Source of the DNA: an uncultured Eubacteriales bacterium
GTDB lineage: Bacteria; Bacillota; Clostridia; Christensenellales; Aristaeellaceae
Length of the DNA stretch: 57,641 bases
Reading direction: 5' to 3'
Assembly (NCBI GenBank): GCA_900318145.1
Contig: ONJM01000017.1
Location: 1-57,641, forward strand
Shown piece after piece: positions 1 to 57,641 of this stretch; position 1 is the stretch's first letter; each line of letters starts with the position of its first letter. Made by a program: the position numbers and the translations under genes. Under the pieces are notes generated by a model, which did no database searches, had not been told where the DNA came from, and saw only the letters and a list, made by a program, of their open reading frames with translations.

Positions 1-31
1 TCTGTCAACCTTTTTCTGCGATTTTCTTAAC

Positions 32-70
32 AAAAAAAGAGACCGGAACCTATTTCAGTTCCAGTTCTCT
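32..70 (-). terminator. Intrinsic terminator after the DNA polymerase Y operon
   Basis: Read on the minus strand, arms at 70-58 and 49-38 form a stem of about 12 bp with one bulged A and one G-U pair around an 8-base loop. Seven T follow at 38-32. It lies just beyond the stop of the small gene at 125-424 and so ends the dinB transcript. Confidence 0.8.
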
Positions 71-124
71 TTCCGTCATCCTTATCTGAATGACATTGCT
101 GAGAAACCGTCCCTTTTTTCTTTG

Positions 125-424
125 TCATTCAGTCTGCCGCTCTTCGCTGCTGAGCCAGGCATTATAACGGTCCTGCGCCTCCCGGCTGTCCCTCTTTTCA
201 CGCCAGGACTCAATTTCCGCACAGATCGCGAGCATTTCGTCCACGATCATTTCAACCGACCCGGGACGCGCAAGATAAATATACGAAGTCATCCGGTCAA
301 TGGCCTTCGGGCTTCCGAGCTGCTTTGCCAGCAGGTCCGCAAACTCCTCCGGATAACCGAGAGATGAAACCGCGGCAGCCAGCCGGTCCCTCGACCAGGC
401 CCACATCCTTTGGTTCGGCGTCAT
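125..424 (-). CDS. Small conserved-looking protein downstream of DNA polymerase Y (99 aa)
   Basis: This is a 99-residue soluble, mostly helical, charged protein with no signal peptide or membrane segment. I do not recognise a named domain. I chose the ATG at 424 because GAGG lies 8 bases upstream; a longer frame back to 499 would run deep into the polymerase gene. It begins 10 bases after the polymerase stop and is followed directly by a terminator, so the two are co-transcribed. Position suggests an accessory to the polymerase or to DNA-damage tolerance, but that is inference only. It does not resemble the YolD-type partners often found next to Firmicutes Y-family polymerases. Confidence 0.65.
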   Translation of the reverse strand: MTPNQRMWAWSRDRLAAAVSSLGYPEEFADLLAKQLGSPKAIDRMTSYIYLARPGSVEMIVDEMLAICAEIESWREKRDSREAQDRYNAWLSSEERQTE

Positions 425-434
425 ACGGCGATCC

Positions 435-1709
435 TCATTTCCGTTCTTTCTTTTTCCATTCCCGCCTGACGCCGATTTCATCGTTTTTCTGTACGCCAAG
501 CGTTACAGCCATCGTTCCCATCTTCCGGCGGAGCGAGTCCACCGCGGCTTCCATCCTGTCCTGACGCTCCCGGTCCCTGCTGCCTTTACAGTCCGCGGCT
601 CCCATCAAGTCAAACAGATCCAGCTGTTCCAGCGCTTCATCGGCGGATACCAGCTTGCTGACGCCAACCGTGAGGGCACGGATCGGATCACCGATGCGCC
701 AGTTTTCATCAATCAGTTTCATCGCGATTTCCCGGATCTCATGTTCAAGCCAGGTGTAATGATCCAGGGATGTCTGCCGGGAAATGGCTGAGAGCTGCGG
801 TGTTTTGACCTGTATGCTGATTACGGATCCTTTCAGATTCTGCCGCCGGAGGCTCATGGCAATCCGGTCCGCCTGCACGGCCACCCCGGTTTCAATCTCA
901 CCGCGGGTGTAAAGATCACGCCGGAAGGTCATGCCGTGGGAAACTGATTTTACTTCCGGTACGTCACCCCATCGGCGAACAGGATCCGTATCCAGGCCGT
1001 TTGCGTACATCCAGAGCGTTTCGCCGCCCCTGCCCAGCAGGGAGACAACGCGGTCCCTGGGCTGCAGCGCAAGATCCCCGACCGTACGGATCCCTTTCTG
1101 GTTCAGCAGCTTCACGGACGCTTTCCCGGCAAACATCAGATCCGACACCGGCAGCGGCCAGAGAATGGTTTTATAGTCCTCGCCCAGGATGACCGTGGTT
1201 GCGTCCGGTTTTTTGTAATCGGATCCCATCTTCGCGAAAATCTTATTGCCGGCCACACCGACAGAAATGGTGATACCGATTTCTCTTTTTACCCTGGCCC
1301 GGATACTGTCCGCCAGTTCCTTTGCGCTCATCCGGTAATAATCCAGCGTACCTGTCAGATCAAGGTAGGATTCGTCAATGGACGCAGGTTCGACGAAGTC
1401 GCTGTAATCACGGTAAATCGCGTTCACCCGTCCTGAGATCTCTTTATAATAGCGATGCCTCGGCGGAACGAATATGATCTGCGGGCATTTCCTTTTCGCC
1501 TGCCAGACTGTATCCGTTGTTTTCACGCCAAATTTCTTGGCAAGCTCATTTTTTGCCACGACGATTCCGACCCGGTCTTCCGGATCACCGGCAACAGCCA
1601 TCGGGACGTTCCGCAGCTCCGGACGCTGAAGGCATTCACAGGAGGCAAAGAAGTTATTGCAGTCACAGTGGAATATCAGCCGTTCCGCCAACTTCTCCGC
1701 CTCCCTCAT
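435..1709 (-). CDS. dinB: Y-family translesion DNA polymerase (DinB/UmuC type)
   Basis: This enzyme copies damaged template DNA. From the chosen ATG at 1709 it has 424 residues. The first catalytic Asp is D16 in the motif HCDCNNFFASCE, and the SIDE motif supplies D112 and E113. A helix-hairpin-helix segment (FAGKASVKLLNQKGI) follows, then the little-finger domain. Near the C-terminus (about 362-366) is QLDLF, a classic sliding-clamp binding motif. The N18 replacing the usual second Asp of DxD, and the sequence as a whole, fit the Firmicutes UmuC/YqjW-like branch better than E. coli Pol IV. An open frame extends upstream to 1823, but that part looks non-coding. The ribosome binding site (GGA about 7 bases away) is weak. 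I found no GAAC-N4-GTTC LexA box upstream. Confidence 0.9.
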   Translation of the reverse strand: MREAEKLAERLIFHCDCNNFFASCECLQRPELRNVPMAVAGDPEDRVGIVVAKNELAKKFGVKTTDTVWQAKRKCPQIIFVPPRHRYYKEISGRVNAIYRDYSDFVEPASIDESYLDLTGTLDYYRMSAKELADSIRARVKREIGITISVGVAGNKIFAKMGSDYKKPDATTVILGEDYKTILWPLPVSDLMFAGKASVKLLNQKGIRTVGDLALQPRDRVVSLLGRGGETLWMYANGLDTDPVRRWGDVPEVKSVSHGMTFRRDLYTRGEIETGVAVQADRIAMSLRRQNLKGSVISIQVKTPQLSAISRQTSLDHYTWLEHEIREIAMKLIDENWRIGDPIRALTVGVSKLVSADEALEQLDLFDLMGAADCKGSRDRERQDRMEAAVDSLRRKMGTMAVTLGVQKNDEIGVRREWKKKERK

Positions 1710-1843
1710 GCTGTTTTCCGTGCGCTCTTTTCCGCCACATCTTAGCATACTTCCCATAAAACAGAAAGGGGAACAAACGCCGTTTCTGCGGACTGCAGCT
1801 CTGCTCCCGCCGAAACAGTGCATCCCTCAGACGCACAGCGAAA

Positions 1844-1866
1844 GCGCCGCCCAAACCGGGCGGCGC
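1844..1866 (-). terminator. GC-rich hairpin after the ECF sigma gene
   Basis: A perfect 9-bp stem (1844-1852 with 1858-1866) closes a 5-base loop 30 bases beyond the stop of the sigma-factor gene. On the minus strand only TTT follows, so termination may be partial. Confidence 0.5.
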
Positions 1867-1895
1867 AGGATGCTCTGTTCAGGAGGAAAAGGGTT

Positions 1896-3194
1896 TCAAC
1901 GGATACAGAGGCAGTCATACCAATGGACAAAGCGCTGACCGTTGACGGTGATCTGTTCATTTCCGGGCAGAAGCTCGGACCAGCGTTTTCCGTAACGATC
2001 CACTGCCCAGTCGTCCCGGTTGAAGCGCCGCCAGAGGACAGTCCGCCCCTGATGGTTCAGATACTGCTCGCTGACGATTCCTTCGCAGTACATCCCGAAA
2101 TCCATGACACAGACCGTATCATGAGGCGTGCCGTCCAGCGTTACGCAGCACCGGCCGGCCACATCCAGAAAGGGTTTAGCCTCCCGGGTGGTAAGCTCCG
2201 CACCCTTCCGCTGAAGCTTTCCAAGCGGTTCCAGATGAACTGGGGTTCCGCGGTTATCCTCCCCGAAACCCCAGTTATCCATGAAATCATCCCCGTCCAG
2301 GAATGTGATCAGAACCCGGGTTTCCCCTTCAATATGTTCCGCGGAGAGGAAACGGGTAAATCCATCCTTCTCCTGGGCGATGAATCTCCATTCTTCCTGA
2401 CCGCCGGTGGAAGCGTCCACCGCGCCGCGCATCAGGTCTCCTTCAGGAACGGCCGGCTGCGGCTGAATAACCTTTGCGGTAATTGCGACCCCTTCCAGAC
2501 CGTGGACACTGGCCGGCCCCGTAACAGCCATTTCATAGGACACATCCAGCTTCCGCGAGGGCAGGTCGTACATTCCCCATACAAGCTTTTCCCCAGGCTT
2601 CGGGACAATAAACCATCCCGTCAGTTCCTCACACAGGACGGGGAAAGCGGGTTCGTCTTTCCAGACAATCGAATAATCCGGCAGAAGCCGGGGCAAAATC
2701 AGTTTGTTCTGTTTCACAGCAATCTCTCCTTTCGGCGGACAGGGATAAGCACTCCGGAAACGGTCCCGTGCGGCGCTCATACGGCTTTTAACCGTACCTT
2801 CCGGAATCCGGAGCTGTACGGAAATCTGCTTCTGCGACAGCATCTCCTGATAAAACAGGCGAAGCATCAGCCGGTCGCGTTCAGGAAGCGCGTCCAGGGT
2901 TTCTTCCACAGCGCTGTCCTCCGGCGTGTCCGCAGGCATGTCCGGCAGGCTGCCGAGCAGGATTTCTTTCCGCCGGGCCTGCGCTCTGCACCAGTCCGCG
3001 TATTTTCTTCTGGCGATACCGAGGATCCAGGGGAGAAATACGGACAGATTCCGAAGTTCCGGAAATCTCCGGAACGCGGCCAGGTATGTTTCCTGCAGGA
3101 TATCTTCCGCGTCAGCCGAACTGCTTACACGGGATCTGACCCACCGCTCAACGGCTGTTCTGCAGGAAGCAAGCAGGGTTTCGAAATCATTCAT
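1896..3194 (-). CDS. ECF-type RNA polymerase sigma factor with a long C-terminal extension
   Basis: The first 150 of 432 residues are a standard ECF sigma factor. Region 2 (about 9-75) contains DAEDILQETYLAAFRRF, and region 4 (about 100-150) contains the helix-turn-helix QISVQLRIPEGTVKSRM. The remaining 280 residues (about 155-432) are unassigned: rich in Trp, Asp and Gly, without membrane helices, and probably a soluble beta-rich sensory domain. Usual ECF factors end near residue 170-190. No anti-sigma gene is adjacent, so the tail may control activity directly (inference). ATG 3194 was chosen over 3200 because AGGAGG is 8 bases away rather than 2. A possible autoregulated promoter lies at 3241-3267. 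Confidence 0.88.
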   Translation of the reverse strand: MNDFETLLASCRTAVERWVRSRVSSSADAEDILQETYLAAFRRFPELRNLSVFLPWILGIARRKYADWCRAQARRKEILLGSLPDMPADTPEDSAVEETLDALPERDRLMLRLFYQEMLSQKQISVQLRIPEGTVKSRMSAARDRFRSAYPCPPKGEIAVKQNKLILPRLLPDYSIVWKDEPAFPVLCEELTGWFIVPKPGEKLVWGMYDLPSRKLDVSYEMAVTGPASVHGLEGVAITAKVIQPQPAVPEGDLMRGAVDASTGGQEEWRFIAQEKDGFTRFLSAEHIEGETRVLITFLDGDDFMDNWGFGEDNRGTPVHLEPLGKLQRKGAELTTREAKPFLDVAGRCCVTLDGTPHDTVCVMDFGMYCEGIVSEQYLNHQGRTVLWRRFNRDDWAVDRYGKRWSELLPGNEQITVNGQRFVHWYDCLCIR

Positions 3195-3240
3195 CCGCAT
3201 CACCTCCTCTGAGCAGGATGAAAACCGGTTTTCACCTATA

Positions 3241-3267
3241 TAGTCGTTTTCCGGAAGCGAAAGGTTC
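3241..3267 (-). promoter_or_regulatory. Possible ECF-type promoter of the sigma gene
   Basis: On the minus strand GAACC (3267-3263) and CGACTA (3246-3241) are separated by 16 bases, close to the common ECF pattern of a GAAC-type -35 and a CGTC/CGTA-type -10. The position, 47 bases before the start codon, would fit autoregulation. This is pattern matching on short motifs. Confidence 0.35.
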
Positions 3268-3376
3268 GATCCGTAAAAAAATTCGTACAGTACTATGCCC
3301 GGCGGCAGGCGCTGAAGACGCTTTTACTGTACAGCGGAAGCGCGTTTTCCGCAAGAAAAAGCGATTATGCGTGCGG

Positions 3377-3405
3377 TTTACGGGACAGTGCAGGCGGAGT
3401 ATACT
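3377..3405 (+). promoter_or_regulatory. SigmaA-type promoter of the ADP-ribosylglycohydrolase gene
   Basis: TTTACG (3377-3382) and TATACT (3400-3405) are separated by 17 bases, 38 bases upstream of the ATG at 3444. Confidence 0.5.
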
Positions 3406-3443
3406 GGGAACAGAAAAACAGCGCATGAAAGGACGGGCGCGGT

Positions 3444-4424
3444 ATGGATCGGGAGAAAAGAATTCGGATTGCAAAAAACGCGCTGCTCGGCCAGGCGGCA
3501 GGGGACGCCTTTGGGGTTCCCGTTGAGTTTTCATCCCGAAAGGAAATCCGCCGGATGAATCTGCGCGAAATGATCGGATCGGATTCAGGCCTGAACCTGA
3601 ATACCCGGTGGGGAAGCCTGATTCCGGCCGGAAGCTGGAGCGACGACACTTCCATGACGGTTGCGTCCATGGCGTCCTTTGTCCGGAACGGCGGGAGGAT
3701 CGATTACCATGACCAGCTGGCACAGTTTGCCCGCTGGTGGGATAAAGGAGAATACTGCAGCCTGAATTATCCCTTCGGTCTGGGCGGGAACATCGACGCG
3801 GCCATGCGCCGTTTCCGGAACGGAACGCCTCCGCTGGAATGCGGCGGAAAGGAATTTATGGACAACGGAAACAGCGCGCTTATGCGCATCCTGCCTTTCT
3901 CGCTGTACTGCGTTTTCAATGGCCTGAGCGCGGAACAAACCGTGATCGTGACGGGAAACGGGTCGTCCATCACACACGCCCATGAGATCAGCAGAATGTG
4001 CTGCTTCATCTGGACGGAATTTCTCCGTGCCCTGTCGGAAGGAAAAAGCGTTCCGGAATCAGTGGAACAGATTGAAAACATTCCATACCGGACCTGGTTT
4101 TCGAAGAATGCGGCAGACGCGCTGAGACAGGTTACGGAAAAAAGAATCCGCGGACTGACGGAAGAGGCAATCGGGGAGACCGGTTATGTCGCGGATACGC
4201 TGTACGCGGCCCTGTACAGCCTTTGCCACGCGGAAAATTATGAAACGAGCATCCGTAACGCTGTAAATCTCGGCTACGACACAGATACCGCGGCCGCCGT
4301 AACAGGTATGGCAGCCGGAATTCTGTACGGCCGGGAGGCGATTCCGGAGCAATGGCTCCGGAGCCTGAAAAAGAAGGATTATCTGGAGAACGCCGCGGAG
4401 GATTTCGCAAAAGCAATCGGGTAA
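3444..4424 (+). CDS. ADP-ribosylglycohydrolase family protein (DraG-like)
   Basis: Family members hydrolyse ADP-ribose bonds on proteins, nucleic acids or small molecules, using two Mg ions. The 326-residue protein has the expected landmarks. GQAAGDAFGVPVEF lies at about 16-29, the metal site SWSDDTSM has D67, D68 and T69, and the second metal motif GYDTDT (about 277-282) supplies D279 and D281 near the C-terminus. Length and motif spacing fit an intact single-domain enzyme in the cytoplasm. AAAGGA lies 10 bases before the ATG. It is divergent from the ECF sigma gene and followed by two tiny genes. The substrate cannot be told from sequence; no DraT-like ADP-ribosyltransferase is nearby. Confidence 0.9.
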   Translation: MDREKRIRIAKNALLGQAAGDAFGVPVEFSSRKEIRRMNLREMIGSDSGLNLNTRWGSLIPAGSWSDDTSMTVASMASFVRNGGRIDYHDQLAQFARWWDKGEYCSLNYPFGLGGNIDAAMRRFRNGTPPLECGGKEFMDNGNSALMRILPFSLYCVFNGLSAEQTVIVTGNGSSITHAHEISRMCCFIWTEFLRALSEGKSVPESVEQIENIPYRTWFSKNAADALRQVTEKRIRGLTEEAIGETGYVADTLYAALYSLCHAENYETSIRNAVNLGYDTDTAAAVTGMAAGILYGREAIPEQWLRSLKKKDYLENAAEDFAKAIG

Positions 4425-4445
4425 AAACATAAAGGGAAAGCGGAG

Positions 4446-4643
4446 ATGAAAATGAACGATCATATGAAGCTGCAGATCCGGACAATGCTGGTATCCGTCG
4501 GGACATTCCGGAACGGACTGAAAATGAGTGCGCTGAAGGATGACGGCAAAATCGACCGGTACGAGGAAAAGATCCTGAAGAAAGCGGAAAAAGCGTCTGC
4601 AAAATACACGAAAGTATTGAAAAAACTGATAGGGGAAGAATAA
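4446..4643 (+). CDS. Small basic protein of unknown function (65 aa)
   Basis: This is a 65-residue Lys-rich, probably helical protein with no membrane segment and no recognised family. The start may be ATG 4446 (GGGAAAG 5 bases upstream) or ATG 4452 (GGAG 6 bases upstream). It follows the glycohydrolase by 21 bases and is probably in the same transcript. The C-terminal half (about 30-60) has alternating Lys and Ala/Leu typical of a nucleic-acid or lipid-binding helix, but that is speculative. Confidence 0.55.
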   Translation: MKMNDHMKLQIRTMLVSVGTFRNGLKMSALKDDGKIDRYEEKILKKAEKASAKYTKVLKKLIGEE

Positions 4644-4723
4644 CAGGCTTTATTTTGCGTTTTCCGTTCTGTATTATTCCGCGGAGCTTCATATACTGAA
4701 AGCATACGAAGGAGGTGAGCGGA

Positions 4724-4900
4724 ATGCCGCGTTTCGTTCTTGTACTGATTGCGCTGGGCGCGCTTTCTTCCGTAACCGCGGAAACCGGGCTGATTGAGAA
4801 CTTTGCACCGGTCGTAAACAGCGGAAGCGGTGTACTGGCTGTCGCGTTTGTTACAGGATTATTTACTTACCGGCGCCTCCGGGAAAAGAAAGGCGCGTGA
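4724..4900 (+). CDS. Small membrane protein (58 aa, two predicted helices)
   Basis: Two hydrophobic stretches (about 4-20 and 36-50) flank a short polar loop, and the tail is basic (YRRLREKKGA). The first stretch could instead be a signal peptide, since it ends SSVTAE. GGAGG at 4711-4715 sits 8 bases before this ATG; an in-frame GTG at 4715 overlaps that site and is less likely. TATACT at 4692-4697 could be its own -10 box, without a clear -35. A strong terminator follows at 4952. No family is recognised. Confidence 0.55.
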   Translation: MPRFVLVLIALGALSSVTAETGLIENFAPVVNSGSGVLAVAFVTGLFTYRRLREKKGA

Positions 4901-4951
4901 CTCCTCTTCCGGCCGCAATAACGGAACCGGCCTGGAACGGGGTTTTATACA

Positions 4952-4985
4952 GGCAGCTGCAGATTATAACGCGGCTGCCGTTTTT
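4952..4985 (+). terminator. Intrinsic terminator
   Basis: A 9-bp stem (4952-4960 with 4971-4979, one G-U pair) with a 10-base loop is followed by a five-T run at 4981-4985. It closes the small-gene operon. The rest of the gap up to 5140 shows no gene or other structure I can support. Confidence 0.8.
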
Positions 4986-5140
4986 GCTGCACTAAAACTA
5001 CACGCCTTGCACTGAACCCGGAAAAACAACCGCCGGACGGATAGTTCCAGCTGTCCTTAATCCCGGCTTTCCCCGCTTGCCGGAGAGCAGTCCCGGGGGG
5101 CAGCCGGCAGGAGAAAAGATCATGAATATGGAATTCTATT

Positions 5141-5160
5141 GGCATATCCTATACTGATGA
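5141..5160 (+). promoter_or_regulatory. Conserved promoter block upstream of clostripain-family gene 1
   Basis: A 20-base block containing TATACT (5150-5155) is identical to the one at 9212-9231 upstream of the second peptidase gene, and both end exactly 16 bases before the ATG. TATACT is a good -10 box, but no convincing -35 is present, so the block may need an activator or another factor. Confidence 0.6.
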
Positions 5161-5176
5161 AACCAGGACGTGCAAC

Positions 5177-8100
5177 ATGAAAAAACTGATCTCCTTTGTA
5201 TTGATGCTTATACTGCTGTCAGCGGTTACCGCGGCGCTCCCGGAAAACGTTCAAAGAAAGCTGACCGTCATGGTTTACATGTGCGGCAGCAATCTGGAGA
5301 CCTACCACGGATCTGCCTCGAAAGACCTGAAGGAAATGATGAGCGCGGAAATCGGGGAGGACGTTTCCGTGCTGGCAATGGTGGGCGGAAGCGAATTCTG
5401 GGATCTCGACTATGATACGGATTACACGCACATTGTGGAGATCGGCAGGGGAGAACAGCAGATTGTATGGATGAATGAAAAGATTAATATGGGTGAGCCG
5501 GAAACGCTGGTCCGGCTGCTGACCTGGGCACAGGAGAACCGGCCGGCGGAGGAATACGCGCTGATTCTGTGGGACCACGGCGGAGGGCCGGTGGAAGGCG
5601 TCTGCTGGGACGAACTGTTCGATCTGGACCATCTTTCCCTGGCCGAACTGACCGGCGCAATCCGGTCGGCCGGATTCAGCAAAAAACTGAAATGGATCGG
5701 GTTTGACGCCTGCCTGATGTGTTCGCTGGAGGTGGCGGATGGTTTATCTCCCTATGCGGAATATATGATTGCCAGTCAGGAAACCGAACCGGCGTTCGGC
5801 TGGAATTATTCGTTCCTGAACGGCACAGAAAACGACGCGACCGGCGGAGAGACCGGAAAACGGATTATCGACACGTATTTTGAAGGGCATGAGGACTACA
5901 GGGACGTGATGACGCTTTCCTGCCTGGACCTTTCCGGAGCAGAGGCGGCAAAAGCGGAGCTGGACGCGTTCTTCGCGTCCGCCGCGGCGTCTGTCCGGCC
6001 GGAAACCTTTTCCGAGATTTCCAATCTGCGGAAGAATGTTACCGGATTCGGCAATCCCGCGCGCGCCGCCGGGGAGAACGGGTATGACCTGGTGGACGCC
6101 CGCGGACTGATCCGGGCGCTCGGGAAGGACAACCGTGAGACGGAAAAACTCCTGGACCGGCTGGATTCCCTGGTCGTATGCAGCCGCAGCAATCAGGAAG
6201 GACCGGAAGGCGTATCCCTGTACCATCCGTACATGAACAAGGAAAGCTATGTGGAAGAATGGCGGGACGCCTACCGGGAACTTCACTTTTCCGAGAACTA
6301 CACGGACTACATCAGCGCTTTCGGCGACGTACTTACCGGACTTGAAATCACGGACTGGAGCGGTCTGCCGGGAATGACCGCGGACATTACGGCGGACCGG
6401 ACAGATATGTTTACCCTGCAGCTGACGCCGGAACAGCAGGAGAATTTCGCGTCCGCTCAGCTGCTGATCCTGTACGACTACGGAACACGGGGCGAACTGG
6501 ACGAGCAATGCCTGATTGTCTATACTGGCCGGACGGAAATGAACGAGGCCGGGATGCTGACCGCAGAATACGCTGGACAGTCCCTGTACATTGAAAAGGA
6601 AGACGGCAGCCTGTACGGCCCGGTGGCGTTCAATCTGACCGACGACGGAAAGTACGCCTATATTGAGATGCTTTACATGCCGGAAGACACAGGAGACACA
6701 GCACAGCGGACCTATGTCCTGTATTATCTGGAGACAGACGGGATTACCCGGTATCCGGAGATTGTCCGGACAAGGATCTGGGACCCGGCAACAGAAACGT
6801 TCACCAACCGTGTTTCCTTCGATGAATCCGAGTATGATTACCTCTACATGGTTGAGATCGGGAAAATACTGCCGGAAACGGATGAACGCGGACTGCTGCC
6901 AGGCTATTACGACTGGGAAGACGGCGATATCCCGATGTTTACCGGCGCGGAAATCAATCTGCCGAACGAGTGGCGCTTCCGCTGGATGGATGATCCGATT
7001 ACTGCCTCACAGATGCACGCGGTGTTCCAGGTGACAGACGTGCAGCAGAACACTTTCTGCTCTCCGCCGGTGCCGGTTCCGAATCCATTCCGAAGAGATT
7101 GTTCAGGGACTCCGGATGAAACAGCCGGCTCGGAGCCCGGTTTCGGAATGAACCTTACCGTGGTTGACTCACCAACAGAAAGAGGGGTTGAGGTTTACAT
7201 CACGATGGACAACCCGACGCGTGAAAAGACCAGCTACAGCTTTTCAAGGCTGCTGATCAACGGAGAAAGGGTCAGCAGGCTCAGTCCGTTGTCCGCAGAA
7301 ACGGAAGCATCCGAAGATTCCTGTTATACCCTCTGCAGGATGAGCGCGGCGGAATTCCACGGGATCGACCGGATCGAGGAGATTCGGACTATTGTTACCG
7401 TCAGGCGGGAAAGCGGCACAACGATGGTGCCTGTTCAGATACGGTTTGAAGACTGCAGTGTGCGGTCTTTGTGGGAGGATATGATTCCTCTGGCGGAAGC
7501 AGAACAGGATAACGCAATGGTGCAGCTGATTTCCCTGAAACCGTACGGTTCCGATGGAATGGAAGCCCTTTTGATGATAACGAATGATAGTTCTGTTGAA
7601 ATCAAAGTGGAAAACAGCGCAGTGATCGGAAAAACAGAACTGAAAAGCTATGCGGACACACAGGAAATTCCTGCCGGCACATCTTCCCTGAACTGCATAC
7701 ACATGTTCAACTCCGTCAGTGCGTCCGGTTATCTGGCAACAGCGGAGGAAGAACCGTATTTCTACGAAACAAGCATTTCCGACCATATTCTACAGCATGA
7801 GGGCATCTATGATATTCAGGAAATGACGATTTACCTGAGTCCGGACAGGGGAAATTACAGGGAGGCTTTCTGCCTGAAGCTTTATGAACCCTGGGAACTG
7901 CGGGACGGGGAGATGCAGCATGACCTGAATACAAGTATGAAGTTCCGTGATCCCTCTGAAACGCCTGACCAGGAGGAGACGGCTGTTCTGCTGGCGGAAA
8001 ACAACCAGTATTCAGTCGCCTGCAAGAAGCTGCTGGCGGGGAAAAACGGGATTGCAATGAAATTGGAAATCTGTAACAAAACCGAGGTTCCGCTGATACT

Positions 8101-9175
8101 ATACGCGAAGAACGGCAGACTGGACGGGGTACCGGTCCGCTGCGACGAATACAGTGAAACCAAAACATGGACTGTTGCTCCCGGCGCGGTTACTTATTCA
8201 GAGCTGGTCCTCTGTGAAAAAACGGAGGAAGCCACGCTGGCTGAACTGCATACCGCTGAAGCCGGATTTATCAGCAAAGAACAGCAGGACCAGGGGCAGG
8301 AAGCCGCGTCCTGTACGATCTCTTTTCCCGAACCGCCGGAAATGGGAACAGCACGGGCGCTCTGGATCTCCACAGACCGGATTGAAGTACAGAAGGCACA
8401 GACACCGGATGTGAAAACAGAACCGGAGGACACTGCCCGGGAGCAGAACGCAGACCCGGGGACAGAACAGCTGTTTGACAGCGAACTTGTAGTCGCGGAC
8501 AGCGCTCTGGACCAGATTCGGTGGATTTCCGCCGGCCTTTCAGCGGAACAGACGGCGCGTGCAAAAGGCGGTATCATGTGGATTGTTCGCCTTGCAGAGG
8601 ACGGAAGCGGCACACAGCTGTTTGCGGCGTGCCCTGTCCGCCGCGGGAAAGACGGGCAGATCGGCTGCAGATGCCCGGGAGTGATCCTTGCGGCAGAAAA
8701 CGCGCCGGACGCGGGAATCCTGCAATTCCAGACCTGGCAGGATGAGCAGCACCTCAGCATTGAAACCGCTATCGGGTTAAACGGAAACGATAAGGGTTCA
8801 AATCCGGTGCAGAAGCTTGAAAATGTAAAGGCTGCCGTGGATTATGAAAACAACCGGGCGGAAATTACGGGAGCGGTAATCACAGAAACGGAAGAAACAG
8901 AACCGGTTCTGACAGATGGTCCCAGACTGATGCAATGGGTGCTTATCACGCCGTATACGAAAGCGCTGCCGGACGCAGCGGAAGATCCGTTTATGCCCAT
9001 CCTGAACCGGAAAACAATCGCTGCGTATCCCCGCATGGCAGACCTGAACGGAAAACCCTTCCGGATGATCCTGCGGCCGATCAAAGAAGAAGATCAGCTG
9101 TACTGTATTTTTGACATCATGGAAGAGGATGGAACAGAATATACTCTGCCCATGATTCCGTATCCTGCTGAATGA
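5177..9175 (+). CDS. Giant secreted clostripain-family (peptidase C11) protein 1
   Basis: This is a 1,332-residue protein predicted to be exported: residues 1-20 are a signal peptide (Lys-Lys, hydrophobic core, AALPE cleavage region). The peptidase domain covers about 25-400. It shows LTVMVYMCGSNLE, the catalytic His in LWDHGGG (H134) and the catalytic Cys in IGFDACL (C179), the dyad of clan CD family C11. About 900 further residues are beta-rich and unassigned, probably repeated Ig-like modules. Clostripain itself is far shorter. There is no C-terminal membrane anchor or sortase motif, so it is likely released or loosely bound. Cleavage specificity is unknown. It is a tandem paralogue of the next gene, with its own matching promoter block. 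Confidence 0.88.
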   Translation: MKKLISFVLMLILLSAVTAALPENVQRKLTVMVYMCGSNLETYHGSASKDLKEMMSAEIGEDVSVLAMVGGSEFWDLDYDTDYTHIVEIGRGEQQIVWMNEKINMGEPETLVRLLTWAQENRPAEEYALILWDHGGGPVEGVCWDELFDLDHLSLAELTGAIRSAGFSKKLKWIGFDACLMCSLEVADGLSPYAEYMIASQETEPAFGWNYSFLNGTENDATGGETGKRIIDTYFEGHEDYRDVMTLSCLDLSGAEAAKAELDAFFASAAASVRPETFSEISNLRKNVTGFGNPARAAGENGYDLVDARGLIRALGKDNRETEKLLDRLDSLVVCSRSNQEGPEGVSLYHPYMNKESYVEEWRDAYRELHFSENYTDYISAFGDVLTGLEITDWSGLPGMTADITADRTDMFTLQLTPEQQENFASAQLLILYDYGTRGELDEQCLIVYTGRTEMNEAGMLTAEYAGQSLYIEKEDGSLYGPVAFNLTDDGKYAYIEMLYMPEDTGDTAQRTYVLYYLETDGITRYPEIVRTRIWDPATETFTNRVSFDESEYDYLYMVEIGKILPETDERGLLPGYYDWEDGDIPMFTGAEINLPNEWRFRWMDDPITASQMHAVFQVTDVQQNTFCSPPVPVPNPFRRDCSGTPDETAGSEPGFGMNLTVVDSPTERGVEVYITMDNPTREKTSYSFSRLLINGERVSRLSPLSAETEASEDSCYTLCRMSAAEFHGIDRIEEIRTIVTVRRESGTTMVPVQIRFEDCSVRSLWEDMIPLAEAEQDNAMVQLISLKPYGSDGMEALLMITNDSSVEIKVENSAVIGKTELKSYADTQEIPAGTSSLNCIHMFNSVSASGYLATAEEEPYFYETSISDHILQHEGIYDIQEMTIYLSPDRGNYREAFCLKLYEPWELRDGEMQHDLNTSMKFRDPSETPDQEETAVLLAENNQYSVACKKLLAGKNGIAMKLEICNKTEVPLILYAKNGRLDGVPVRCDEYSETKTWTVAPGAVTYSELVLCEKTEEATLAELHTAEAGFISKEQQDQGQEAASCTISFPEPPEMGTARALWISTDRIEVQKAQTPDVKTEPEDTAREQNADPGTEQLFDSELVVADSALDQIRWISAGLSAEQTARAKGGIMWIVRLAEDGSGTQLFAACPVRRGKDGQIGCRCPGVILAAENAPDAGILQFQTWQDEQHLSIETAIGLNGNDKGSNPVQKLENVKAAVDYENNRAEITGAVITETEETEPVLTDGPRLMQWVLITPYTKALPDAAEDPFMPILNRKTIAAYPRMADLNGKPFRMILRPIKEEDQLYCIFDIMEEDGTEYTLPMIPYPAE

Positions 9176-9211
9176 ATTTTCGGGAAATCCTTTGTCTGCA
9201 GACAGAATACC

Positions 9212-9231
9212 GGCATATCCTATACTGATGA
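9212..9231 (+). promoter_or_regulatory. Conserved promoter block upstream of clostripain-family gene 2
   Basis: This is an exact copy of the 20-base block at 5141-5160, with TATACT at 9221-9226 and the same 16-base distance to the ATG. The bases just upstream and downstream differ between the copies, which suggests the block itself is under selection. Confidence 0.6.
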
Positions 9232-9247
9232 TACTGTGGGGTAAAAC

Positions 9248-12200
9248 ATGAAGAAAATTATCTTTCTTACGCTGATGATTGCGGTGCTCCTGTCGGTTTC
9301 TGCAGCGCTTCCGGAAAGTGCGGGCAGAAAACTGACTGTCATGGTTTATATGTGCGGAAGCAATCTGGAGACCTATTACGGATCCGCTTCAAAGGACCTG
9401 AAGGAAATGATGGACGCGGACGCAGGGGAGGACATCTGCGTACTGGCAATGGTAGGCGGAAGCGAATTTTGGGATCTTGACTACGACACGGAATACACAC
9501 ACATTGTGGAGATCGGTGCGGGAGAGCAGCATACTGTATGCACGTTTGAAAAGACAAATATGGGCGAGGCGGATACGCTGACCCGGCTGCTGACCTGGGC
9601 ACAGAAAAACCGTCCGGCAGAGGATTACGCGCTGATCATGTGGAATCACGGCGCCGGACCGCTGGAAGGTATTTGCTGGGATGAACTGTTCTCCATGGAT
9701 CATCTGACGCTGAAGGAACTGACAGATGGAATCCGGGATGCCTGGCTTTACCGTAAGCTCAGCTGGATCGGCTTCGATGCCTGCCTGATGGGGTCGGCTG
9801 AGGTTGCCGCGGCGGTGGCACCATATGCGGAGTATATGATCGCGTCTGAAGAAACGGAGCCTGCTGCGGGATGGAACTACGCATTCCTCAGGGACGCGGA
9901 CGGTGACGGGGCAGCGACCGGACGCAGGATTGTGGACAGCTATTTTGAAGCACTGGCGGATTCCAGGGATCCACTGACCCTTTCGTGTATCGATCTGAGT
10001 GCAATCGGCAACGTGATTGCAGCGATGGAATCCTTCTTCCAGCCTATTGATGAAGGCATCAACGAAGAACAGTTTGCAGACATCTCAAGAATCCGTTCCG
10101 CTTCCTCCGGCTTTGGGAAAGGTGTACGCGCAGTCGGTGAGGAAGGGTACGATCTTGTGGATCTGGCGGATCTGGCGGCGCGCTATGGCGGAGAGGGATC
10201 GGAACTTGACATTGCACTGAAAAAAGCTGTTGTATATGTCCGGTCAGACAGTGGGAAGGCTGGTGGATTGTCTGTTTACCATCCGTACATCAATATGCGG
10301 AAATATCTGGAAAACTGGCGGGACGAGTACCGGCAGCTGGATTTCAGCGCTGCGTACACCCGGTATATTGAGCACTTCGGCGCACTGCTGGCAGGAGAGG
10401 ATTATGTGGACTGGAGCAGCATGACAGCGACGGATGAGACAGACCCGGTGACCGGAGAGCATACCGTCCGCCTGCAGCTGACGGAGGCGCAGGCGAAGAA
10501 CTACCTGAACGGAGAAATGCTGATTATGGCTCGGATCGGCAGCGGTTCCCAGGGATTATCCCTGGCACCGGTCGCAGTGGCACGCGCGTCCCTGGACGAG
10601 GCAGGGAGACTGTCCGCCGTTTACCGCGGAAACGCCCTTTACGCTGTCAGTGAAGAAGGTGAGGTTCTGCAGGGACCTGTCAGTTTCCGGATCACGGAGG
10701 ACGGCGATTACCATGTGATTCTTACGGTATATCAGGATTATTCCTCCCGCGCAAACACAAGGGATGAAACAGCTGTGCTGTATTACTGCACGCCTTCCGG
10801 GGACGGCAGAGATCTGGAAATCGACCGGACTTATGTGTATGACCGGGCAACCCAATCCTATACCAACCGTATTCCTTTTACGGATGAAGGGTTTACCGAT
10901 GTGGAATTCCGATACTTCATCCGGAACCTGCCGGATACGGGCAAGGCAATCCCTGAATTTGAAGAATGGGAATTGTATCGTGGATACCTCGCGAGGGCCA
11001 TAACGCTTCCGCGCGACTGGCACCTGCGCTTCCTGGAGGAATGGAACACGGACGCGCTGTACGCGGTGTTCCAGATTACGGATATTCATCAGAAACGATG
11101 GAGCAGCATTCCGCTGCTGATTGCAAGTCCCCACGTGGCGGATCTGGAAGTGGAAGAGAATATCCTGAAAACGGAAGGGATAGAAATCCACTGCTCAGCG
11201 GAACTGAAAGCAACCCAACTGTATCCTTCGCTGAAATTCCGCGTTCAGTTCCGGAACAACACAGACCGGGCTCTGAAGTTTACAGGAACAAATGCAGTTC
11301 TGAACGGCACCAGGAGTACAGGGGAAAGTGTGTGGATCTCAAAAGCAGAGCCGGGCGGGACAGAAGAGGATACCATCACACTGGACGCCAAAACGATAGC
11401 CGGACTGGAACGGATTACTTCACTGGATTTTTCAGTTGAGGTCACCGAATACGGGGATTACCATTCGGAACCTGTTGTGATTCCTGTCCACCTGGAAATG
11501 AATGCAGAGCCGGGTCCGCTGGCATCTGAAGCTCCGGATCCGCTGGATACGGTTCAGGACGGGAAGATTACATGGCAGCTGGTCTCAATGCGGCAGGAAC
11601 CGGACGGTTTGGTGTCCGGAATGATTCATGTTATCAACGGTGGGGACACAGAACTGAACTTGAGCGGAATGCTTCTGGTTAACAGAATGCAGACGGGCTG
11701 CGAGATCCGGGTACGGGTTGAACCGGGTACGGATGCTTATATTCCCTTTGAAGCGGAAGACCGGGAGACGGTCAGCAGCTTCTCACTGAATATCAGCGAA
11801 AGCAATCATTTGTTCCTGATGGGAGTGAATCAGGCGCTGGAGCAGGCCGGATATACCATAGCAGACCGTGTGGATATTTATCCGGGCATGAACTATTACG
11901 GTGATTCGGGAATGGCCGGGCAGATTACCCTGAGACTGCCGGAAGGAATACCGCTGCAACAGGCGGAGGAAATGCCGGATCCTGTCACTATATTTGATTA
12001 TAACGGAATCCGCGTATCCGCTGAACAGTTTCTGATCGCGGACGACGGAATCGGACTTGGGCTGCGCCTGGAGAACGGAACAGACGAAACAGTTTTCCTG
12101 GAGACAGCCGGTCCGGCTGTGAACGGAAAAGAATATGACGGTTTCAACCCGTATGCTGGCATCAGGATGCCCCCTCATACACGGGCTGTGCACTGCCTGG

Positions 12201-13192
12201 TGCTTTCGGATAGGGACGGAATCCATCCGGGTGATGCAGCGGGAGAATTGACATTCCGTTTTCGCATCGGGAACCAGCTCAGTTCACCGGTACGGATCGG
12301 TTTTCCGGCCGGGACGGCTTTCGGAGCGGAAGGCGGGACGCTACTGTACGCTGGTGTGTGCGCCGTTACGGCCGCGGTAATGGAAGACAAACCAATGGCG
12401 CTGAATGAAACTGTTTCCGTTACCGACGAAGAAGTCCGACAGTTCCGCATAACAGCGCCTTTAACAGCAGAGGAAGCAGGAACACTGGAAAGAGGTAATG
12501 TTGGTGTATGCGTGCTCAGCTATGAAAGAAGCCCTCTTGCGGGAACCCCGGAGCAGTTGACGATGCGTTTGCTCACCCGATCCGGTCTGCAGCGGGACGG
12601 CGACGAATGGACAGCAAGGCTGAGCGGGCTGGCAGTGACAATTCAGGGGTATCCGCTGATGACATTTGAGACACAGCTTGCTGAAAGCATCTGGCAACTG
12701 GATCCGGATTCGATATATTTTTACACGGAAGCAGGCAGTTTCCGACCGGAAGCGAGCAGCCGGTCGCTGCTGTTCAGGGAAGGCATAAACCTTTACAGCA
12801 ATATTCGGCTGACCGTGGAAAACGCTTCGGGCCGTGCGGCAGTCAGGGACCAGCAGACAGAGCTCCGGTCATGGACCTATTCCAAAGATCCCCGGACAAA
12901 CCGCTATCTGGACGAGATTGCCGAAGCTGCTGTGGAGCAGCGGGTGTTTTTCGGTTCGAACCGGCCGGTGAACGCAGATACCATCGACTATTATGAGGAA
13001 AACATGCTGCAGCTGAATAAGCAGGTTACGCCGGAGCTTATCCCGATCGGGCAGATTGAAGGACGGAAATGCCTGTATTTCACGCTGTTTTTCATGGACG
13101 GCACAAGAAAGGATATTATTCAGGATCCGGAAAGCGGTGAAATTCTGGATCAGACGGTAACACCTCTGGCTGAACCTGAGCCCGGAAAATGA
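9248..13192 (+). CDS. Giant secreted clostripain-family (peptidase C11) protein 2
   Basis: This 1,314-residue tandem paralogue of the upstream gene has a signal peptide at about 1-20. The peptidase domain is nearly identical over the first 90 residues, with catalytic His in MWNHGAG (H134) and Cys in IGFDACL (C179). The sequences diverge strongly after about residue 400. That tail is rich in beta-strand, Thr, Glu and Gly, lacks an anchor, and matches no domain I recognise. Gene 1 ends 72 bases upstream; no terminator was seen between them. Retained catalytic residues in both copies argue for two active enzymes with different tails, possibly recognising different targets. Confidence 0.88.
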   Translation: MKKIIFLTLMIAVLLSVSAALPESAGRKLTVMVYMCGSNLETYYGSASKDLKEMMDADAGEDICVLAMVGGSEFWDLDYDTEYTHIVEIGAGEQHTVCTFEKTNMGEADTLTRLLTWAQKNRPAEDYALIMWNHGAGPLEGICWDELFSMDHLTLKELTDGIRDAWLYRKLSWIGFDACLMGSAEVAAAVAPYAEYMIASEETEPAAGWNYAFLRDADGDGAATGRRIVDSYFEALADSRDPLTLSCIDLSAIGNVIAAMESFFQPIDEGINEEQFADISRIRSASSGFGKGVRAVGEEGYDLVDLADLAARYGGEGSELDIALKKAVVYVRSDSGKAGGLSVYHPYINMRKYLENWRDEYRQLDFSAAYTRYIEHFGALLAGEDYVDWSSMTATDETDPVTGEHTVRLQLTEAQAKNYLNGEMLIMARIGSGSQGLSLAPVAVARASLDEAGRLSAVYRGNALYAVSEEGEVLQGPVSFRITEDGDYHVILTVYQDYSSRANTRDETAVLYYCTPSGDGRDLEIDRTYVYDRATQSYTNRIPFTDEGFTDVEFRYFIRNLPDTGKAIPEFEEWELYRGYLARAITLPRDWHLRFLEEWNTDALYAVFQITDIHQKRWSSIPLLIASPHVADLEVEENILKTEGIEIHCSAELKATQLYPSLKFRVQFRNNTDRALKFTGTNAVLNGTRSTGESVWISKAEPGGTEEDTITLDAKTIAGLERITSLDFSVEVTEYGDYHSEPVVIPVHLEMNAEPGPLASEAPDPLDTVQDGKITWQLVSMRQEPDGLVSGMIHVINGGDTELNLSGMLLVNRMQTGCEIRVRVEPGTDAYIPFEAEDRETVSSFSLNISESNHLFLMGVNQALEQAGYTIADRVDIYPGMNYYGDSGMAGQITLRLPEGIPLQQAEEMPDPVTIFDYNGIRVSAEQFLIADDGIGLGLRLENGTDETVFLETAGPAVNGKEYDGFNPYAGIRMPPHTRAVHCLVLSDRDGIHPGDAAGELTFRFRIGNQLSSPVRIGFPAGTAFGAEGGTLLYAGVCAVTAAVMEDKPMALNETVSVTDEEVRQFRITAPLTAEEAGTLERGNVGVCVLSYERSPLAGTPEQLTMRLLTRSGLQRDGDEWTARLSGLAVTIQGYPLMTFETQLAESIWQLDPDSIYFYTEAGSFRPEASSRSLLFREGINLYSNIRLTVENASGRAAVRDQQTELRSWTYSKDPRTNRYLDEIAEAAVEQRVFFGSNRPVNADTIDYYEENMLQLNKQVTPELIPIGQIEGRKCLYFTLFFMDGTRKDIIQDPESGEILDQTVTPLAEPEPGK

Positions 13193-13321
13193 AAACGACC
13201 GAATATACAGATCTTTATTCCTGAAACGGACGGAACCGAAGATGCTATGCCTGTGATTCGGCAGCTGTCTAAGCAAATATTCAGATATTATCCAATAATA
13301 CTGCACTGAGGGGGACCGGTA

Positions 13322-13996
13322 ATGAATCCAAAGATCAAAGAAACGCTGATTCGGCTGAGTCTTCTGTTCGGCGGGCTTGTGGTGGCGCATCTGGGCGTTA
13401 CACTGTTTCTGCTTGCTGAACTTGGCTCCGATCCGTTCAACGTTCTGATCCAGGGACTGCGCCTGCTGGTGATGAAGCTTACGCCCATTGCACCGACTCA
13501 TGGGACGGTGCACATGGCGGTATGCTTCCTGATTATTCTCGTGCTGCTGTTCGCGGACCGGAAATACGTCCGGATCGGAACGGTGGTGTGCATGTTCTGC
13601 GGCGGGCCGATTATCGATTTCTTCAACTGGCTGCTGGGCGGTCTCGGCATCGGAACCGCGGGGCTTCCGGTGAAAATCCCGATCCTGGTGCTGGGGTGCG
13701 CGATCCTGGCCTCCGGGATGTCCCTCGTGATCCGGTCAGAGGCGGGAACGGGGCCGAACGATCTGGTGGCCGTGGTGATCAGCGAAAAACGGAAATGGCG
13801 GTTCAGCATCGTGCGGATCGCAACGGACGTGCTTTTTGTCGCCGTCGGATATCTGCTGGGCGGCCGGGCCGGTATCGGCACGGTGATCTGCGCCTTCCTG
13901 GTGGGACCGGTGGCGGAATTCTGCATGCCTGTATCAAAAAAACTGGTGCAGGCATGCCTGCACCGGCTGATGGGGACGGACTCCGCAACCTCCTGA
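13322..13996 (+). CDS. YczE/YitT-type integral membrane protein
   Basis: This 224-residue protein has about five hydrophobic helices (roughly 12-34, 60-80, 85-105, 115-135, 150-190) and the family signature of small-residue-rich loops: LAELGSDPFNVL near residue 32 and RSEAGTGPNDLV near 140. YczE/YyaS/YitT proteins are widespread Firmicutes membrane proteins of unclear transport function. AGGGGG lies 7 bases before the ATG. It converges with the next gene, whose 3' end is only 16 bases away, without a terminator between them. Confidence 0.82.
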   Translation: MNPKIKETLIRLSLLFGGLVVAHLGVTLFLLAELGSDPFNVLIQGLRLLVMKLTPIAPTHGTVHMAVCFLIILVLLFADRKYVRIGTVVCMFCGGPIIDFFNWLLGGLGIGTAGLPVKIPILVLGCAILASGMSLVIRSEAGTGPNDLVAVVISEKRKWRFSIVRIATDVLFVAVGYLLGGRAGIGTVICAFLVGPVAEFCMPVSKKLVQACLHRLMGTDSATS

Positions 13997-14012
13997 GGAT
14001 ACATTCCGGGGT

Positions 14013-15113
14013 TCAGCTGCCGGGATTAACGCGGGCAATGGCCGGATTGGTGAATTCCTTGTCTGAAGTGACCTCCCGGATAACCTCGATGCCCTCCGGA
14101 ATTCTGACGGTTTCCTCTCCGCCGTACAGTTCGATTTCCATCAAAGCCTGGTTTTTCCACTGGGGATAGATATCGATGTTGTAATAAAGGCCGTTTTCGC
14201 TGAGACAGAAACGCTGTTTCCGGATGGGCCTGTATTCCGGATCCGCCTGCATAAGCAGATCCAGGTATTCCTCCTTGGACAGGCGCTCTTCCAGTTCGAT
14301 CCTTTTTCCGCCTTCGATCTGCCGTTTCCTTGTTTTGTAATAGACATAGTTCCCGTCCCGGCCGCGCTGACGGATCCGGATCATTTCTCCGGGGATCTCG
14401 CTCTTCAGGTATGCCTGCAGAATATCCACACTTTCGCAATTGGGGCGGCTGCCAAGCTCCCGGACATCCGGATAACGGATCAGGTATTTCCGCCTGTTTT
14501 CCATGGGACGCGGTTCACCGAGGAAAGCCGCGATTTCCGTGATCAGAGCCAGCATTTTATCATTGAAGTTATAGCGGTTATCAATGATACGCAGATGCGG
14601 ATGACCGGTCCAGGCAGCAATCAGTTTATCATCGGAGAGAATAGCGCCTTCCACGGTTTCATAGCGGGCGGTGTTGTTGGCCAGGGTATAGAACTCTTCG
14701 GCGCCTTTGGCCGCGGTAACAAGATGGAATATCGCGTCGTAATGGTCCCGCAGATCGATTTCATTGGTGTGCAGCTGCTCCAGAACATAGCGGAATTCCT
14801 CACCGTTCATATACGCGCGGTTGTCCAGGGCACCGCGGTCGCAGACGATCAGGACTTTTTCCGCGTCAAAGGTTTTCGCAACAGCTTCAAAAACCTGTTC
14901 CTTGGCCAGCATGAGCCGGGTAACCTGCAGCTGGTATTCCCGGTTGTTTTTTGTCAGCCTCCATGGAGCTCCGCCGCTGCTCAGCTGTGTTGCGGACTCG
15001 TCTACAAACAGTACGGTATAGCCTTTTTCGGTAAAGGCGTTCTGGATCCAGCTCATTGCTGTCGTTTTTCCGGCACAGGGACCTCCGGTGATCACGATCT
15101 TTGTAATTTTCAA
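14013..15113 (-). CDS. P-loop NTPase fused to a CYTH-like domain
   Basis: The 366-residue protein starts with a Walker A motif, GGPCAGKTT (10-18), in a kinase-like P-loop domain (1-200). A CYTH/triphosphate-tunnel domain follows from about residue 205. Its features are basic and acidic alternating strands such as IRIRQRG, YYKTRKRQ and RIELEERLSKEEYLDL, ending in MEIELYGGEE. CYTH domains bind or cleave long-chain phosphates. The same order occurs in a family of AAA_28-type ATPases with a C-terminal CYTH domain, including, to my recollection, animal TTD14. It starts with TTG, supported by AGGAAG 7 bases upstream; the nearest in-frame ATG would cut into the P-loop domain. It has its own promoter at 15159-15188. 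Confidence 0.8.
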   Translation of the reverse strand: MKITKIVITGGPCAGKTTAMSWIQNAFTEKGYTVLFVDESATQLSSGGAPWRLTKNNREYQLQVTRLMLAKEQVFEAVAKTFDAEKVLIVCDRGALDNRAYMNGEEFRYVLEQLHTNEIDLRDHYDAIFHLVTAAKGAEEFYTLANNTARYETVEGAILSDDKLIAAWTGHPHLRIIDNRYNFNDKMLALITEIAAFLGEPRPMENRRKYLIRYPDVRELGSRPNCESVDILQAYLKSEIPGEMIRIRQRGRDGNYVYYKTRKRQIEGGKRIELEERLSKEEYLDLLMQADPEYRPIRKQRFCLSENGLYYNIDIYPQWKNQALMEIELYGGEETVRIPEGIEVIREVTSDKEFTNPAIARVNPGS

Positions 15114-15158
15114 TCTGCTTCTTCCTTTCCGCTTTGCGTCAGGTAACGGACTACAGTA

Positions 15159-15188
15159 ATTCTACCACAGAACGGACCTGCGGAACAA
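15159..15188 (-). promoter_or_regulatory. SigmaA-type promoter of the P-loop/CYTH gene
   Basis: On the minus strand TTGTTC (15188-15183) and TAGAAT (15164-15159) are separated by 18 bases, about 45 bases before the TTG start. Confidence 0.5.
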
Positions 15189-15289
15189 CTGATCCGCCGG
15201 CTTTTTCCGGTGTTGACTAATGGCAGGGTTTGTGGGTTAATATACCCGGAAACAGAACAAAAGAATAACCCGAAAGGATGCAGGTGGAT

Positions 15290-16675
15290 ATGTCCGTTAT
15301 TGCAGCATACATGGTTCCTCATCCTCCGATGATTGTTCCGGAAGTGGGGCGCGGCAGCGAGCGGCAGGTGGAGGCTACGCGGGCGGCTTACATGCGGGTC
15401 GCGGAGGACATCGCGGCGATGGAGCCGGAAACCGTGATCATCTCCAGTCCGCACGCAACGATGTACGCCGATTATTTTCATATTTCTCCGGGAAGGGAAG
15501 CGGAAGGCTCCTTCGCACAGTTCCGCGCGGCGCAGGTGCGCTTCCGGGAGGCATACGACACAGAACTGGTGGAGACTGTCAGACAGATTGCCTGTGCGGA
15601 GGATTTTCCGGCGGGCACGCAGGGACAGCGGGACGCTTCCCTGGATCACGGGACGATGGTGCCGCTGTATTTTATCCGGCAGGTTTATACGGATTTCAGG
15701 CTTGTACGCATCGGCCTGTCCGGACTTCCGCTGGAAGATCATTACAGGCTTGGACAGATTGTCCGGGAGGCGGCAGCGGAAACTGGACGCCGGATCGTCT
15801 GGGTCGCAAGCGGAGACCTGTCGCACAAACTGCAGGAGTACGGTCCTTACGGGTTTACTCCGGAAGGACCGGAATATGATAAACGTATTATGGATACCTG
15901 TTCACGGGGTGCGTTCGGCGAACTGTTTGACTTCAGCGAATCGTTCTGCGAACGTGCCGCGGAATGCGGACACCGCTCCTTCACCATGATGGCAGGCGCG
16001 CTGGACGGCATGTCCGTTGAAGCACAGGCGCTTTCCCATGAGGATGTGACCGGTGTGGGATACGGGATCTGCGTTTTTCATCCGGGAACTCCGGACGCGT
16101 CCCGGAAATTCCTTGACATCAGGAAAAAGGAACAGGGGAAGATGCTTGCGGACAGGCGCGCGAAATGCGACCCGTATGTCCGGCTGGCATGGCAGTCCGT
16201 TGAAAATTATATACTGGAACACCGGATCATGGATATTCCGGCAGATATTCCGGAAGAACTGGCACAGCGCCGGGCAGGGGCTTTCGTATCCATCCATAAA
16301 CAGGGACAGCTGCGGGGGTGTATCGGAACAATCTCACCGGTCCGGAACAGTCTGGCTATGGAAATCATTGAAAATGCCGTCAGCGCCGCATCCAGGGATC
16401 CGCGTTTCGATCCGATCCGTCCGGATGAACTGAAATGGCTGGAAATCAGCGTGGACGTACTGGGAGAACCGGAGGACATCGCATCTGAGGAACAGCTGGA
16501 TGTGAAACGCTACGGGGTGATTGTCAGCAAGGGACACCGCAGAGGGCTGCTGCTGCCGGATCTGGAAGGGGTGGATACTCCGCGGCAGCAGGTGGACATC
16601 GCAAGGCGGAAAGCCGGGATCGGACCGAAGGAAAAGGTGAACCTGCAGCGGTTTGAAGTTGTCCGGCATATTTGA
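15290..16675 (+). CDS. AmmeMemoRadiSam system fusion: LigB/MEMO-like domain plus AMMECR1 domain
   Basis: This 461-residue protein joins two of the three AmmeMemoRadiSam components. Residues 1 to about 265 resemble class III extradiol dioxygenase (LigB) / MEMO-type proteins: it starts AAYMVPHPPMIVPEVG, carries SSPHATMYADY and has SGDLSHKLQEYGPYG. Residues from about 285 to the end are an AMMECR1 domain with the hallmark LRGCIGTISP. The radical-SAM partner follows 13 bases downstream. The biochemical role of this system is not settled. ATG 15290 was preferred to ATG 15278 because family members begin at this point and the earlier ATG abuts its only ribosome binding site. A weak TTGACT/TAATAT pair with a long 19-base spacer lies at 15213-15243. 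Confidence 0.88.
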   Translation: MSVIAAYMVPHPPMIVPEVGRGSERQVEATRAAYMRVAEDIAAMEPETVIISSPHATMYADYFHISPGREAEGSFAQFRAAQVRFREAYDTELVETVRQIACAEDFPAGTQGQRDASLDHGTMVPLYFIRQVYTDFRLVRIGLSGLPLEDHYRLGQIVREAAAETGRRIVWVASGDLSHKLQEYGPYGFTPEGPEYDKRIMDTCSRGAFGELFDFSESFCERAAECGHRSFTMMAGALDGMSVEAQALSHEDVTGVGYGICVFHPGTPDASRKFLDIRKKEQGKMLADRRAKCDPYVRLAWQSVENYILEHRIMDIPADIPEELAQRRAGAFVSIHKQGQLRGCIGTISPVRNSLAMEIIENAVSAASRDPRFDPIRPDELKWLEISVDVLGEPEDIASEEQLDVKRYGVIVSKGHRRGLLLPDLEGVDTPRQQVDIARRKAGIGPKEKVNLQRFEVVRHI

Positions 16676-16688
16676 GGGAGATGAGAAA

Positions 16689-17561
16689 ATGGCGCGCTGC
16701 GAGGTTTGTTTCCGACGCTGCGAAATACCGGAGGGCGGCAGGGGTTTCTGCGGCGCCCGGACATGCGCACAGGGAGAAATCCGTGCGGAAAACTACGGAA
16801 AGATTACCGGTTTCGCACTGGACCCGATCGAGAAAAAACCTCTTCAGCGGTTTTATCCGGGCAGTATGATCCTGTCCGTGGGCAGCTACGGATGCAACCT
16901 CCGGTGCCCCTTCTGCCAGAACCATGAAATTTCCTGGTCCGCGGAGGCTATGGCACTTTCAGAAAGAAGAGAAACTGTATCGCCGGAGGAACTGGTGCAG
17001 GCCGCGCTCGACACCAGAAACCGCGGGAACATCGGACTGGCGTTTACCTATAATGAACCGCTGATCGGCTGGGAATACGTCCGGGACACAGCAAGGCTGG
17101 CACACGCAGCGGGGCTGGTGAATGTGCTGGTGACGAACGGTACAGCGGAGCTGCCGGTACTGGAAGCCATCAGCCCGTATATCGACGCGATGAATATCGA
17201 CCTGAAAGGATTCACGGAGCGCTACTATTCCCGGGTGCTCGGCGGTGATCTGGAGACAGTGAAAACCTTCATCACACGGGCTGTGCAGACAGCGCACGTG
17301 GAACTGACCACCCTGATCGTTCCCGGAGAGAACGATTCAGAGGAGGAAATGCGGGAACTGGCCGGCTGGGTTTCGGGGCTCACGGACGCGGCCGGAAAGG
17401 CGGTCGGGCAGGAAATACCGCTGCACGTGACCCGGTTCTTTCCACGCTTCCATATGAAAGACCGGCCTGCAACGGACGTGCGCAAGATCTTCCGGCTGGC
17501 AGAAGCTGCCCGGGAAAAACTGAAATACGTTTATACCGGAAACTGCGGTTTCCGCCTGTAA
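16689..17561 (+). CDS. amrS: AmmeMemoRadiSam system radical SAM enzyme
   Basis: This 290-residue enzyme has the radical-SAM cluster motif CNLRCPFC (C69, C73, C76), which binds a 4Fe-4S cluster and S-adenosylmethionine. An N-terminal Cys-rich segment (C4, C7, C11, C21, C26) resembles that of pyruvate formate-lyase activating enzymes. IEKKPLQRFYPG precedes the cluster motif, as in this family. Length is normal. The start is the ATG preceded by GGGAG at 8 bases; a longer frame from 16653 would overlap the upstream gene. It is co-transcribed with the AMMECR1 fusion. Oxygen-sensitive chemistry fits an anaerobe. Confidence 0.9.
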   Translation: MARCEVCFRRCEIPEGGRGFCGARTCAQGEIRAENYGKITGFALDPIEKKPLQRFYPGSMILSVGSYGCNLRCPFCQNHEISWSAEAMALSERRETVSPEELVQAALDTRNRGNIGLAFTYNEPLIGWEYVRDTARLAHAAGLVNVLVTNGTAELPVLEAISPYIDAMNIDLKGFTERYYSRVLGGDLETVKTFITRAVQTAHVELTTLIVPGENDSEEEMRELAGWVSGLTDAAGKAVGQEIPLHVTRFFPRFHMKDRPATDVRKIFRLAEAAREKLKYVYTGNCGFRL

Positions 17562-17712
17562 ACAGGGAATGGAACAGGAACGGACACGAACTGAAGGAGG
17601 AACATCGCAGGATATTTTTTCCGGAACAACACGGAAGCGGGACAGATCCGGAATGCTGGTAAAATACAACAGAAACGGAACCTGCAGGAAACCGACGGGA
17701 GGGACAATGCAT

Positions 17713-18540
17713 ATGAAACGTACAGCGGTCTGCCTGGCAATCATTCTGGTACTGCTGTTTTCCTTTGCCCGCGCGGAAGCGCCGGATGCTCAGGCAGTGG
17801 AGGAACTGCTGCAGGACATGCTGGACGCGTATAACCAACCGTCGCCTGAAGCGGAAGAACGTGTGAGCATGGACGCGGCCGCAATCAACCATCCTGTGAT
17901 CACAGCCGTGGCGGAACACTGGAAAGAGGTTTTTCTTGATCCGGATTACAGGATGTATTACTACAAAACCGACGACCCGAAGAATCTGGAGATTCCGGAT
18001 CCTTCCAGGCACGCCTTTGTGGTACTGGGATTCCGGCTGCGGGACGGGGAAATGGAGCCGGAGCTGCAGGGACGCTGCCGTGCGGCGGCCGCAGTCGCAA
18101 AGGCATATCCGGAGGCCATTGTCATCTGCACGGGCGGAGCGACCGGGAACAACAATCCGGACAGGAACACCGAAGCGGGGATGATGGGATCCTTTCTGAG
18201 GCGGAAGTGCGGTATTAAACAAAGCAGGATCCGGCTGGACAAGGACGCAAGAACCACCGTGGAAAACACGCTGAATTCTTTCCGCATCATGCAGAAGGAA
18301 GGAATCCGGACAGTGACTGTGGTAACGTCCGGCTATCATATGCGCTGGAGCCTGGCGTTGTTCAACGCGGCCGCGGCATGGTACAGGGAGCAGGGAACGC
18401 CGATCGAACTGATCGGGAACTGGTGTTACGATATCCGGCCGGGAACAGGCTACGACGCGGTGAACGTCAACCTTACCATTTCCCAGCTGCGAAGCCTGCT
18501 GACCGAAGGACCGGACGCGCTTTTCCCGGCGGGAGAGTAA
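17713..18540 (+). CDS. YdcF-like (DUF218) protein with N-terminal signal or anchor
   Basis: This 275-residue protein has an N-terminal hydrophobic helix (about 3-20, ending FARAEA) that is either a cleaved signal or an anchor. A YdcF/SanA/ElyC-type domain follows from about residue 90: HAFVVLGFRLRDG, the charged CRAAAAVAKAYPEAIVICTGG, TEAGMM, DKDARTTVENTLNS and VTSGYHMRWS. Members are thought to act in envelope carbohydrate metabolism; the reaction is not established. ATG 17713 was chosen because GGAGGG is 9 bases upstream, against 3 for ATG 17707. A gap of 151 bases separates it from the radical-SAM gene, with no clear promoter. Confidence 0.82.
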   Translation: MKRTAVCLAIILVLLFSFARAEAPDAQAVEELLQDMLDAYNQPSPEAEERVSMDAAAINHPVITAVAEHWKEVFLDPDYRMYYYKTDDPKNLEIPDPSRHAFVVLGFRLRDGEMEPELQGRCRAAAAVAKAYPEAIVICTGGATGNNNPDRNTEAGMMGSFLRRKCGIKQSRIRLDKDARTTVENTLNSFRIMQKEGIRTVTVVTSGYHMRWSLALFNAAAAWYREQGTPIELIGNWCYDIRPGTGYDAVNVNLTISQLRSLLTEGPDALFPAGE

Positions 18541-18552
18541 ACGGAATACGGG

Positions 18553-18581
18553 TTGTTTTTACAGAAGGCATTTGGTATAAT
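18553..18581 (+). promoter_or_regulatory. SigmaA promoter of the repeat protein / glgB / GH31 operon
   Basis: TTGTTT (18553-18558) and a perfect TATAAT (18576-18581) are separated by 17 bases, 39 bases upstream of the TTG start at 18621. Confidence 0.75.
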
Positions 18582-18620
18582 TGATAAAATGAAAACAAGA
18601 AAAGAGACAGGTGATACCGG

Positions 18621-19832
18621 TTGAACAGAATGATCAGACGTATAGCCGCAATGACCGCCGCAGCGCTGCTGCTGGTGTCCGCGGGGGCGGCGCTGGCAGA
18701 GGTTACAGCGGAAAAAACGACGGAAAAAGACAAAGTGACGAAGATAACCTGGAAGGACGAACAGGGATACGTGGCGGCTGGCCCGGAGGGGTACGCCTCC
18801 GTACGCTACAAATACGCCGGGGCAAAGACAACGGAAACCTATTACGGAACGGACGGGGAACCCTATGAGATGCCCAGCGGTTACTACGGGCGCGCCGTGA
18901 CCACGGACAACAAGAAGCGGGTTGCCAGAATTGACTATCTCGGAAAAGACGGGAAACCGACAATGACCAAACCGGGATACGCATCGGTGAGCTATTCCTA
19001 TTATTCCTTCAATGCGGAACATAAGGTTATTTACTACAATGAACGGGGAAAAATGGTAAAGGTCCCGTCCCTGGGATACGCACAGATCGAGAACAGCTAC
19101 AGCGGGTGGAAGCTGGTCGGCAGAAAATATATGGATGAAAAAGGAAAACCTGCCGAATCCATCCGGGACGGATACGCAACCATGACAATGAAAATGAACC
19201 GGAAGCATACCGAGGTGATCCGGATCACATATACACACGCGGACGGATCACCAGCCGCGGGGCCGGAAGGATGGCACCGGTGTGAGATCGACCGGGATAA
19301 AAAGGAACGGGCTTCGGAAATCCGCTATTATGACGAACAGGATAATCTGACGGACCGGGGCGGGTACGCGAAGGAGACCTATACCTACGACAAGGAGGGA
19401 GACATGCTGATTTCCCGGTATGACGCGAAGGGAAACAGGATCTCCTTCGGAGGAGACGCCGTAATTCTTTTCCGGCGGGTAAAAGACGATGCCATCCAGG
19501 TGGAAACGTACATGAACGAAGCGGAGGAAATTATCACCATGCCTGAAGGATACTCAACAATCGAGTATTCCTACAACAAGAACGGACAGCTTACGCTGGT
19601 GCAGTACAGAAACGCCGCGGGGGATCGGGTGAAATGCAGCAAAGGATACTCAGCGGTCCAGACACTGTGGGACGTGCAGGGACGGCTTCTGAGCAGGGCT
19701 TACCTGGACGAAGCCGGACAAAGCGTGAACAGTACGGACGGTGTGTGCACGGAACAGTATACATATGACGAGGACGGGCGCATCACGAAGGTTGTGCGGC
19801 TGAATGCCGAAGGAAAGACTGTAACAGACTGA
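18621..19832 (+). CDS. Secreted protein with about nine Tyr/Gly-rich repeats of 35-45 residues
   Basis: This 403-residue protein has a signal peptide (about 1-26, ending GAALAEV) followed by imperfect repeats. Each repeat contains a core such as YYxxxGxPxxxxxGYA and a following aromatic strand, which suggests a beta-solenoid or YD/MORN-like fold. I cannot assign a named family. The start is TTG, supported by AGGTG 7 bases upstream; the first in-frame ATG (18630) is 16 bases from that site. It heads an operon with glgB, only 17 bases downstream, and the GH31 gene. An extracellular carbohydrate-binding role is a guess from that context. Confidence 0.75.
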   Translation: MNRMIRRIAAMTAAALLLVSAGAALAEVTAEKTTEKDKVTKITWKDEQGYVAAGPEGYASVRYKYAGAKTTETYYGTDGEPYEMPSGYYGRAVTTDNKKRVARIDYLGKDGKPTMTKPGYASVSYSYYSFNAEHKVIYYNERGKMVKVPSLGYAQIENSYSGWKLVGRKYMDEKGKPAESIRDGYATMTMKMNRKHTEVIRITYTHADGSPAAGPEGWHRCEIDRDKKERASEIRYYDEQDNLTDRGGYAKETYTYDKEGDMLISRYDAKGNRISFGGDAVILFRRVKDDAIQVETYMNEAEEIITMPEGYSTIEYSYNKNGQLTLVQYRNAAGDRVKCSKGYSAVQTLWDVQGRLLSRAYLDEAGQSVNSTDGVCTEQYTYDEDGRITKVVRLNAEGKTVTD

Positions 19833-19849
19833 ATAACGGGAGGAAGACA

Positions 19850-21877
19850 ATGGACATCAGCAAACTGGAAGCACCTTACGGGATTACCTCCATTGACCCC
19901 TGGCTCGGACCGCATGCGGGAGATATTGAACTGCGCATGAACCGTTTCAAGGAAAAACGGTGGCAGATTGCGGGGGACGCCCCGACGCTGACGGATTTCG
20001 CCAACGGCACACTGTTTTTTGGCTTCCACAGGACACAGGACAGCTGGGTTTTCCGTGAATGGATGCCGGGAGCGGACGAGGTCCACCTTATCGGGGATTT
20101 CAATAAATGGGACCGGGAAAGCCATCCGCTGACGAAAGGTGAAAACGGCGTATGGGAAATCGAACTGAAAGGAACGGACAGCCTGAAAGACGGGCAGTTT
20201 GTGAAACTGTGGGTCCGGAAGGGCGAAGATTCTTTTGAACGGCTGCCGGCCTACAGCCGGAAGGTCAGCATGGACGAGAAAACCATGCGTCTGTGCACAC
20301 AGATCTGGGATCCGGTGAAACCTTTTGAATGGACAGACGAAGAATTCATGAAACAGCCGCCGGCCGCACCGCTGATTTACGAGGCGCACATCGGCATGGC
20401 GCAGGACAAGGAAGGCATCGGAACCTACCTTGAGTTCGCGGAAAATGTGCTGCCGCGGATTCAGAAACTGGGCTACAATACAGTGCAGCTGATGGCCGTA
20501 CAGGAACATCCCTACTACGGCTCTTTCGGTTACCAGGTAACCAACTTTTTCGCGGCGGCACACTGGTACGGCGCGCCGGACGGGCTGAAGGTGCTGGTGA
20601 ACAAGGCTCATGAAATGGGCATCCGGGTGTTGCTGGACGTGGTACACAGCCACGCCTGCCCGAACGTCGGCGAAGGACTGCAGCTGCAGGACGGAACGGA
20701 TGACCAGTATTTTCTTCAGGGAGACCGCGGGTGGCATCCGGCATGGGGGACGCGGTTGTTTAACTACAACCGGCCGGAGGTGCTGCATTTCCTGCTGAGC
20801 AACCTGAAATTCTGGCAGGAGGAATACCATTTTGACGGTTTCCGGTTCGACGGTGTAACCAGCATGATCTACCATGACCATGGCCTGGGTTCCGCCTTCA
20901 CAAACTATGACATGTATTTCAATATGAATACGGACCTTGAAGCGCTGAACTACCTGCAGCTGGCGAACGAGCTGATTCATGAGGTGAATCCGAACGCACT
21001 GACCGTTGCGGAGGATATGAGCGGTATGCCCGGTATGTGCCTGCCCATTGAGCAGGGAGGTATCGGGTTCGATTACCGGCTGGCCATGGGCGAACCGGAC
21101 TACTGGATCAAGCTGCTGAAGGATACACGGGACGAGGACTGGAACATGAACGGCCTGTGGCATGAGATGACGACACGGCGGCCGCAGGAGAAAGTTATCG
21201 GGTACTGCGAGAGCCACGACCAGGCGCTGGTGGGTGACAAAACTATCCTTTTCCGAATGGCGGACGCGGAAATGTACACCGGCATGAACAAGGACTACCA
21301 CAGCCTGACCATGGACCGGGCAATAGAACTGCACAAGATCATCCGCCTGTACACCATGAGCCTGGGAGGGAACGGATACCTGAATTTCATGGGAAATGAA
21401 TTCGGCCATCCGGAATGGATCGATTTCCCCCGGGAAGGGAACGGATGGAGCTATAAATACTGCCGCAGACAATGGTCCCTGGTGGACAATAAAAACCTGA
21501 AGTATGAGTGGCTGAACGACTTTGACAAAGCCATGATCAATATGGCCCGGGAGCGGAAGCTGCTGGACGATCCTTACGCCGTGAGCCTGTGGATCGATCC
21601 GGAACGGAAGATCATCACGTACAGCCGCGGAAAGCTGCTGTTTGTTGTCAACTTCCACAACAGTTATTCAGAAACGCAGTTCTTCCTCCACGCGCATACG
21701 ACAGGTGAAGGGAAATACCGGGTGATCCTGAGCACGGACGAGGAACGCTTCGGCGGGCAGAACCTGATTGATCACAGCGTGGTATACGAGACGGAATATA
21801 CCGAGGGCAAGGGACTGGGATTCAACGTATACAGTCCGTGCAGAACGGCGATGGTCCTGGAATGGATCAGTGATTAA
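19850..21877 (+). CDS. glgB: 1,4-alpha-glucan branching enzyme, eukaryote-like type
   Basis: The enzyme makes alpha-1,6 branches in glycogen. The 675-residue protein has an N-terminal CBM48-like module (about 60-155, with VFREWMPGADEVHLIGDFNKW). A GH13 barrel follows, with nucleophile D334 in FDGFRFDGVTSM, acid/base E388 in TVAEDMSG and D457 in ESHDQAL, and then a C-terminal beta domain. GHGTSMIYH-type wording (here VTSMIYHDHGL) and the overall layout match the GH13_8 group, which includes the eukaryotic enzymes, rather than E. coli GlgB. GGGAGG lies 6 bases before the ATG. No glgA, glgC or glgD is in the window; glycogen phosphorylase lies 17 kb away. Confidence 0.93.
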   Translation: MDISKLEAPYGITSIDPWLGPHAGDIELRMNRFKEKRWQIAGDAPTLTDFANGTLFFGFHRTQDSWVFREWMPGADEVHLIGDFNKWDRESHPLTKGENGVWEIELKGTDSLKDGQFVKLWVRKGEDSFERLPAYSRKVSMDEKTMRLCTQIWDPVKPFEWTDEEFMKQPPAAPLIYEAHIGMAQDKEGIGTYLEFAENVLPRIQKLGYNTVQLMAVQEHPYYGSFGYQVTNFFAAAHWYGAPDGLKVLVNKAHEMGIRVLLDVVHSHACPNVGEGLQLQDGTDDQYFLQGDRGWHPAWGTRLFNYNRPEVLHFLLSNLKFWQEEYHFDGFRFDGVTSMIYHDHGLGSAFTNYDMYFNMNTDLEALNYLQLANELIHEVNPNALTVAEDMSGMPGMCLPIEQGGIGFDYRLAMGEPDYWIKLLKDTRDEDWNMNGLWHEMTTRRPQEKVIGYCESHDQALVGDKTILFRMADAEMYTGMNKDYHSLTMDRAIELHKIIRLYTMSLGGNGYLNFMGNEFGHPEWIDFPREGNGWSYKYCRRQWSLVDNKNLKYEWLNDFDKAMINMARERKLLDDPYAVSLWIDPERKIITYSRGKLLFVVNFHNSYSETQFFLHAHTTGEGKYRVILSTDEERFGGQNLIDHSVVYETEYTEGKGLGFNVYSPCRTAMVLEWISD

Positions 21878-21952
21878 CGGGATGGGATTTCCTTCACATG
21901 TTCGGGATGATACGGAAACAAACGGCAATACAATGCAAAGGAGATACGGTAA

Positions 21953-23983
21953 ATGATTTTTGCTGTTGAAAAGAACGCACTGATTGCCCGGCGGGGCGGA
22001 GAGACGCTGCGGATTGAAGGATGGGGCAGGGACAGCCTTCGCGTCCGGGCCGTGATGTACGACGGATGGACCGGGAACGACTGGGCGCTGACGGAAGAAC
22101 CGGAAACGGCGGAATGCAGCATCCGAACCGGGACGGAGAAGAATCCGAACGGGGACGGGTCGTTCAGCGAGGTTCCCTGCGCGGAGATCGTGAACGGCCG
22201 GATCCGGGCTACCGTGAACTTTGCCGGCGTGATCAGCTTTTACCGGGACGGCGCTCTGATTCTGCGGGAATATTACCGCAGCTACGGCGGGACGCTGTCC
22301 GAAGGCAGCCGGTGCCTGAAGATTGTAAACCGGGAATGGAAGGGCAATATTGGCGGCAGCGAATATACGCTGACTGTGAAGTTCGACGCCAATGACGGGG
22401 AGAAAATTTTCGGCATGGGCCAGTACCAGCAGCCATGGCTGAATCTGAAGGGGAACATCCTGGAGCTGGCGCAGCGGAACAGCCAGATTTCCGTACCTTT
22501 CATGGTCAGCAGCCTCGGATACGGTCTGCTGTGGAATAATCCGGCGGTAGGGCACGCGGTTTTCGCGAACAACTACACTGAATGGACCGCAAAAAGTACG
22601 CGCCAGATGGATTACTGGATTACCGCAGCGGACGGTCCGAAGGAAATCCTGCGGAATTATACCGGCGTAACCGGACGGGCACCCATGTTTCCGGAAAGCC
22701 TGATGGGGCTGTGGCAGTGCAAGCTGCGCTACCGGACGCAGGAAGAAGTGCTGACGGTCGCGAGGCAGTACCGGAAGGAAGGCATAAAAATCGACCAGAT
22801 CGTGATTGACTTTTTCCACTGGACGGTCCAGGGAGACTGGAAATTTGACAAAACCTACTGGCCGGATCCCAAGGCTATGGTGGACGAACTTCATTCAATG
22901 GGTATCCGGGTAATCGTTTCCGTGTGGCCGAGCGTGGACCGGAAGAGCGAGAACTTCGCGCCTATGATGGAACGCGGGCTGCTGATCCGCACGGAACGCG
23001 GCGCTGCCCAGACATACGATTACCAGGGCGACTGCGTGGAGATCGACCCCTTTAATCCGGAAACGCGGAAGTATATCTGGGAAGTGTGCAAAAAGAACTA
23101 TTACGATTACGGTATTGACGGATTCTGGCTGGACAATTCCGAACCGGATTACGGCGTTTACGATTTCGAAAACTACCGTTACTGCGCGGGACCTGCCCTG
23201 AGCTGCAGCAACATGTATCCGCAGCTGTTCTCCCGGGCTTTCTTTGAACCCATGCAAGCGGAGAAGGGAGCGGACACGGTGAACCTGCTTCGGTGCGGAT
23301 GGGCCGGCAGCCAGAAGTACGGCAACGTGATCTGGTCCGGGGATGTTCCCAGCACTTTCCAGGCACTGCGGGAACAGCTGCAAGCTGGGCTGAATATGGG
23401 CCTGGCCGGGATTCCCTGGTGGACGACGGATATCGGGGGATTCATGACGGATGACGTGAATGATCCTGATTTCCGGCAGCTGCTGATCCGGTGGTATCAG
23501 TTCGCGGTATATTCCGCCGTGCTGCGGATGCACGGAGACAGGGGCCCGTACAATATTCCCCCGCTGGATGACCGGGACTGGGGCGGCGGATATCTGCATA
23601 CCGGCCAGCCGAACGAGCTGTGGAGCTACGGCGAAGAAAACTACGAAATCATGCGGAAGTACTACGACGTCCGGATCGCAATGCACAGCTATATCCGGGA
23701 TCTGTACAGGGACGCCCACGAGACAGGGGCACCGCTGATCCGGACAATGTTCTTCGAGTTCCCGGAGGATGCAAAATGCTGGGAGCTGCAGGATCAGTAT
23801 ATGTTCGGGGAAAAGTACCTGGTAGCACCGATCCTGCACCTGAACGAATTCGCACGGGAAGTATACCTGCCGGCAGGACAATGGCGGAACGTGAACAGCG
23901 GCGAAATCCTGGAAGGCGGCCGTATAGTATCCGTACAGGCACCGATTGAGGAGATTCCCGTGTTTGAACGGATGACAGAATAA
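21953..23983 (+). CDS. Glycoside hydrolase family 31 alpha-glycosidase (alpha-xylosidase/alpha-glucosidase)
   Basis: This is a 676-residue cytoplasmic enzyme without a signal peptide. A galactose-mutarotase-like N-terminal domain (about 1-240) precedes the GH31 barrel. The nucleophile is D394 in DGFWLDNSEPD and the acid/base is D464 in IWSGDVPST. PESLMGLWQCKLRY and IDQIVIDFFHW are barrel-strand markers. The NSEPD form and overall pattern resemble YicI-type alpha-xylosidases, but neighbouring glgB would equally fit alpha-glucan use, so substrate is open. AAAGGAGA lies 8 bases before the ATG. It is the last gene of its operon, before the hairpin at 24004. Confidence 0.9.
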   Translation: MIFAVEKNALIARRGGETLRIEGWGRDSLRVRAVMYDGWTGNDWALTEEPETAECSIRTGTEKNPNGDGSFSEVPCAEIVNGRIRATVNFAGVISFYRDGALILREYYRSYGGTLSEGSRCLKIVNREWKGNIGGSEYTLTVKFDANDGEKIFGMGQYQQPWLNLKGNILELAQRNSQISVPFMVSSLGYGLLWNNPAVGHAVFANNYTEWTAKSTRQMDYWITAADGPKEILRNYTGVTGRAPMFPESLMGLWQCKLRYRTQEEVLTVARQYRKEGIKIDQIVIDFFHWTVQGDWKFDKTYWPDPKAMVDELHSMGIRVIVSVWPSVDRKSENFAPMMERGLLIRTERGAAQTYDYQGDCVEIDPFNPETRKYIWEVCKKNYYDYGIDGFWLDNSEPDYGVYDFENYRYCAGPALSCSNMYPQLFSRAFFEPMQAEKGADTVNLLRCGWAGSQKYGNVIWSGDVPSTFQALREQLQAGLNMGLAGIPWWTTDIGGFMTDDVNDPDFRQLLIRWYQFAVYSAVLRMHGDRGPYNIPPLDDRDWGGGYLHTGQPNELWSYGEENYEIMRKYYDVRIAMHSYIRDLYRDAHETGAPLIRTMFFEFPEDAKCWELQDQYMFGEKYLVAPILHLNEFAREVYLPAGQWRNVNSGEILEGGRIVSVQAPIEEIPVFERMTE

Positions 23984-24003
23984 AAACAGAATATAGAAAA
24001 CAG

Positions 24004-24037
24004 ATCAACCAGACCCTGCGCAGGCCTGGTTGATTTA
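24004..24037 (+). terminator. Hairpin between the GH31 and TIR genes
   Basis: A perfect 9-bp stem (24004-24012 with 24026-24034) encloses a smaller CCTG/CAGG stem. Only a short T-rich stretch follows, so some read-through into the TIR genes is likely. No separate promoter for the TIR genes was found in the 83-base gap. Confidence 0.6.
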
Positions 24038-24066
24038 GTAAAAGACAGAAACCGCTGGAGAAGAAA

Positions 24067-27000
24067 ATGGGGAAGTATATCGCGTTTATCAGCTACCGGC
24101 ATATGGAGCGGGATCAGAAGCTGTCCATGCTGCTGCGGAAGAAGCTGGAAGGATGGCATCTGCCCAAAGGAAGCAACCTGCCAAAGAAAAGGCGGGTTTT
24201 CCGGGATACGGATGAACTGCCCACCAGCGCGAACCTCGGGGACGATATTGAGAACGCCCTGCAGGACAGCGGCTGGCTGATCGCACTGTGTTCAGAAGAG
24301 TATACCGAATCCCTGTGGTGCCGGCGGGAAATTGCCAAGTACATTGAGATGGGCCGGAAGGACCGGATTCTTCCTGTACTGGTCAGCGGTGAACCGGAAA
24401 GGGCAGTTCCGGAAGAGATCCGGGATCTGGAACCTGCAGCTGATCTTCGGGGGAGGACCGGACGGGAAATCCGCTCTGCCGCGGATGAATGCGCAGCCGC
24501 ACTGCTGGGACGGATGGCCGGGAAACCATCGGAAACATTTGCTGCTTCCGAACGGCGGAGCAGGGTGCTGTTCCGCGGCGGAACGGCCGCAGCGGCCTGC
24601 GCGGTGCTGCTGGGACTGACATTTTACGCCGGGCGGACAGCGGAAATGACCGAAAAGAAAAACCAGGAGATTGCCGCCGCTACCGCGGAGGCGGAGGCAG
24701 CGAGGGAAATTGCGGAAGAAGAACTGCGGCAGGCATATCTCGCGAACAGTGACTATATTGCCGTGCAGGCAGGTCAGGCCATGAAGGCGGGAGATGACCG
24801 GAAAGCAATCCAGCTGGCGCTTTCCGCGCTGCCGGAGGATCTGCATGGAGAACTGCCGGTATCTGAGGAAGCGGTCAGTATCCTGCGGATGGCGGTCAAC
24901 AGGCCGGCTTATCTCGCAAACGGCGATTACCGCCTTTCCGACAGCATTGAGACGGATTTCCGGATTACGGGATATATTGCCGGATTCAACGAAGGCGACC
25001 TGGTGTTGCTGATTGAGGATTACTACGCGAAGCAGAAATATCTCCAGCTGGCAGGAGGGAAAATCACGGACGTGGCGAGCGCCGCCCGGCAAGCCGCTGT
25101 TGAAAACGGTTACAGCATCGGGTACGTGGTGAATAACCAGCCGAGCTGCGATTATGTTTTCTGCGGGCCGGAAAAGCCCCTGACATGGAAATGGAGCAAC
25201 GGGACAAAACCTGTCAGCGAGAATCAGGTTACGCTGAACGGCACCCCTTTCTATGCCGACCATATAAAAGAAATCGGGACAACCGGCGGGCTTATTCTTG
25301 CCTGGCAGGAACAGCCCCGGAAAGAAACGGAAGCGCGGACAGCCATTATCCGGCTTGGGAAAACAGAGGCTGTGGCGGAGCTGGAAATCGCCGGCTGGCC
25401 GGTTACTGCGGACTGTTCCTATGAACAGAACAGCGTGTTTCACAGCGAGTATATCGCAATTGTGGACCGGGAAGGCACTCTCTCCGTCTTTGAATGCGAG
25501 ACCGGCAGAAAAACCGTCACGATTCCCGGAAAATGGTCCGGAGCAATGTATCCAAAAGCTAGCCGGGAACTGTGCGCCATCGATGAAAACGGGGCAGCTT
25601 TCCTGATTGATACGGCTTCCTGCAGGAAAACCGCCGCTTTCGAATCACCGTCCCCGATTCTGGAGATGCAATACCGCAGCAGGGCTGACCTGTATCTTGC
25701 CCGGTGCACGGACGGGGTGCGGATTTACGGCGGAGACTGTGAGCTTAAGTCATACTTTCCCACAGAGGAGACGTCTTTATTCGTCGTGTGGGACGGATAC
25801 GATACCAAATACTGGGACCATTCAGGAAAGAAGTTCTTAATTCTGTATGACCGGCGGGTGGATGTTTACGAGACGGACACAAACATGGATCCGGAGTTGA
25901 GCGATATCCTGCTGGACTGCACAGGCGAGTTCCGGGCAATCTATTCACCGGACAGCAGATACCTTTATCTGATGGACGGCAGTGCGCCTTCCTCTGACGT
26001 TTCCGCTTCAGTATACGAAAAGCATCTGACCAGTATGCGGAAGCTGGACGCGGAAACCGGCGCGGAAATCTGGAAAAAGGAAGGCATGCCGAACAATATC
26101 GCCAACGGTATCACGCGGGACGGCAAAACGCTCTGGCGACTGACCCGCCGCGGAATGACAGTCATTGACGCGGAAACCGGAGAAATGCGCTGGGAATCAT
26201 CCTGGTATGAAGCCGGCAATTATGATATCTTTACGGAACCTCCGGATGGGAAAAATATCGCTTTTATCATAAACAGGACGAACGGCAAAGTGGAACAGGA
26301 AGGGATTATTTTCACATTTGACCTTCAGACCGGCGAACTGCTGTGGACGCGGGAAAACGTCGGCGTCGGATACTGGAACGCGGACGGAACAAAGATCTGC
26401 TGTATCCGGCATGACGAAGACAGAGATGCGGGTATTGTCCGCATATATTATATGCAGCTGGACCCGGAAGACGGAACGGTGCTGAATGAGCATTACCTTC
26501 CGACCGAACTCGTGTACAACTACAGGTACCGGAGAGAACAGGTGTCGACAGAAAAAGACCGGATTCTCCTGAGCGTGAATTCTGCGCACGGAGAACCGTT
26601 CCACACGAAGATCGAGTGCTATTCGCTTTCCGACGGGGAAAAGATACAAACCTGGGAGCTGGATGAAGTCTGCGACCCGATTTTTTCCTGTACCGGAGAG
26701 ATTACTGCACGGTGGACCGCATGGGAGGACGATACGGATTACTGCTGCGTGCTTCCGGAGGAAGGCGGAACCGGACCGGCGGTTCCGACAGACAGCGAGG
26801 CGGGACGATGGATGACAACCACGCTGAAAAAGAACAACCGTTGGGAAAGCATCCATCCCCTGAACGCATCTGAATACGTCCTTTTCAACGGGGAGGAAGC
26901 CGCACGGAACGACTATAATTTTGAGGATACGGACACAACAACCATTGTACGTATATCGGACGGCGCCGTGCTGTTGAATATGGGCTATTCTCCGGAGGAC

Positions 27001-27147
27001 AAGACGTCAGAGGTGACCGTTGCACCGGACGGAAGCAGCCTGTGCATTATCGGGTACAAGGAATCCCGGATCATCCGCCTTACGGATACGGATACACTGG
27101 TCCGGAAGGCCCGGCAAAGAATAGCAAAGGAGGCGGAGAACAAATGA
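24067..27147 (+). CDS. TIR-domain membrane protein with a large propeller-like C-terminal region
   Basis: Of 1,026 residues, the first 150 form a TIR domain: YIAFISYRHME (strand A), VFRDTDELP (BB loop), LIALCSEEYTESLWCRREI and RILPVLVSG. E88 in WCRREI is in the position of the catalytic Glu of NAD-cleaving TIR enzymes such as SARM1 and plant TIRs. One transmembrane helix (about 168-190) and a Glu/Ala-rich coiled coil (about 195-225) follow. The last 750 residues have WD40/PQQ-like strands (AIDENGAAFLID, DAETGAEIWKKEG, DAETGEMRWES, DLQTGELLWTRE), suggesting a beta-propeller. Topology would put TIR inside and the propeller outside. It overlaps the next gene by ATGA. Confidence 0.85.
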   Translation: MGKYIAFISYRHMERDQKLSMLLRKKLEGWHLPKGSNLPKKRRVFRDTDELPTSANLGDDIENALQDSGWLIALCSEEYTESLWCRREIAKYIEMGRKDRILPVLVSGEPERAVPEEIRDLEPAADLRGRTGREIRSAADECAAALLGRMAGKPSETFAASERRSRVLFRGGTAAAACAVLLGLTFYAGRTAEMTEKKNQEIAAATAEAEAAREIAEEELRQAYLANSDYIAVQAGQAMKAGDDRKAIQLALSALPEDLHGELPVSEEAVSILRMAVNRPAYLANGDYRLSDSIETDFRITGYIAGFNEGDLVLLIEDYYAKQKYLQLAGGKITDVASAARQAAVENGYSIGYVVNNQPSCDYVFCGPEKPLTWKWSNGTKPVSENQVTLNGTPFYADHIKEIGTTGGLILAWQEQPRKETEARTAIIRLGKTEAVAELEIAGWPVTADCSYEQNSVFHSEYIAIVDREGTLSVFECETGRKTVTIPGKWSGAMYPKASRELCAIDENGAAFLIDTASCRKTAAFESPSPILEMQYRSRADLYLARCTDGVRIYGGDCELKSYFPTEETSLFVVWDGYDTKYWDHSGKKFLILYDRRVDVYETDTNMDPELSDILLDCTGEFRAIYSPDSRYLYLMDGSAPSSDVSASVYEKHLTSMRKLDAETGAEIWKKEGMPNNIANGITRDGKTLWRLTRRGMTVIDAETGEMRWESSWYEAGNYDIFTEPPDGKNIAFIINRTNGKVEQEGIIFTFDLQTGELLWTRENVGVGYWNADGTKICCIRHDEDRDAGIVRIYYMQLDPEDGTVLNEHYLPTELVYNYRYRREQVSTEKDRILLSVNSAHGEPFHTKIECYSLSDGEKIQTWELDEVCDPIFSCTGEITARWTAWEDDTDYCCVLPEEGGTGPAVPTDSEAGRWMTTTLKKNNRWESIHPLNASEYVLFNGEEAARNDYNFEDTDTTTIVRISDGAVLLNMGYSPEDKTSEVTVAPDGSSLCIIGYKESRIIRLTDTDTLVRKARQRIAKEAENK

Positions 27148-29114
27148 CACTGAACACAGAACGGATCCGGATCGCTGCTCCGCCTTCGCAGCAGCGGCTG
27201 GCGCAGGAACTGAAGACAACGCTTGCGGAGTACCGGATTCCGGTGAACGTGAAACGCGGAAAAGGGATTCAAAGCCTTTCCGAAATCCCGGATGACTGGC
27301 TGATTGTGATCTGCACCCCGGAAACGCCCGGTGATCCGGCAGTCCTTTCTGCGATTGACGATTTCCTGAAAGAAGGGGAACGGGACCGGATCCTGACGCT
27401 GCTGGCGGAGGGAACGCCGAAGAGCAGCTTCCCGGAAAACCTGCTGCGGGAAGTCAAGCCGGACGGAACCGTGATTGAGCATGAACCGCTGGCAGCAAAC
27501 ATTACGGCAGACGATCCCGGGAAATCCCTGAAGAAACTGCAGGTGGAAAAACTGCGGATCCTGGCGCCGATGCTTGGAACTTCCTTCGACGGCCTGATGA
27601 ACCGCAGCCGGAGAAGAAGGAACCGGATCCTGCTGGCAGCCAGTGCGGCCGTGTTCGTCGCTTTCGCTGTATTCCTGGGGCTGGCGGTTTCCCGGATGCG
27701 GCAGACCGCTGCGCAGGAAGCGGAACTGCAGCGGCAGTTTGAACAGAAGGAGGGAGAAAGGCAGAAAGCGGAAGAAGCGGCGCACCAAGCCAGGATCAGC
27801 CTGGGGGAAACAATCGCCCTGGAGGCCCGGGACGCGCTAGAAAGAAACAACACGGAACTGGCATTGCTGCTGTGCCTGGAATTTGAAAGGGAAATGCCTG
27901 AATCGGAGATTCTGCAGAAGACTTTTGCAGATGCGCTGAAAAGGCGGTGCGCTGCCGGGTACGTGCCCATAACCAGCGAGAAAAGCTACAAGCGCACAAG
28001 GGGAATGGACAAGGTACTGGTGGACGAAACCTACAGGGATCAGCAAAAACCCACGGCAGCAGCAGAAGAAAAACCAGCGCTGCCCGGTTCCTGCGATATT
28101 CCGGTTCCGGAATCAGCACCGGGGGATAAAACATGGATCAACAATGACGGACTGGCCTGGATGGGACTGCGGTGCTATTCCGTACAGCAGGACTGCGCCG
28201 TGTACAGGGGATCCCTGAAATATGACGAGCCGAATGAAAGAAAATACGCCCTGTGGATCCGGAGCATCGAAAACCCGGAGGAGGCATACTGGCTCCGGAA
28301 TCAGGACGGGACGCTGTTCACGAAGGACAATTTCATAGGCGCAGAATTCATCACAGACAGCATCCTGCTGATCTTCAGCGACCGGAAACCTTTCTGTTAC
28401 GATACCGCGGGCCGCGAATGGCTTTCCCTGCCGGGTACCGATACGGAACTGCCGTTTTCCGTTGAAAAGATTACGGATATCGGACTGCCGGACAAAGTGT
28501 TCGTCTTCGGGGAAAAAGCATTCGCGGTATACGAAAGGGAACCTTTCCGGTTGCTGTACGTTATTGACGACGAGGTAACGGAAAACGCGATTACAAAGGA
28601 CAATTCAGGAGATGTATGGGTGGGCGCCACGGCGGGAGCACTGCCGGACGGGGAGGAGAGAATCGTGATCGGCAACGGCCACGTTTACGACGCGAAGACC
28701 GGGGATTACCTGTTCAAATTCGGAGGTGAAAAAGCAAGGATCTTCGGATCGTCGGAATACGGAACCCATGAATTCAGCTCGGAAGGATGGCTGCCCGTGT
28801 TTATCGGAAAGGACTGCCATCTGATTGATATGAGGGACGGCAGTAACGCTGCCGTCATCGAAAACACAGGTGGCAGCCGATATATCCTGTACGGCCCGGA
28901 AGATGAGGAAACCGGACTCCGAAGTGCCTCCCTGATTCTGACGTACATTACTCAGGCCAGTGAGACTGAGAATAATCCCCGGATATTCTGGGAATACCAC
29001 GAAAACGCGACGGAAGTGCCGGACAATAACATGGAGCAGATTGCTCTGGCCAGGGAACTGCTGAACGGAAGGGAACTGGTTCCGTCCGAGCGGAGCAGAT
29101 ACCGTCTGGACTGA
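27144..29114 (+). CDS. Pseudo-TIR membrane protein, partner of the upstream TIR protein
   Basis: This 656-residue protein has the same plan: a reduced TIR-like domain (about 1-110), a transmembrane helix (about 162-183), a Gln/Glu-rich coiled coil (about 187-210) and a propeller-like region. Residues 58-87 align without gaps to 76-105 of the upstream protein (LIVICTPE against LIALCSEE; GERDRILTLL against GRKDRILPVL). The catalytic Glu is replaced by Ala (A70), and the BB loop/alpha-B region is about a dozen residues shorter. It should therefore lack NADase activity. The start overlaps the upstream stop as ATGA, with GGAGG just before it, so translation is coupled and a stoichiometric complex is likely (inference). 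Confidence 0.8.
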   Translation: MTLNTERIRIAAPPSQQRLAQELKTTLAEYRIPVNVKRGKGIQSLSEIPDDWLIVICTPETPGDPAVLSAIDDFLKEGERDRILTLLAEGTPKSSFPENLLREVKPDGTVIEHEPLAANITADDPGKSLKKLQVEKLRILAPMLGTSFDGLMNRSRRRRNRILLAASAAVFVAFAVFLGLAVSRMRQTAAQEAELQRQFEQKEGERQKAEEAAHQARISLGETIALEARDALERNNTELALLLCLEFEREMPESEILQKTFADALKRRCAAGYVPITSEKSYKRTRGMDKVLVDETYRDQQKPTAAAEEKPALPGSCDIPVPESAPGDKTWINNDGLAWMGLRCYSVQQDCAVYRGSLKYDEPNERKYALWIRSIENPEEAYWLRNQDGTLFTKDNFIGAEFITDSILLIFSDRKPFCYDTAGREWLSLPGTDTELPFSVEKITDIGLPDKVFVFGEKAFAVYEREPFRLLYVIDDEVTENAITKDNSGDVWVGATAGALPDGEERIVIGNGHVYDAKTGDYLFKFGGEKARIFGSSEYGTHEFSSEGWLPVFIGKDCHLIDMRDGSNAAVIENTGGSRYILYGPEDEETGLRSASLILTYITQASETENNPRIFWEYHENATEVPDNNMEQIALARELLNGRELVPSERSRYRLD

Positions 29115-29154
29115 ATTGCAACAGATTCCCAATAACATGGAGGAGGTACATGCA

Positions 29155-30480
29155 ATGAAGAAGTTTCTGTGTTTCATTCTGGCCGTGATGCTGCTGCTGT
29201 CAGCAGGAGCAGCGGGCGCCGAGAAATGGATCTGCCCGGACTGCGGGCAGGAAGGCAATTCCGGCAATTACTGCGAGACATGCGGCGCAGCAAGACTGGT
29301 ATCCGGGGCGTGGACCTGTCCGGGCTGCGGCCGGACGGGAAATACAGGAAATTTCTGCCCGGACTGCGGATCCGCACGGCCGGAAGCAGTGAAGACGAAG
29401 GGGCAAGGATCCGTGAACCCGAACCTTGAGCAGATCCCGGGAGAAACGGAGAAGGTTAAGGTACGCCTGATCAGTGTCGATGCTTCCGACTATATACGGA
29501 GCGGAGATAATCCGGCAAAATGGCAGCCCGGCAATGCTGCGGACGGAAATGAAACAACATGCTGGCAGTATACTGCCAAAGACGGCGCCTGGCTGGAGCT
29601 GGATACGGGCGTGCCGGCGGCTGTGGACGAAATCTGGTTCAAGAACGGCTTCTGGGCATATAACGACAAAGGAAAAGAACAGTACAGCCTGAACGCGCGC
29701 CTGAAAAAAATTTCCATCAAAATCCTGTATAACGGTGAAAGCAAATACAGGGATGCCCTGAGCGTGACGCTGAAGGATGAATGGGGTAGCGACTGGCAGC
29801 GGATTGAGCTGGGGCACCGGGAAGACGTGACAGCGGTCCGGATCGTGGTTCATTCCAGCTACGCCGGAAGCAGCTTTAAAAGAGACGTCTGCCTTTCCGA
29901 AGTGATGCTTGTGCAGTATGCTTCCGCGGAAAACGCTATGCCACCCCAGCCGGAGCAGACCGCAGTGGTCTATGAAAGCCGGCCGGACATTACCGGCTGC
30001 AGCCTGCTGGACAAGCTGGCCACGCGTTCCGGCCCGTCGGCGACCTATGCTGAACCGGGCACTTTCTTCTATAAAAACAACAGCTGGAAAAACCAGACGG
30101 TCCGGGTTCTGAAAAAAGCGAAAGGCAACGGGGTCTGGTGGGTCCAGGTGGATTTCCAGAACGGCAAAGGCGGCAAAAAATATCGTGTCTGGACCGGCGC
30201 AAAGCGGGTGGATGTGGACCTGGAAAAGTTGAGGGGGGAAATCCCCATCGGAGACTGTGATATCTATCCGACAAAGAATACATACTGGGGCCCCGGAAAA
30301 GAATACGCAGCTGCGAAGGTTGTGATCCGTGAAAACGCGGTCGGACAGCTTTACGCAATTGAAAACGGATATGCAGATGTGGAATACTTCTGTGACGACG
30401 GTACTTCCGGCCGTGTATGGGTTCCGCGGGAAGCTGTACACGGCATCGACACCAATAAAGACCGGTCCGGAGAAAACTGA
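29155..30480 (+). CDS. Secreted double zinc-ribbon, discoidin-like and SH3-like protein
   Basis: This 441-residue protein begins with a signal peptide (1-21, ending AGAAGAE). Two zinc ribbons follow within about 23-75 (CPDCGQEGNSGNYCETCG and CPGCGRTGNTGNFCPDCG). Next is a discoidin/galactose-binding-like domain (about 105-265, with the landmarks NAADGNETTCWQY and WLELDTG), resembling the NADase-type glycan-binding module of clostridial proteins. Two SH3-like segments complete it (about 285-350 ATRSGPSATYAEPG, and 360-430). Zinc ribbons behind a signal peptide are unusual. ATG 29155 is supported by GGAGGAGG 8 bases upstream. It lies 40 bases after the pseudo-TIR gene and is probably co-transcribed. 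Function unknown. Confidence 0.75.
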   Translation: MKKFLCFILAVMLLLSAGAAGAEKWICPDCGQEGNSGNYCETCGAARLVSGAWTCPGCGRTGNTGNFCPDCGSARPEAVKTKGQGSVNPNLEQIPGETEKVKVRLISVDASDYIRSGDNPAKWQPGNAADGNETTCWQYTAKDGAWLELDTGVPAAVDEIWFKNGFWAYNDKGKEQYSLNARLKKISIKILYNGESKYRDALSVTLKDEWGSDWQRIELGHREDVTAVRIVVHSSYAGSSFKRDVCLSEVMLVQYASAENAMPPQPEQTAVVYESRPDITGCSLLDKLATRSGPSATYAEPGTFFYKNNSWKNQTVRVLKKAKGNGVWWVQVDFQNGKGGKKYRVWTGAKRVDVDLEKLRGEIPIGDCDIYPTKNTYWGPGKEYAAAKVVIRENAVGQLYAIENGYADVEYFCDDGTSGRVWVPREAVHGIDTNKDRSGEN

Positions 30481-30546
30481 TCCCCCAAAGCTTCTTTTCA
30501 GGCCGCACCAAGGGTAAAAATCCTTGAAAACGTTGAAAAAAAAGGA

Positions 30547-30575
30547 TTGTCAAGCGCCGGAAAGTATGCTATACT
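30547..30575 (+). promoter_or_regulatory. SigmaA promoter of the rimP-ribF operon
   Basis: TTGTCA (30547-30552) and TATACT (30570-30575) are separated by 17 bases. The spacer and the -10 lie inside the inverted repeat at 30554-30584. Confidence 0.75.
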
Positions 30576-30584
30576 TTCCGGCGC
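30554..30584. repeat. Perfect 14-bp inverted repeat over the rimP operon promoter
   Basis: Arms 30554-30567 and 30571-30584 are exact reverse complements around a 3-base centre. The repeat covers the promoter spacer, the -10 box and the expected transcription start. No T-run follows on the plus strand. It could be an operator for a dimeric regulator, or a hairpin at the very 5' end of the transcript. Confidence 0.7.
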
Positions 30585-30637
30585 ATGGGTTTCCGTGCAA
30601 TTTATCGGCTTGATGCCTTGAAAGAAGGGTTTAACGT

Positions 30638-30735
30638 AAAGAGTGGAAAAAGCCTGAAGGCCTTGCGTACGTGGGGAAGCAGCATCCGGACCGCAGACGC
30701 ATCGGCTGAGGAAGGGCTTGTTTTCCGCTCTTTTT
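30638..30735 (+). promoter_or_regulatory. Structured 5' leader of the rimP operon, attenuator-like
   Basis: Bases 30638-30654 pair with 30715-30733 in a long stem: 13 consecutive pairs including a G-U, then four more after small bulges. The 3' arm runs into a five-T tract (30731-30735), as in a terminator, and about 60 bases lie between the arms. The rimP start is 26 bases further on. I cannot match it to a named riboswitch. Confidence 0.5.
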
Positions 30736-30760
30736 GATTGCCCGGAAAGCGTTGTGAAAG

Positions 30761-31300
30761 ATGGCAAATGCAGGAACAGACGCGATCGAAGCCAGGTGCG
30801 CGAAGATCGCTGAAGAAATGGGCTATGAACTGGTGGATGCCGGCGTTGAAAAAGAACCGACAGGAAAGTATCTTCGCTTCTACATCGACAAGCCGGAAGG
30901 AATTTCGCTGGATGACTGCGAGGCCTATCACAAGGCTGTGCGCAATATAGCGGACACAGTGGATTACGACTTTATGGAGGTTTCCTCTCCGGGAATCGAC
31001 CGGCCCCTGAAAAAAGACCGGGATTTTGAAAGAAACCTGGGCAGTGAAATCGAAGTCAAGCTGTTTAAACCGATGGACGGGACGAAACTGCTGACCGGCA
31101 TACTGGCCGGCCTGGAGAACGGAGAAATACTGCTGGAGACATCGACCGGGACGAAGCGGATTCCACGGAAGGCCGCCGCACTGGTGAAACCGGTGGTAGA
31201 CATGGAAGGCATCGAAGAAGTGGATCTCTCCGGGGAAGACCTTCCGGAAACGACAGAGAGCGAAAACACAGAAAGCGGGGAAACGAGTCATGAAGTCTGA
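30761..31300 (+). CDS. rimP: Ribosome maturation factor RimP
   Basis: RimP assists assembly of the 30S ribosomal subunit. The 179-residue protein has the N-terminal alpha/beta domain (YELVDAGVEKEPTGKYLRFYIDKPEGISLDDC) and the SSPGIDRPLKKDRDFERN signature at about 68-85, followed by the small beta-barrel domain. The C-terminal 20 residues are an acidic Ser/Thr/Glu tail beyond the usual length. It opens the operon and overlaps nusA by 11 bases. The ribosome binding site is weak (GAAAG next to the ATG), which fits control through the leader. Confidence 0.95.
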   Translation: MANAGTDAIEARCAKIAEEMGYELVDAGVEKEPTGKYLRFYIDKPEGISLDDCEAYHKAVRNIADTVDYDFMEVSSPGIDRPLKKDRDFERNLGSEIEVKLFKPMDGTKLLTGILAGLENGEILLETSTGTKRIPRKAAALVKPVVDMEGIEEVDLSGEDLPETTESENTESGETSHEV

Positions 31301-32477
31301 AGTGATCGAAGCCATCAGAATGCTGGCGAAGGAAAAGGAAATCAGTGAAGAGACGCTCTTCAAAACAATCGAGGAAGCGCTGAAGGCCGCATATAAAAAG
31401 AATCTTCCGAAAGGCGAAACCGCTCCGAACAACCTGGACGTGTCCGTAAACAGGGACAACGGTGCCATTTCCGTATATGCGCGAAAACTGATTCTGGAGG
31501 ACGAAGAGATTGAGGATCCGACAAACCAGATTTCCCTGAAGGATGCCCAGAAGATCAATCCCACCTATCAGATGGGCGATATCGCGGAGGTGGACGTTAC
31601 TCCGAACGGTTTCCTGCGCGTGGCCGCGCAGACGGCCAAACAGGTAATTATCCAGCATATCCGCGAAGCGGAACGCGGCAAGATTTACGACGAGTATGTC
31701 GAAAAGGAGAGCGAAATCCTGACAGGCATCGTGGAACGGATCGAGCCCAAAGCTGTGTATGTAGACCTGGGACGGACAGAAGGTGTACTGGAACGGGATG
31801 AGATGATTCCCGGTGAAGTGCTGCACGATGACGATCACATCAAGGTATATATCCTGGAGGTTCACCGTGAAAGCCAGCGCTCAGGATACACCCCGCAGGT
31901 GTATGTGAGCCGGATTCATCCGAACCTGGTAAAGCGCCTGTTTGAAATGGAAGTGCCGGAAATTGCCGGCGGTATTGTAACGATCAAGAATATCGCCCGC
32001 GAGGCCGGAAGCCGTACAAAAATTGCGGTGCACAGCGCGGATATGCTGATTGATCCGGTGGGCGCCTGCGTCGGACAGCGCGGCGGACGTGTGGACCGTG
32101 TGGTGGCGGAACTGAAGGGCGAGAAGATTGATATCATTAAATGGAGCAGCAATCCCGCGGAGTTTGTGGCGAATGCGCTGAACCCCGCTCACGTGCTGAG
32201 CGTGTATCAGGCGCGGGATGAGAAAGCGTTCCGCGTGATCGTACCGGACAATCAGCTGAGTCTGGCCATCGGCAAGGAAGGACAAAACGCCCGCCTGGCA
32301 GCGAAGCTGACAGGCTGGAAGATTGACATCAAGAGCCAGAGTCAGGCTGCTGAAATGAGCGACATGGTGGACGAGAACGGCGAAACAACCGAATATGTAC
32401 AGGTTGAAGCACCTACATACGAAAGCTTCACAATGGATTTTGATGATACGCTCGGCGGAGACGACGACACGATGTAA
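31290..32477 (+). CDS. nusA: Transcription termination/antitermination factor NusA
   Basis: NusA binds RNA polymerase and modulates pausing, termination and antitermination. The 395 residues contain the N-terminal polymerase-binding domain (1-125), an S1 domain (about 135-200, LTGIVERIEPKAVYVDLGRTEGVL) and two KH domains with VGACVGQRGGRV and LAIGKEGQNARLAAKLTGWKIDI. The C-terminal acidic tail is short, as in Firmicutes, without the acidic repeats of E. coli. Translation is coupled to rimP through an 11-base overlap. Confidence 0.97.
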   Translation: MKSEVIEAIRMLAKEKEISEETLFKTIEEALKAAYKKNLPKGETAPNNLDVSVNRDNGAISVYARKLILEDEEIEDPTNQISLKDAQKINPTYQMGDIAEVDVTPNGFLRVAAQTAKQVIIQHIREAERGKIYDEYVEKESEILTGIVERIEPKAVYVDLGRTEGVLERDEMIPGEVLHDDDHIKVYILEVHRESQRSGYTPQVYVSRIHPNLVKRLFEMEVPEIAGGIVTIKNIAREAGSRTKIAVHSADMLIDPVGACVGQRGGRVDRVVAELKGEKIDIIKWSSNPAEFVANALNPAHVLSVYQARDEKAFRVIVPDNQLSLAIGKEGQNARLAAKLTGWKIDIKSQSQAAEMSDMVDENGETTEYVQVEAPTYESFTMDFDDTLGGDDDTM

Positions 32478-32520
32478 TCCCAAAGCCGGCGATTTTTCGG
32501 CGGAGGATTGAGGAAAGCAG

Positions 32521-32805
32521 ATGAAACCAAGGAAAATTCCGATGCGGATGTGCGTCGGATGCCGGGAAATGAAGGAGAAAAAGCAGCTGATCCGTGTGGT
32601 TCGAAGCCCGGAAGGAGAAGTTTCTCTGGATCCCGGCGGAAAGAAATCCGGAAGAGGCGCATATGTCTGCCGGAATACGGAATGCCTGAAAAGAGCAATC
32701 CGACAGAAGCAGCTGGAGCGCCAGCTGGATGTGACACTGCCGCAGGAGACGGTGGAAGCACTGCTCGCGGCGATGCCGGAGCAGGGAGAGGCCGGAAATG
32801 AATGA
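32521..32805 (+). CDS. rnpM: YlxR/RnpM family RNA-binding protein
   Basis: This 94-residue protein has the DUF448 signature: RMCVGCREMKEKKQLIRVVR at about 9-28 and KSGRGAYVCRNTECLKRAI at about 42-60. In Bacillus subtilis this protein binds RNase P RNA and modulates its activity. The Cys residues could bind metal. It sits in its conserved place between nusA and ylxQ, and overlaps ylxQ by 8 bases. Confidence 0.92.
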   Translation: MKPRKIPMRMCVGCREMKEKKQLIRVVRSPEGEVSLDPGGKKSGRGAYVCRNTECLKRAIRQKQLERQLDVTLPQETVEALLAAMPEQGEAGNE

Positions 32806-33091
32806 GCGGCGGCTGAAGGGACTGATGGGGCTTTGCGTTCGGGCCGGACAGGCTGTGTTTGGTGAGGACGGATGCCGCAGATGTATTACGGGAGGGAATT
32901 GCGGGGTTCTGCTGGCAGACGGCGGAATCAGTGAAAACTCCCGGAAACGATACGAGGATTTATGTGAAAAAACCGGGACAAGAATGGCGATTCTTCCGGC
33001 AGGGCTGTTGGAGGAAGCCACGGGGAAACCGGGCGCGGCGATGGCTGTGAAAGCAGGATCCTTTTCTGAACAGATGATCAGCTGCCTGTAA
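32798..33091 (+). CDS. ylxQ: L7Ae/L30e-family protein YlxQ
   Basis: This 97-residue protein is a probable kink-turn RNA-binding protein of the L7Ae/L30e/S12e/Gadd45 family, associated with ribosomes. [18 protein letters not shown] and the centre around [23 protein letters not shown] match the family. A typical member has a G-N-E/L motif here; this copy reads FGEDGCRRC, a mild divergence. Placement between rnpM and infB is the standard Firmicutes order. Confidence 0.85.
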
Positions 33092-33147
33092 AGAAGGCGG
33101 CAGTCAGATTATTAGATGCCTTATATGGCAGGGGGTACAAGCGTCGA

Positions 33148-36033
33148 ATGGCAAAGGTGAACTTGAAGGATGCCACCAAGGGACTGGTGGAGGAAGCTTC
33201 CGGTATTCTGGAGAAAGCGACGGGAATCCGCAAGGAAGCGGATGCCCTGTTCGACGCGCTGCGCCGCATCGACCAGGAATTCAACCGCCAGAAGGATGAG
33301 GAAGCACAGCGCAGACGGCAGCAGGAGCAGCTGAAAGCGCAGTCCACGCATACCAAGGCATTTACCATGCTGGACGATGATGAAAAGCAGATGATGGAGG
33401 CGGCGCTTCAGGCTGAAAAGAACGAAGCTGCGCCGAAGAAGGCTGAGAAGCCTGCTCCTGAACAGAAAACAGAAGCGGCGGAAGAACCTAAAGCTGAAAA
33501 GCCCGCCGAACAGGCGAAGGAGAAACCTGCTGCCGAGTCTCAGCCTGCACCTGCGCCTGCGCCTGCACCCGCACCTGCGGAACAGAAAACGGAGAAACCT
33601 GTTCCTGTTCAGGAAACGCCGAAACGGCCCGCAATCGGCCAGATCATCAGCCGGCCGGGAGACGCTCCGGCACGGCCTGTTCCCGGTGTTCCCCGTGCTG
33701 CAGGACAGGGTCCGTACGGCCGTCCGGCAGGACAACAGCAGGGTCCGTATGGCCGCCCGGCGGGACAGCAGGGCCCGTACGGCCGTCCGGCGGGACAGCA
33801 GGGTCCGTATGGCCGTCCGGCAGGACAACAGCAGGGTCCGTACGGCCGTCCGGCGGGACAACAGCAGGGTCCGTATGGCCGTCCGGCGGGACAGCAGGGT
33901 CCGTACGGTCGTCCGGCAGGACAGCAGGGCGGAATGAACCGTCCGGCAGGGCAGCAGGGCGGATTTAACCGTCCGGCAGGACAGCAGGGCGGATTTAACC
34001 GTCCGGTATCCGGAGGACAACCGGTGCAGCGGAACGGAGCCGGAAGCCGCAGCCGTACACCGGAGCTTGCCGTGCCGATGGAGAAGGAACGGGTATCCAA
34101 CTACGATCCAAACAAGAAAAACTATATCCGGCAGCATGATCCGGAGCATGTAAGCCGTAACCGGAAGCAAGCCAGCAAGAACAGTACCTTCAACGGATAC
34201 GATGATGAAGTAATCCGCGGTGGCAAACGGGCCAGAAGCAAAAAGCCCAGCGCCCAGCAAATGATGGCGCCCATCAAGATTGAAACTGCCTATATGGCCG
34301 GCGACACCATCACTGTACGCGATCTGACAGAAAAGATCGGCAAACCTGCCGGGGAGATTATCAAAAAACTGTTCATGCTCGGCAATATGGCCACAATCAA
34401 CAGTGAAATTGACTTCGATACGGCGCAGCTGGTGTGTTCTGATTTCGAAATAACACTGGAGCGGAAGCAGGAGCAGACTGCTGAAGCAGCCCTGGTGGCG
34501 GAGGACTTCGACGACGCTGAAGAAAACCTGGAAACCCGTCCGCCCGTTGTTACCATTATGGGTCACGTGGACCACGGCAAGACCAGTCTGCTGGACTACA
34601 TCCGGAAGAGCCGGGTGACCGCAGGCGAGGCAGGCGGAATCACACAGCATATCGGTGCCTATACGGTGAACGTGGACGGCCGGCAGATTACCTTCCTGGA
34701 TACGCCCGGACACGAAGCGTTTACCGCAATGCGTGCCCGCGGAACCCAGGCTACGGATATCGCTGTGCTGGTGGTTGCCGCCGACGACTCCGTAATGCCG
34801 CAGACGGTTGAATCCATCAACCACGCTAAGGCAGCGGAGGTGCCGGTGATCGTTGCCATCAACAAGATGGACAAACCGGACGCGAACCCGGAGAAGGTGA
34901 AGCAGGACCTGACTCAGTACGGCCTGGTCTGCGAAGACTGGGGCGGTGAGACGATCTGCGTTCCTGTTTCCGCCAAAACAGGAGAAGGCGTGGATGAACT
35001 GCTGGAGATGATTCTCCTGCAGGCGGACGTACTGCAGCTGCAGGCAAACCCGAACAGGCTGGGCCGCGGTGTTATTATCGAGGCAAAACTGGACAAGGCG
35101 CGCGGACCGCTGGCGACCGTGCTGCTGCAGAACGGTACGCTGCATGTGGGCGACAACATCATCGCGGGTATGGCTTCGGGCCGCGTGCGCGCGCTGATCA
35201 ACGACAAGGGAGAACGCGTGGATTCCGCCGGGCCTTCCATGCCGGTGGAAATTATGGGCTTTGACGATGTGCCCAGCGCCGGTGACGAGATGATCGCTGT
35301 AGGCGACGACCATCTGAGCCGCCAGGTTGCGGATGAGCGCCGCGAAAAACTGAAAGCCAGCCGCGAAGCTACCATGGCAAAGATGAGCATGGAGAACCTG
35401 TTCGCTTCCATCGAAGCCGGCAAGGTGACAACGCTGAACCTGATTATCAAAGCGGATGTTCAGGGCTCTGTGGAAGCTGTAAAACAGGCGATGGAAAAGC
35501 TGAGCAGCGACGAGGTAAAGATCCGCGTACTGCACAGCGCGGCAGGCGCAATTACCAAGGACGATGTGAACCTGGCTTCAGCGTTCAACGCTATTATCAT
35601 CGGCTTCAATATCCGGCCGGACGCATCCGCACGGGAAGCTGCCGAGAAGGCGAAGGTGGATGTGCGCCTGTATACCGTTATCTACAAGGCGATCGAGGAC
35701 ATGGAACTGGCTATGAAGGGCCTGCTGGAACCGGAATACCGCGAAGTGCTGCTGGGCCATGCAGAAGTCCGCAATGTGTTCAAGATCACAGGCGCGGGTA
35801 TTATTGCAGGCTGTTATGTGACAGACGGAAAGGTACAGCGCAACGCTCAGGTCCGTCTGCTGCGGGATAATGTCGTGGTTCACGAAGGCAAACTGAGCAG
35901 CCTGCGCCATCTGAAGGATGACGTGAAGGAAATGGCCGCGGGCTACGAATGCGGCATGAGCCTGGAAGGCCATAACGATATCAAGGAAGGCGATATCGTT
36001 GAGTGCTACATTATGGAGGAGATCCCGCGCTGA
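33148..36033 (+). CDS. infB: Translation initiation factor IF-2
   Basis: This GTPase brings initiator tRNA to the 30S subunit. At 961 residues it is long, because of a low-complexity N-terminal region: Ala/Pro/Lys/Glu-rich (about 95-155), then ten tandem [10 protein letters not shown]-type units (about 186-287). The G domain has GHVDHGKT (472-479), DTPGH (from D518) and NKMD (572-575). Domains II, III and IV follow, ending with the fMet-tRNA-binding domain IV. It begins 56 bases after ylxQ and its stop overlaps the rbfA start as TGATG. The repeat region is unusual for IF-2 (see findings). Confidence 0.97.
33703..34008 (+). repeat. Tandem 27-30 bp coding repeats in infB
   Basis: Seven GPYGRPAGQ(Q) units are followed by three G(M/F)NRPAGQQ units, at 27 or 30 bases each depending on an extra Gln codon. 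Synonymous differences among copies indicate some age or selection on the protein sequence. Confidence 0.85.
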
Positions 36034-36410
36034 TGAACAGCTTTCAGAGAATTGACAGAATTTCGGAGGAGGTCCGCCGCGAGGTGGATGCCATCATCCG
36101 CGAGGAGCTGGGCGATCCGCGGATCGGCGGAACGTTCTCCATTACACGGGCGGAGGTTACGGGCGATCTGCGTTACGCGAAAATCTATGTCAGTGTACTG
36201 GAGGATGACCGGCGGGATGATTTGCTGGAAGCGCTGAAAAGTGCGAAGGGATTCATCCGCCGCTCCCTCGGGAAACGGATGATTATCCGTTACAGCCCCG
36301 AACTGATTTTTATCAGTGACAAGAATATCGAGTACGGTGTCCATATAGCTAAGGTACTGGCGGACGCGGCAAAGGCGGAGGAAAAGGCGGATGGAAACGA
36401 TGAAACGTGA
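36033..36410 (+). CDS. rbfA: Ribosome-binding factor RbfA
   Basis: RbfA is a 30S maturation and cold-adaptation factor. The 125 residues start NSFQRIDRISEEVRREVDAIIREELGDPRI and have the KH-like core, ending EYGVHIAKVLADAA. The start overlaps the infB stop (TGATG), with GGAGGAG 11 bases upstream, so translation is coupled. It overlaps the next gene by 20 bases. Confidence 0.95.
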   Translation: MNSFQRIDRISEEVRREVDAIIREELGDPRIGGTFSITRAEVTGDLRYAKIYVSVLEDDRRDDLLEALKSAKGFIRRSLGKRMIIRYSPELIFISDKNIEYGVHIAKVLADAAKAEEKADGNDET

Positions 36411-37362
36411 TCCTGAAGCCATTGCCCGCTGCATCCGGGATGCTAAAACCATTGCGATTGTCAGCCATGTCAATCCGGACGGGGACACAGTCGGAAGCGC
36501 TGCTGCCATGCGCCTGGCGCTGCTGTCAACGGGCAGGGAAGTATCCCTGTTCTGCGACGGAAAGATTCCGGATTCACTGAGCTTTCTTCCAGGAGCTGAT
36601 TTGTTCCGTATTCCGGAACAGAATGAAGGCCCGTTTGACCTGGTGCTGGCGGTGGACGTCAGCGACAGGAAACGGATGGGGGCGGCCGAAGGACTGATTG
36701 CACGCAGCCGGATGACCGCACAGATCGATCACCATTCCACAAATCCCCTGTATATGCAGGCAAACAGTGTGGACGGCGGGGCTTCAGCCACCTGCGTGAT
36801 GATTCCGGAACAGCTGAAAGCACTGGGTATCCCGCTGACGCGTGAAATTGCCATTTGCCTGTATGCGGGGATCAGTACAGACACAGGTAATTTTGCATAT
36901 TCCTCCACGAACGCGGAAGCTTTTCGGGTCATGGGTGAACTGATGAACCAGGATCTGCCGCTGGCGGAGATGAATCGGAAGCTGTTCCTTGTAAAGAGCC
37001 GGGAACAGATACTGCTGCTCGGAAAAGCGCTGCAAAGCCTTACTTTCCATGAAAACGGCAGGACTGCCGTGATGAAGCTGAGTCTGGCGGATTTCAGGGA
37101 ATGCGGCGCACTGAGTGAGCACGCGGATACGATCATTAATTACGGACTCTATACCGCCGGAACCGGAAAGGCGCTGCTGGCCCGGGAAACTGAAGAAGGC
37201 GGAATCAAATTCAGCCTGCGGGCCATTGAACCTTTCCGGGTGGATGATATCGCGAAACAATTCGGAGGCGGCGGACATCCCCAGGCTTCCGGTTTTACGA
37301 TCGTCGGAACACTGGACGGGACAGTGGAACAGGTGCTGAAGGCTATGGGGATCAGCGACTGA
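36391..37362 (+). CDS. nrnA: DHH/DHHA1 phosphoesterase, NrnA-like nanoRNase/pAp phosphatase
   Basis: NrnA degrades oligoribonucleotides and dephosphorylates 3'-phosphoadenosine 5'-phosphate. The 323-residue protein has the DHH metal site: VSHVNPDGDTVGSA (about 24-37), VLAVDVSDRKRMG, IDHHSTN and ISTDTGNFAYSSTN. The DHHA1 motif FGGGGHPQASGF lies near residue 290. It sits between rbfA and truB, the standard Firmicutes order. ATG 36391 has GGAGG at 9 bases; ATG 36400 is a possible alternative. Confidence 0.92.
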   Translation: METMKRDPEAIARCIRDAKTIAIVSHVNPDGDTVGSAAAMRLALLSTGREVSLFCDGKIPDSLSFLPGADLFRIPEQNEGPFDLVLAVDVSDRKRMGAAEGLIARSRMTAQIDHHSTNPLYMQANSVDGGASATCVMIPEQLKALGIPLTREIAICLYAGISTDTGNFAYSSTNAEAFRVMGELMNQDLPLAEMNRKLFLVKSREQILLLGKALQSLTFHENGRTAVMKLSLADFRECGALSEHADTIINYGLYTAGTGKALLARETEEGGIKFSLRAIEPFRVDDIAKQFGGGGHPQASGFTIVGTLDGTVEQVLKAMGISD

Positions 37363-37400
37363 ATGCGGGCAGTTGATATATTGTGAGCGGATAAAGATAT

Positions 37401-38288
37401 ATGAACGGTTTTTTTAATATTCTGAAACCTGCAGGCATGTCCAGCGCGGCGGTGGTTGCCGTGATGAGACGCCTGACGGGTGAAAAACGTACGGGCCACG
37501 CCGGTACGCTGGATCCGGAAGCCGCAGGCGTTCTTCCCATCATGACGGGGAAGGCGACGCGGCTTTTCGATTATCTGGTGGACAAGGAAAAGGAATACGA
37601 AGCGGTCTGCGCCTTCGGCAGCAGCACGGACACCCAGGACGCTACAGGAAAAGTGCTTGAAACAGGAGAAAGGTATCCTGACCCGGAAACAGTGCGCGAA
37701 AAGGCACAGGAACTGACGGGGACAATCCGTCAGAAACCAAGTGCGTTCAGCGCGATCAAGGTAGGGGGGAGACCTCTGTATTCTCTGGCACGCAGAGGAG
37801 AAACGGTGGATGTTCCGGAACGGACCGTGACGGTGAAAAGCATCGAGGTAACCGGGGAAGAACCGGATCACGGATACGCGCTGCGGGTGTGCTGCGGCAA
37901 GGGGACCTACATCCGTACACTGTGTGATGATCTGGGGAAACGGTGCGGCTGCCCCGCGCATATGAGGAGCCTGTACCGGACACGGAGCGGCGTGTTTACC
38001 GCCGAGACCGGTATAACATTGGACGAGGCCCGAATACTGGCCGCGGAAGGGAAACTGACGGAAAAAATGCTCCCGCCGGATTATCCGTTGGGACATCTGA
38101 CGAAATTAAATATTCCTGCGCGGTTTGCCAGGCAAGTAGCGGCTGGGTCGAAGATCCCCGCGGACTTTGCAGGAGAGGAATACGGGACAGCAGAGAACCT
38201 TCGGGTTTACCTGAACGGAGAATTCTGGGGAATCATGCGCAGGGAAGGAAATCTGTTTGTTTGGAAGGTGCAGATCGCGCCTGAATGA
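37401..38288 (+). CDS. truB: tRNA pseudouridine-55 synthase
   Basis: TruB makes pseudouridine 55 in the T-loop of tRNAs. The 295-residue protein begins GFFNILKPAGMSSAAVV and carries the catalytic Asp in GHAGTLDPEAAGVLP (D38). KPSAFSAIKVGGRPLYSLARRGE (about 112-134) and GKGTYIRTLCDDLG (about 167-180) match the family. A short C-terminal PUA-like region follows. Confidence 0.96.
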   Translation: MNGFFNILKPAGMSSAAVVAVMRRLTGEKRTGHAGTLDPEAAGVLPIMTGKATRLFDYLVDKEKEYEAVCAFGSSTDTQDATGKVLETGERYPDPETVREKAQELTGTIRQKPSAFSAIKVGGRPLYSLARRGETVDVPERTVTVKSIEVTGEEPDHGYALRVCCGKGTYIRTLCDDLGKRCGCPAHMRSLYRTRSGVFTAETGITLDEARILAAEGKLTEKMLPPDYPLGHLTKLNIPARFARQVAAGSKIPADFAGEEYGTAENLRVYLNGEFWGIMRREGNLFVWKVQIAPE

Positions 38289-38331
38289 GCGATCAGCAGC
38301 TGAAAGTAAAGTACAGAGAGCGGACAGGAAT

Positions 38332-39261
38332 ATGAGGGTAATCAGAAAAGCGGAGCCGGCAGGGGAACGGGTTCTGGCGCTGGGAACGTTTGACGGCGTA
38401 CATCTCGGGCATAAGGCGCTGCTGGACGCCGGGAAGCAATATGCACAGCAGCATGGGATCCTGCTGCGGGCATGCTCTTTCGACAGGCATCCGCTGGAGG
38501 TTATCCGGCCGGAAATCGCACCGAAGCTGCTGACCGCGCCGGAAGAAAAAGAAGAATGGATGGAACGTTTCGGCGCGGATGAACTGCAGCTGCTGCATTT
38601 TGACCGGAAAACGGCTGACATGGAGCCGGAAGACTTCCTGCGGATGCTGCGGGAGACGGTTACACTGCGGGCGGTGGTGGCAGGCTGGAATTACACCTTT
38701 GGACGGGGCGGAAAAGGAAACGCAGAACTGCTGCTTAAGGACGGTAAGGAACATGCGTACGATGTGCTGATTATTCCGCCGGTACGGACGGAACGGCAGG
38801 AGATCATTTCCTCCACAATGATCCGCGGAAAGCTGCTGGAAGGAAGGATTGAAGAAGCAGGAACAATGATGGGCCATCCGTATGAGATCCGCGGGAAGGT
38901 GACGGAAGGAAAGCATATGGGAAAAAACATCGGCGTGCCGACTGCCAACGTGGAAGCAGATCCGCGCAAACAGCTGCCGGCTTTCGGCGTGTATCCATGC
39001 CGGGTGATCACAGCAGCAGGCGTATTGCCGGCTGTCGTAAACATCGGTGTACAACCGACACTGCCTTCCGGAAAGGTAACAGTGGAAGCACACATACTGG
39101 AGGGAGAACCGGAACTGTACGGACAGGAAATCCGGCTGATTCCCGGGGACCGGATCCGCACGGAAATAAAATTCAGCTCCGTGGAAGCACTGACGGCTCA
39201 GATCCGGAAGGATCAGGAAGCGGCAACAGCGTGGCTGGCCAGAGCCTGTGCAGCTGAATAA
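38332..39261 (+). CDS. ribF: Bifunctional riboflavin kinase/FAD synthetase
   Basis: RibF converts riboflavin to FMN and FAD. The 309-residue protein has an N-terminal FAD synthetase nucleotidyltransferase domain (LALGTFDGVHLGHKALL, about 15-31, and the SSTMIRGKLLEG segment). The C-terminal riboflavin kinase domain has GKHMGKNIGVPTANVE and FGVYPCRV. The ATG is close to AGGA; an open frame from 38257 would overlap truB and lacks family similarity. It is the last gene of the rimP operon. No FMN riboswitch was seen in front of it. Confidence 0.95.
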   Translation: MRVIRKAEPAGERVLALGTFDGVHLGHKALLDAGKQYAQQHGILLRACSFDRHPLEVIRPEIAPKLLTAPEEKEEWMERFGADELQLLHFDRKTADMEPEDFLRMLRETVTLRAVVAGWNYTFGRGGKGNAELLLKDGKEHAYDVLIIPPVRTERQEIISSTMIRGKLLEGRIEEAGTMMGHPYEIRGKVTEGKHMGKNIGVPTANVEADPRKQLPAFGVYPCRVITAAGVLPAVVNIGVQPTLPSGKVTVEAHILEGEPELYGQEIRLIPGDRIRTEIKFSSVEALTAQIRKDQEAATAWLARACAAE

Positions 39262-39297
39262 TGGCAAAGATGGTTGGAAATCAGACATTCCGCCGCC

Positions 39298-39327
39298 TTG
39301 CATGAACGCTGCGGATGATGATATAAT
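39298..39327 (+). promoter_or_regulatory. SigmaA-type promoter of glgP
   Basis: A perfect TATAAT (39322-39327) follows a weak -35, TTGCAT (39298-39303), at 18 bases. It lies 53 bases upstream of the glgP ATG. Confidence 0.55.
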
Positions 39328-39380
39328 TCTATGGACTGCGGGATTCCGCGGGAGGCAGCAAAAGTCTGAGGAGGAACGAT

Positions 39381-41846
39381 ATGCCAGCGACCAAGTTCGA
39401 CAAGGAATCCATTAAAAACACGATCGTCGGAAAGATCCAGCGATATAACGGACGAACCATTGAAGACGCGACCAAACCGCAGATTTACCGCGCGGTGGCT
39501 TCCACTGTACGTGACCAGATCATGCAAAAGGCGCTGAATTCCAGAGAATACCGGAAACGCCAGAAGGGTAAGCGCCTGTATTACCTGAGCGTCGAGTTCC
39601 TGATGGGCCGCGCGATGTACTGCAACATGCTGAATCTGCTGTCCACAAAGGAATACACCGAAGCCCTGCAGGAACTGAATATTGATATCAAGGATATCCT
39701 GAAGGAAGAACCTGAACCCGGCCTTGGCAACGGCGGTCTGGGCAGGCTTGCCGCCTGCTTCATGGACAGCCTGAGCAGCCTGAATCTGCCGGCAATGGGT
39801 TGTACAATCCGCTATGAATACGGTCTGTTCCGCCAGAAAATCGTGGACGGACAACAGGTTGAACTGCCGGACAGCTGGCTGGATAACGGAAACGTCTGGG
39901 AAACGGCCGCAATGGAAGACGCCTGCGAGGTACATTTCGGCGGATATGTCGAAGAAACGGAACTGAACGGAGTAAAACGCTATACGCCCCGGGATTACTA
40001 CACCGTTGAAGCGGTGCCGTACGATATGCCCGTGGTTGGCTACGACGCGGTGGCAGTGAACCCGCTGCGGATGTGGTCTGCCAGAAGCCCGAAACGGCTG
40101 GATCTGGGCAGCTTCGGTGAGGGCCGCTATGTGCAGGCTTCCGAAGAAATTGAACTGGCGGAAGCTATCAGCAAGGTGCTGTATCCGGAAGATCGTCACT
40201 ATGAAGGCAAGATGCTGCGGCTGAAACAGCATTATTTCTTCACCAGCGCTTCCCTCCAGTTTATTCTGAAGGATTACAAGCGGACCTACGGCAACGATAT
40301 GAGCAAGCTGCCGGAGAAGGTCGTTATTCATATTAACGATACGCATCCCGGCATGGCTGTGCCGGAACTGATGCGGCTGCTGATCGATGAGGAAGGCCTG
40401 GGATGGGATGAAGCCAGCGCCATCGTACAGAAAACCATTGCGTACACAAATCATACCATCATGGCGGAAGCCCTGGAGAAGTGGCCAGTGAATATGGTGC
40501 AGCAGCTGCTGCCCCGGGTTTACCAGATTATTTGCGAAATGAACCGCAGACTGTGCGAACGGCTGTGGAACTTCTTCCCGGGAGACTGGGACCGGATTGC
40601 ACGGATGGCCATTGTCAGCTACGACAATGTTCACATGGCAAATATGTGTGTAGCCATGAGCTATTCCGTGAATGGTGTGAGCCAGCTGCACGGTCAGATC
40701 CTGAAAGATGAGACTTTCCACGATTATTATCTGGTCATGCCGGAAAAATTCAGTGCCATTACGAACGGCATTACCCACCGCAGGTGGCTGATGAGCTGCA
40801 ATCCTGAACTGACGGAGCTGATCACTGAAGCTATCGGCAAGGACTGGATCAGAAATCCTGAGAAGCTGAGCGATCTGCGTCCGTTTGCGGATGACGCGGC
40901 ATTCCGGGACAAATTTGCGGCAATCAAGACACACAACAAGGAACGCCTGGCCGCAATGCTGAAGGAACGGCAGGGTGTGGTGCTGGATCCGTCCTTTATT
41001 TTCGATGTGCAAGCGAAACGGCTGCATGAATACAAGCGGCAGATGCTGAACGCACTGCATATTCTTGTGCTTTACAACCGGATTGTGAATGACGAGAAGT
41101 TCACGATGGAGCCCCGGGTATTCATCTTCGGCGCGAAAGCCAGTCCCGGGTATTATCGGGCAAAGCAGGTTATCCGCATGATCTGCGCCCTGAGCGATCT
41201 GATCGCGAAGCATCCGCGCGCCAGCAAAATGCTGCAGGTTGTTTTCCTTGAGAATTACGATGTCAGCAGCGCGGAAGTCCTGATTCCCGCCGCGGAAGTT
41301 TCCGAGCAGCTGTCCACAGCCAGCAAGGAAGCCAGCGGTACGGGCAATATGAAGTTCATGATGAACGGAGCGATAACCATCGGTACGATGGACGGCGCAA
41401 ACGTGGAAATCAGCGAGCAGGTCGGGATGGATAATATCTACATCTTCGGCATGAGGAGTGATACGGTAAGGGATATGTACCGCGAACATACCTATAACCC
41501 GATGAACATCTACGAATCCAACCAGGAAATCCGTCTGGCCATGACCCAAATGATCGACGGAACGCTGATGCCGAACAATCCGGCTGCTCTGCAGGACCTT
41601 TATCACAGCCTGCTGCTGGGGAATTGGGGCACCATGGGAGATAACTACTTCGTACTGAAGGATTTCGGATCCTACTCCATGGCGCAGCGCAGACTGAACG
41701 CGGATTACGCAAACCGGGAGAAGTGGCTGAAGATGGCTGTAACCAATACAGCTATGTCCGGTATTTTCTCTTCTGACCGGACGATCCGGGAATACAATGA
41801 GAAAATCTGGCATATAGAACCTCTGGGACAGAAGAAGAGTAAATGA
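39381..41846 (+). CDS. glgP: Glycogen/starch phosphorylase
   Basis: The enzyme releases glucose 1-phosphate from glycogen ends. The 821-residue, full-length GT35 protein has the N-terminal KRLYYLSVEFLMGR and GLGNGGLGRLAACFMDS. The pyridoxal-phosphate site EASGTGNMKF (650-659) carries the Schiff-base Lys K658, followed by MNGAITIGTMDGANVE. GAGGAGG lies 6 bases before the ATG. It stands alone between its own promoter and a strong terminator. Together with GlgB it gives glycogen turnover, with PfkA downstream in glycolysis. Confidence 0.97.
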   Translation: MPATKFDKESIKNTIVGKIQRYNGRTIEDATKPQIYRAVASTVRDQIMQKALNSREYRKRQKGKRLYYLSVEFLMGRAMYCNMLNLLSTKEYTEALQELNIDIKDILKEEPEPGLGNGGLGRLAACFMDSLSSLNLPAMGCTIRYEYGLFRQKIVDGQQVELPDSWLDNGNVWETAAMEDACEVHFGGYVEETELNGVKRYTPRDYYTVEAVPYDMPVVGYDAVAVNPLRMWSARSPKRLDLGSFGEGRYVQASEEIELAEAISKVLYPEDRHYEGKMLRLKQHYFFTSASLQFILKDYKRTYGNDMSKLPEKVVIHINDTHPGMAVPELMRLLIDEEGLGWDEASAIVQKTIAYTNHTIMAEALEKWPVNMVQQLLPRVYQIICEMNRRLCERLWNFFPGDWDRIARMAIVSYDNVHMANMCVAMSYSVNGVSQLHGQILKDETFHDYYLVMPEKFSAITNGITHRRWLMSCNPELTELITEAIGKDWIRNPEKLSDLRPFADDAAFRDKFAAIKTHNKERLAAMLKERQGVVLDPSFIFDVQAKRLHEYKRQMLNALHILVLYNRIVNDEKFTMEPRVFIFGAKASPGYYRAKQVIRMICALSDLIAKHPRASKMLQVVFLENYDVSSAEVLIPAAEVSEQLSTASKEASGTGNMKFMMNGAITIGTMDGANVEISEQVGMDNIYIFGMRSDTVRDMYREHTYNPMNIYESNQEIRLAMTQMIDGTLMPNNPAALQDLYHSLLLGNWGTMGDNYFVLKDFGSYSMAQRRLNADYANREKWLKMAVTNTAMSGIFSSDRTIREYNEKIWHIEPLGQKKSK

Positions 41847-41850
41847 ATGC

Positions 41851-41883
41851 AAAAAAGGTTCAGCTGCGAAGCTGGACCTTTTT
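41851..41883 (+). terminator. Intrinsic terminator of glgP
   Basis: A long stem (AAAAAAGGTTCAGCT side at 41851-41865, complementary arm 41870-41883 with one G-U) with a 4-base loop ends in a five-T run. Confidence 0.9.
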
Positions 41884-41931
41884 GCAGACCGGCGGCCTGT
41901 GCGCGGACACCGGTAGGCGGATGAGAAAACA

Positions 41932-41959
41932 GCCGGCAGTTTCATGCCGGCCGTTTTTT
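41932..41959. terminator. Second, bidirectional terminator
   Basis: A 7-bp GC stem (41932-41938 with 41945-41951) and 6-base loop is followed on the plus strand by six T. On the minus strand it is followed by a TGTTTT tract, directly beyond the stop of the 81-residue gene. Confidence 0.75.
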
Positions 41960-41967
41960 GAAAACAA

Positions 41968-42213
41968 TTACTTAATACCGAAGAAATTCTTCAGCTTTCC
42001 GAGGAAACCGGCGCCTTCCTTGGCAATATTGCCGGAGAGATCGCCCAGCTGAGAAGTGACGCCTTTCACAATATCCGCAATCTGTGTCTTATCCACGTCA
42101 ATACCAAGCAGGCTTTTGATCGCACCTGCAGGATCCGATGTGAATTTCGCGATCAGATCCTTGTTGCCTGTAAGCTTAGCCACCAGATCAGAAATGATTT
42201 TCTGAATATCCAT
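41968..42213 (-). CDS. Small protein with a LLGIDVD-type motif (81 aa)
   Basis: This 81-residue soluble, helical protein begins DIQKIISDLVAKLTGNKDLIAKF, continues SDPAGAIKSLLGIDVDKTQIADIV and ends in an amphipathic basic helix (FLGKLKNFFGIK). It resembles the short helical proteins that carry an 'FxxDPxxAIxxLLGID' segment, seen in some peptide-precursor leaders and in free-standing Clostridia proteins, but I cannot assign it. AAGGAGG lies 7 bases before the ATG and a near-consensus promoter drives it. It is divergent from the H1-like gene. The full-length frame, good promoter, ribosome binding site and terminator make it a convincing gene. Confidence 0.78.
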   Translation of the reverse strand: MDIQKIISDLVAKLTGNKDLIAKFTSDPAGAIKSLLGIDVDKTQIADIVKGVTSQLGDLSGNIAKEGAGFLGKLKNFFGIK

Positions 42214-42267
42214 AATTGAACCTCCTTAAAACATACTCCGGAAACGGCGCTGCCGCTTTCAGTAATT

Positions 42268-42296
42268 ATTATATGCAGCCGAAAGAACAGTTACAA
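42268..42296 (-). promoter_or_regulatory. SigmaA promoter of the 81-residue gene
   Basis: On the minus strand TTGTAA (42296-42291) and TATAAT (42273-42268) are separated by 17 bases, 54 bases before the ATG. Confidence 0.75.
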
Positions 42297-42357
42297 GGGG
42301 GAAAGACCAAAAAGAGAATAAAAGAGAAAGAAAACCAGTGAGATAAGCAAAGAGGGA

Positions 42358-42386
42358 TTGAAAGATTCCGCAGCAGACGATAAAAT
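42358..42386 (+). promoter_or_regulatory. SigmaA promoter of the H1-like gene
   Basis: TTGAAA (42358-42363) and TAAAAT (42381-42386) are separated by 17 bases, 58 bases before the ATG at 42445. Confidence 0.65.
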
Positions 42387-42444
42387 AATGAAAAACGGAA
42401 AGACAGAAACCGGAGAGATCCGGAGACAGAGGAGGATAACCGTT

Positions 42445-43119
42445 ATGGCAACCACAGCAAAGAAGACAGCAACGACAGCCGCAAAGAAAACCACATCTGC
42501 CGCGAAAGCAACGGCAACAGCGAAGAAAACTGAAACGACCGCAAAAAAGACGGCGGCGACCGCCGCCAGGAAGACAACAAGCACCGCAAAAACACCGGCC
42601 GCTGCGAAGAAGACGACTACGGCTGCGAAAACAACAACCGCCGCAAAGAAGACTGCGGCAGCGGCAAAGAAGCCGGCAGCGACCGCCGCGAAAAAGACGA
42701 CGGCTGCCGCAAAGAAGACTGCGGCAGCGGCAAAGAAGCCTGCGGCGACCGCCGCGAAAAAGACAACAGCTGCCGCAAAGAAGACTGCGGCAGCGGCAAA
42801 GAAGCCGGCAGCGACCGCCGCGAAAAAGACGACAGCTGCCGCAAAGAAGCCTGCGACGACTGCGAAGAAACCTGCCGTTCCGGCATCCGCCAACACTTCC
42901 ATGAAGGTGACCGCGACGGAGAAGAAGCTGATTGAAGCTTACCGCGAAGCCTCCTCAGACGCGAAGAAGATCGCCATGAAAGCACTGAAAGGGGAATATA
43001 ACGACACTGTGACCGGGATCCTGAACGTAGTAGGTGGCGGATCTTCTTCCGCATCCTCTTCCGGCATTGATCTGGGAGATACCATCGGGAATCTTCTGAG
43101 TGGACTGCTGAAGAAGTAA
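42445..43119 (+). CDS. Histone H1-like Ala/Lys-rich protein with a C-terminal domain
   Basis: Residues 2-150 of this 224-residue protein are almost entirely Ala, Lys and Thr in AAKK(T/P) units, as in bacterial histone H1-like proteins (AlgP/HctB-type tails) that bind and compact DNA. From about 152 there is a distinct domain (ATEKKLIEAYREASSDAKKIAMKAL), then a Gly/Ser linker and an amphipathic end (DLGDTIGNLLSGLLKK). ATG 42445 was chosen for GGAGG 9 bases upstream. A 66-bp DNA repeat underlies the tail, so copy number may vary. It is followed 2 bases later by the PHP gene and may be co-transcribed with it. Nucleoid binding is inference from composition. Confidence 0.8.
   Translation: MATTAKKTATTAAKKTTSAAKATATAKKTETTAKKTAATAARKTTSTAKTPAAAKKTTTAAKTTTAAKKTAAAAKKPAATAAKKTTAAAKKTAAAAKKPAATAAKKTTAAAKKTAAAAKKPAATAAKKTTAAAKKPATTAKKPAVPASANTSMKVTATEKKLIEAYREASSDAKKIAMKALKGEYNDTVTGILNVVGGGSSSASSSGIDLGDTIGNLLSGLLKK
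42640..42870 (+). repeat. 66-bp tandem repeat in the H1-like gene
   Basis: Three full 66-base units begin at 42640, 42706 and 42772, with a partial fourth from 42838. They encode a 22-residue Ala/Lys/Thr/Pro unit and differ by only a few bases, consistent with recent slippage or unequal exchange. Confidence 0.9.
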
Positions 43120-43121
43120 GC

Positions 43122-43982
43122 ATGGACATCAGAATTGATCTTCATATGCATTCGACTGTCTCTGACGGCACAGACACACCGGAGGAACTGCTGAAACTGG
43201 TACGGAACGCCGGGATTGAACTGTTTGCATTGACGGATCACGATTCCGTGAAAGGATGCGGGATTCTCCGGAAAATTCTCGGGACCGGAGATCCGTGCCT
43301 GCTTTCCGGTGTGGAGTTTTCCTGCAGGGATGAAGAAGGAAAGTATCATATTCTCGGATACGGATTTGACCCGGAAAGCCCGCCTGTCCGGAAGCTGCTC
43401 GAAAAGGGAAACACCATCCGCATCGGGAAGATGGAGGAGAGGCTGAAATGCCTCCGGACATCCTTCGGTATTTCATTTCCGGAGGAGGAAGTCCGCCGGC
43501 TGTTCGCACTGGACAATCCGGGGAAACCGCATCTTGCGAATCTGATGGTAAAATACGGATACGCGGAAAGCCGGGGGCAGGCTTTCAGTGAAATTCTGAA
43601 CAGGATACACGTTCCGGCCGCCTTTGTTTGTCCGGAGGAAGCTATTGAAGGGATTCTGCAGGGCGGAGGTATTCCCGTTCTGGCGCATCCGGTTTACGGG
43701 AGCGGCGAGGAACTGATTATCGGTGCAGAGCTGGAGCACAGGGTGAGAAGACTGAAAAGCTTCGGGCTGCTGGGTCTGGAAGGATTTTACTCCGGATATT
43801 CACCAAAGCAGGAACAGGAAATACTTTTCCTTGCAGAAAAATATGAAATGTATGTGACTGCCGGCAGTGACTATCACGGAAAGAACAAACTGGTACGGCT
43901 GGGTGATACAACATTCAATCAAACACAGGCAATTCCGGAAGGAATGAAGCGTTTCCTACGGGACGTACACAGGATACAGTGA
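43122..43982 (+). CDS. PHP-domain phosphoesterase (YciV/TrpH-like)
   Basis: This 286-residue metal-dependent phosphoesterase has the PHP motifs in order: DLHMHSTVSDGTDTPEEL (about 6-23), ALTDHDSVKG (about 36-45), SGVEFSC (about 61-67), PVLAHPVYG (about 184-192) and TAGSDYHGKN (about 246-255). Relatives include 3',5'-nucleoside bisphosphate phosphatases and the 5'-3' exonuclease RNase AM. The exact substrate cannot be read from sequence. The ATG comes 2 bases after the H1-like gene; no AGGAGG is visible, so translation probably depends on coupling. Confidence 0.9.
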   Translation: MDIRIDLHMHSTVSDGTDTPEELLKLVRNAGIELFALTDHDSVKGCGILRKILGTGDPCLLSGVEFSCRDEEGKYHILGYGFDPESPPVRKLLEKGNTIRIGKMEERLKCLRTSFGISFPEEEVRRLFALDNPGKPHLANLMVKYGYAESRGQAFSEILNRIHVPAAFVCPEEAIEGILQGGGIPVLAHPVYGSGEELIIGAELEHRVRRLKSFGLLGLEGFYSGYSPKQEQEILFLAEKYEMYVTAGSDYHGKNKLVRLGDTTFNQTQAIPEGMKRFLRDVHRIQ

Positions 43983-44013
43983 ACCGGACAGGACAAAAAC
44001 GGAAAACGACAGT

Positions 44014-44054
44014 AAAAAAACCAGCGCCGCGGAGTATCTCCGGGCGCTGGTTTT
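44014..44054. terminator. Bidirectional intrinsic terminator
   Basis: Arms 44021-44028 and 44043-44050 with further pairing in the loop are flanked by seven A on the left and four T on the right. It serves the PHP gene on the plus strand and the gene at 44070-45323 on the minus strand. Confidence 0.85.
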
Positions 44055-44069
44055 CAGTATACGTTCCTG

Positions 44070-45323
44070 TCAGGGAAGGGTAATATTTGTGGCTCCCTGA
44101 ATTACAAGCCTGAAGGACGGGGTTCCGATATGGGTTGCGGCTTCGCCGTTGACGGTGTAACCTGCGGAAGTATCCGTTCCTTTATTTGCGATCACGATAA
44201 CAGCGGCACCGGCCGGTACACTGCCGGAGGAAACGGAGACAAGACCGCCGTCGTAGTAGGTAAATACGCAGCCGGAACAAGTCACTTCGCAAAGATTACC
44301 CGCATCCACGTTTGCGGCAGGCACGGCGGAACTGGTATCCAGACGGGCGGAAATGGAAAGATCCGTTTTAATGTTTTTCAGGAGGAAGCTGTTGACATTC
44401 CCGCCGACAGGCTCAATACGGATGCCGTTGACTGTCCAGTATTTTACAGGAGCATCGGAGCGGACGGCAACATTGCCGGAATTCTGGAAAGTCAGTACAG
44501 AAGCGGCCTGATCTTCCAGCAGATTGCCGCGCGAATCCACGGGAATCAATGTCAGCTGATCTGCGGTAACCGTAATTGTTTTTTGTTCTTCGGGTTCGTA
44601 TGCTTCATCACCGTCCCCGTTATCAGGTTCGGCAGGCACGGCAGGTTCAACGGGAACAATATCTTCTGCAATTACAGAAGGTTCCGGCGTGGGAGCCGGC
44701 GCAGCTTCCGGTGTGGCGGTCGCTTTGGATTTGGCCTTGGATGTCGGTTTCGGCGTAGCGGTTGCTTTCGCCTTTTTGGCCTTGGCAGTTGATTCCGGTT
44801 TAGGTGTAGCGGTAGCCTTGGATTTACTGGCTTTTTTGGTCGGCGCCGGTGTAGCGGTAGCCTTGGATTTACTGGCTTTTTTGGTCGGCGCCGGTGTAGC
44901 GGTCGGTACGTCGTTCGGGTCCTTGCCGTAAATCCACAGCTTTGCCCGTTCCGTATTTACGGAATACCCTCTGTTGTTGGAAAGGACGGCGTAAACATCC
45001 CATCCGTGCATGAAATCCGGGACCTTTTTCAGAGTGACGACTGTACGCCCCTGAGCAACGCTGATCTGAAAGCCTTTGACATCCTTCAGGAGCTCATCAC
45101 GAAGCTGCTTGCCGGTGTAATCGTCACCGGTTTCGGGATTGACAAAGTGCCAGCTGATGTCGGTATACTTGGACGCCTGCAGGGAAAAAGTGACGCTGCC
45201 TTTTTTATCGGTGGTCTGCGAGACGGGATGCTTCTTAATCTGCGGAGCGCCGGCAGCCAGCGCGGAAGTGGCGATTCCGAATACCAGGCAGAAAGCCAGC
45301 AGCAGGACTACTAATCTCTTCAT
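44070..45323 (-). CDS. Secreted two-domain protein with a TATP/KKASKSK repeat linker
   Basis: This 417-residue protein has a signal peptide (1-23, ending TSALAA). An N-terminal domain (about 27-140, PQIKKHPVSQTTDKKGSVTFSLQA... WDVYAVLSNNRGYSVNTERAKLWI) looks like an Ig-like fold. A linker of repeated ATATPAPTKKASKSK units (about 140-215) is rich in Thr, Pro and Lys. The C-terminal beta-rich domain (about 240-417) contains four Cys, including CEVTCSGC. It has no anchor. The basic, proline-rich linker may cross or bind the cell wall. GGAGG lies just before the ATG. Function unknown. Confidence 0.75.
   Translation of the reverse strand: MKRLVVLLLAFCLVFGIATSALAAGAPQIKKHPVSQTTDKKGSVTFSLQASKYTDISWHFVNPETGDDYTGKQLRDELLKDVKGFQISVAQGRTVVTLKKVPDFMHGWDVYAVLSNNRGYSVNTERAKLWIYGKDPNDVPTATPAPTKKASKSKATATPAPTKKASKSKATATPKPESTAKAKKAKATATPKPTSKAKSKATATPEAAPAPTPEPSVIAEDIVPVEPAVPAEPDNGDGDEAYEPEEQKTITVTADQLTLIPVDSRGNLLEDQAASVLTFQNSGNVAVRSDAPVKYWTVNGIRIEPVGGNVNSFLLKNIKTDLSISARLDTSSAVPAANVDAGNLCEVTCSGCVFTYYDGGLVSVSSGSVPAGAAVIVIANKGTDTSAGYTVNGEAATHIGTPSFRLVIQGATNITLP
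44803..44892 (-). repeat. Two exact 45-bp tandem copies in the linker
   Basis: Units 44803-44847 and 44848-44892 are direct copies, each encoding the 15 residues of a TATPAPTKKASKSKA-type unit. Shorter related units flank them. Confidence 0.85.
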
Positions 45324-45378
45324 GATAAACCTCCTTGGTCATTCGCCGCATATCGGGCATGCCATAATCTGACATATT

Positions 45379-45407
45379 ATTTTACCATAAAGCACAGCGG
45401 AATACAA
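45379..45407 (-). promoter_or_regulatory. SigmaA promoter of the secreted repeat-linker gene
   Basis: On the minus strand TTGTAT (45407-45402) and TAAAAT (45384-45379) are separated by 17 bases, 55 bases before the ATG. Confidence 0.65.
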
Positions 45408-45411
45408 TCAT

Positions 45412-45457
45412 TGCCCCGAAAGCACGGAAAATCATGCCCCGAAAACGCGGAAAATCA
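45412..45457. repeat. Two 23-bp direct repeats at the holA 3' end
   Basis: 45412-45434 and 45435-45457 differ at two positions. The second overlaps the holA stop. With neighbouring bases it can also fold as GGAAAATGATTTTCC on the minus strand, a possible weak terminator for the long minus-strand operon. Confidence 0.65.
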
Positions 45458-46468
45458 TTTTCCGGGCCGGAGATTCAGCAGCTTCAGCATAACGGCTTCC
45501 AGTGCGCCATCCTGGTTCAGCCGGCCGGATTTAACGGCATACTCTGTTTCAAAACAGATATTTACAGCACTTTTTACCTGACCGTTGGACCAGCCGGCGG
45601 CCTGGCGGATATACTGATCCAGCGCAAAAGGCGGTACACCGAGAGCGGCACGGATGTCCTGAACGGAACGCTTTTCATACTGCATAATTTTAATATGCTG
45701 CAGGAGGCGGAACTGGCGGAGAAGCATGGACAGCATATACAGCCGGTCACTGCCTGCCAGCAGCTGGTTGCGCATCAGCAGGAAAGCACGGCTGCTGCGG
45801 CCGGCCACAACCGCATCCACCATCTGAAAAACGGTACACTCCGCAGAAGGCGTAGCAACAGCCCGGACTGAATCCGGATGAACTGACGGTGCGTCGCCCC
45901 CGTGGGCGGCAACCTTGGCTATTTCTGTCAGAAGCATTCCGGTGTCGCTGCCGCAGGTAAAAACCAGAAAATCCGCGGTACGCTCGTCGCACTCCTTGCC
46001 GAGATCCCGGAAAGCGGAAGTTACGAAGGAAGTCAGCTCACGATCTCTCAAGGGAGCGAACGTGACAACACCGTTCAGCTTTTTCACGGCAGTGTAAAGC
46101 TTTTTACGGCCGTCCGGCTTCGATATGCAGTAAAAAAGCACAACAGCGGAAGACGGAACAGATGGGAGATAATCCGTAAGCCTTGCATCTGCTTCGGCCC
46201 GGCCGGAGAGCGCGGGATGGTTGCGGATCACGATCAGACGGCGTTCCGCCATGAAAGGCAGCGTTTCAGCCGCAGCGATAATCTGATCCGTTTCAGGATT
46301 GTCCAGAAAGGTACGGTTCAGATCCTCAAGGCCATCCGGAAGCAGCAGACTGCAGAGCGCATCCAGTGCGGTCTGCTTCAGATGCTCCTCATCGCCTTCA
46401 AAGAGCAGGACAGAAGGAAGCGCCCCTGCGCCTTTTGCAAGAAGATTGCAGAAATCCTTACGATCCAT
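45455..46468 (-). CDS. holA: DNA polymerase III delta subunit
   Basis: The delta subunit opens the beta sliding clamp in the clamp loader. The 337-residue protein has the family's N-terminal ATPase-like domain (LLFEGDEEHLKQTALDAL at about 21-38) and the conserved VIRNHPALS, FYCISKPDGRKKLY and LLTEIAKVAAHGG regions. The C-terminal helical collar follows. It overlaps comEC by 11 bases. The comEC-holA order is standard in Firmicutes. It is the last gene of the minus-strand run. Confidence 0.93.
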   Translation of the reverse strand: MDRKDFCNLLAKGAGALPSVLLFEGDEEHLKQTALDALCSLLLPDGLEDLNRTFLDNPETDQIIAAAETLPFMAERRLIVIRNHPALSGRAEADARLTDYLPSVPSSAVVLFYCISKPDGRKKLYTAVKKLNGVVTFAPLRDRELTSFVTSAFRDLGKECDERTADFLVFTCGSDTGMLLTEIAKVAAHGGDAPSVHPDSVRAVATPSAECTVFQMVDAVVAGRSSRAFLLMRNQLLAGSDRLYMLSMLLRQFRLLQHIKIMQYEKRSVQDIRAALGVPPFALDQYIRQAAGWSNGQVKSAVNICFETEYAVKSGRLNQDGALEAVMLKLLNLRPGK

Positions 46469-48755
46469 CAGTCAAACCTCCGGGCTCGGATTGGGAAAGG
46501 TACGGAATTACGGTAAAAGTGTTTTCCGAAAAACGAATGGTGAGGGTACCGCTCCTGGCAGTGGACCAGACCGGAATTCCGTTGGTGCGGGCAGAAAAAT
46601 CCTCATGGCGGGAAATACGGCCGCAACTCAGAAGAATCGCCTGCGGATCCACGGCGGAAAGGAAACCGGCGGAAGTGGAAAAATACGACCCATGGTGGGA
46701 GGCTTTGAGCAGATCGGCCGGCGCGGCAGCATAGGATTCGTAATCTCCGGAGATATCCCCTGCCTGCAGGAGCGTGACGCCATGCAGTGTCAGGCGGGAG
46801 ACGAGGGAATAATTGTTTGCATCCTGCCGGGCCCGGACCCTGTTGCTTTCCGGCCACAGGACAGTAACGGAACCGGAAGGCAAAGGCAGCGTATCTCCCC
46901 TGGAAAGGATCCGGAAATCCGTGCCGGACGCGCGAAGCTTTTCCAGCAGCAGACGAATATCCTCGTGAATTTCCTGTTCTTCCGCCCCGGCAGGAAGATA
47001 CAGTACGCGGACAGGTATTTCATCGTCCAGGAGAGACTGCAGACCTCCGGCATGATCCGTATGCAGATGCGTCAGGATCACAGCGTCCGGCGTGAGCCGG
47101 TTCCGGCGAAGAAAGCCGCTGAGGACACCGTCATCCGTACCGGTGTCCATGACAAAGACGGTATCCTGATCCCAGATCACCGCCGCATCGGCATTTCCCA
47201 CACTGAACTGCATATATTCCGTACCGTAATGCGGCCAGGAAACCAGCGATAAGCAAACGGCTGCTGTTCCGGCCGCAAGGCAAAGGATCCGTCTGCGCAT
47301 GGATGGACGAAACAGGGAGCTGAGCGCATACCAGACAGGAATCATTCCCAGGAGTGTCCATATAGTTGAAGCATGGGTCCAGAGCGTAATTCCGGGCAGA
47401 GCGGAAACGGCACGAACGCTCCGCACCATCAGGCCTGTGAGAAAAGCTGCCGCGTCCGCCGGCAGCGCACATAGATACGGTACTGTCAGCAGCAGGAGGA
47501 CCACCCAGTCCACCGCAATGACGGCAGAAGCAAGAAGCGAAGCCGGCACATTGATTAACAGGGAAAGCAAAGGAAGCTTCTGATAATAATATAATACGGG
47601 AAGCAGCACACCAAGTTCCGCACTGGCCGCAAGGGCCAGACAGGACCAGAGATAACTGGCGACCTTTCCGCGGAATGGATTCAGCCCGTCCAGATACGGC
47701 ATAATCAGCGCAATACCGAGCACTGCGCAAAAAGACAGCTGAAAGGAGATGCCGGTGAGCTGTGCCGGTGACCAGAGCAGCATGACGAACATGACGGCGC
47801 AAAGAAGATGAAGGCTGACGCGAGGACGGTTCAGGAGTTTTCCGCCAAGCGACAGAAGAAGCAGGAGGGAAGCGCGTATCACAGGCTGGCTCATACCGCA
47901 TAAAGCGCAATAGATCAGCAGGGTGACTGCATAGAGCATCAGGCGGACGCGCGGACGAAGGGACAGTATCCGGAAAAGTCCCGAAAGCATCAGAATCAGC
48001 ACGCCGGTATGGAATCCGCTGACGGACAGAATATGCGCGACGCCCAGCCGCGCGAAAGCGGCCCGATCCTCAGACGGAATCATTGAGCGCTGCCCAAGCA
48101 GAAGTGCCGCGGTATAACCGCCGGCTTCTTCTCCCATGCATTCTATCAGGCTGCCGGACAGACGGCTGCGCCAGGAAGCGGTGATTCCGGCGAATGAGAA
48201 TACGGAAGGAGCGGAAACGACAAGGCTGTCCTTCCCGTAGACACAGGCTGTGACGCCCCGACGCAGCAGCTCCTCGCGGAAATCATACCCATCCGGATTA
48301 TCAGCTCCGGCAGGATAATACAGGGACGCACGGAAAGATACCTCGCAGCCGGGAGCGAAGCCATCCGGCAACTCTTCATCATCCATGTAACAGGACCAGA
48401 AAACGCCGGAAGAAAAAGGACGCCCGTTCAGCGTGACCCCGGTCAGAACGGTGCTTCGCCGGCTGTAATTTCCGCTGCGTATTTCATCCGAGACGATTCC
48501 CCGGACTTCGTAATCTCCTTCCGCAGGAAGAACCGGATGCCAGGCTGCCTGACCGGCAGCAGCGCCCAGCACAAGACAAAGCGCCATGCAGGAGGCAAAA
48601 CGAAACCAGCCCCGCGATATCAGCAAGCCGGCAAGCACTGGCAGGCACGCAAGCAAGGGAAATAACGGGGAAGCCGTACTTCGTCCGATCAGAATGCCCA
48701 AAATCAGGAACAGAACAGACGGAGGCAGCAGCCACGCGCGCTGACGCGCGGTCAT
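46458..48755 (-). CDS. comEC: ComEC/Rec2 DNA-uptake channel
   Basis: ComEC carries single-stranded DNA across the membrane during transformation. The 765-residue protein has an N-terminal domain with hydrophobic segments (1-60) and an OB-like DUF4131 region. The competence domain has about eight transmembrane helices (about 215-495, with LGVAHILSVSGFHTGVLI and the ALCGMSQPVIRA segment). The C-terminal metallo-beta-lactamase domain carries THLHTDHAGG (near 560) and SHHGS, and is likely the nuclease. All parts are present. The start overlaps the stop of the MBL gene as ATGA, so translation is coupled. No other com gene is in the window. Confidence 0.95.
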   Translation of the reverse strand: MTARQRAWLLPPSVLFLILGILIGRSTASPLFPLLACLPVLAGLLISRGWFRFASCMALCLVLGAAAGQAAWHPVLPAEGDYEVRGIVSDEIRSGNYSRRSTVLTGVTLNGRPFSSGVFWSCYMDDEELPDGFAPGCEVSFRASLYYPAGADNPDGYDFREELLRRGVTACVYGKDSLVVSAPSVFSFAGITASWRSRLSGSLIECMGEEAGGYTAALLLGQRSMIPSEDRAAFARLGVAHILSVSGFHTGVLILMLSGLFRILSLRPRVRLMLYAVTLLIYCALCGMSQPVIRASLLLLLSLGGKLLNRPRVSLHLLCAVMFVMLLWSPAQLTGISFQLSFCAVLGIALIMPYLDGLNPFRGKVASYLWSCLALAASAELGVLLPVLYYYQKLPLLSLLINVPASLLASAVIAVDWVVLLLLTVPYLCALPADAAAFLTGLMVRSVRAVSALPGITLWTHASTIWTLLGMIPVWYALSSLFRPSMRRRILCLAAGTAAVCLSLVSWPHYGTEYMQFSVGNADAAVIWDQDTVFVMDTGTDDGVLSGFLRRNRLTPDAVILTHLHTDHAGGLQSLLDDEIPVRVLYLPAGAEEQEIHEDIRLLLEKLRASGTDFRILSRGDTLPLPSGSVTVLWPESNRVRARQDANNYSLVSRLTLHGVTLLQAGDISGDYESYAAAPADLLKASHHGSYFSTSAGFLSAVDPQAILLSCGRISRHEDFSARTNGIPVWSTARSGTLTIRFSENTFTVIPYLSQSEPGGLTDGS

Positions 48756-49468
48756 ACTTCCAGAACGGTGCCGGAAGAAGCCAGGCGCACATCGGAAAAC
48801 CGGGCCTGTGCTTCCCTCAGCAAAAGCGCGGGGGAGAACAAAGGACTCAAATGGGTAAGCACCAGCTTCTTTACTTCGGCTTCACGGGCTAGTTCCGCAG
48901 CAAGGCCGGCAGACAGATGCGGTTTCTTTTCCGACCAGTCCGCAGAAGGGAAGAGCGCGTCCGCAAGAAGCAGGGAACAGCCATGAAAGAATGAAGACAG
49001 GGATGGAAGCGTGTTCGTGTCACCGGTATATCCGAAGGCACGGCCTTCCGCTTCCACACGATAGCATACGGCGGGTACAGGATGCCGGGCTTCTCCGACG
49101 CGGACGACGCACGAACCTATGGAAAGCACATCTCCGGGTGAGACATCTGTGAGGCGGATCCAGGGGGATTCCGCAGCCGCTTTCCGGAGGGGCGAAGCTT
49201 CGTCCACGGGGGCGTACACCTGAAGCTCTTTTCCCAATACTTCCAGACGGTAGAACAGAACCGAAAGATCCGCGATATGATCATAGTGCCAGTGAGTCAG
49301 GAAAAGCGCGGACAGGGATTCCGGCGGCATGAGCGCAGTGAGACGCGCCAGAACGCCCGCACCAAGGTCAAACTGCAGGAGGGTATCCTCTGCCTCCAGC
49401 AGATAACCGGAAGTGGCGCCGTTGCTTTCCGGAAAGGGACCGTTAACTCCAAGTATATGCAGTTTCAC
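48752..49468 (-). CDS. MBL-fold metallo-hydrolase (RNase Z-like)
   Basis: This 238-residue hydrolase has the metal motif THWHYDH (H59, H61, D63, H64), the later His in VRVGEARHPVPAV, the Asp in GYTGDTNT and H205-type THLSPLFSP near the end. The layout resembles RNase Z/arylsulfatase-type enzymes acting on nucleic acid or small phosphodiesters. It lacks an exosite arm, so it may not be a true tRNase Z. It lies between barstar and comEC in one operon and overlaps comEC by 4 bases. Confidence 0.9.
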   Translation of the reverse strand: MKLHILGVNGPFPESNGATSGYLLEAEDTLLQFDLGAGVLARLTALMPPESLSALFLTHWHYDHIADLSVLFYRLEVLGKELQVYAPVDEASPLRKAAAESPWIRLTDVSPGDVLSIGSCVVRVGEARHPVPAVCYRVEAEGRAFGYTGDTNTLPSLSSFFHGCSLLLADALFPSADWSEKKPHLSAGLAAELAREAEVKKLVLTHLSPLFSPALLLREAQARFSDVRLASSGTVLEV

Positions 49469-49486
49469 GGGTATTCCTCCTTGCTG

Positions 49487-49735
49487 TCAGATCTTTTTAA
49501 CAGAACCGCCAAGATCCGCAACCGCAGCACAAACGGCGGACAGTGCCCGGGCAACGTCTCCATCTCCGGAAGAAGCAATCCACAGGTTTACAGGCTCCGG
49601 ACGTTCAGCCAGGCAGTCGTGCAGCGCGTCGGCGTTCATGCCGTAATAATCAGGCAGTTTCAGCAAAATACGCAGTGCTTCATGAAGCGAGCGGGAAGAA
49701 GAATAATTGGAAGCATCGAGAAGTAAAGTCTGCAT
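49487..49735 (-). CDS. Barstar-family ribonuclease inhibitor (orphan)
   Basis: This 82-residue protein is of normal barstar length (about 80-90). The first strand (QTLLLDAS), the helix after SSSRSLHEALRILLKL, the hallmark YYGMNADALHDCL (about 30-41) and the final VNLWI strand followed by a helix match barstar-like proteins, which block barnase-type ribonucleases. No barnase-type gene is in the window. ATG 49735 is supported by GAGGTG 6 bases upstream; a longer frame to 50131 is antisense-like and overlaps the membrane gene. Role here unclear: immunity against foreign toxins or control of a host RNase. Confidence 0.85.
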   Translation of the reverse strand: MQTLLLDASNYSSSRSLHEALRILLKLPDYYGMNADALHDCLAERPEPVNLWIASSGDGDVARALSAVCAAVADLGGSVKKI

Positions 49736-49776
49736 CGATTTCACCTCGAAAAATATCGGCTGGGCAACGCAATGTG

Positions 49777-50169
49777 TTATATTCCGCGGCCGGTACGGAT
49801 GGAGAAAGCGAGGAGATAAGCGGCAAAAGCGCTTTCCACACCGACGATCCAGGAACCGGAGGAACCGCTCGGAACGACGAGGAGACGCAGGACGGGAATG
49901 TTGCGGCCAACATTTGCGGAAGCCAGGTACTGATACAGCAGCACCAGAAGAATGACAGCCGCAGGAATCCAGAGCAGCCAGGCGAAGGGCTCCCGGAGAC
50001 GCGTGGCGCCGGACAGGGGCAGCAGCAGGCTGAGCAGGGCACCAAGCAACAGACCGATGCAGAGACCGCCGAAAAACCAGTTCATTGAGAACAGCAGCGG
50101 CATGATCAGGCACAGCAGTACCAGCATACACAGGGGAACCATGATTACGGTCAGCTTTCGGAGGAACAT
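49777..50169 (-). CDS. Small membrane protein of unknown function (130 aa)
   Basis: Four hydrophobic segments are visible (about 5-25, 30-51, 62-83 and 105-124). The protein is otherwise short loops with a basic N-terminus. The ATG lies inside the trmD 3' end (19-base overlap), with AAGGAG 11 bases upstream. No family recognised. It sits between trmD and barstar in the minus-strand run. Confidence 0.65.
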   Translation of the reverse strand: MFLRKLTVIMVPLCMLVLLCLIMPLLFSMNWFFGGLCIGLLLGALLSLLLPLSGATRLREPFAWLLWIPAAVILLVLLYQYLASANVGRNIPVLRLLVVPSGSSGSWIVGVESAFAAYLLAFSIRTGRGI

Positions 50170-50894
50170 TCGGCTTCCAGCTCCTTTAATATCTTCCGGT
50201 CATCCGGAGACAGAACAGCAGTTTCCAGCAAGTCCGGACGGAACCGCAGGGTAGCGGCCAGGCTTTCCCGCCGGCGCCAGCGGCGGATCGCGGCATGATC
50301 CCCGTTCAGCAGCACTTCCGGTACTGTACGCCCGTCCAGATCCCTGGGACGGGTGTACTGGGGATATTCAAGCAGACCATCGGAGAAAGATTCCTCTTCC
50401 GTACTGTCCGCACTGCCCAGCACACCGGGAATGAAACGGGCGACGCAGTCGGTGAGCACCATTGCGGCAAGTTCACCGCCGGTAAGGATGTAATCGCCGA
50501 TGCTGATTTCCTCATCCACGCAGGCATCCAGCGCCCGCTGATCCACGCCTTCGTAATGACCGCACAGGAGAATCAGGGATTCTTCCGCGGCCAGTTCCCG
50601 GGCCAGTGCTGTGGTAAGTTTCCGTCCCCTTGGGCCAAGGTAGATCCGGCGCGCTTCCGGAAGCCTTGCCCGCGCATCTGCCATCGCGTCCATAATCGGC
50701 TGGGCTGTCATTACCATGCCGGCACCGCCGCCGAAAGGATAGTCGTCGGTATTTTTATGCTTGCTGGAAGAAAAAGGACGGATATCCGTCAGGCGGATTT
50801 CCAGCAGTCCCTGTCCGCAGGCCCGTCCGAGGATGCTTGAAGAGAAGACACTATCAAACATTTCCGGAAAAACGGTAAGGATTTCAACGGTCAA
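50151..50894 (-). CDS. trmD: tRNA (guanine-37-N1)-methyltransferase
   Basis: TrmD methylates G37 next to the anticodon and prevents frameshifts. The 247-residue SPOUT enzyme has VEILTVFPEMFDSVFSSSILGRA, DYPFGGGAGMVM, LCGHYEGVDQR, ISIGDYILTGGE and PGVLG, which form the SAM-binding trefoil knot. I place the start at TTG 50894: GGGAGGTG is 7 bases upstream, and it overlaps the end of rimM by 11 bases. No in-frame ATG fits near the family start. Confidence 0.95.
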   Translation of the reverse strand: MTVEILTVFPEMFDSVFSSSILGRACGQGLLEIRLTDIRPFSSSKHKNTDDYPFGGGAGMVMTAQPIMDAMADARARLPEARRIYLGPRGRKLTTALARELAAEESLILLCGHYEGVDQRALDACVDEEISIGDYILTGGELAAMVLTDCVARFIPGVLGSADSTEEESFSDGLLEYPQYTRPRDLDGRTVPEVLLNGDHAAIRRWRRRESLAATLRFRPDLLETAVLSPDDRKILKELEAECSSES

Positions 50895-51405
50895 GAACGG
50901 ACACCTCCCGCAGTTTCTCTGCACGGACAAGAATCGTTCCCGCCGCGGGGTCCACTTCCGGGAAAACGGAAAGCAGGGCGGGTGCCATAAGGGTTCCGGC
51001 AGGTGTGCGGAATACCCAGGTGTCCACGGAACCGTATTGCAGTACATCCGTCAGAACGCCGACAGGGTTTCCCTCCTCATCAACAGCTTTGCATCCGATG
51101 AGGTCGGCAATATAAACAGCGCCGCTCTCCGGCTGCGCGGCGTTTTTCCGGTCAATATAGAGATCACGGCCACGGAAGGCTTCCGCATCATCGGCAGATT
51201 TACAGCCGGCAAGCCGTGCATAAACGAAACCGTCATGAATCCGGGTTGTTTCAAGAGAAACGGGAGAATAAGCACCGTGGCTTTCCAGGTACAGCGTATC
51301 CCAGGAGGAAAAGAGCCCTATCTGCGCGGCGTAGGGTCTGATCTTGCATTCTCCGTGAATGCCCTGCGGTTTGAGCACGGTACCAATCATCAGGTATTCC
51401 TGCAT
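50884..51405 (-). CDS. rimM: 16S rRNA processing protein RimM
   Basis: RimM helps assemble the 30S head with S19. The 173-residue protein starts EYLMIGTVLKPQGIHGECKI, has LRGRDLYIDR-type wording (FRGRDLYIDRKNA) and ends with a PRC-barrel domain (VYIADLIGCKAVDEEGNPVG, then LMAPALLSVFPEVD). AGAGG lies about 7 bases before the ATG. It comes after a terminator-like hairpin following khpA, so its expression may depend on read-through. Confidence 0.94.
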   Translation of the reverse strand: MQEYLMIGTVLKPQGIHGECKIRPYAAQIGLFSSWDTLYLESHGAYSPVSLETTRIHDGFVYARLAGCKSADDAEAFRGRDLYIDRKNAAQPESGAVYIADLIGCKAVDEEGNPVGVLTDVLQYGSVDTWVFRTPAGTLMAPALLSVFPEVDPAAGTILVRAEKLREVSVLDR

Positions 51406-51420
51406 ATGAAACCTCTCACA

Positions 51421-51444
51421 GCCGCAAACGATGCTGTATGCGGC
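51421..51444 (-). promoter_or_regulatory. Small hairpin just upstream of rimM
   Basis: Arms 51421-51426 and 51439-51444 (GCCGCA/TGCGGC) form a 6-bp stem immediately before the rimM ribosome binding site. It may affect rimM translation; weak support. Confidence 0.35.
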
Positions 51445-51447
51445 CTC

Positions 51448-51484
51448 AAAAACGCGGGATCCGCTACTGCCCGGATCCCGCGTT
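51448..51484 (-). terminator. Intrinsic terminator or attenuator between khpA and rimM
   Basis: A perfect 13-bp stem (51484-51472 with 51463-51451 on the minus strand), 8-base loop and five-T tract (51452-51448) begins 8 bases after the khpA stop. It should stop part of transcription inside what is otherwise a continuous operon; no promoter fits between it and rimM. Confidence 0.85.
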
Positions 51485-51491
51485 GAAATCA

Positions 51492-51719
51492 TTACTGTAT
51501 TTCGACAAAAACAGGTTTGCTGTTTTTTGCCGTAGCCGCCTTGACCACGGCGCGGATCGCCTTGGCTATACGGCCCTGCTTTCCGATGACCTTGCCCATA
51601 TCGTCTTCCGCAACATGCAGTTCGAGAATGATGGCTTCAGGGCCTTCGGTCTCGGTGACGCTCACCTGATCGGGATGTTCCACCAGTGACTGCGCCACGA
51701 AGGTAAGAAGTTCTTGCAT
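51492..51719 (-). CDS. khpA: KH-domain RNA-binding protein KhpA
   Basis: This 75-residue single KH domain has the nucleic-acid loop GKVIGKQGRIAKAIRAVVKA (about 42-61). In pneumococcus and Lactobacillus KhpA works with KhpB in RNA metabolism and cell-division control. The gene order rpsP-khpA-rimM-trmD is conserved in Firmicutes. AAAGGATG precedes the ATG. Confidence 0.95.
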   Translation of the reverse strand: MQELLTFVAQSLVEHPDQVSVTETEGPEAIILELHVAEDDMGKVIGKQGRIAKAIRAVVKAATAKNSKPVFVEIQ

Positions 51720-51742
51720 TGGTGCATCCTTTCTCTGCAGCG

Positions 51743-51769
51743 GCGGCTGAAACGCCGGGTTTCAGCCGC
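51743..51769 (-). repeat. Perfect 11-bp hairpin between rpsP and khpA
   Basis: Arms 51743-51753 and 51759-51769 are exact complements around 5 bases. No T-run follows, so it is not a terminator; a processing or stabilising structure for the upstream rpsP message is possible. Confidence 0.6.
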
Positions 51770-51782
51770 GGGTGCACGTCCC

Positions 51783-52034
51783 TTATTTTTCTTCGATGGC
51801 GCCGGACTTCTTCAGCAGAATGCGGACGGTATCGGTGGGCTGTGCGCCAACGCCGAGCCAGTACTTCGCACGGTCGTTATCAACTTTGATTTCGGCAGGC
51901 TTGGTCATGGGATCATAGTATCCGATCTCTTCGATGAAACGGCCGTCGCGGGGACTGCGGATATCTGCTACCACAACACGGTAGAAAGGCTTTTTCTTCA
52001 TACCCATTCTCTTCAGACGAATTTTGACAGACAT
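51783..52034 (-). CDS. rpsP: Ribosomal protein bS16
   Basis: This 83-residue 30S protein is of standard length. It starts [23 protein letters not shown] and contains [14 protein letters not shown] and [24 protein letters not shown] lies 9 bases before the ATG. A 99-base gap to ffh shows no gene or clear promoter. Confidence 0.97.
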
Positions 52035-52133
52035 TTCGGGAATCCTCCTTAAAAATATGAAATAGAATTATCTATGGAAAACATATACCTGTCCGAGTAT
52101 ATGAGTCCAACCGGGTAAAGGATTGGGGGATGG

Positions 52134-53456
52134 TCACATTCCTGGGAAACGCATCCGAAGCCGGTTTTTGCCTTTGGCACCCATCATCTGTTTCATCATC
52201 TGCTGGGCCTGTTCAAACTGGCGGATGAGCGTATTCACATCCTGTACGGTGGTGCCGGAGCCGGCGGCAATCCGTTTGCGGCGGGAAGCATTCAGGATGG
52301 AAGGATCACGGCGTTCTTTCGGCGTCATGGAGCGGATGATGGCTTCAGGCTTTTTCATGGCACTGTCGTCGACATCGATCTCCTTATTGCTCATTCCGGG
52401 GAGCATGTTGATCATGCTGCGGAGCCCGCCCATTTTCTTCATGCTCTGCATCTGTTCCAGAAAATCTTCCAGCGTCAGCTTGCTGCTGAGACCTTTGCGG
52501 GCGAATTTTTCGGCGTCATGCTCGTCAAAGGCTTCGGCAGCTTTGTCGATCAGGGTCATGACATCGCCCATGCCGAGGATGCGGGAAGCCATCCGGTCCG
52601 GATAGAATGGCTCAATATCGGTGAGCTTTTCGCCGGTTCCGCTGAACTTAATGGGCTTGCCGGTAACCGCTTTGACAGAGAGTGCCGCGCCTCCGCGGGT
52701 ATCGCCGTCAAGTTTGGTAAGTATAACACCGGTAACGTCCAGCTTCTCATCGAAAGTCTTCGCAACAGTAACCGCATCCTGACCGGTCATCGCGTCCACG
52801 GTCAGAAGAATTTCCTGAGGACGGACAGCCGCTTTGATACGGGCCAGTTCCTCCATCAGTTCCTCATCGATATGCAGACGTCCGGCGGTATCGATAATCA
52901 GGACGTCCCGCTGATAATAGCGGGCGTACTCAATCGCTTCCTTCGCGGTTTTCACCGGATCCTGCGTGCCCTTTTCAAAAACGGGCACATTTACCTGCTG
53001 ACCGACAACCTGCAGCTGTTTAATTGCGGCGGGCCGGTATATATCGCAGGCGGCCAGCATCGGCTTTTTCCCCTGTTTGGTCAGATATCCGGCCAGTTTG
53101 GCGCACATGGTTGTTTTACCGGCGCCCTGCAGGCCGCAGAGCATGAAAATCGTCGGTACGGAAGAAGACCAGGTGAGCCGGGCATTGGTACTGCCCATAA
53201 GCTCGGTCATTTCCTCACTGACAATTTTGATGACCTGCTGTGAAGGAGAAAGGGAAGACAGCACATCTGTCCCGACGCACCGGTCCGTCACCTTGCGGAT
53301 GAAATCCTTGGCGACGGCGTAATTCACGTCTGCCTCCAGCAGCGCCATGCGTACTTCACGCATACCTTCCTTCACGGTCTGCTCATTGAGGCGGCCGCGG
53401 CCGGTCATTTTCCGCAGGGCTCCCTGCAGCTTTTCACTTAAGCCTTCAAAGGCCAT
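52134..53456 (-). CDS. ffh: Signal recognition particle GTPase Ffh
   Basis: Ffh binds signal peptides and SRP RNA and delivers ribosomes to the membrane. The 440-residue protein has an N domain, a G domain with GLQGAGKTT (about 104-112), DTAGRLHIDEEL and TKLDGDTRGG, and a Met-rich M domain with the RNA-binding helices around KERRDPSILNASRRKRIAAGSG. ATG 53456 has AGGAGG 6 bases upstream. It overlaps ylxM by 11 bases. Confidence 0.97.
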   Translation of the reverse strand: MAFEGLSEKLQGALRKMTGRGRLNEQTVKEGMREVRMALLEADVNYAVAKDFIRKVTDRCVGTDVLSSLSPSQQVIKIVSEEMTELMGSTNARLTWSSSVPTIFMLCGLQGAGKTTMCAKLAGYLTKQGKKPMLAACDIYRPAAIKQLQVVGQQVNVPVFEKGTQDPVKTAKEAIEYARYYQRDVLIIDTAGRLHIDEELMEELARIKAAVRPQEILLTVDAMTGQDAVTVAKTFDEKLDVTGVILTKLDGDTRGGAALSVKAVTGKPIKFSGTGEKLTDIEPFYPDRMASRILGMGDVMTLIDKAAEAFDEHDAEKFARKGLSSKLTLEDFLEQMQSMKKMGGLRSMINMLPGMSNKEIDVDDSAMKKPEAIIRSMTPKERRDPSILNASRRKRIAAGSGTTVQDVNTLIRQFEQAQQMMKQMMGAKGKNRLRMRFPGM

Positions 53457-53805
53457 TGCTTTCCTCCTGATCAAGGGCAAGCAAACTTTCCAGCAGCTGC
53501 TCCGCCCGAACGTAATCCTGCCGTTTCAGCGCGTCAAGGGTATCCTGCAGACCGGATTCCATCCGGCGGAAGCGGGAGGCGACTCCGAGACTGGCTTCCA
53601 GCCCGTTCAGCCGTGCGGCTGCCCGGGTAATAGCTTCATGCACGGCCTGACGGGAAATCCCGACCTCAGCGGCAATTTCACCCATGGAAAGATCCTCTTC
53701 GCAATGAAGAGCGAGGACGCGGCGCTGCTTTTCCGTAAGCAGTCCGCCGTAAAAAGCGGAAAGGAAGGCAAGATCCACCTTTTTCCGAAGATCCTCCTGC
53801 GCCAT
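53446..53805 (-). CDS. ylxM: YlxM/p13-like DNA-binding protein (UPF0122)
   Basis: This 119-residue helix-turn-helix protein has LLTEKQRRVLALHCEEDLSMGEIAAEVGISRQAVHEAI (about 22-59), related to sigma region 4. YlxM of Streptococcus mutans binds SRP components and modulates their GTPase activity. It opens the ffh operon behind a near-consensus promoter; its ribosome binding site is inside an inverted repeat. Confidence 0.93.
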   Translation of the reverse strand: MAQEDLRKKVDLAFLSAFYGGLLTEKQRRVLALHCEEDLSMGEIAAEVGISRQAVHEAITRAAARLNGLEASLGVASRFRRMESGLQDTLDALKRQDYVRAEQLLESLLALDQEESNGL

Positions 53806-53813
53806 CAGTGAAA

Positions 53814-53845
53814 CCTCCTGTCAAGGAAAAACCATTGACAGGAGG
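53814..53845 (-). promoter_or_regulatory. Inverted repeat enclosing the ylxM ribosome binding site
   Basis: CCTCCTGTCAA and TTGACAGGAGG (plus-strand 53814-53824 and 53835-53845) are perfect complements with a 10-base loop. On the minus strand the 3' arm contains AGGAGG of ylxM, and the 5' arm covers the transcription start. It could hide the ribosome binding site in RNA or act as a DNA operator. Confidence 0.7.
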
Positions 53846-53847
53846 CT

Positions 53848-53875
53848 ATTATACGGAAAAAGAGATGTTTGTCAA
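53848..53875 (-). promoter_or_regulatory. Near-consensus sigmaA promoter of the ylxM-ffh operon
   Basis: On the minus strand a perfect TTGACA (53875-53870) and perfect TATAAT (53853-53848) are separated by 16 bases, the best promoter in the window. Confidence 0.88.
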
Positions 53876-53879
53876 GGGG

Positions 53880-53914
53880 AAAAACCTGACGGGCAGGACT
53901 TTTTGCCCTGCCCG
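53880..53914 (-). terminator. Terminator of the peptidoglycan-binding protein gene
   Basis: A perfect 8-bp GC stem (53914-53907 with 53897-53890) and 9-base loop is followed after five bases by five T on the minus strand, 24 bases after the stop codon. Confidence 0.75.
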
Positions 53915-53937
53915 CCTGAATTAATCGCCTGTATATA

Positions 53938-55158
53938 TCAGTACGCCAGCTCCTCACCGGTGAGAGCTTTCCAGAAGGCACGGATGGTATTCTGATTCGC
54001 CACGCCGTAATTCGGATCGTTTGCCCTGGCTTCCGACATTTCCCGGAGAAAGTGTACGCACAGATGACCGTTGAATCCGTTGTCGCTGATCGTGCCGGTC
54101 ATATGCGGCATATCGTGGGTGGAACCGATCGTCCAGACACCATACGGAAGCTTTACATATACCGCTTTCTGGTCCCAGGTGTTTTTGCCTCCGAAAGCTT
54201 TCAGCATATTTTCGGTGTCCTGCTTTGTCAGAGGTTCCGCATCACAATGGCGGCCGCGGGAATGAACACGGAGCGTCCAGGAAATACCGGTGTAGGGATC
54301 CACAATGAACAGATTGGTTCCATTGCCGAGATTGGATTTAATATCGTTGTACCAGTGCAGAAGGTGAACCGTACCGCCGTCGGGAGCCGGGGCTGTATAT
54401 GAGGAGGCGGTGTAAACCGTTTCTGTTCCAACAGGACCGGAAGGAGCAGCTGTCACAGCGGGTGTGACCGCAGGAGATGCTGTGGGAGAAGCGGAACTTC
54501 CTGCGGACGAACCGCTCCTGTAAGCTGCTTCCAGCGCGCTAAGCGTTTTCCTGCCGGCCAGGCCATCGGCTGTAAGGCTGCTTTTCTTCTGAAAGAGGAG
54601 CACTGCCTGCAGTGTCTGGTTTCCGAAAATACCGTCTGCTTTTCCGGAAAGGTACTTCAGGCTGATCAGCGCCTGCTGCATTGCTTTTACGCGGTCTCCC
54701 CGATCATTCAGCCGTATGGTTGCATAGTTGCCGCCGAAGAGGCTTTCGCCGGACGGAGAAGATGTATTTTCGGGTTTCGGCGTGACCTCCGGCTTCGGCG
54801 TGACCTCCGGCTTCGGCGTGGTTTCCGGTTTCGGCGTAGTTACAGCCGGGCCGGACGAACCTCCGGAGGAAACGGCTTCCTGCAGAAGGGCACGGGTTTT
54901 TTTGCCGGCGAGTCCATCCACGGTCAGGTTCCGTGAAGCCTGAAACGCCCGGACAGCTGATTCAGTTTTGTTTCCGAAGACCCCGTCAGCCTTGTCCCTC
55001 AGAAAGCCAAGATCTATCAGTGCCTGCTGGAGCGCACGGACTTCCTCACCTCTGGAACCGTTGCAGAGTGTAGTGGATTCCAGCGCGACAGCGGAGGAAC
55101 AGAAAACAGACATTATTAATAAAGCCAGAAGGCAAACCATACAGCGGCGCAGCATCAT
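53938..55158 (-). CDS. Secreted peptidoglycan-binding protein with a YkuD-like C-terminal domain
   Basis: This 406-residue protein has a signal peptide (1-26, ending SSAVALE) and two PG_binding_1 modules (about 33-95, EEVRALQQALIDLGFL...DGVFGNKTESAVRAFQ, and about 150-210). Linkers of TPKPEV repeats and Ser/Pro/Ala follow. The C-terminal 150 residues include HLLHWYND, LRVHSRGRHCDAEPLT, STHDMPHMTG and GHLCVHF. This resembles a variant of the L,D-transpeptidase (YkuD) motif SHGCVRM, with HLC in place of HGC. AAGGAGG lies about 6 bases before the ATG. A cell-wall enzyme or anchor is likely; activity uncertain. Confidence 0.82.
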   Translation of the reverse strand: MMLRRCMVCLLALLIMSVFCSSAVALESTTLCNGSRGEEVRALQQALIDLGFLRDKADGVFGNKTESAVRAFQASRNLTVDGLAGKKTRALLQEAVSSGGSSGPAVTTPKPETTPKPEVTPKPEVTPKPENTSSPSGESLFGGNYATIRLNDRGDRVKAMQQALISLKYLSGKADGIFGNQTLQAVLLFQKKSSLTADGLAGRKTLSALEAAYRSGSSAGSSASPTASPAVTPAVTAAPSGPVGTETVYTASSYTAPAPDGGTVHLLHWYNDIKSNLGNGTNLFIVDPYTGISWTLRVHSRGRHCDAEPLTKQDTENMLKAFGGKNTWDQKAVYVKLPYGVWTIGSTHDMPHMTGTISDNGFNGHLCVHFLREMSEARANDPNYGVANQNTIRAFWKALTGEELAY

Positions 55159-55295
55159 TCAAATCCTCCTTGACATCAGCAATCCGGAAAGGACTGCCAA
55201 ATGATTAAACGATTCAGAAACAGGATTTCTTCCGGTGCTTCCGGAATCGGTATCCGAAACGATGAAAACAGCATTTCGTGGTTTAAACCGGAATC

Positions 55296-55324
55296 AGTAT
55301 ACCATATCATGATAAAGATGTAAA
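55296..55324 (-). promoter_or_regulatory. SigmaA promoter of the peptidoglycan-binding protein gene
   Basis: On the minus strand TTTACA (55324-55319) and TATACT (55301-55296) are separated by 17 bases, about 140 bases before the start codon, giving a long leader. Confidence 0.75.
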
Positions 55325-55358
55325 GAATTTATTACACAAACGTTACAAAATCTATTTC

Positions 55359-55387
55359 TTTTCTCGCTTCGGAAGATATGGTATACT
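55359..55387 (+). promoter_or_regulatory. Promoter of pfkA
   Basis: TATACT (55382-55387) with a weak TTTTCT (55359-55364) at 17 bases. The 13 bases around this -10 (55375-55387) are the reverse complement of those around the divergent promoter's -10 (55296-55308). Confidence 0.55.
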
Positions 55388-55444
55388 ATCTCCAAATGAA
55401 GAACCTGCCGATCAGGCAGGCTGCTCAAAGGAGCGAAAAACAGC

Positions 55445-56494
55445 ATGAGGAAAATCGGTGTATTGACCAGCGGCGGCGACAGTCCGGGAATGAATGCGGC
55501 GGTCATGTCCGTTGCGCGGAGCGCAGCACTGTACGGTATTCCGCTGATCGGGATCAAGCGCGGATACAACGGATTGCTGCGCAAGAGCGCCAATATCCGG
55601 GATGATCTGCAGGAACTGAACCTGGAGACTGTACTGGATATTGCGGACGAACCCGGCACTTATCTTCGAACTGCCCGGTGCGATGAATTCCGTCAGGCGA
55701 AATACCGGGAATTCGCAATGCAGACACTGCGGGATATGGAGATCGACGGCCTGGTGGTCATCGGCGGCGACGGCAGTTTTAACGGCGCTGTGGAGCTGTG
55801 CAGGCTGGGAATGCCCTGTATCGGCATTCCAGGCACGATCGACAACGACCTGGCCTATTCGGAAATGTCGCTTGGATTTGACACGGCCGTGAACGTATGC
55901 GTGGACGCAATCCGGAAAATCCGTGCGACCTCCCGCAGCCACGACCGTCCCGCCGTGGTGGAGGTTATGGGCCGGCACTGCGGGGATATCGCGCTGACTG
56001 CTGCGCAGTCCACAGGCAGCGAGATCTGCGTGGTCCCGGAGGTTCCGTGGACGGTGGAAGGAGTCGCCATGCAGCTGCAGCGCCAGCTGAACAAAGGGAA
56101 TTACCGGGCGACCATCGTGATGGCGGAAGGCTGCTACGAAGCCATGGCACCTTTTAATCTGTATAAATTCCTGACGAGCCACGGCAAAGCCTGCTATCCG
56201 GAAGAACCCATGAGCGCTGTTCGCTTCGCTTCCGTTATGAAACGGATGTGCGGCGGAGCGGAAGCACGGGCCAATGTGATCGGATATGTACAGCGTGGCG
56301 CGGAACCGACCGCGCGCGACAGCAGCTTCGCCTTTGAAGCAGGCAATCTGGCAGTGCGCCTGCTGCGTGACGGTATCGGAAACCAGGTCATCGGCATGCA
56401 GAAGGGCAGGGTTTTCTACATGCCCATCGAGACAGCGCTGAAGCGTAAAAAGCAGTTCAATCTGCCGATGTTTGAACTGGTAAACTCCCTGTAA
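55445..56494 (+). CDS. pfkA: ATP-dependent 6-phosphofructokinase
   Basis: PfkA phosphorylates fructose 6-phosphate in glycolysis. The 349-residue protein has KIGVLTSGGDSPGMNAAV (about 3-20), the ATP site VVIGGDGSFNGA (about 103-114), the catalytic PGTIDNDLAYSE (about 129-140, Asp as base), MGRHCGDIAL (about 175-184) and the sugar-phosphate site FASVMKRM. Gly after GGD (GGDGS) and full motifs indicate the ATP rather than the PPi type. AGGAG lies 11 bases before the ATG, just after a small CCTGCC/GGCAGG stem. Confidence 0.96.
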   Translation: MRKIGVLTSGGDSPGMNAAVMSVARSAALYGIPLIGIKRGYNGLLRKSANIRDDLQELNLETVLDIADEPGTYLRTARCDEFRQAKYREFAMQTLRDMEIDGLVVIGGDGSFNGAVELCRLGMPCIGIPGTIDNDLAYSEMSLGFDTAVNVCVDAIRKIRATSRSHDRPAVVEVMGRHCGDIALTAAQSTGSEICVVPEVPWTVEGVAMQLQRQLNKGNYRATIVMAEGCYEAMAPFNLYKFLTSHGKACYPEEPMSAVRFASVMKRMCGGAEARANVIGYVQRGAEPTARDSSFAFEAGNLAVRLLRDGIGNQVIGMQKGRVFYMPIETALKRKKQFNLPMFELVNSL

Positions 56495-56558
56495 GCTTTT
56501 CTCTCATTCTTTCCGGGAAGGAACTGAATTTTGTGCTTCAGCCGGATCGAAAAAAGGC

Positions 56559-56588
56559 TTGACAGCTGAGGCTGGAATATGGTAGTAT
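56559..56588 (+). promoter_or_regulatory. SigmaA promoter of the infC operon
   Basis: A perfect TTGACA (56559-56564) and TAGTAT (56583-56588) are separated by 18 bases. Confidence 0.75.
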
Positions 56589-56599
56589 CCAATCTGTTC

Positions 56600-56718
56600 G
56601 AAAGCAGAGGCCTGCCCGTCTCTCACCTTGGGGGTTTTTACCGCCGGGTTACAGGCAAATCCTGACTTCAGGATTCAGCTGTGCACACATGAGCGACGGG
56701 TCTGCCCGCCGCTCATTT
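56600..56718 (+). promoter_or_regulatory. infC/L20-type leader with attenuator
   Basis: Downstream of the promoter lie a hairpin (56658-56664 with 56669-56675) and a strong terminator-like stem (56689-56695 with 56710-56716, plus an inner CGGG/CCCG), followed by TTTATT. This position is where Firmicutes carry the ribosomal L20-binding leader that represses infC-rpmI-rplT. I judge it by position and structure, not by a covariance match. Confidence 0.6.
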
Positions 56719-56731
56719 ATTATGGAGGTGC

Positions 56732-57313
56732 ATGGACATCGCAACGGAACTGATGATTAATGAACAAATCCGCGACAGGGAAGTTCGCCTGATTGACGAG
56801 AACGGCGAACAACTCGGGGTCATGCCTACGCAGCAGGCGCTTGCGCTGGCGGAAGAGAGAGGGTACGATCTGGCCAAGATTCAGCCTTCCGCCGTACCGC
56901 CCGTATGCAAGCTGCTGGACTATGACAAGTACCGTTACGAACAGTCAAAACGTGAACGGGAAAACCGGAAAAATCAGCGCGTTGTCGATATCAAGGAAGT
57001 ACAGCTGTCTGCCACCATCGAAGAAAACGATGTGAACACAAAGGCGAAGATGGCGATCCGCTTCCTGGAGAACGGCGACAAAGTCAAGGTTTCCATTCGC
57101 TTCCGCGGCCGTCAGATTACCCACAGCGAAATCGGCATGAAAGTGATGCTGGATTTTGCCGATCGGTGCAAGGACGTCAGTATGGTGGAACGCCGCCCGC
57201 TGCTGGATGGCCGCAATATGATCATGATCCTGGCTCCCAAGGCCCTGAAGGCCTCCTTTGCCGAAAAGAAGGCGAAGAGGGAGAACACTGCCTCGAAAGA
57301 GACGCAGGAATAA
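56732..57313 (+). CDS. infC: Translation initiation factor IF-3
   Basis: IF-3 ensures start-codon fidelity and keeps 30S free. The 193-residue protein (from ATG) has MINEQIRDREVRLIDENGEQLGVM, VCKLLDYDKYRYEQ, the basic linker, and the C-terminal domain with VKVSIRFRGRQITH and PLLDGRNMIMILAP. The ATG at 56732 is only 3 bases from GGAGG. An in-frame ATC at 56738 has a 9-base spacing and corresponds to the Ile start used for infC in many bacteria, so the true start may be ATC. Confidence 0.95.
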   Translation: MDIATELMINEQIRDREVRLIDENGEQLGVMPTQQALALAEERGYDLAKIQPSAVPPVCKLLDYDKYRYEQSKRERENRKNQRVVDIKEVQLSATIEENDVNTKAKMAIRFLENGDKVKVSIRFRGRQITHSEIGMKVMLDFADRCKDVSMVERRPLLDGRNMIMILAPKALKASFAEKKAKRENTASKETQE

Positions 57314-57337
57314 CCGCACTGGAAGGAGGACTAACCC

Positions 57338-57538
57338 ATGCCTAAACAGAAATCCCACCGCGGAGCTGCCAAGCGCTTTTCCTTTACCAAGAACGGTATT
57401 GTAAAGCATAAGCAGATGAACGCCAACCATCAGGTGCATCTGAAGACTACCAAGCGCACCCGTCACCTGCGGAACGCCGGTATTGTGGACAATGCCGCTG
57501 AAGCCCGCACGATTCATAAGCTGCTGCCTTACAAATAA
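57338..57538 (+). CDS. rpmI: Ribosomal protein bL35
   Basis: This 66-residue basic 50S protein is of standard length, beginning PKQKSHRGAAKRFSFT and ending HKLLPYK. GGAGG lies 9 bases before the ATG. It is in its conserved place between infC and rplT. Confidence 0.96.
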   Translation: MPKQKSHRGAAKRFSFTKNGIVKHKQMNANHQVHLKTTKRTRHLRNAGIVDNAAEARTIHKLLPYK

Positions 57539-57565
57539 GCCCAACCGGCAAGGAGGAAAACAATC

Positions 57566-57641
57566 ATGGCACGTATCAAGAGGGCTGTGAACGCCCATAA
57601 AAGCCGCCGCAAGGTTATGAAGCTGGCGAAGGGCTACTTCG
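57566..57641 (+). CDS. rplT: Ribosomal protein bL20 (5' part, cut by the window end)
   Basis: The first 25 codons read ARIKRAVNAHKSRRKVMKLAKGYF after the Met, the highly conserved start of L20, a 50S assembly protein. AGGAGG lies 9 bases before the ATG. The rest lies beyond the window. Confidence 0.93.
   Translation, partial: MARIKRAVNAHKSRRKVMKLAKGYF

Follow-up and report, generated by a model that had tools for sequence, protein, structure and literature searches.

The locus studied here raises the question of what a TIR domain that has lost its active site is doing immediately beside a gene whose TIR domain is intact. Two adjacent genes of the window (the whole 57,641-nucleotide stretch of DNA analyzed), termed A and B, have a common plan of TIR-type domain, membrane helix, coiled coil and propeller region, as proposed in the initial annotation, with the TIR of B being degenerate and the coiled coils of both having been assigned by eye (Table 1). 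The role of TIR domains without catalytic residues is an open question in plant immunity, and the pair, if the reading given below is true, offers a simple bacterial model for the role of a non-catalytic TIR beside an active partner.

Table 1. Coordinates of the A/B pair and its downstream neighbor in the window.
Feature	Position	Strand	Basis
Gene A, intact TIR - membrane helix - coiled coil - propeller protein, 1026 aa	24067..27147	+	
A, TIR domain (aa 1-150)	24067..24516	+	Pfam TIR_2, TIR, ThsB_TIR; PDB profile matches to L6, Cat1, TcpB, TLR TIRs
A, betaB - BB loop - alphaB segment (aa 42-68), absent from B	24190..24270	+	Alignment
A, WCRRE with W84 and E88	24316..24330	+	13/13 A; aligned to WCLME of L6
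A, membrane helix (aa 166-188)	24562..24630	+	
A, propeller region (aa 256-1026)	24832..27144	+	PQQ_2; PDB WD40, BamB, PQQ-enzyme chains
ATGA, B start over A stop	27144..27147	+	
Gene B, pseudo-TIR - membrane helix - coiled coil - propeller protein, 656 aa	27144..29114	+	
B, pseudo-TIR domain (aa 1-150)	27144..27593	+	hhalign to solo TIRs and to A's TIR
B, place of 22-residue betaB/BB loop/alphaB deletion	27279..27299	+	
B, AVLSA replacing WxxxE; A70 at Glu position	27339..27353	+	
B, HEPLAANI (presumed betaE)	27480..27503	+	Mean pairwise identity 0.96 in 12 B
B, membrane helix (aa 160-183)	27621..27692	+	
B, propeller region (aa 246-656)	27879..29111	+	Tako8 PDB profile match; hhalign to A's propeller
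F5/8-type-C (NADase_transloc) protein, secreted by eye; same insertion, outside conserved pair	29155..30480	+	

The Intact TIR Protein

The A protein of the window exceeded the Pfam cut-offs for TIR_2 (E 3e-11), TIR, ThsB_TIR and PQQ_2. TIR_2 and TIR were present in all 11 A proteins scanned with Pfam and PQQ_2 in 10 of them. The ThsB_TIR match of the window's A scored 26 bits against a Pfam cut-off of 21.2, and no ThsB model of PADLOC matched A. The glutamate E88, which the initial annotation had singled out as catalytic, lies within WCRRE, and its conservation, proposed there as a check, is evident from the alignment, with W84 and E88 kept in 13/13 A. Judged by its motifs, A is the carrier of a complete TIR active-site motif set, and it is a presumed NADase. 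The names betaB, BB loop and alphaB given to residues 42–68 follow the alignment and general TIR topology.

Both proteins possess a single hydrophobic helix, starting near residue 165 in A and B alike; the charge bias in favor of an inside N-terminus is slight among the A proteins, 2/12 of which show a tie. The annotated ATGA overlap of the two genes was confirmed, coordinates included, and a ribosome-binding-like AAAGGAGG belonging to B sits within the end of A.

The Degenerate TIR Protein

Compared with the Pfam, NCBIfam and PADLOC libraries, the window's B matched no TIR model at E up to 1, TIR was not among the nine families that Pfam listed at E up to 0.1 for 12 B proteins, and a direct search of the B pseudo-TIR against solved structures found no TIR. 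The N-terminus of B is homologous to TIR on the strength of profile comparison: its profile aligned with that of 18 solo TIR proteins at hhalign E 4e-47 (154 columns, including a gap of 22 residues) and with A's TIR at E 5e-15, a control with B's propeller profile giving E 0.27.

The shortened BB-loop region described previously for B holds, with the betaB/BB-loop/alphaB segment being 27 residues long in A and 5 in 12/13 B (13 in the remaining one). From the alignment, in which Trp is lost in 13/13 B, the constant losses in B are Trp, box 1 and this segment. A70 of the window's B does align to the Glu position as annotated, and the proposed Glu/Ala signature applies to this protein and two others, but fails in the remaining 10/13; the position is occupied by A in three, E in three, V in one, K in three and R in three, Glu thus being gone in 10/13. 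Glu-to-Ala as the defining change of B was rejected since Glu is kept in 3/13. Read from these alignments, B is a TIR remnant in which the side of the domain that forms the nucleotide pocket is missing (Trp, box 1, betaB, BB loop, alphaB and, in most copies, Glu), whereas the betaC-betaD-betaE side is preserved.

A PDB profile match to the Tako8 propeller (E 1.5e-7) suggests a propeller in the remainder of B, for which support is weak, with WD40 found by Pfam in just 2/12 B. The propellers of A and B are weakly related (hhalign E 4e-7).

Occurrence, Linkage, and Gene Neighborhood

The A/B pair, carried by some gut bacteria, was found at 12 loci in eight genomes, three of the 12 being in the source genome; among genus genomes it was found in just 2/45, with a cut A in a third. 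The genes are adjacent in 12/12 loci readable on both sides, and no full-length homologue of either was found there without its partner, an occurrence that the initial annotation had held to count against a coupled pair. The B of locus L091 and the A of L071 abut contig ends and lie outside this count. The gene order is A then B in 11/12 loci with both genes, the exception being L085, where B was rejected as an orphan because A was found 13 nt further on. Spacing between the two genes ranges from -17 to +13 nt, with a 4-nt overlap in 7/12. No relatives of B were found in phages or viral contigs, and plasmids gave two matches, with 30% identity over 20% of B.

In the window, the neighbors of the pair are GH31 and the F5/8C protein (Pfam), followed by rimP and nusA (named by eye), with no ThsA-type effector found beside A/B. 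The downstream F5/8C gene was rejected as a third component, as it was unseen by eye in ORF lists around other pairs; it has matches, many partial, in 42/45 genus genomes. A SLOG-DUF4231 protein located next to solo TIRs was considered as a shared effector. It is present in 7/45 genus genomes; a TIR protein of this type is carried by 5/7 of these vs 19/45 overall, so that no clear link emerges. No partner like B was found beside an intact solo TIR in loci whose neighbors were read by eye.

Proposed Role of the Degenerate Partner

The preferred reading, which has about an equal chance of being right or wrong, is that B acts as the dead TIR partner in a hetero-oligomeric single-pass membrane receptor and gates A's presumed NADase. 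A and B would assemble into such a receptor with their N-termini in the cytoplasm and their propellers outside, where the latter may sense a variable ligand, either phage or envelope damage. The BB loop of A would be received by B on its betaC-betaD-betaE side, whilst B would be unable to dock in that way onto another TIR; able to receive but not to dock onward, B may therefore form a polar cap, which would set when A is active and halt open-ended assembly, with NAD+ cleavage or cyclization by A alone as the output. The BE interface has been reported to be required for NADase activity (PMC8635717), the NADase activity of TIR-STING to be abolished upon replacement of the BB loop (PMC9402430), and the SARM1 pocket to be lined by alphaB, betaA and the BB loop (PMC7075850).

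A wider and more tentative suggestion, which is somewhat doubtful, is that the pair represents a general type of immune receptor in bacterial membranes. In such receptors, an enzyme TIR would be joined by an obligate pseudo-enzyme TIR, the propellers of the two proteins would together recognize a ligand outside the cell, and the dead TIR, as a polar cap, would both complete and limit the active site; the type would recur with other sensors (TPR, PDZ-like in some). Were B indeed a cap, TIR assembly could be terminated by a dedicated subunit, and a small, defined complex would be expected instead of an open filament like that of TIR-STING. Bacterial TIR biology would also gain paired receptors that face the envelope. 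To our knowledge, the Thoeris, SPARTA and TIR-STING proteins known are all soluble.

Alternatively, B may chiefly be a brake, its dead TIR keeping A's TIR in an inactive heterodimer in an antitoxin-like manner until ligand or the loss of B frees A. This is unlikely, albeit with an appreciable chance of being correct, as the adjacency in 12/12 readable loci and the lost catalytic pocket of B are as compatible with inhibition as with activation, and the solo loci read by eye, with an intact TIR lacking such a partner, also speak for it. In most toxin-antitoxin operons, however, the toxin gene is not first, whereas A lies before B in all but L085, and the propeller region of B is itself large and variable, which would be superfluous for a plain inhibitor.

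Correlated Distances, Selection, and Origin

The distances among A proteins and among B proteins are correlated (r 0.93, 9 of 12 pairs, 1/20000 permutations), more weakly so over the first 150 residues with the outlier L194 left out (r 0.56, 53/20000), a correlation that could come from linkage alone. The pairing of a dead with an intact TIR is repeated by a second, differently built architecture (8 loci), the catalytic W and E being kept in 8/8 of its partner TIRs as in 18/18 solo TIRs. The correlation, the recurrence and the constant adjacency all argue against A and B being independent receptors in one operon, with the remnant in B merely anchoring or folding the receptor or recruiting another protein. 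Such independence would agree with the weak relationship of the propellers, but is considered improbable. The pseudo-TIRs of the two architectures may have one origin, which was not rejected (AU p 0.19).

The A proteins group in a single clade, as do the B proteins (support 100/99), and B's TIR is nearer to the solo TIRs than to A's TIR, disfavoring B as a duplicate of A, although the AU test keeps an A+B clade (p 0.40). Across 11 A and 12 B, conservation is highest in the BB loop of A (0.89) and the presumed betaE of B (0.96), compared with 0.30 and 0.29 for the propellers; the EPL of HEPLAANI is also invariant in 18/18 solo TIRs, so that its conservation in B is partly inherited. The dN/dS of the B pseudo-TIR was 0.138 in L086/L087, the sole close pair, and that of L085/L091 was 0.139 over 248 N-terminal codons, with dS (1.6) near saturation. 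No internal stops were found in 13 B copies, two of them cut by contig ends. Decay of B as a paralogue of A becoming a pseudogene, which its lost active site and the five different residues at the Glu position might suggest, is highly improbable given the unbroken frames, the low dN/dS, the almost invariant HEPLAANI and the closeness of B's TIR to solo TIRs; by these sequence measures, B is not decaying.

Comparison With Known Systems

Solo proteins with a TIR, a membrane helix and a C-terminal sensor also occur in these bacteria. Relatives of B's TIR, they share the A/B plan through the TIR, the helix and the following coil, but are encoded by a single gene and carry the catalytic residues throughout. 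In animal Toll-like and IL-1 receptors, the TIR is a cytoplasmic tail and scaffold. These are also single-pass membrane TIR receptors, some reported as heterodimeric (PMC8635717, PMC7075850), whereas the TIR in A/B is N-terminal, with NADase residues in A, making the likeness one of design only. NADases of the SARM1 and TIR-STING type are described as forming active TIR assemblies via inter-subunit BB-loop contacts (PMC8635717, PMC9402430); unlike the A/B receptor proposed here, they are homo-oligomers with every subunit catalytic.

The statement of the initial annotation that it knew of no comparable two-component system was too strong in light of Staphylococcus Thoeris (PMC12578639) and plant pairs (PMC7282519), the A/B pair having analogues in ThsB1/ThsB2 and RPS4/RRS1. 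In Thoeris ThsA-ThsB1-ThsB2, two TIR proteins are reported to cooperate, with catalytic residues needed in one only; ThsB1 and ThsB2 differ from A/B in that both have the putative catalytic Glu and, in the published account available, are not described as membrane-bound (PMC12578639). The Thoeris operon also includes the effector ThsA, absent beside A/B in the window. A description of a membrane-anchored pair of intact and degenerate TIRs was not found in the literature search.

RPS4 and RRS1 are described as plant immune receptors paired in the genome, one TIR having and the other lacking the catalytic Glu (PMC7282519), and their TIRs as forming a heterodimer (PMC7282519, PMC8635717). These plant proteins are cytoplasmic NB-LRR receptors, whereas A and B are predicted single-pass membrane proteins in which Pfam scans found propellers in place of NB-ARC and LRR, and the dead TIR of A/B also lacks the BB-loop segment. 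With two adjacent TIR receptor genes, one of them without catalytic machinery (Trp in 0/13 B, Glu lost in 10/13), the A/B pair appears to be a bacterial equivalent of plant paired immune receptors.

Organization and distribution of the gene pair

Genes A (intact TIR, membrane helix, coiled coil and propeller) and B (the same plan with a degenerate TIR) lie on the forward strand of the window, which is the entire contig C23 of its genome. Their coordinates bear out the ATGA overlap described in the initial annotation, and a ribosome-binding-like AAAGGAGG precedes the start of B. In Pfam, A matches TIR_2 (44 bits, cut-off 28) as well as ThsB_TIR, TIR and PQQ_2; none of the TIR models in three libraries matches B. 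Each protein has a single hydrophobic helix starting near residue 165, in agreement with the one membrane helix first proposed for each, and an excess of Lys/Arg lies N-terminal of it in all 12 B proteins that reach the helix region, this bias being smaller in A (ties in two of 12). The coiled coils were assigned by eye. Judging from profile matches, the C-terminal parts look like propellers, B less firmly than A: PQQ_2 was found in 10 of 11 A members, with further matches to WD40, PQQ-enzyme and BamB chains, while B matches Tako8, a designed propeller, at E 1.5e-7 and WD40 proteins more weakly, with a WD40 family in Pfam for only two of 12.

Coordinates of the gene pair and of other features
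Feature	Sequence	Position	Remarks
Gene A	window	24067-27147	Pfam matches
Gene B	window	27144-29114	start overlaps stop of A as ATGA
F5/8-type-C gene	window	29155-30480	directly behind the pair
Palindrome	window	30554-30584	31 nt, GCGCCGGAAAGTATG-C-TATACTTTCCGGCGC; upstream of rimP-nusA
Junction compared with relatives	window	23983-30761	
Solo TIR membrane protein and nearby two-gene set	L074	7953-14188	
Solo TIR membrane protein and nearby two-gene set	L246	2264-5949	
Intact-TIR partner gene, second architecture	L234 (genome G789)	1832-3753	split between two frames, by either a genuine frameshift or misassembly

Searches covered 100 genomes including the window's own (A and B), 396 of the order, 300 of the family for each gene and 391 of the class, with one further scan of named genomes, and together yielded 13 B and 13 A genes. 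Both occur together in 12 loci of eight genomes: the window together with two more contigs of its genome (C36, C31), one locus in RUG10998, three loci in RGIG2447, and one each in Tb.RUG.137, RUG13544, RUG11878, RGIG6984 and the family member G448. RUG10998 belongs to the genus of the window, which puts the window among Clostridia of the rumen or gut. A contig end cuts A in Tb.RUG.137 (L085) and B in RGIG6984 (L092). The thirteenth B, in RGIG2707, and the thirteenth A, in G030, reach contig ends before any partner position. In the family sample, A was present at full length or in long pieces in at least six genomes and B in the same six (one cut by a contig end), these counts being lower bounds with few candidates scored per genome. 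No full-length B was found outside the family in the order and class samples. A comes first in 11 of the 12 loci and B in that of Tb.RUG.137, with a spacing of -17 to +13 nt and a 4-nt overlap in seven of 12, which for C31 assumes the ATG at L067:6319 (the frame's first start would give 22 nt).

Genomic context

The window junction was compared with six relatives (L267-L272). In four (G013, G011, G034, G041), rimP-nusA-ylxR-infB directly follows the GH31 gene (gene names by eye), and between these the window holds A, B and the F5/8-type-C gene; G012 has other genes at the junction, which look by eye like those of a glycosidase and a transporter, and in G044 rimP-nusA lies elsewhere than behind GH31. 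With the junction empty in four of six relatives and otherwise filled in G012, the pair is an accessory insertion at a variable junction. Among its neighbours in the window there is no effector of the Thoeris type.

The F5/8-type-C protein carries a domain of the Pfam NADase_transloc family and, by eye, a zinc ribbon, and has matches in 42 of 45 genus genomes, many of them partial. The palindrome, a candidate operator or RNA hairpin, has close copies in three of the relatives (L269, L270, L272) and recurs in L268 with matching changes in both arms.

Degeneration and preservation of the second TIR

The N-terminal profile of 12 B proteins matched 18 solo TIRs (single-gene TIR-membrane helix-sensor proteins of the same bacteria) at E 4e-47 (154 aligned columns, a single gap of 22 residues), and the TIR of A at E 5e-15; B's own propeller profile, as negative control, gave E 0.27. 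Against the PDB the N-terminal profile of B retrieved no solved TIR (top match E 0.06, non-TIR); the A and solo TIR profiles do retrieve plant, bacterial and animal TIRs. Residues and segment lengths were counted in one alignment of all groups, the elements being named from the alignment and from the general TIR topology. Catalytic Trp and Glu are both kept in 13/13 A, including the Glu claimed for the first protein, in 18/18 solo TIRs and in 8/8 intact TIRs of the second architecture (differently built pseudo-TIR/intact-TIR pairs), two of these from partial genes. In B the Trp is found in 0/13; the loss of Glu first described for the second protein holds in 10 of 13 and fails in C31, RUG10998 and RGIG6984. 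The betaB-BB loop-alphaB segment has 27 residues in all 39 intact TIRs and five in 12 of 13 B (13 in that of G448), as expected from the shortened BB-loop region noted initially.

Mean pairwise identity (11 A and 12 B, near-copy L087 left out) was 0.86 for box 1, 0.89 for the BB loop and 0.30 for the propeller region of A, and 0.32 for box 1, 0.73 for betaC, 0.62 for betaD, 0.96 for HEPLAANI and 0.29 for the propeller region of B, so that the BB loop of A and the presumed betaE of B (HEPLAANI) are the most conserved elements. In the comparison of L086 with its close copy L087, B had a dN/dS of 0.138 in the pseudo-TIR and 0.331 elsewhere, and A one of 0.276 in the TIR and 0.323 elsewhere. By these identities and ratios B is a preserved pseudo-enzyme, and the sensor parts of both proteins are their most diverged regions.

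The second architecture comprises eight loci (L081, L124, L125, L230-L234), chosen by eye from match lists and not a full count, in which the gene of a membrane-bound pseudo-TIR, 281-447 aa long and with a short or PDZ-like C-terminus, sits directly upstream of an intact TIR gene on the same strand. These pseudo-TIRs have Trp in 0/8 and Glu in 0/8, and their profile matches that of B (E 1e-23). Among four pairs scanned, TPRs occur in all four intact partners, TIR_2 falls below cut-off in two pseudo-TIR proteins (L124, L125), and PDZ matches occur in two (L230 above cut-off, L231 below). This recurrence of the dead/intact split alongside different sensors gives the strongest indication that the dead TIR serves a function. 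In L081, L124 and L125 the pair lies directly behind or overlaps a large gene whose product looks secreted by eye.

In a tree of 56 sequences (without the B of RGIG6984, too short), A, B and both second-architecture groups each form one clade (100/99). The AU test rejected none of the groupings of B with the second-architecture pseudo-TIRs (p 0.19), A with B (p 0.40) or A with the second-architecture intact TIRs (p 0.26), which is compatible with one origin or several. Distances within A and B correlate at r 0.93 over nine of 12 pairs (without near-copy L087 and incomplete L085 and L092), a value reached in one of 20000 permutations; r was 0.90 without the outlier L194 (11 of 20000) and 0.56 for the first 150 residues alone (53 of 20000).

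Proposed mechanism and comparison with known systems

One study reports that replacing the BB loop abolishes NADase activity and that a residue of the opposite TIR completes the active site (PMC9402430), and another that alphaC, alphaB, betaA and the AA and BB loops line the SARM1 pocket (PMC7075850). In B the pocket-lining elements are missing or scrambled and the other side is kept; A keeps both sides. Because of this asymmetry, and since conservation peaks in the BB loop of A and the presumed betaE of B, the favoured reading is a contact directed from A to B, through which B would gate A, either switching it on or holding it off, and would be unable to propagate a TIR chain. The ligand, membrane topology and product of A and B are likewise what we infer.

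The two-gene set near the solo TIRs of L074 and L246 encodes an HD-like protein and a SLOG-DUF4231 protein, with both the HD match and the SLOG match (YAcAr) below the Pfam cut-off; the set hints at a membrane effector that responds to a nucleotide signal.

The initial annotation knew of no described two-component system of this kind. This stands insofar as the open-licence literature searched yielded no bacterial membrane pair of intact and degenerate TIRs, but not for TIR pairs in general. Plant TIRs without the glutamate, such as that of RRS1, are a minority and appear to belong to receptors of the sensor type whose genes are paired with that of a signalling partner (PMC7282519), and in staphylococcal Thoeris the capsid protein is bound by ThsB1, which recruits ThsB2, catalytic residues being needed in ThsB2 alone (PMC12578639).
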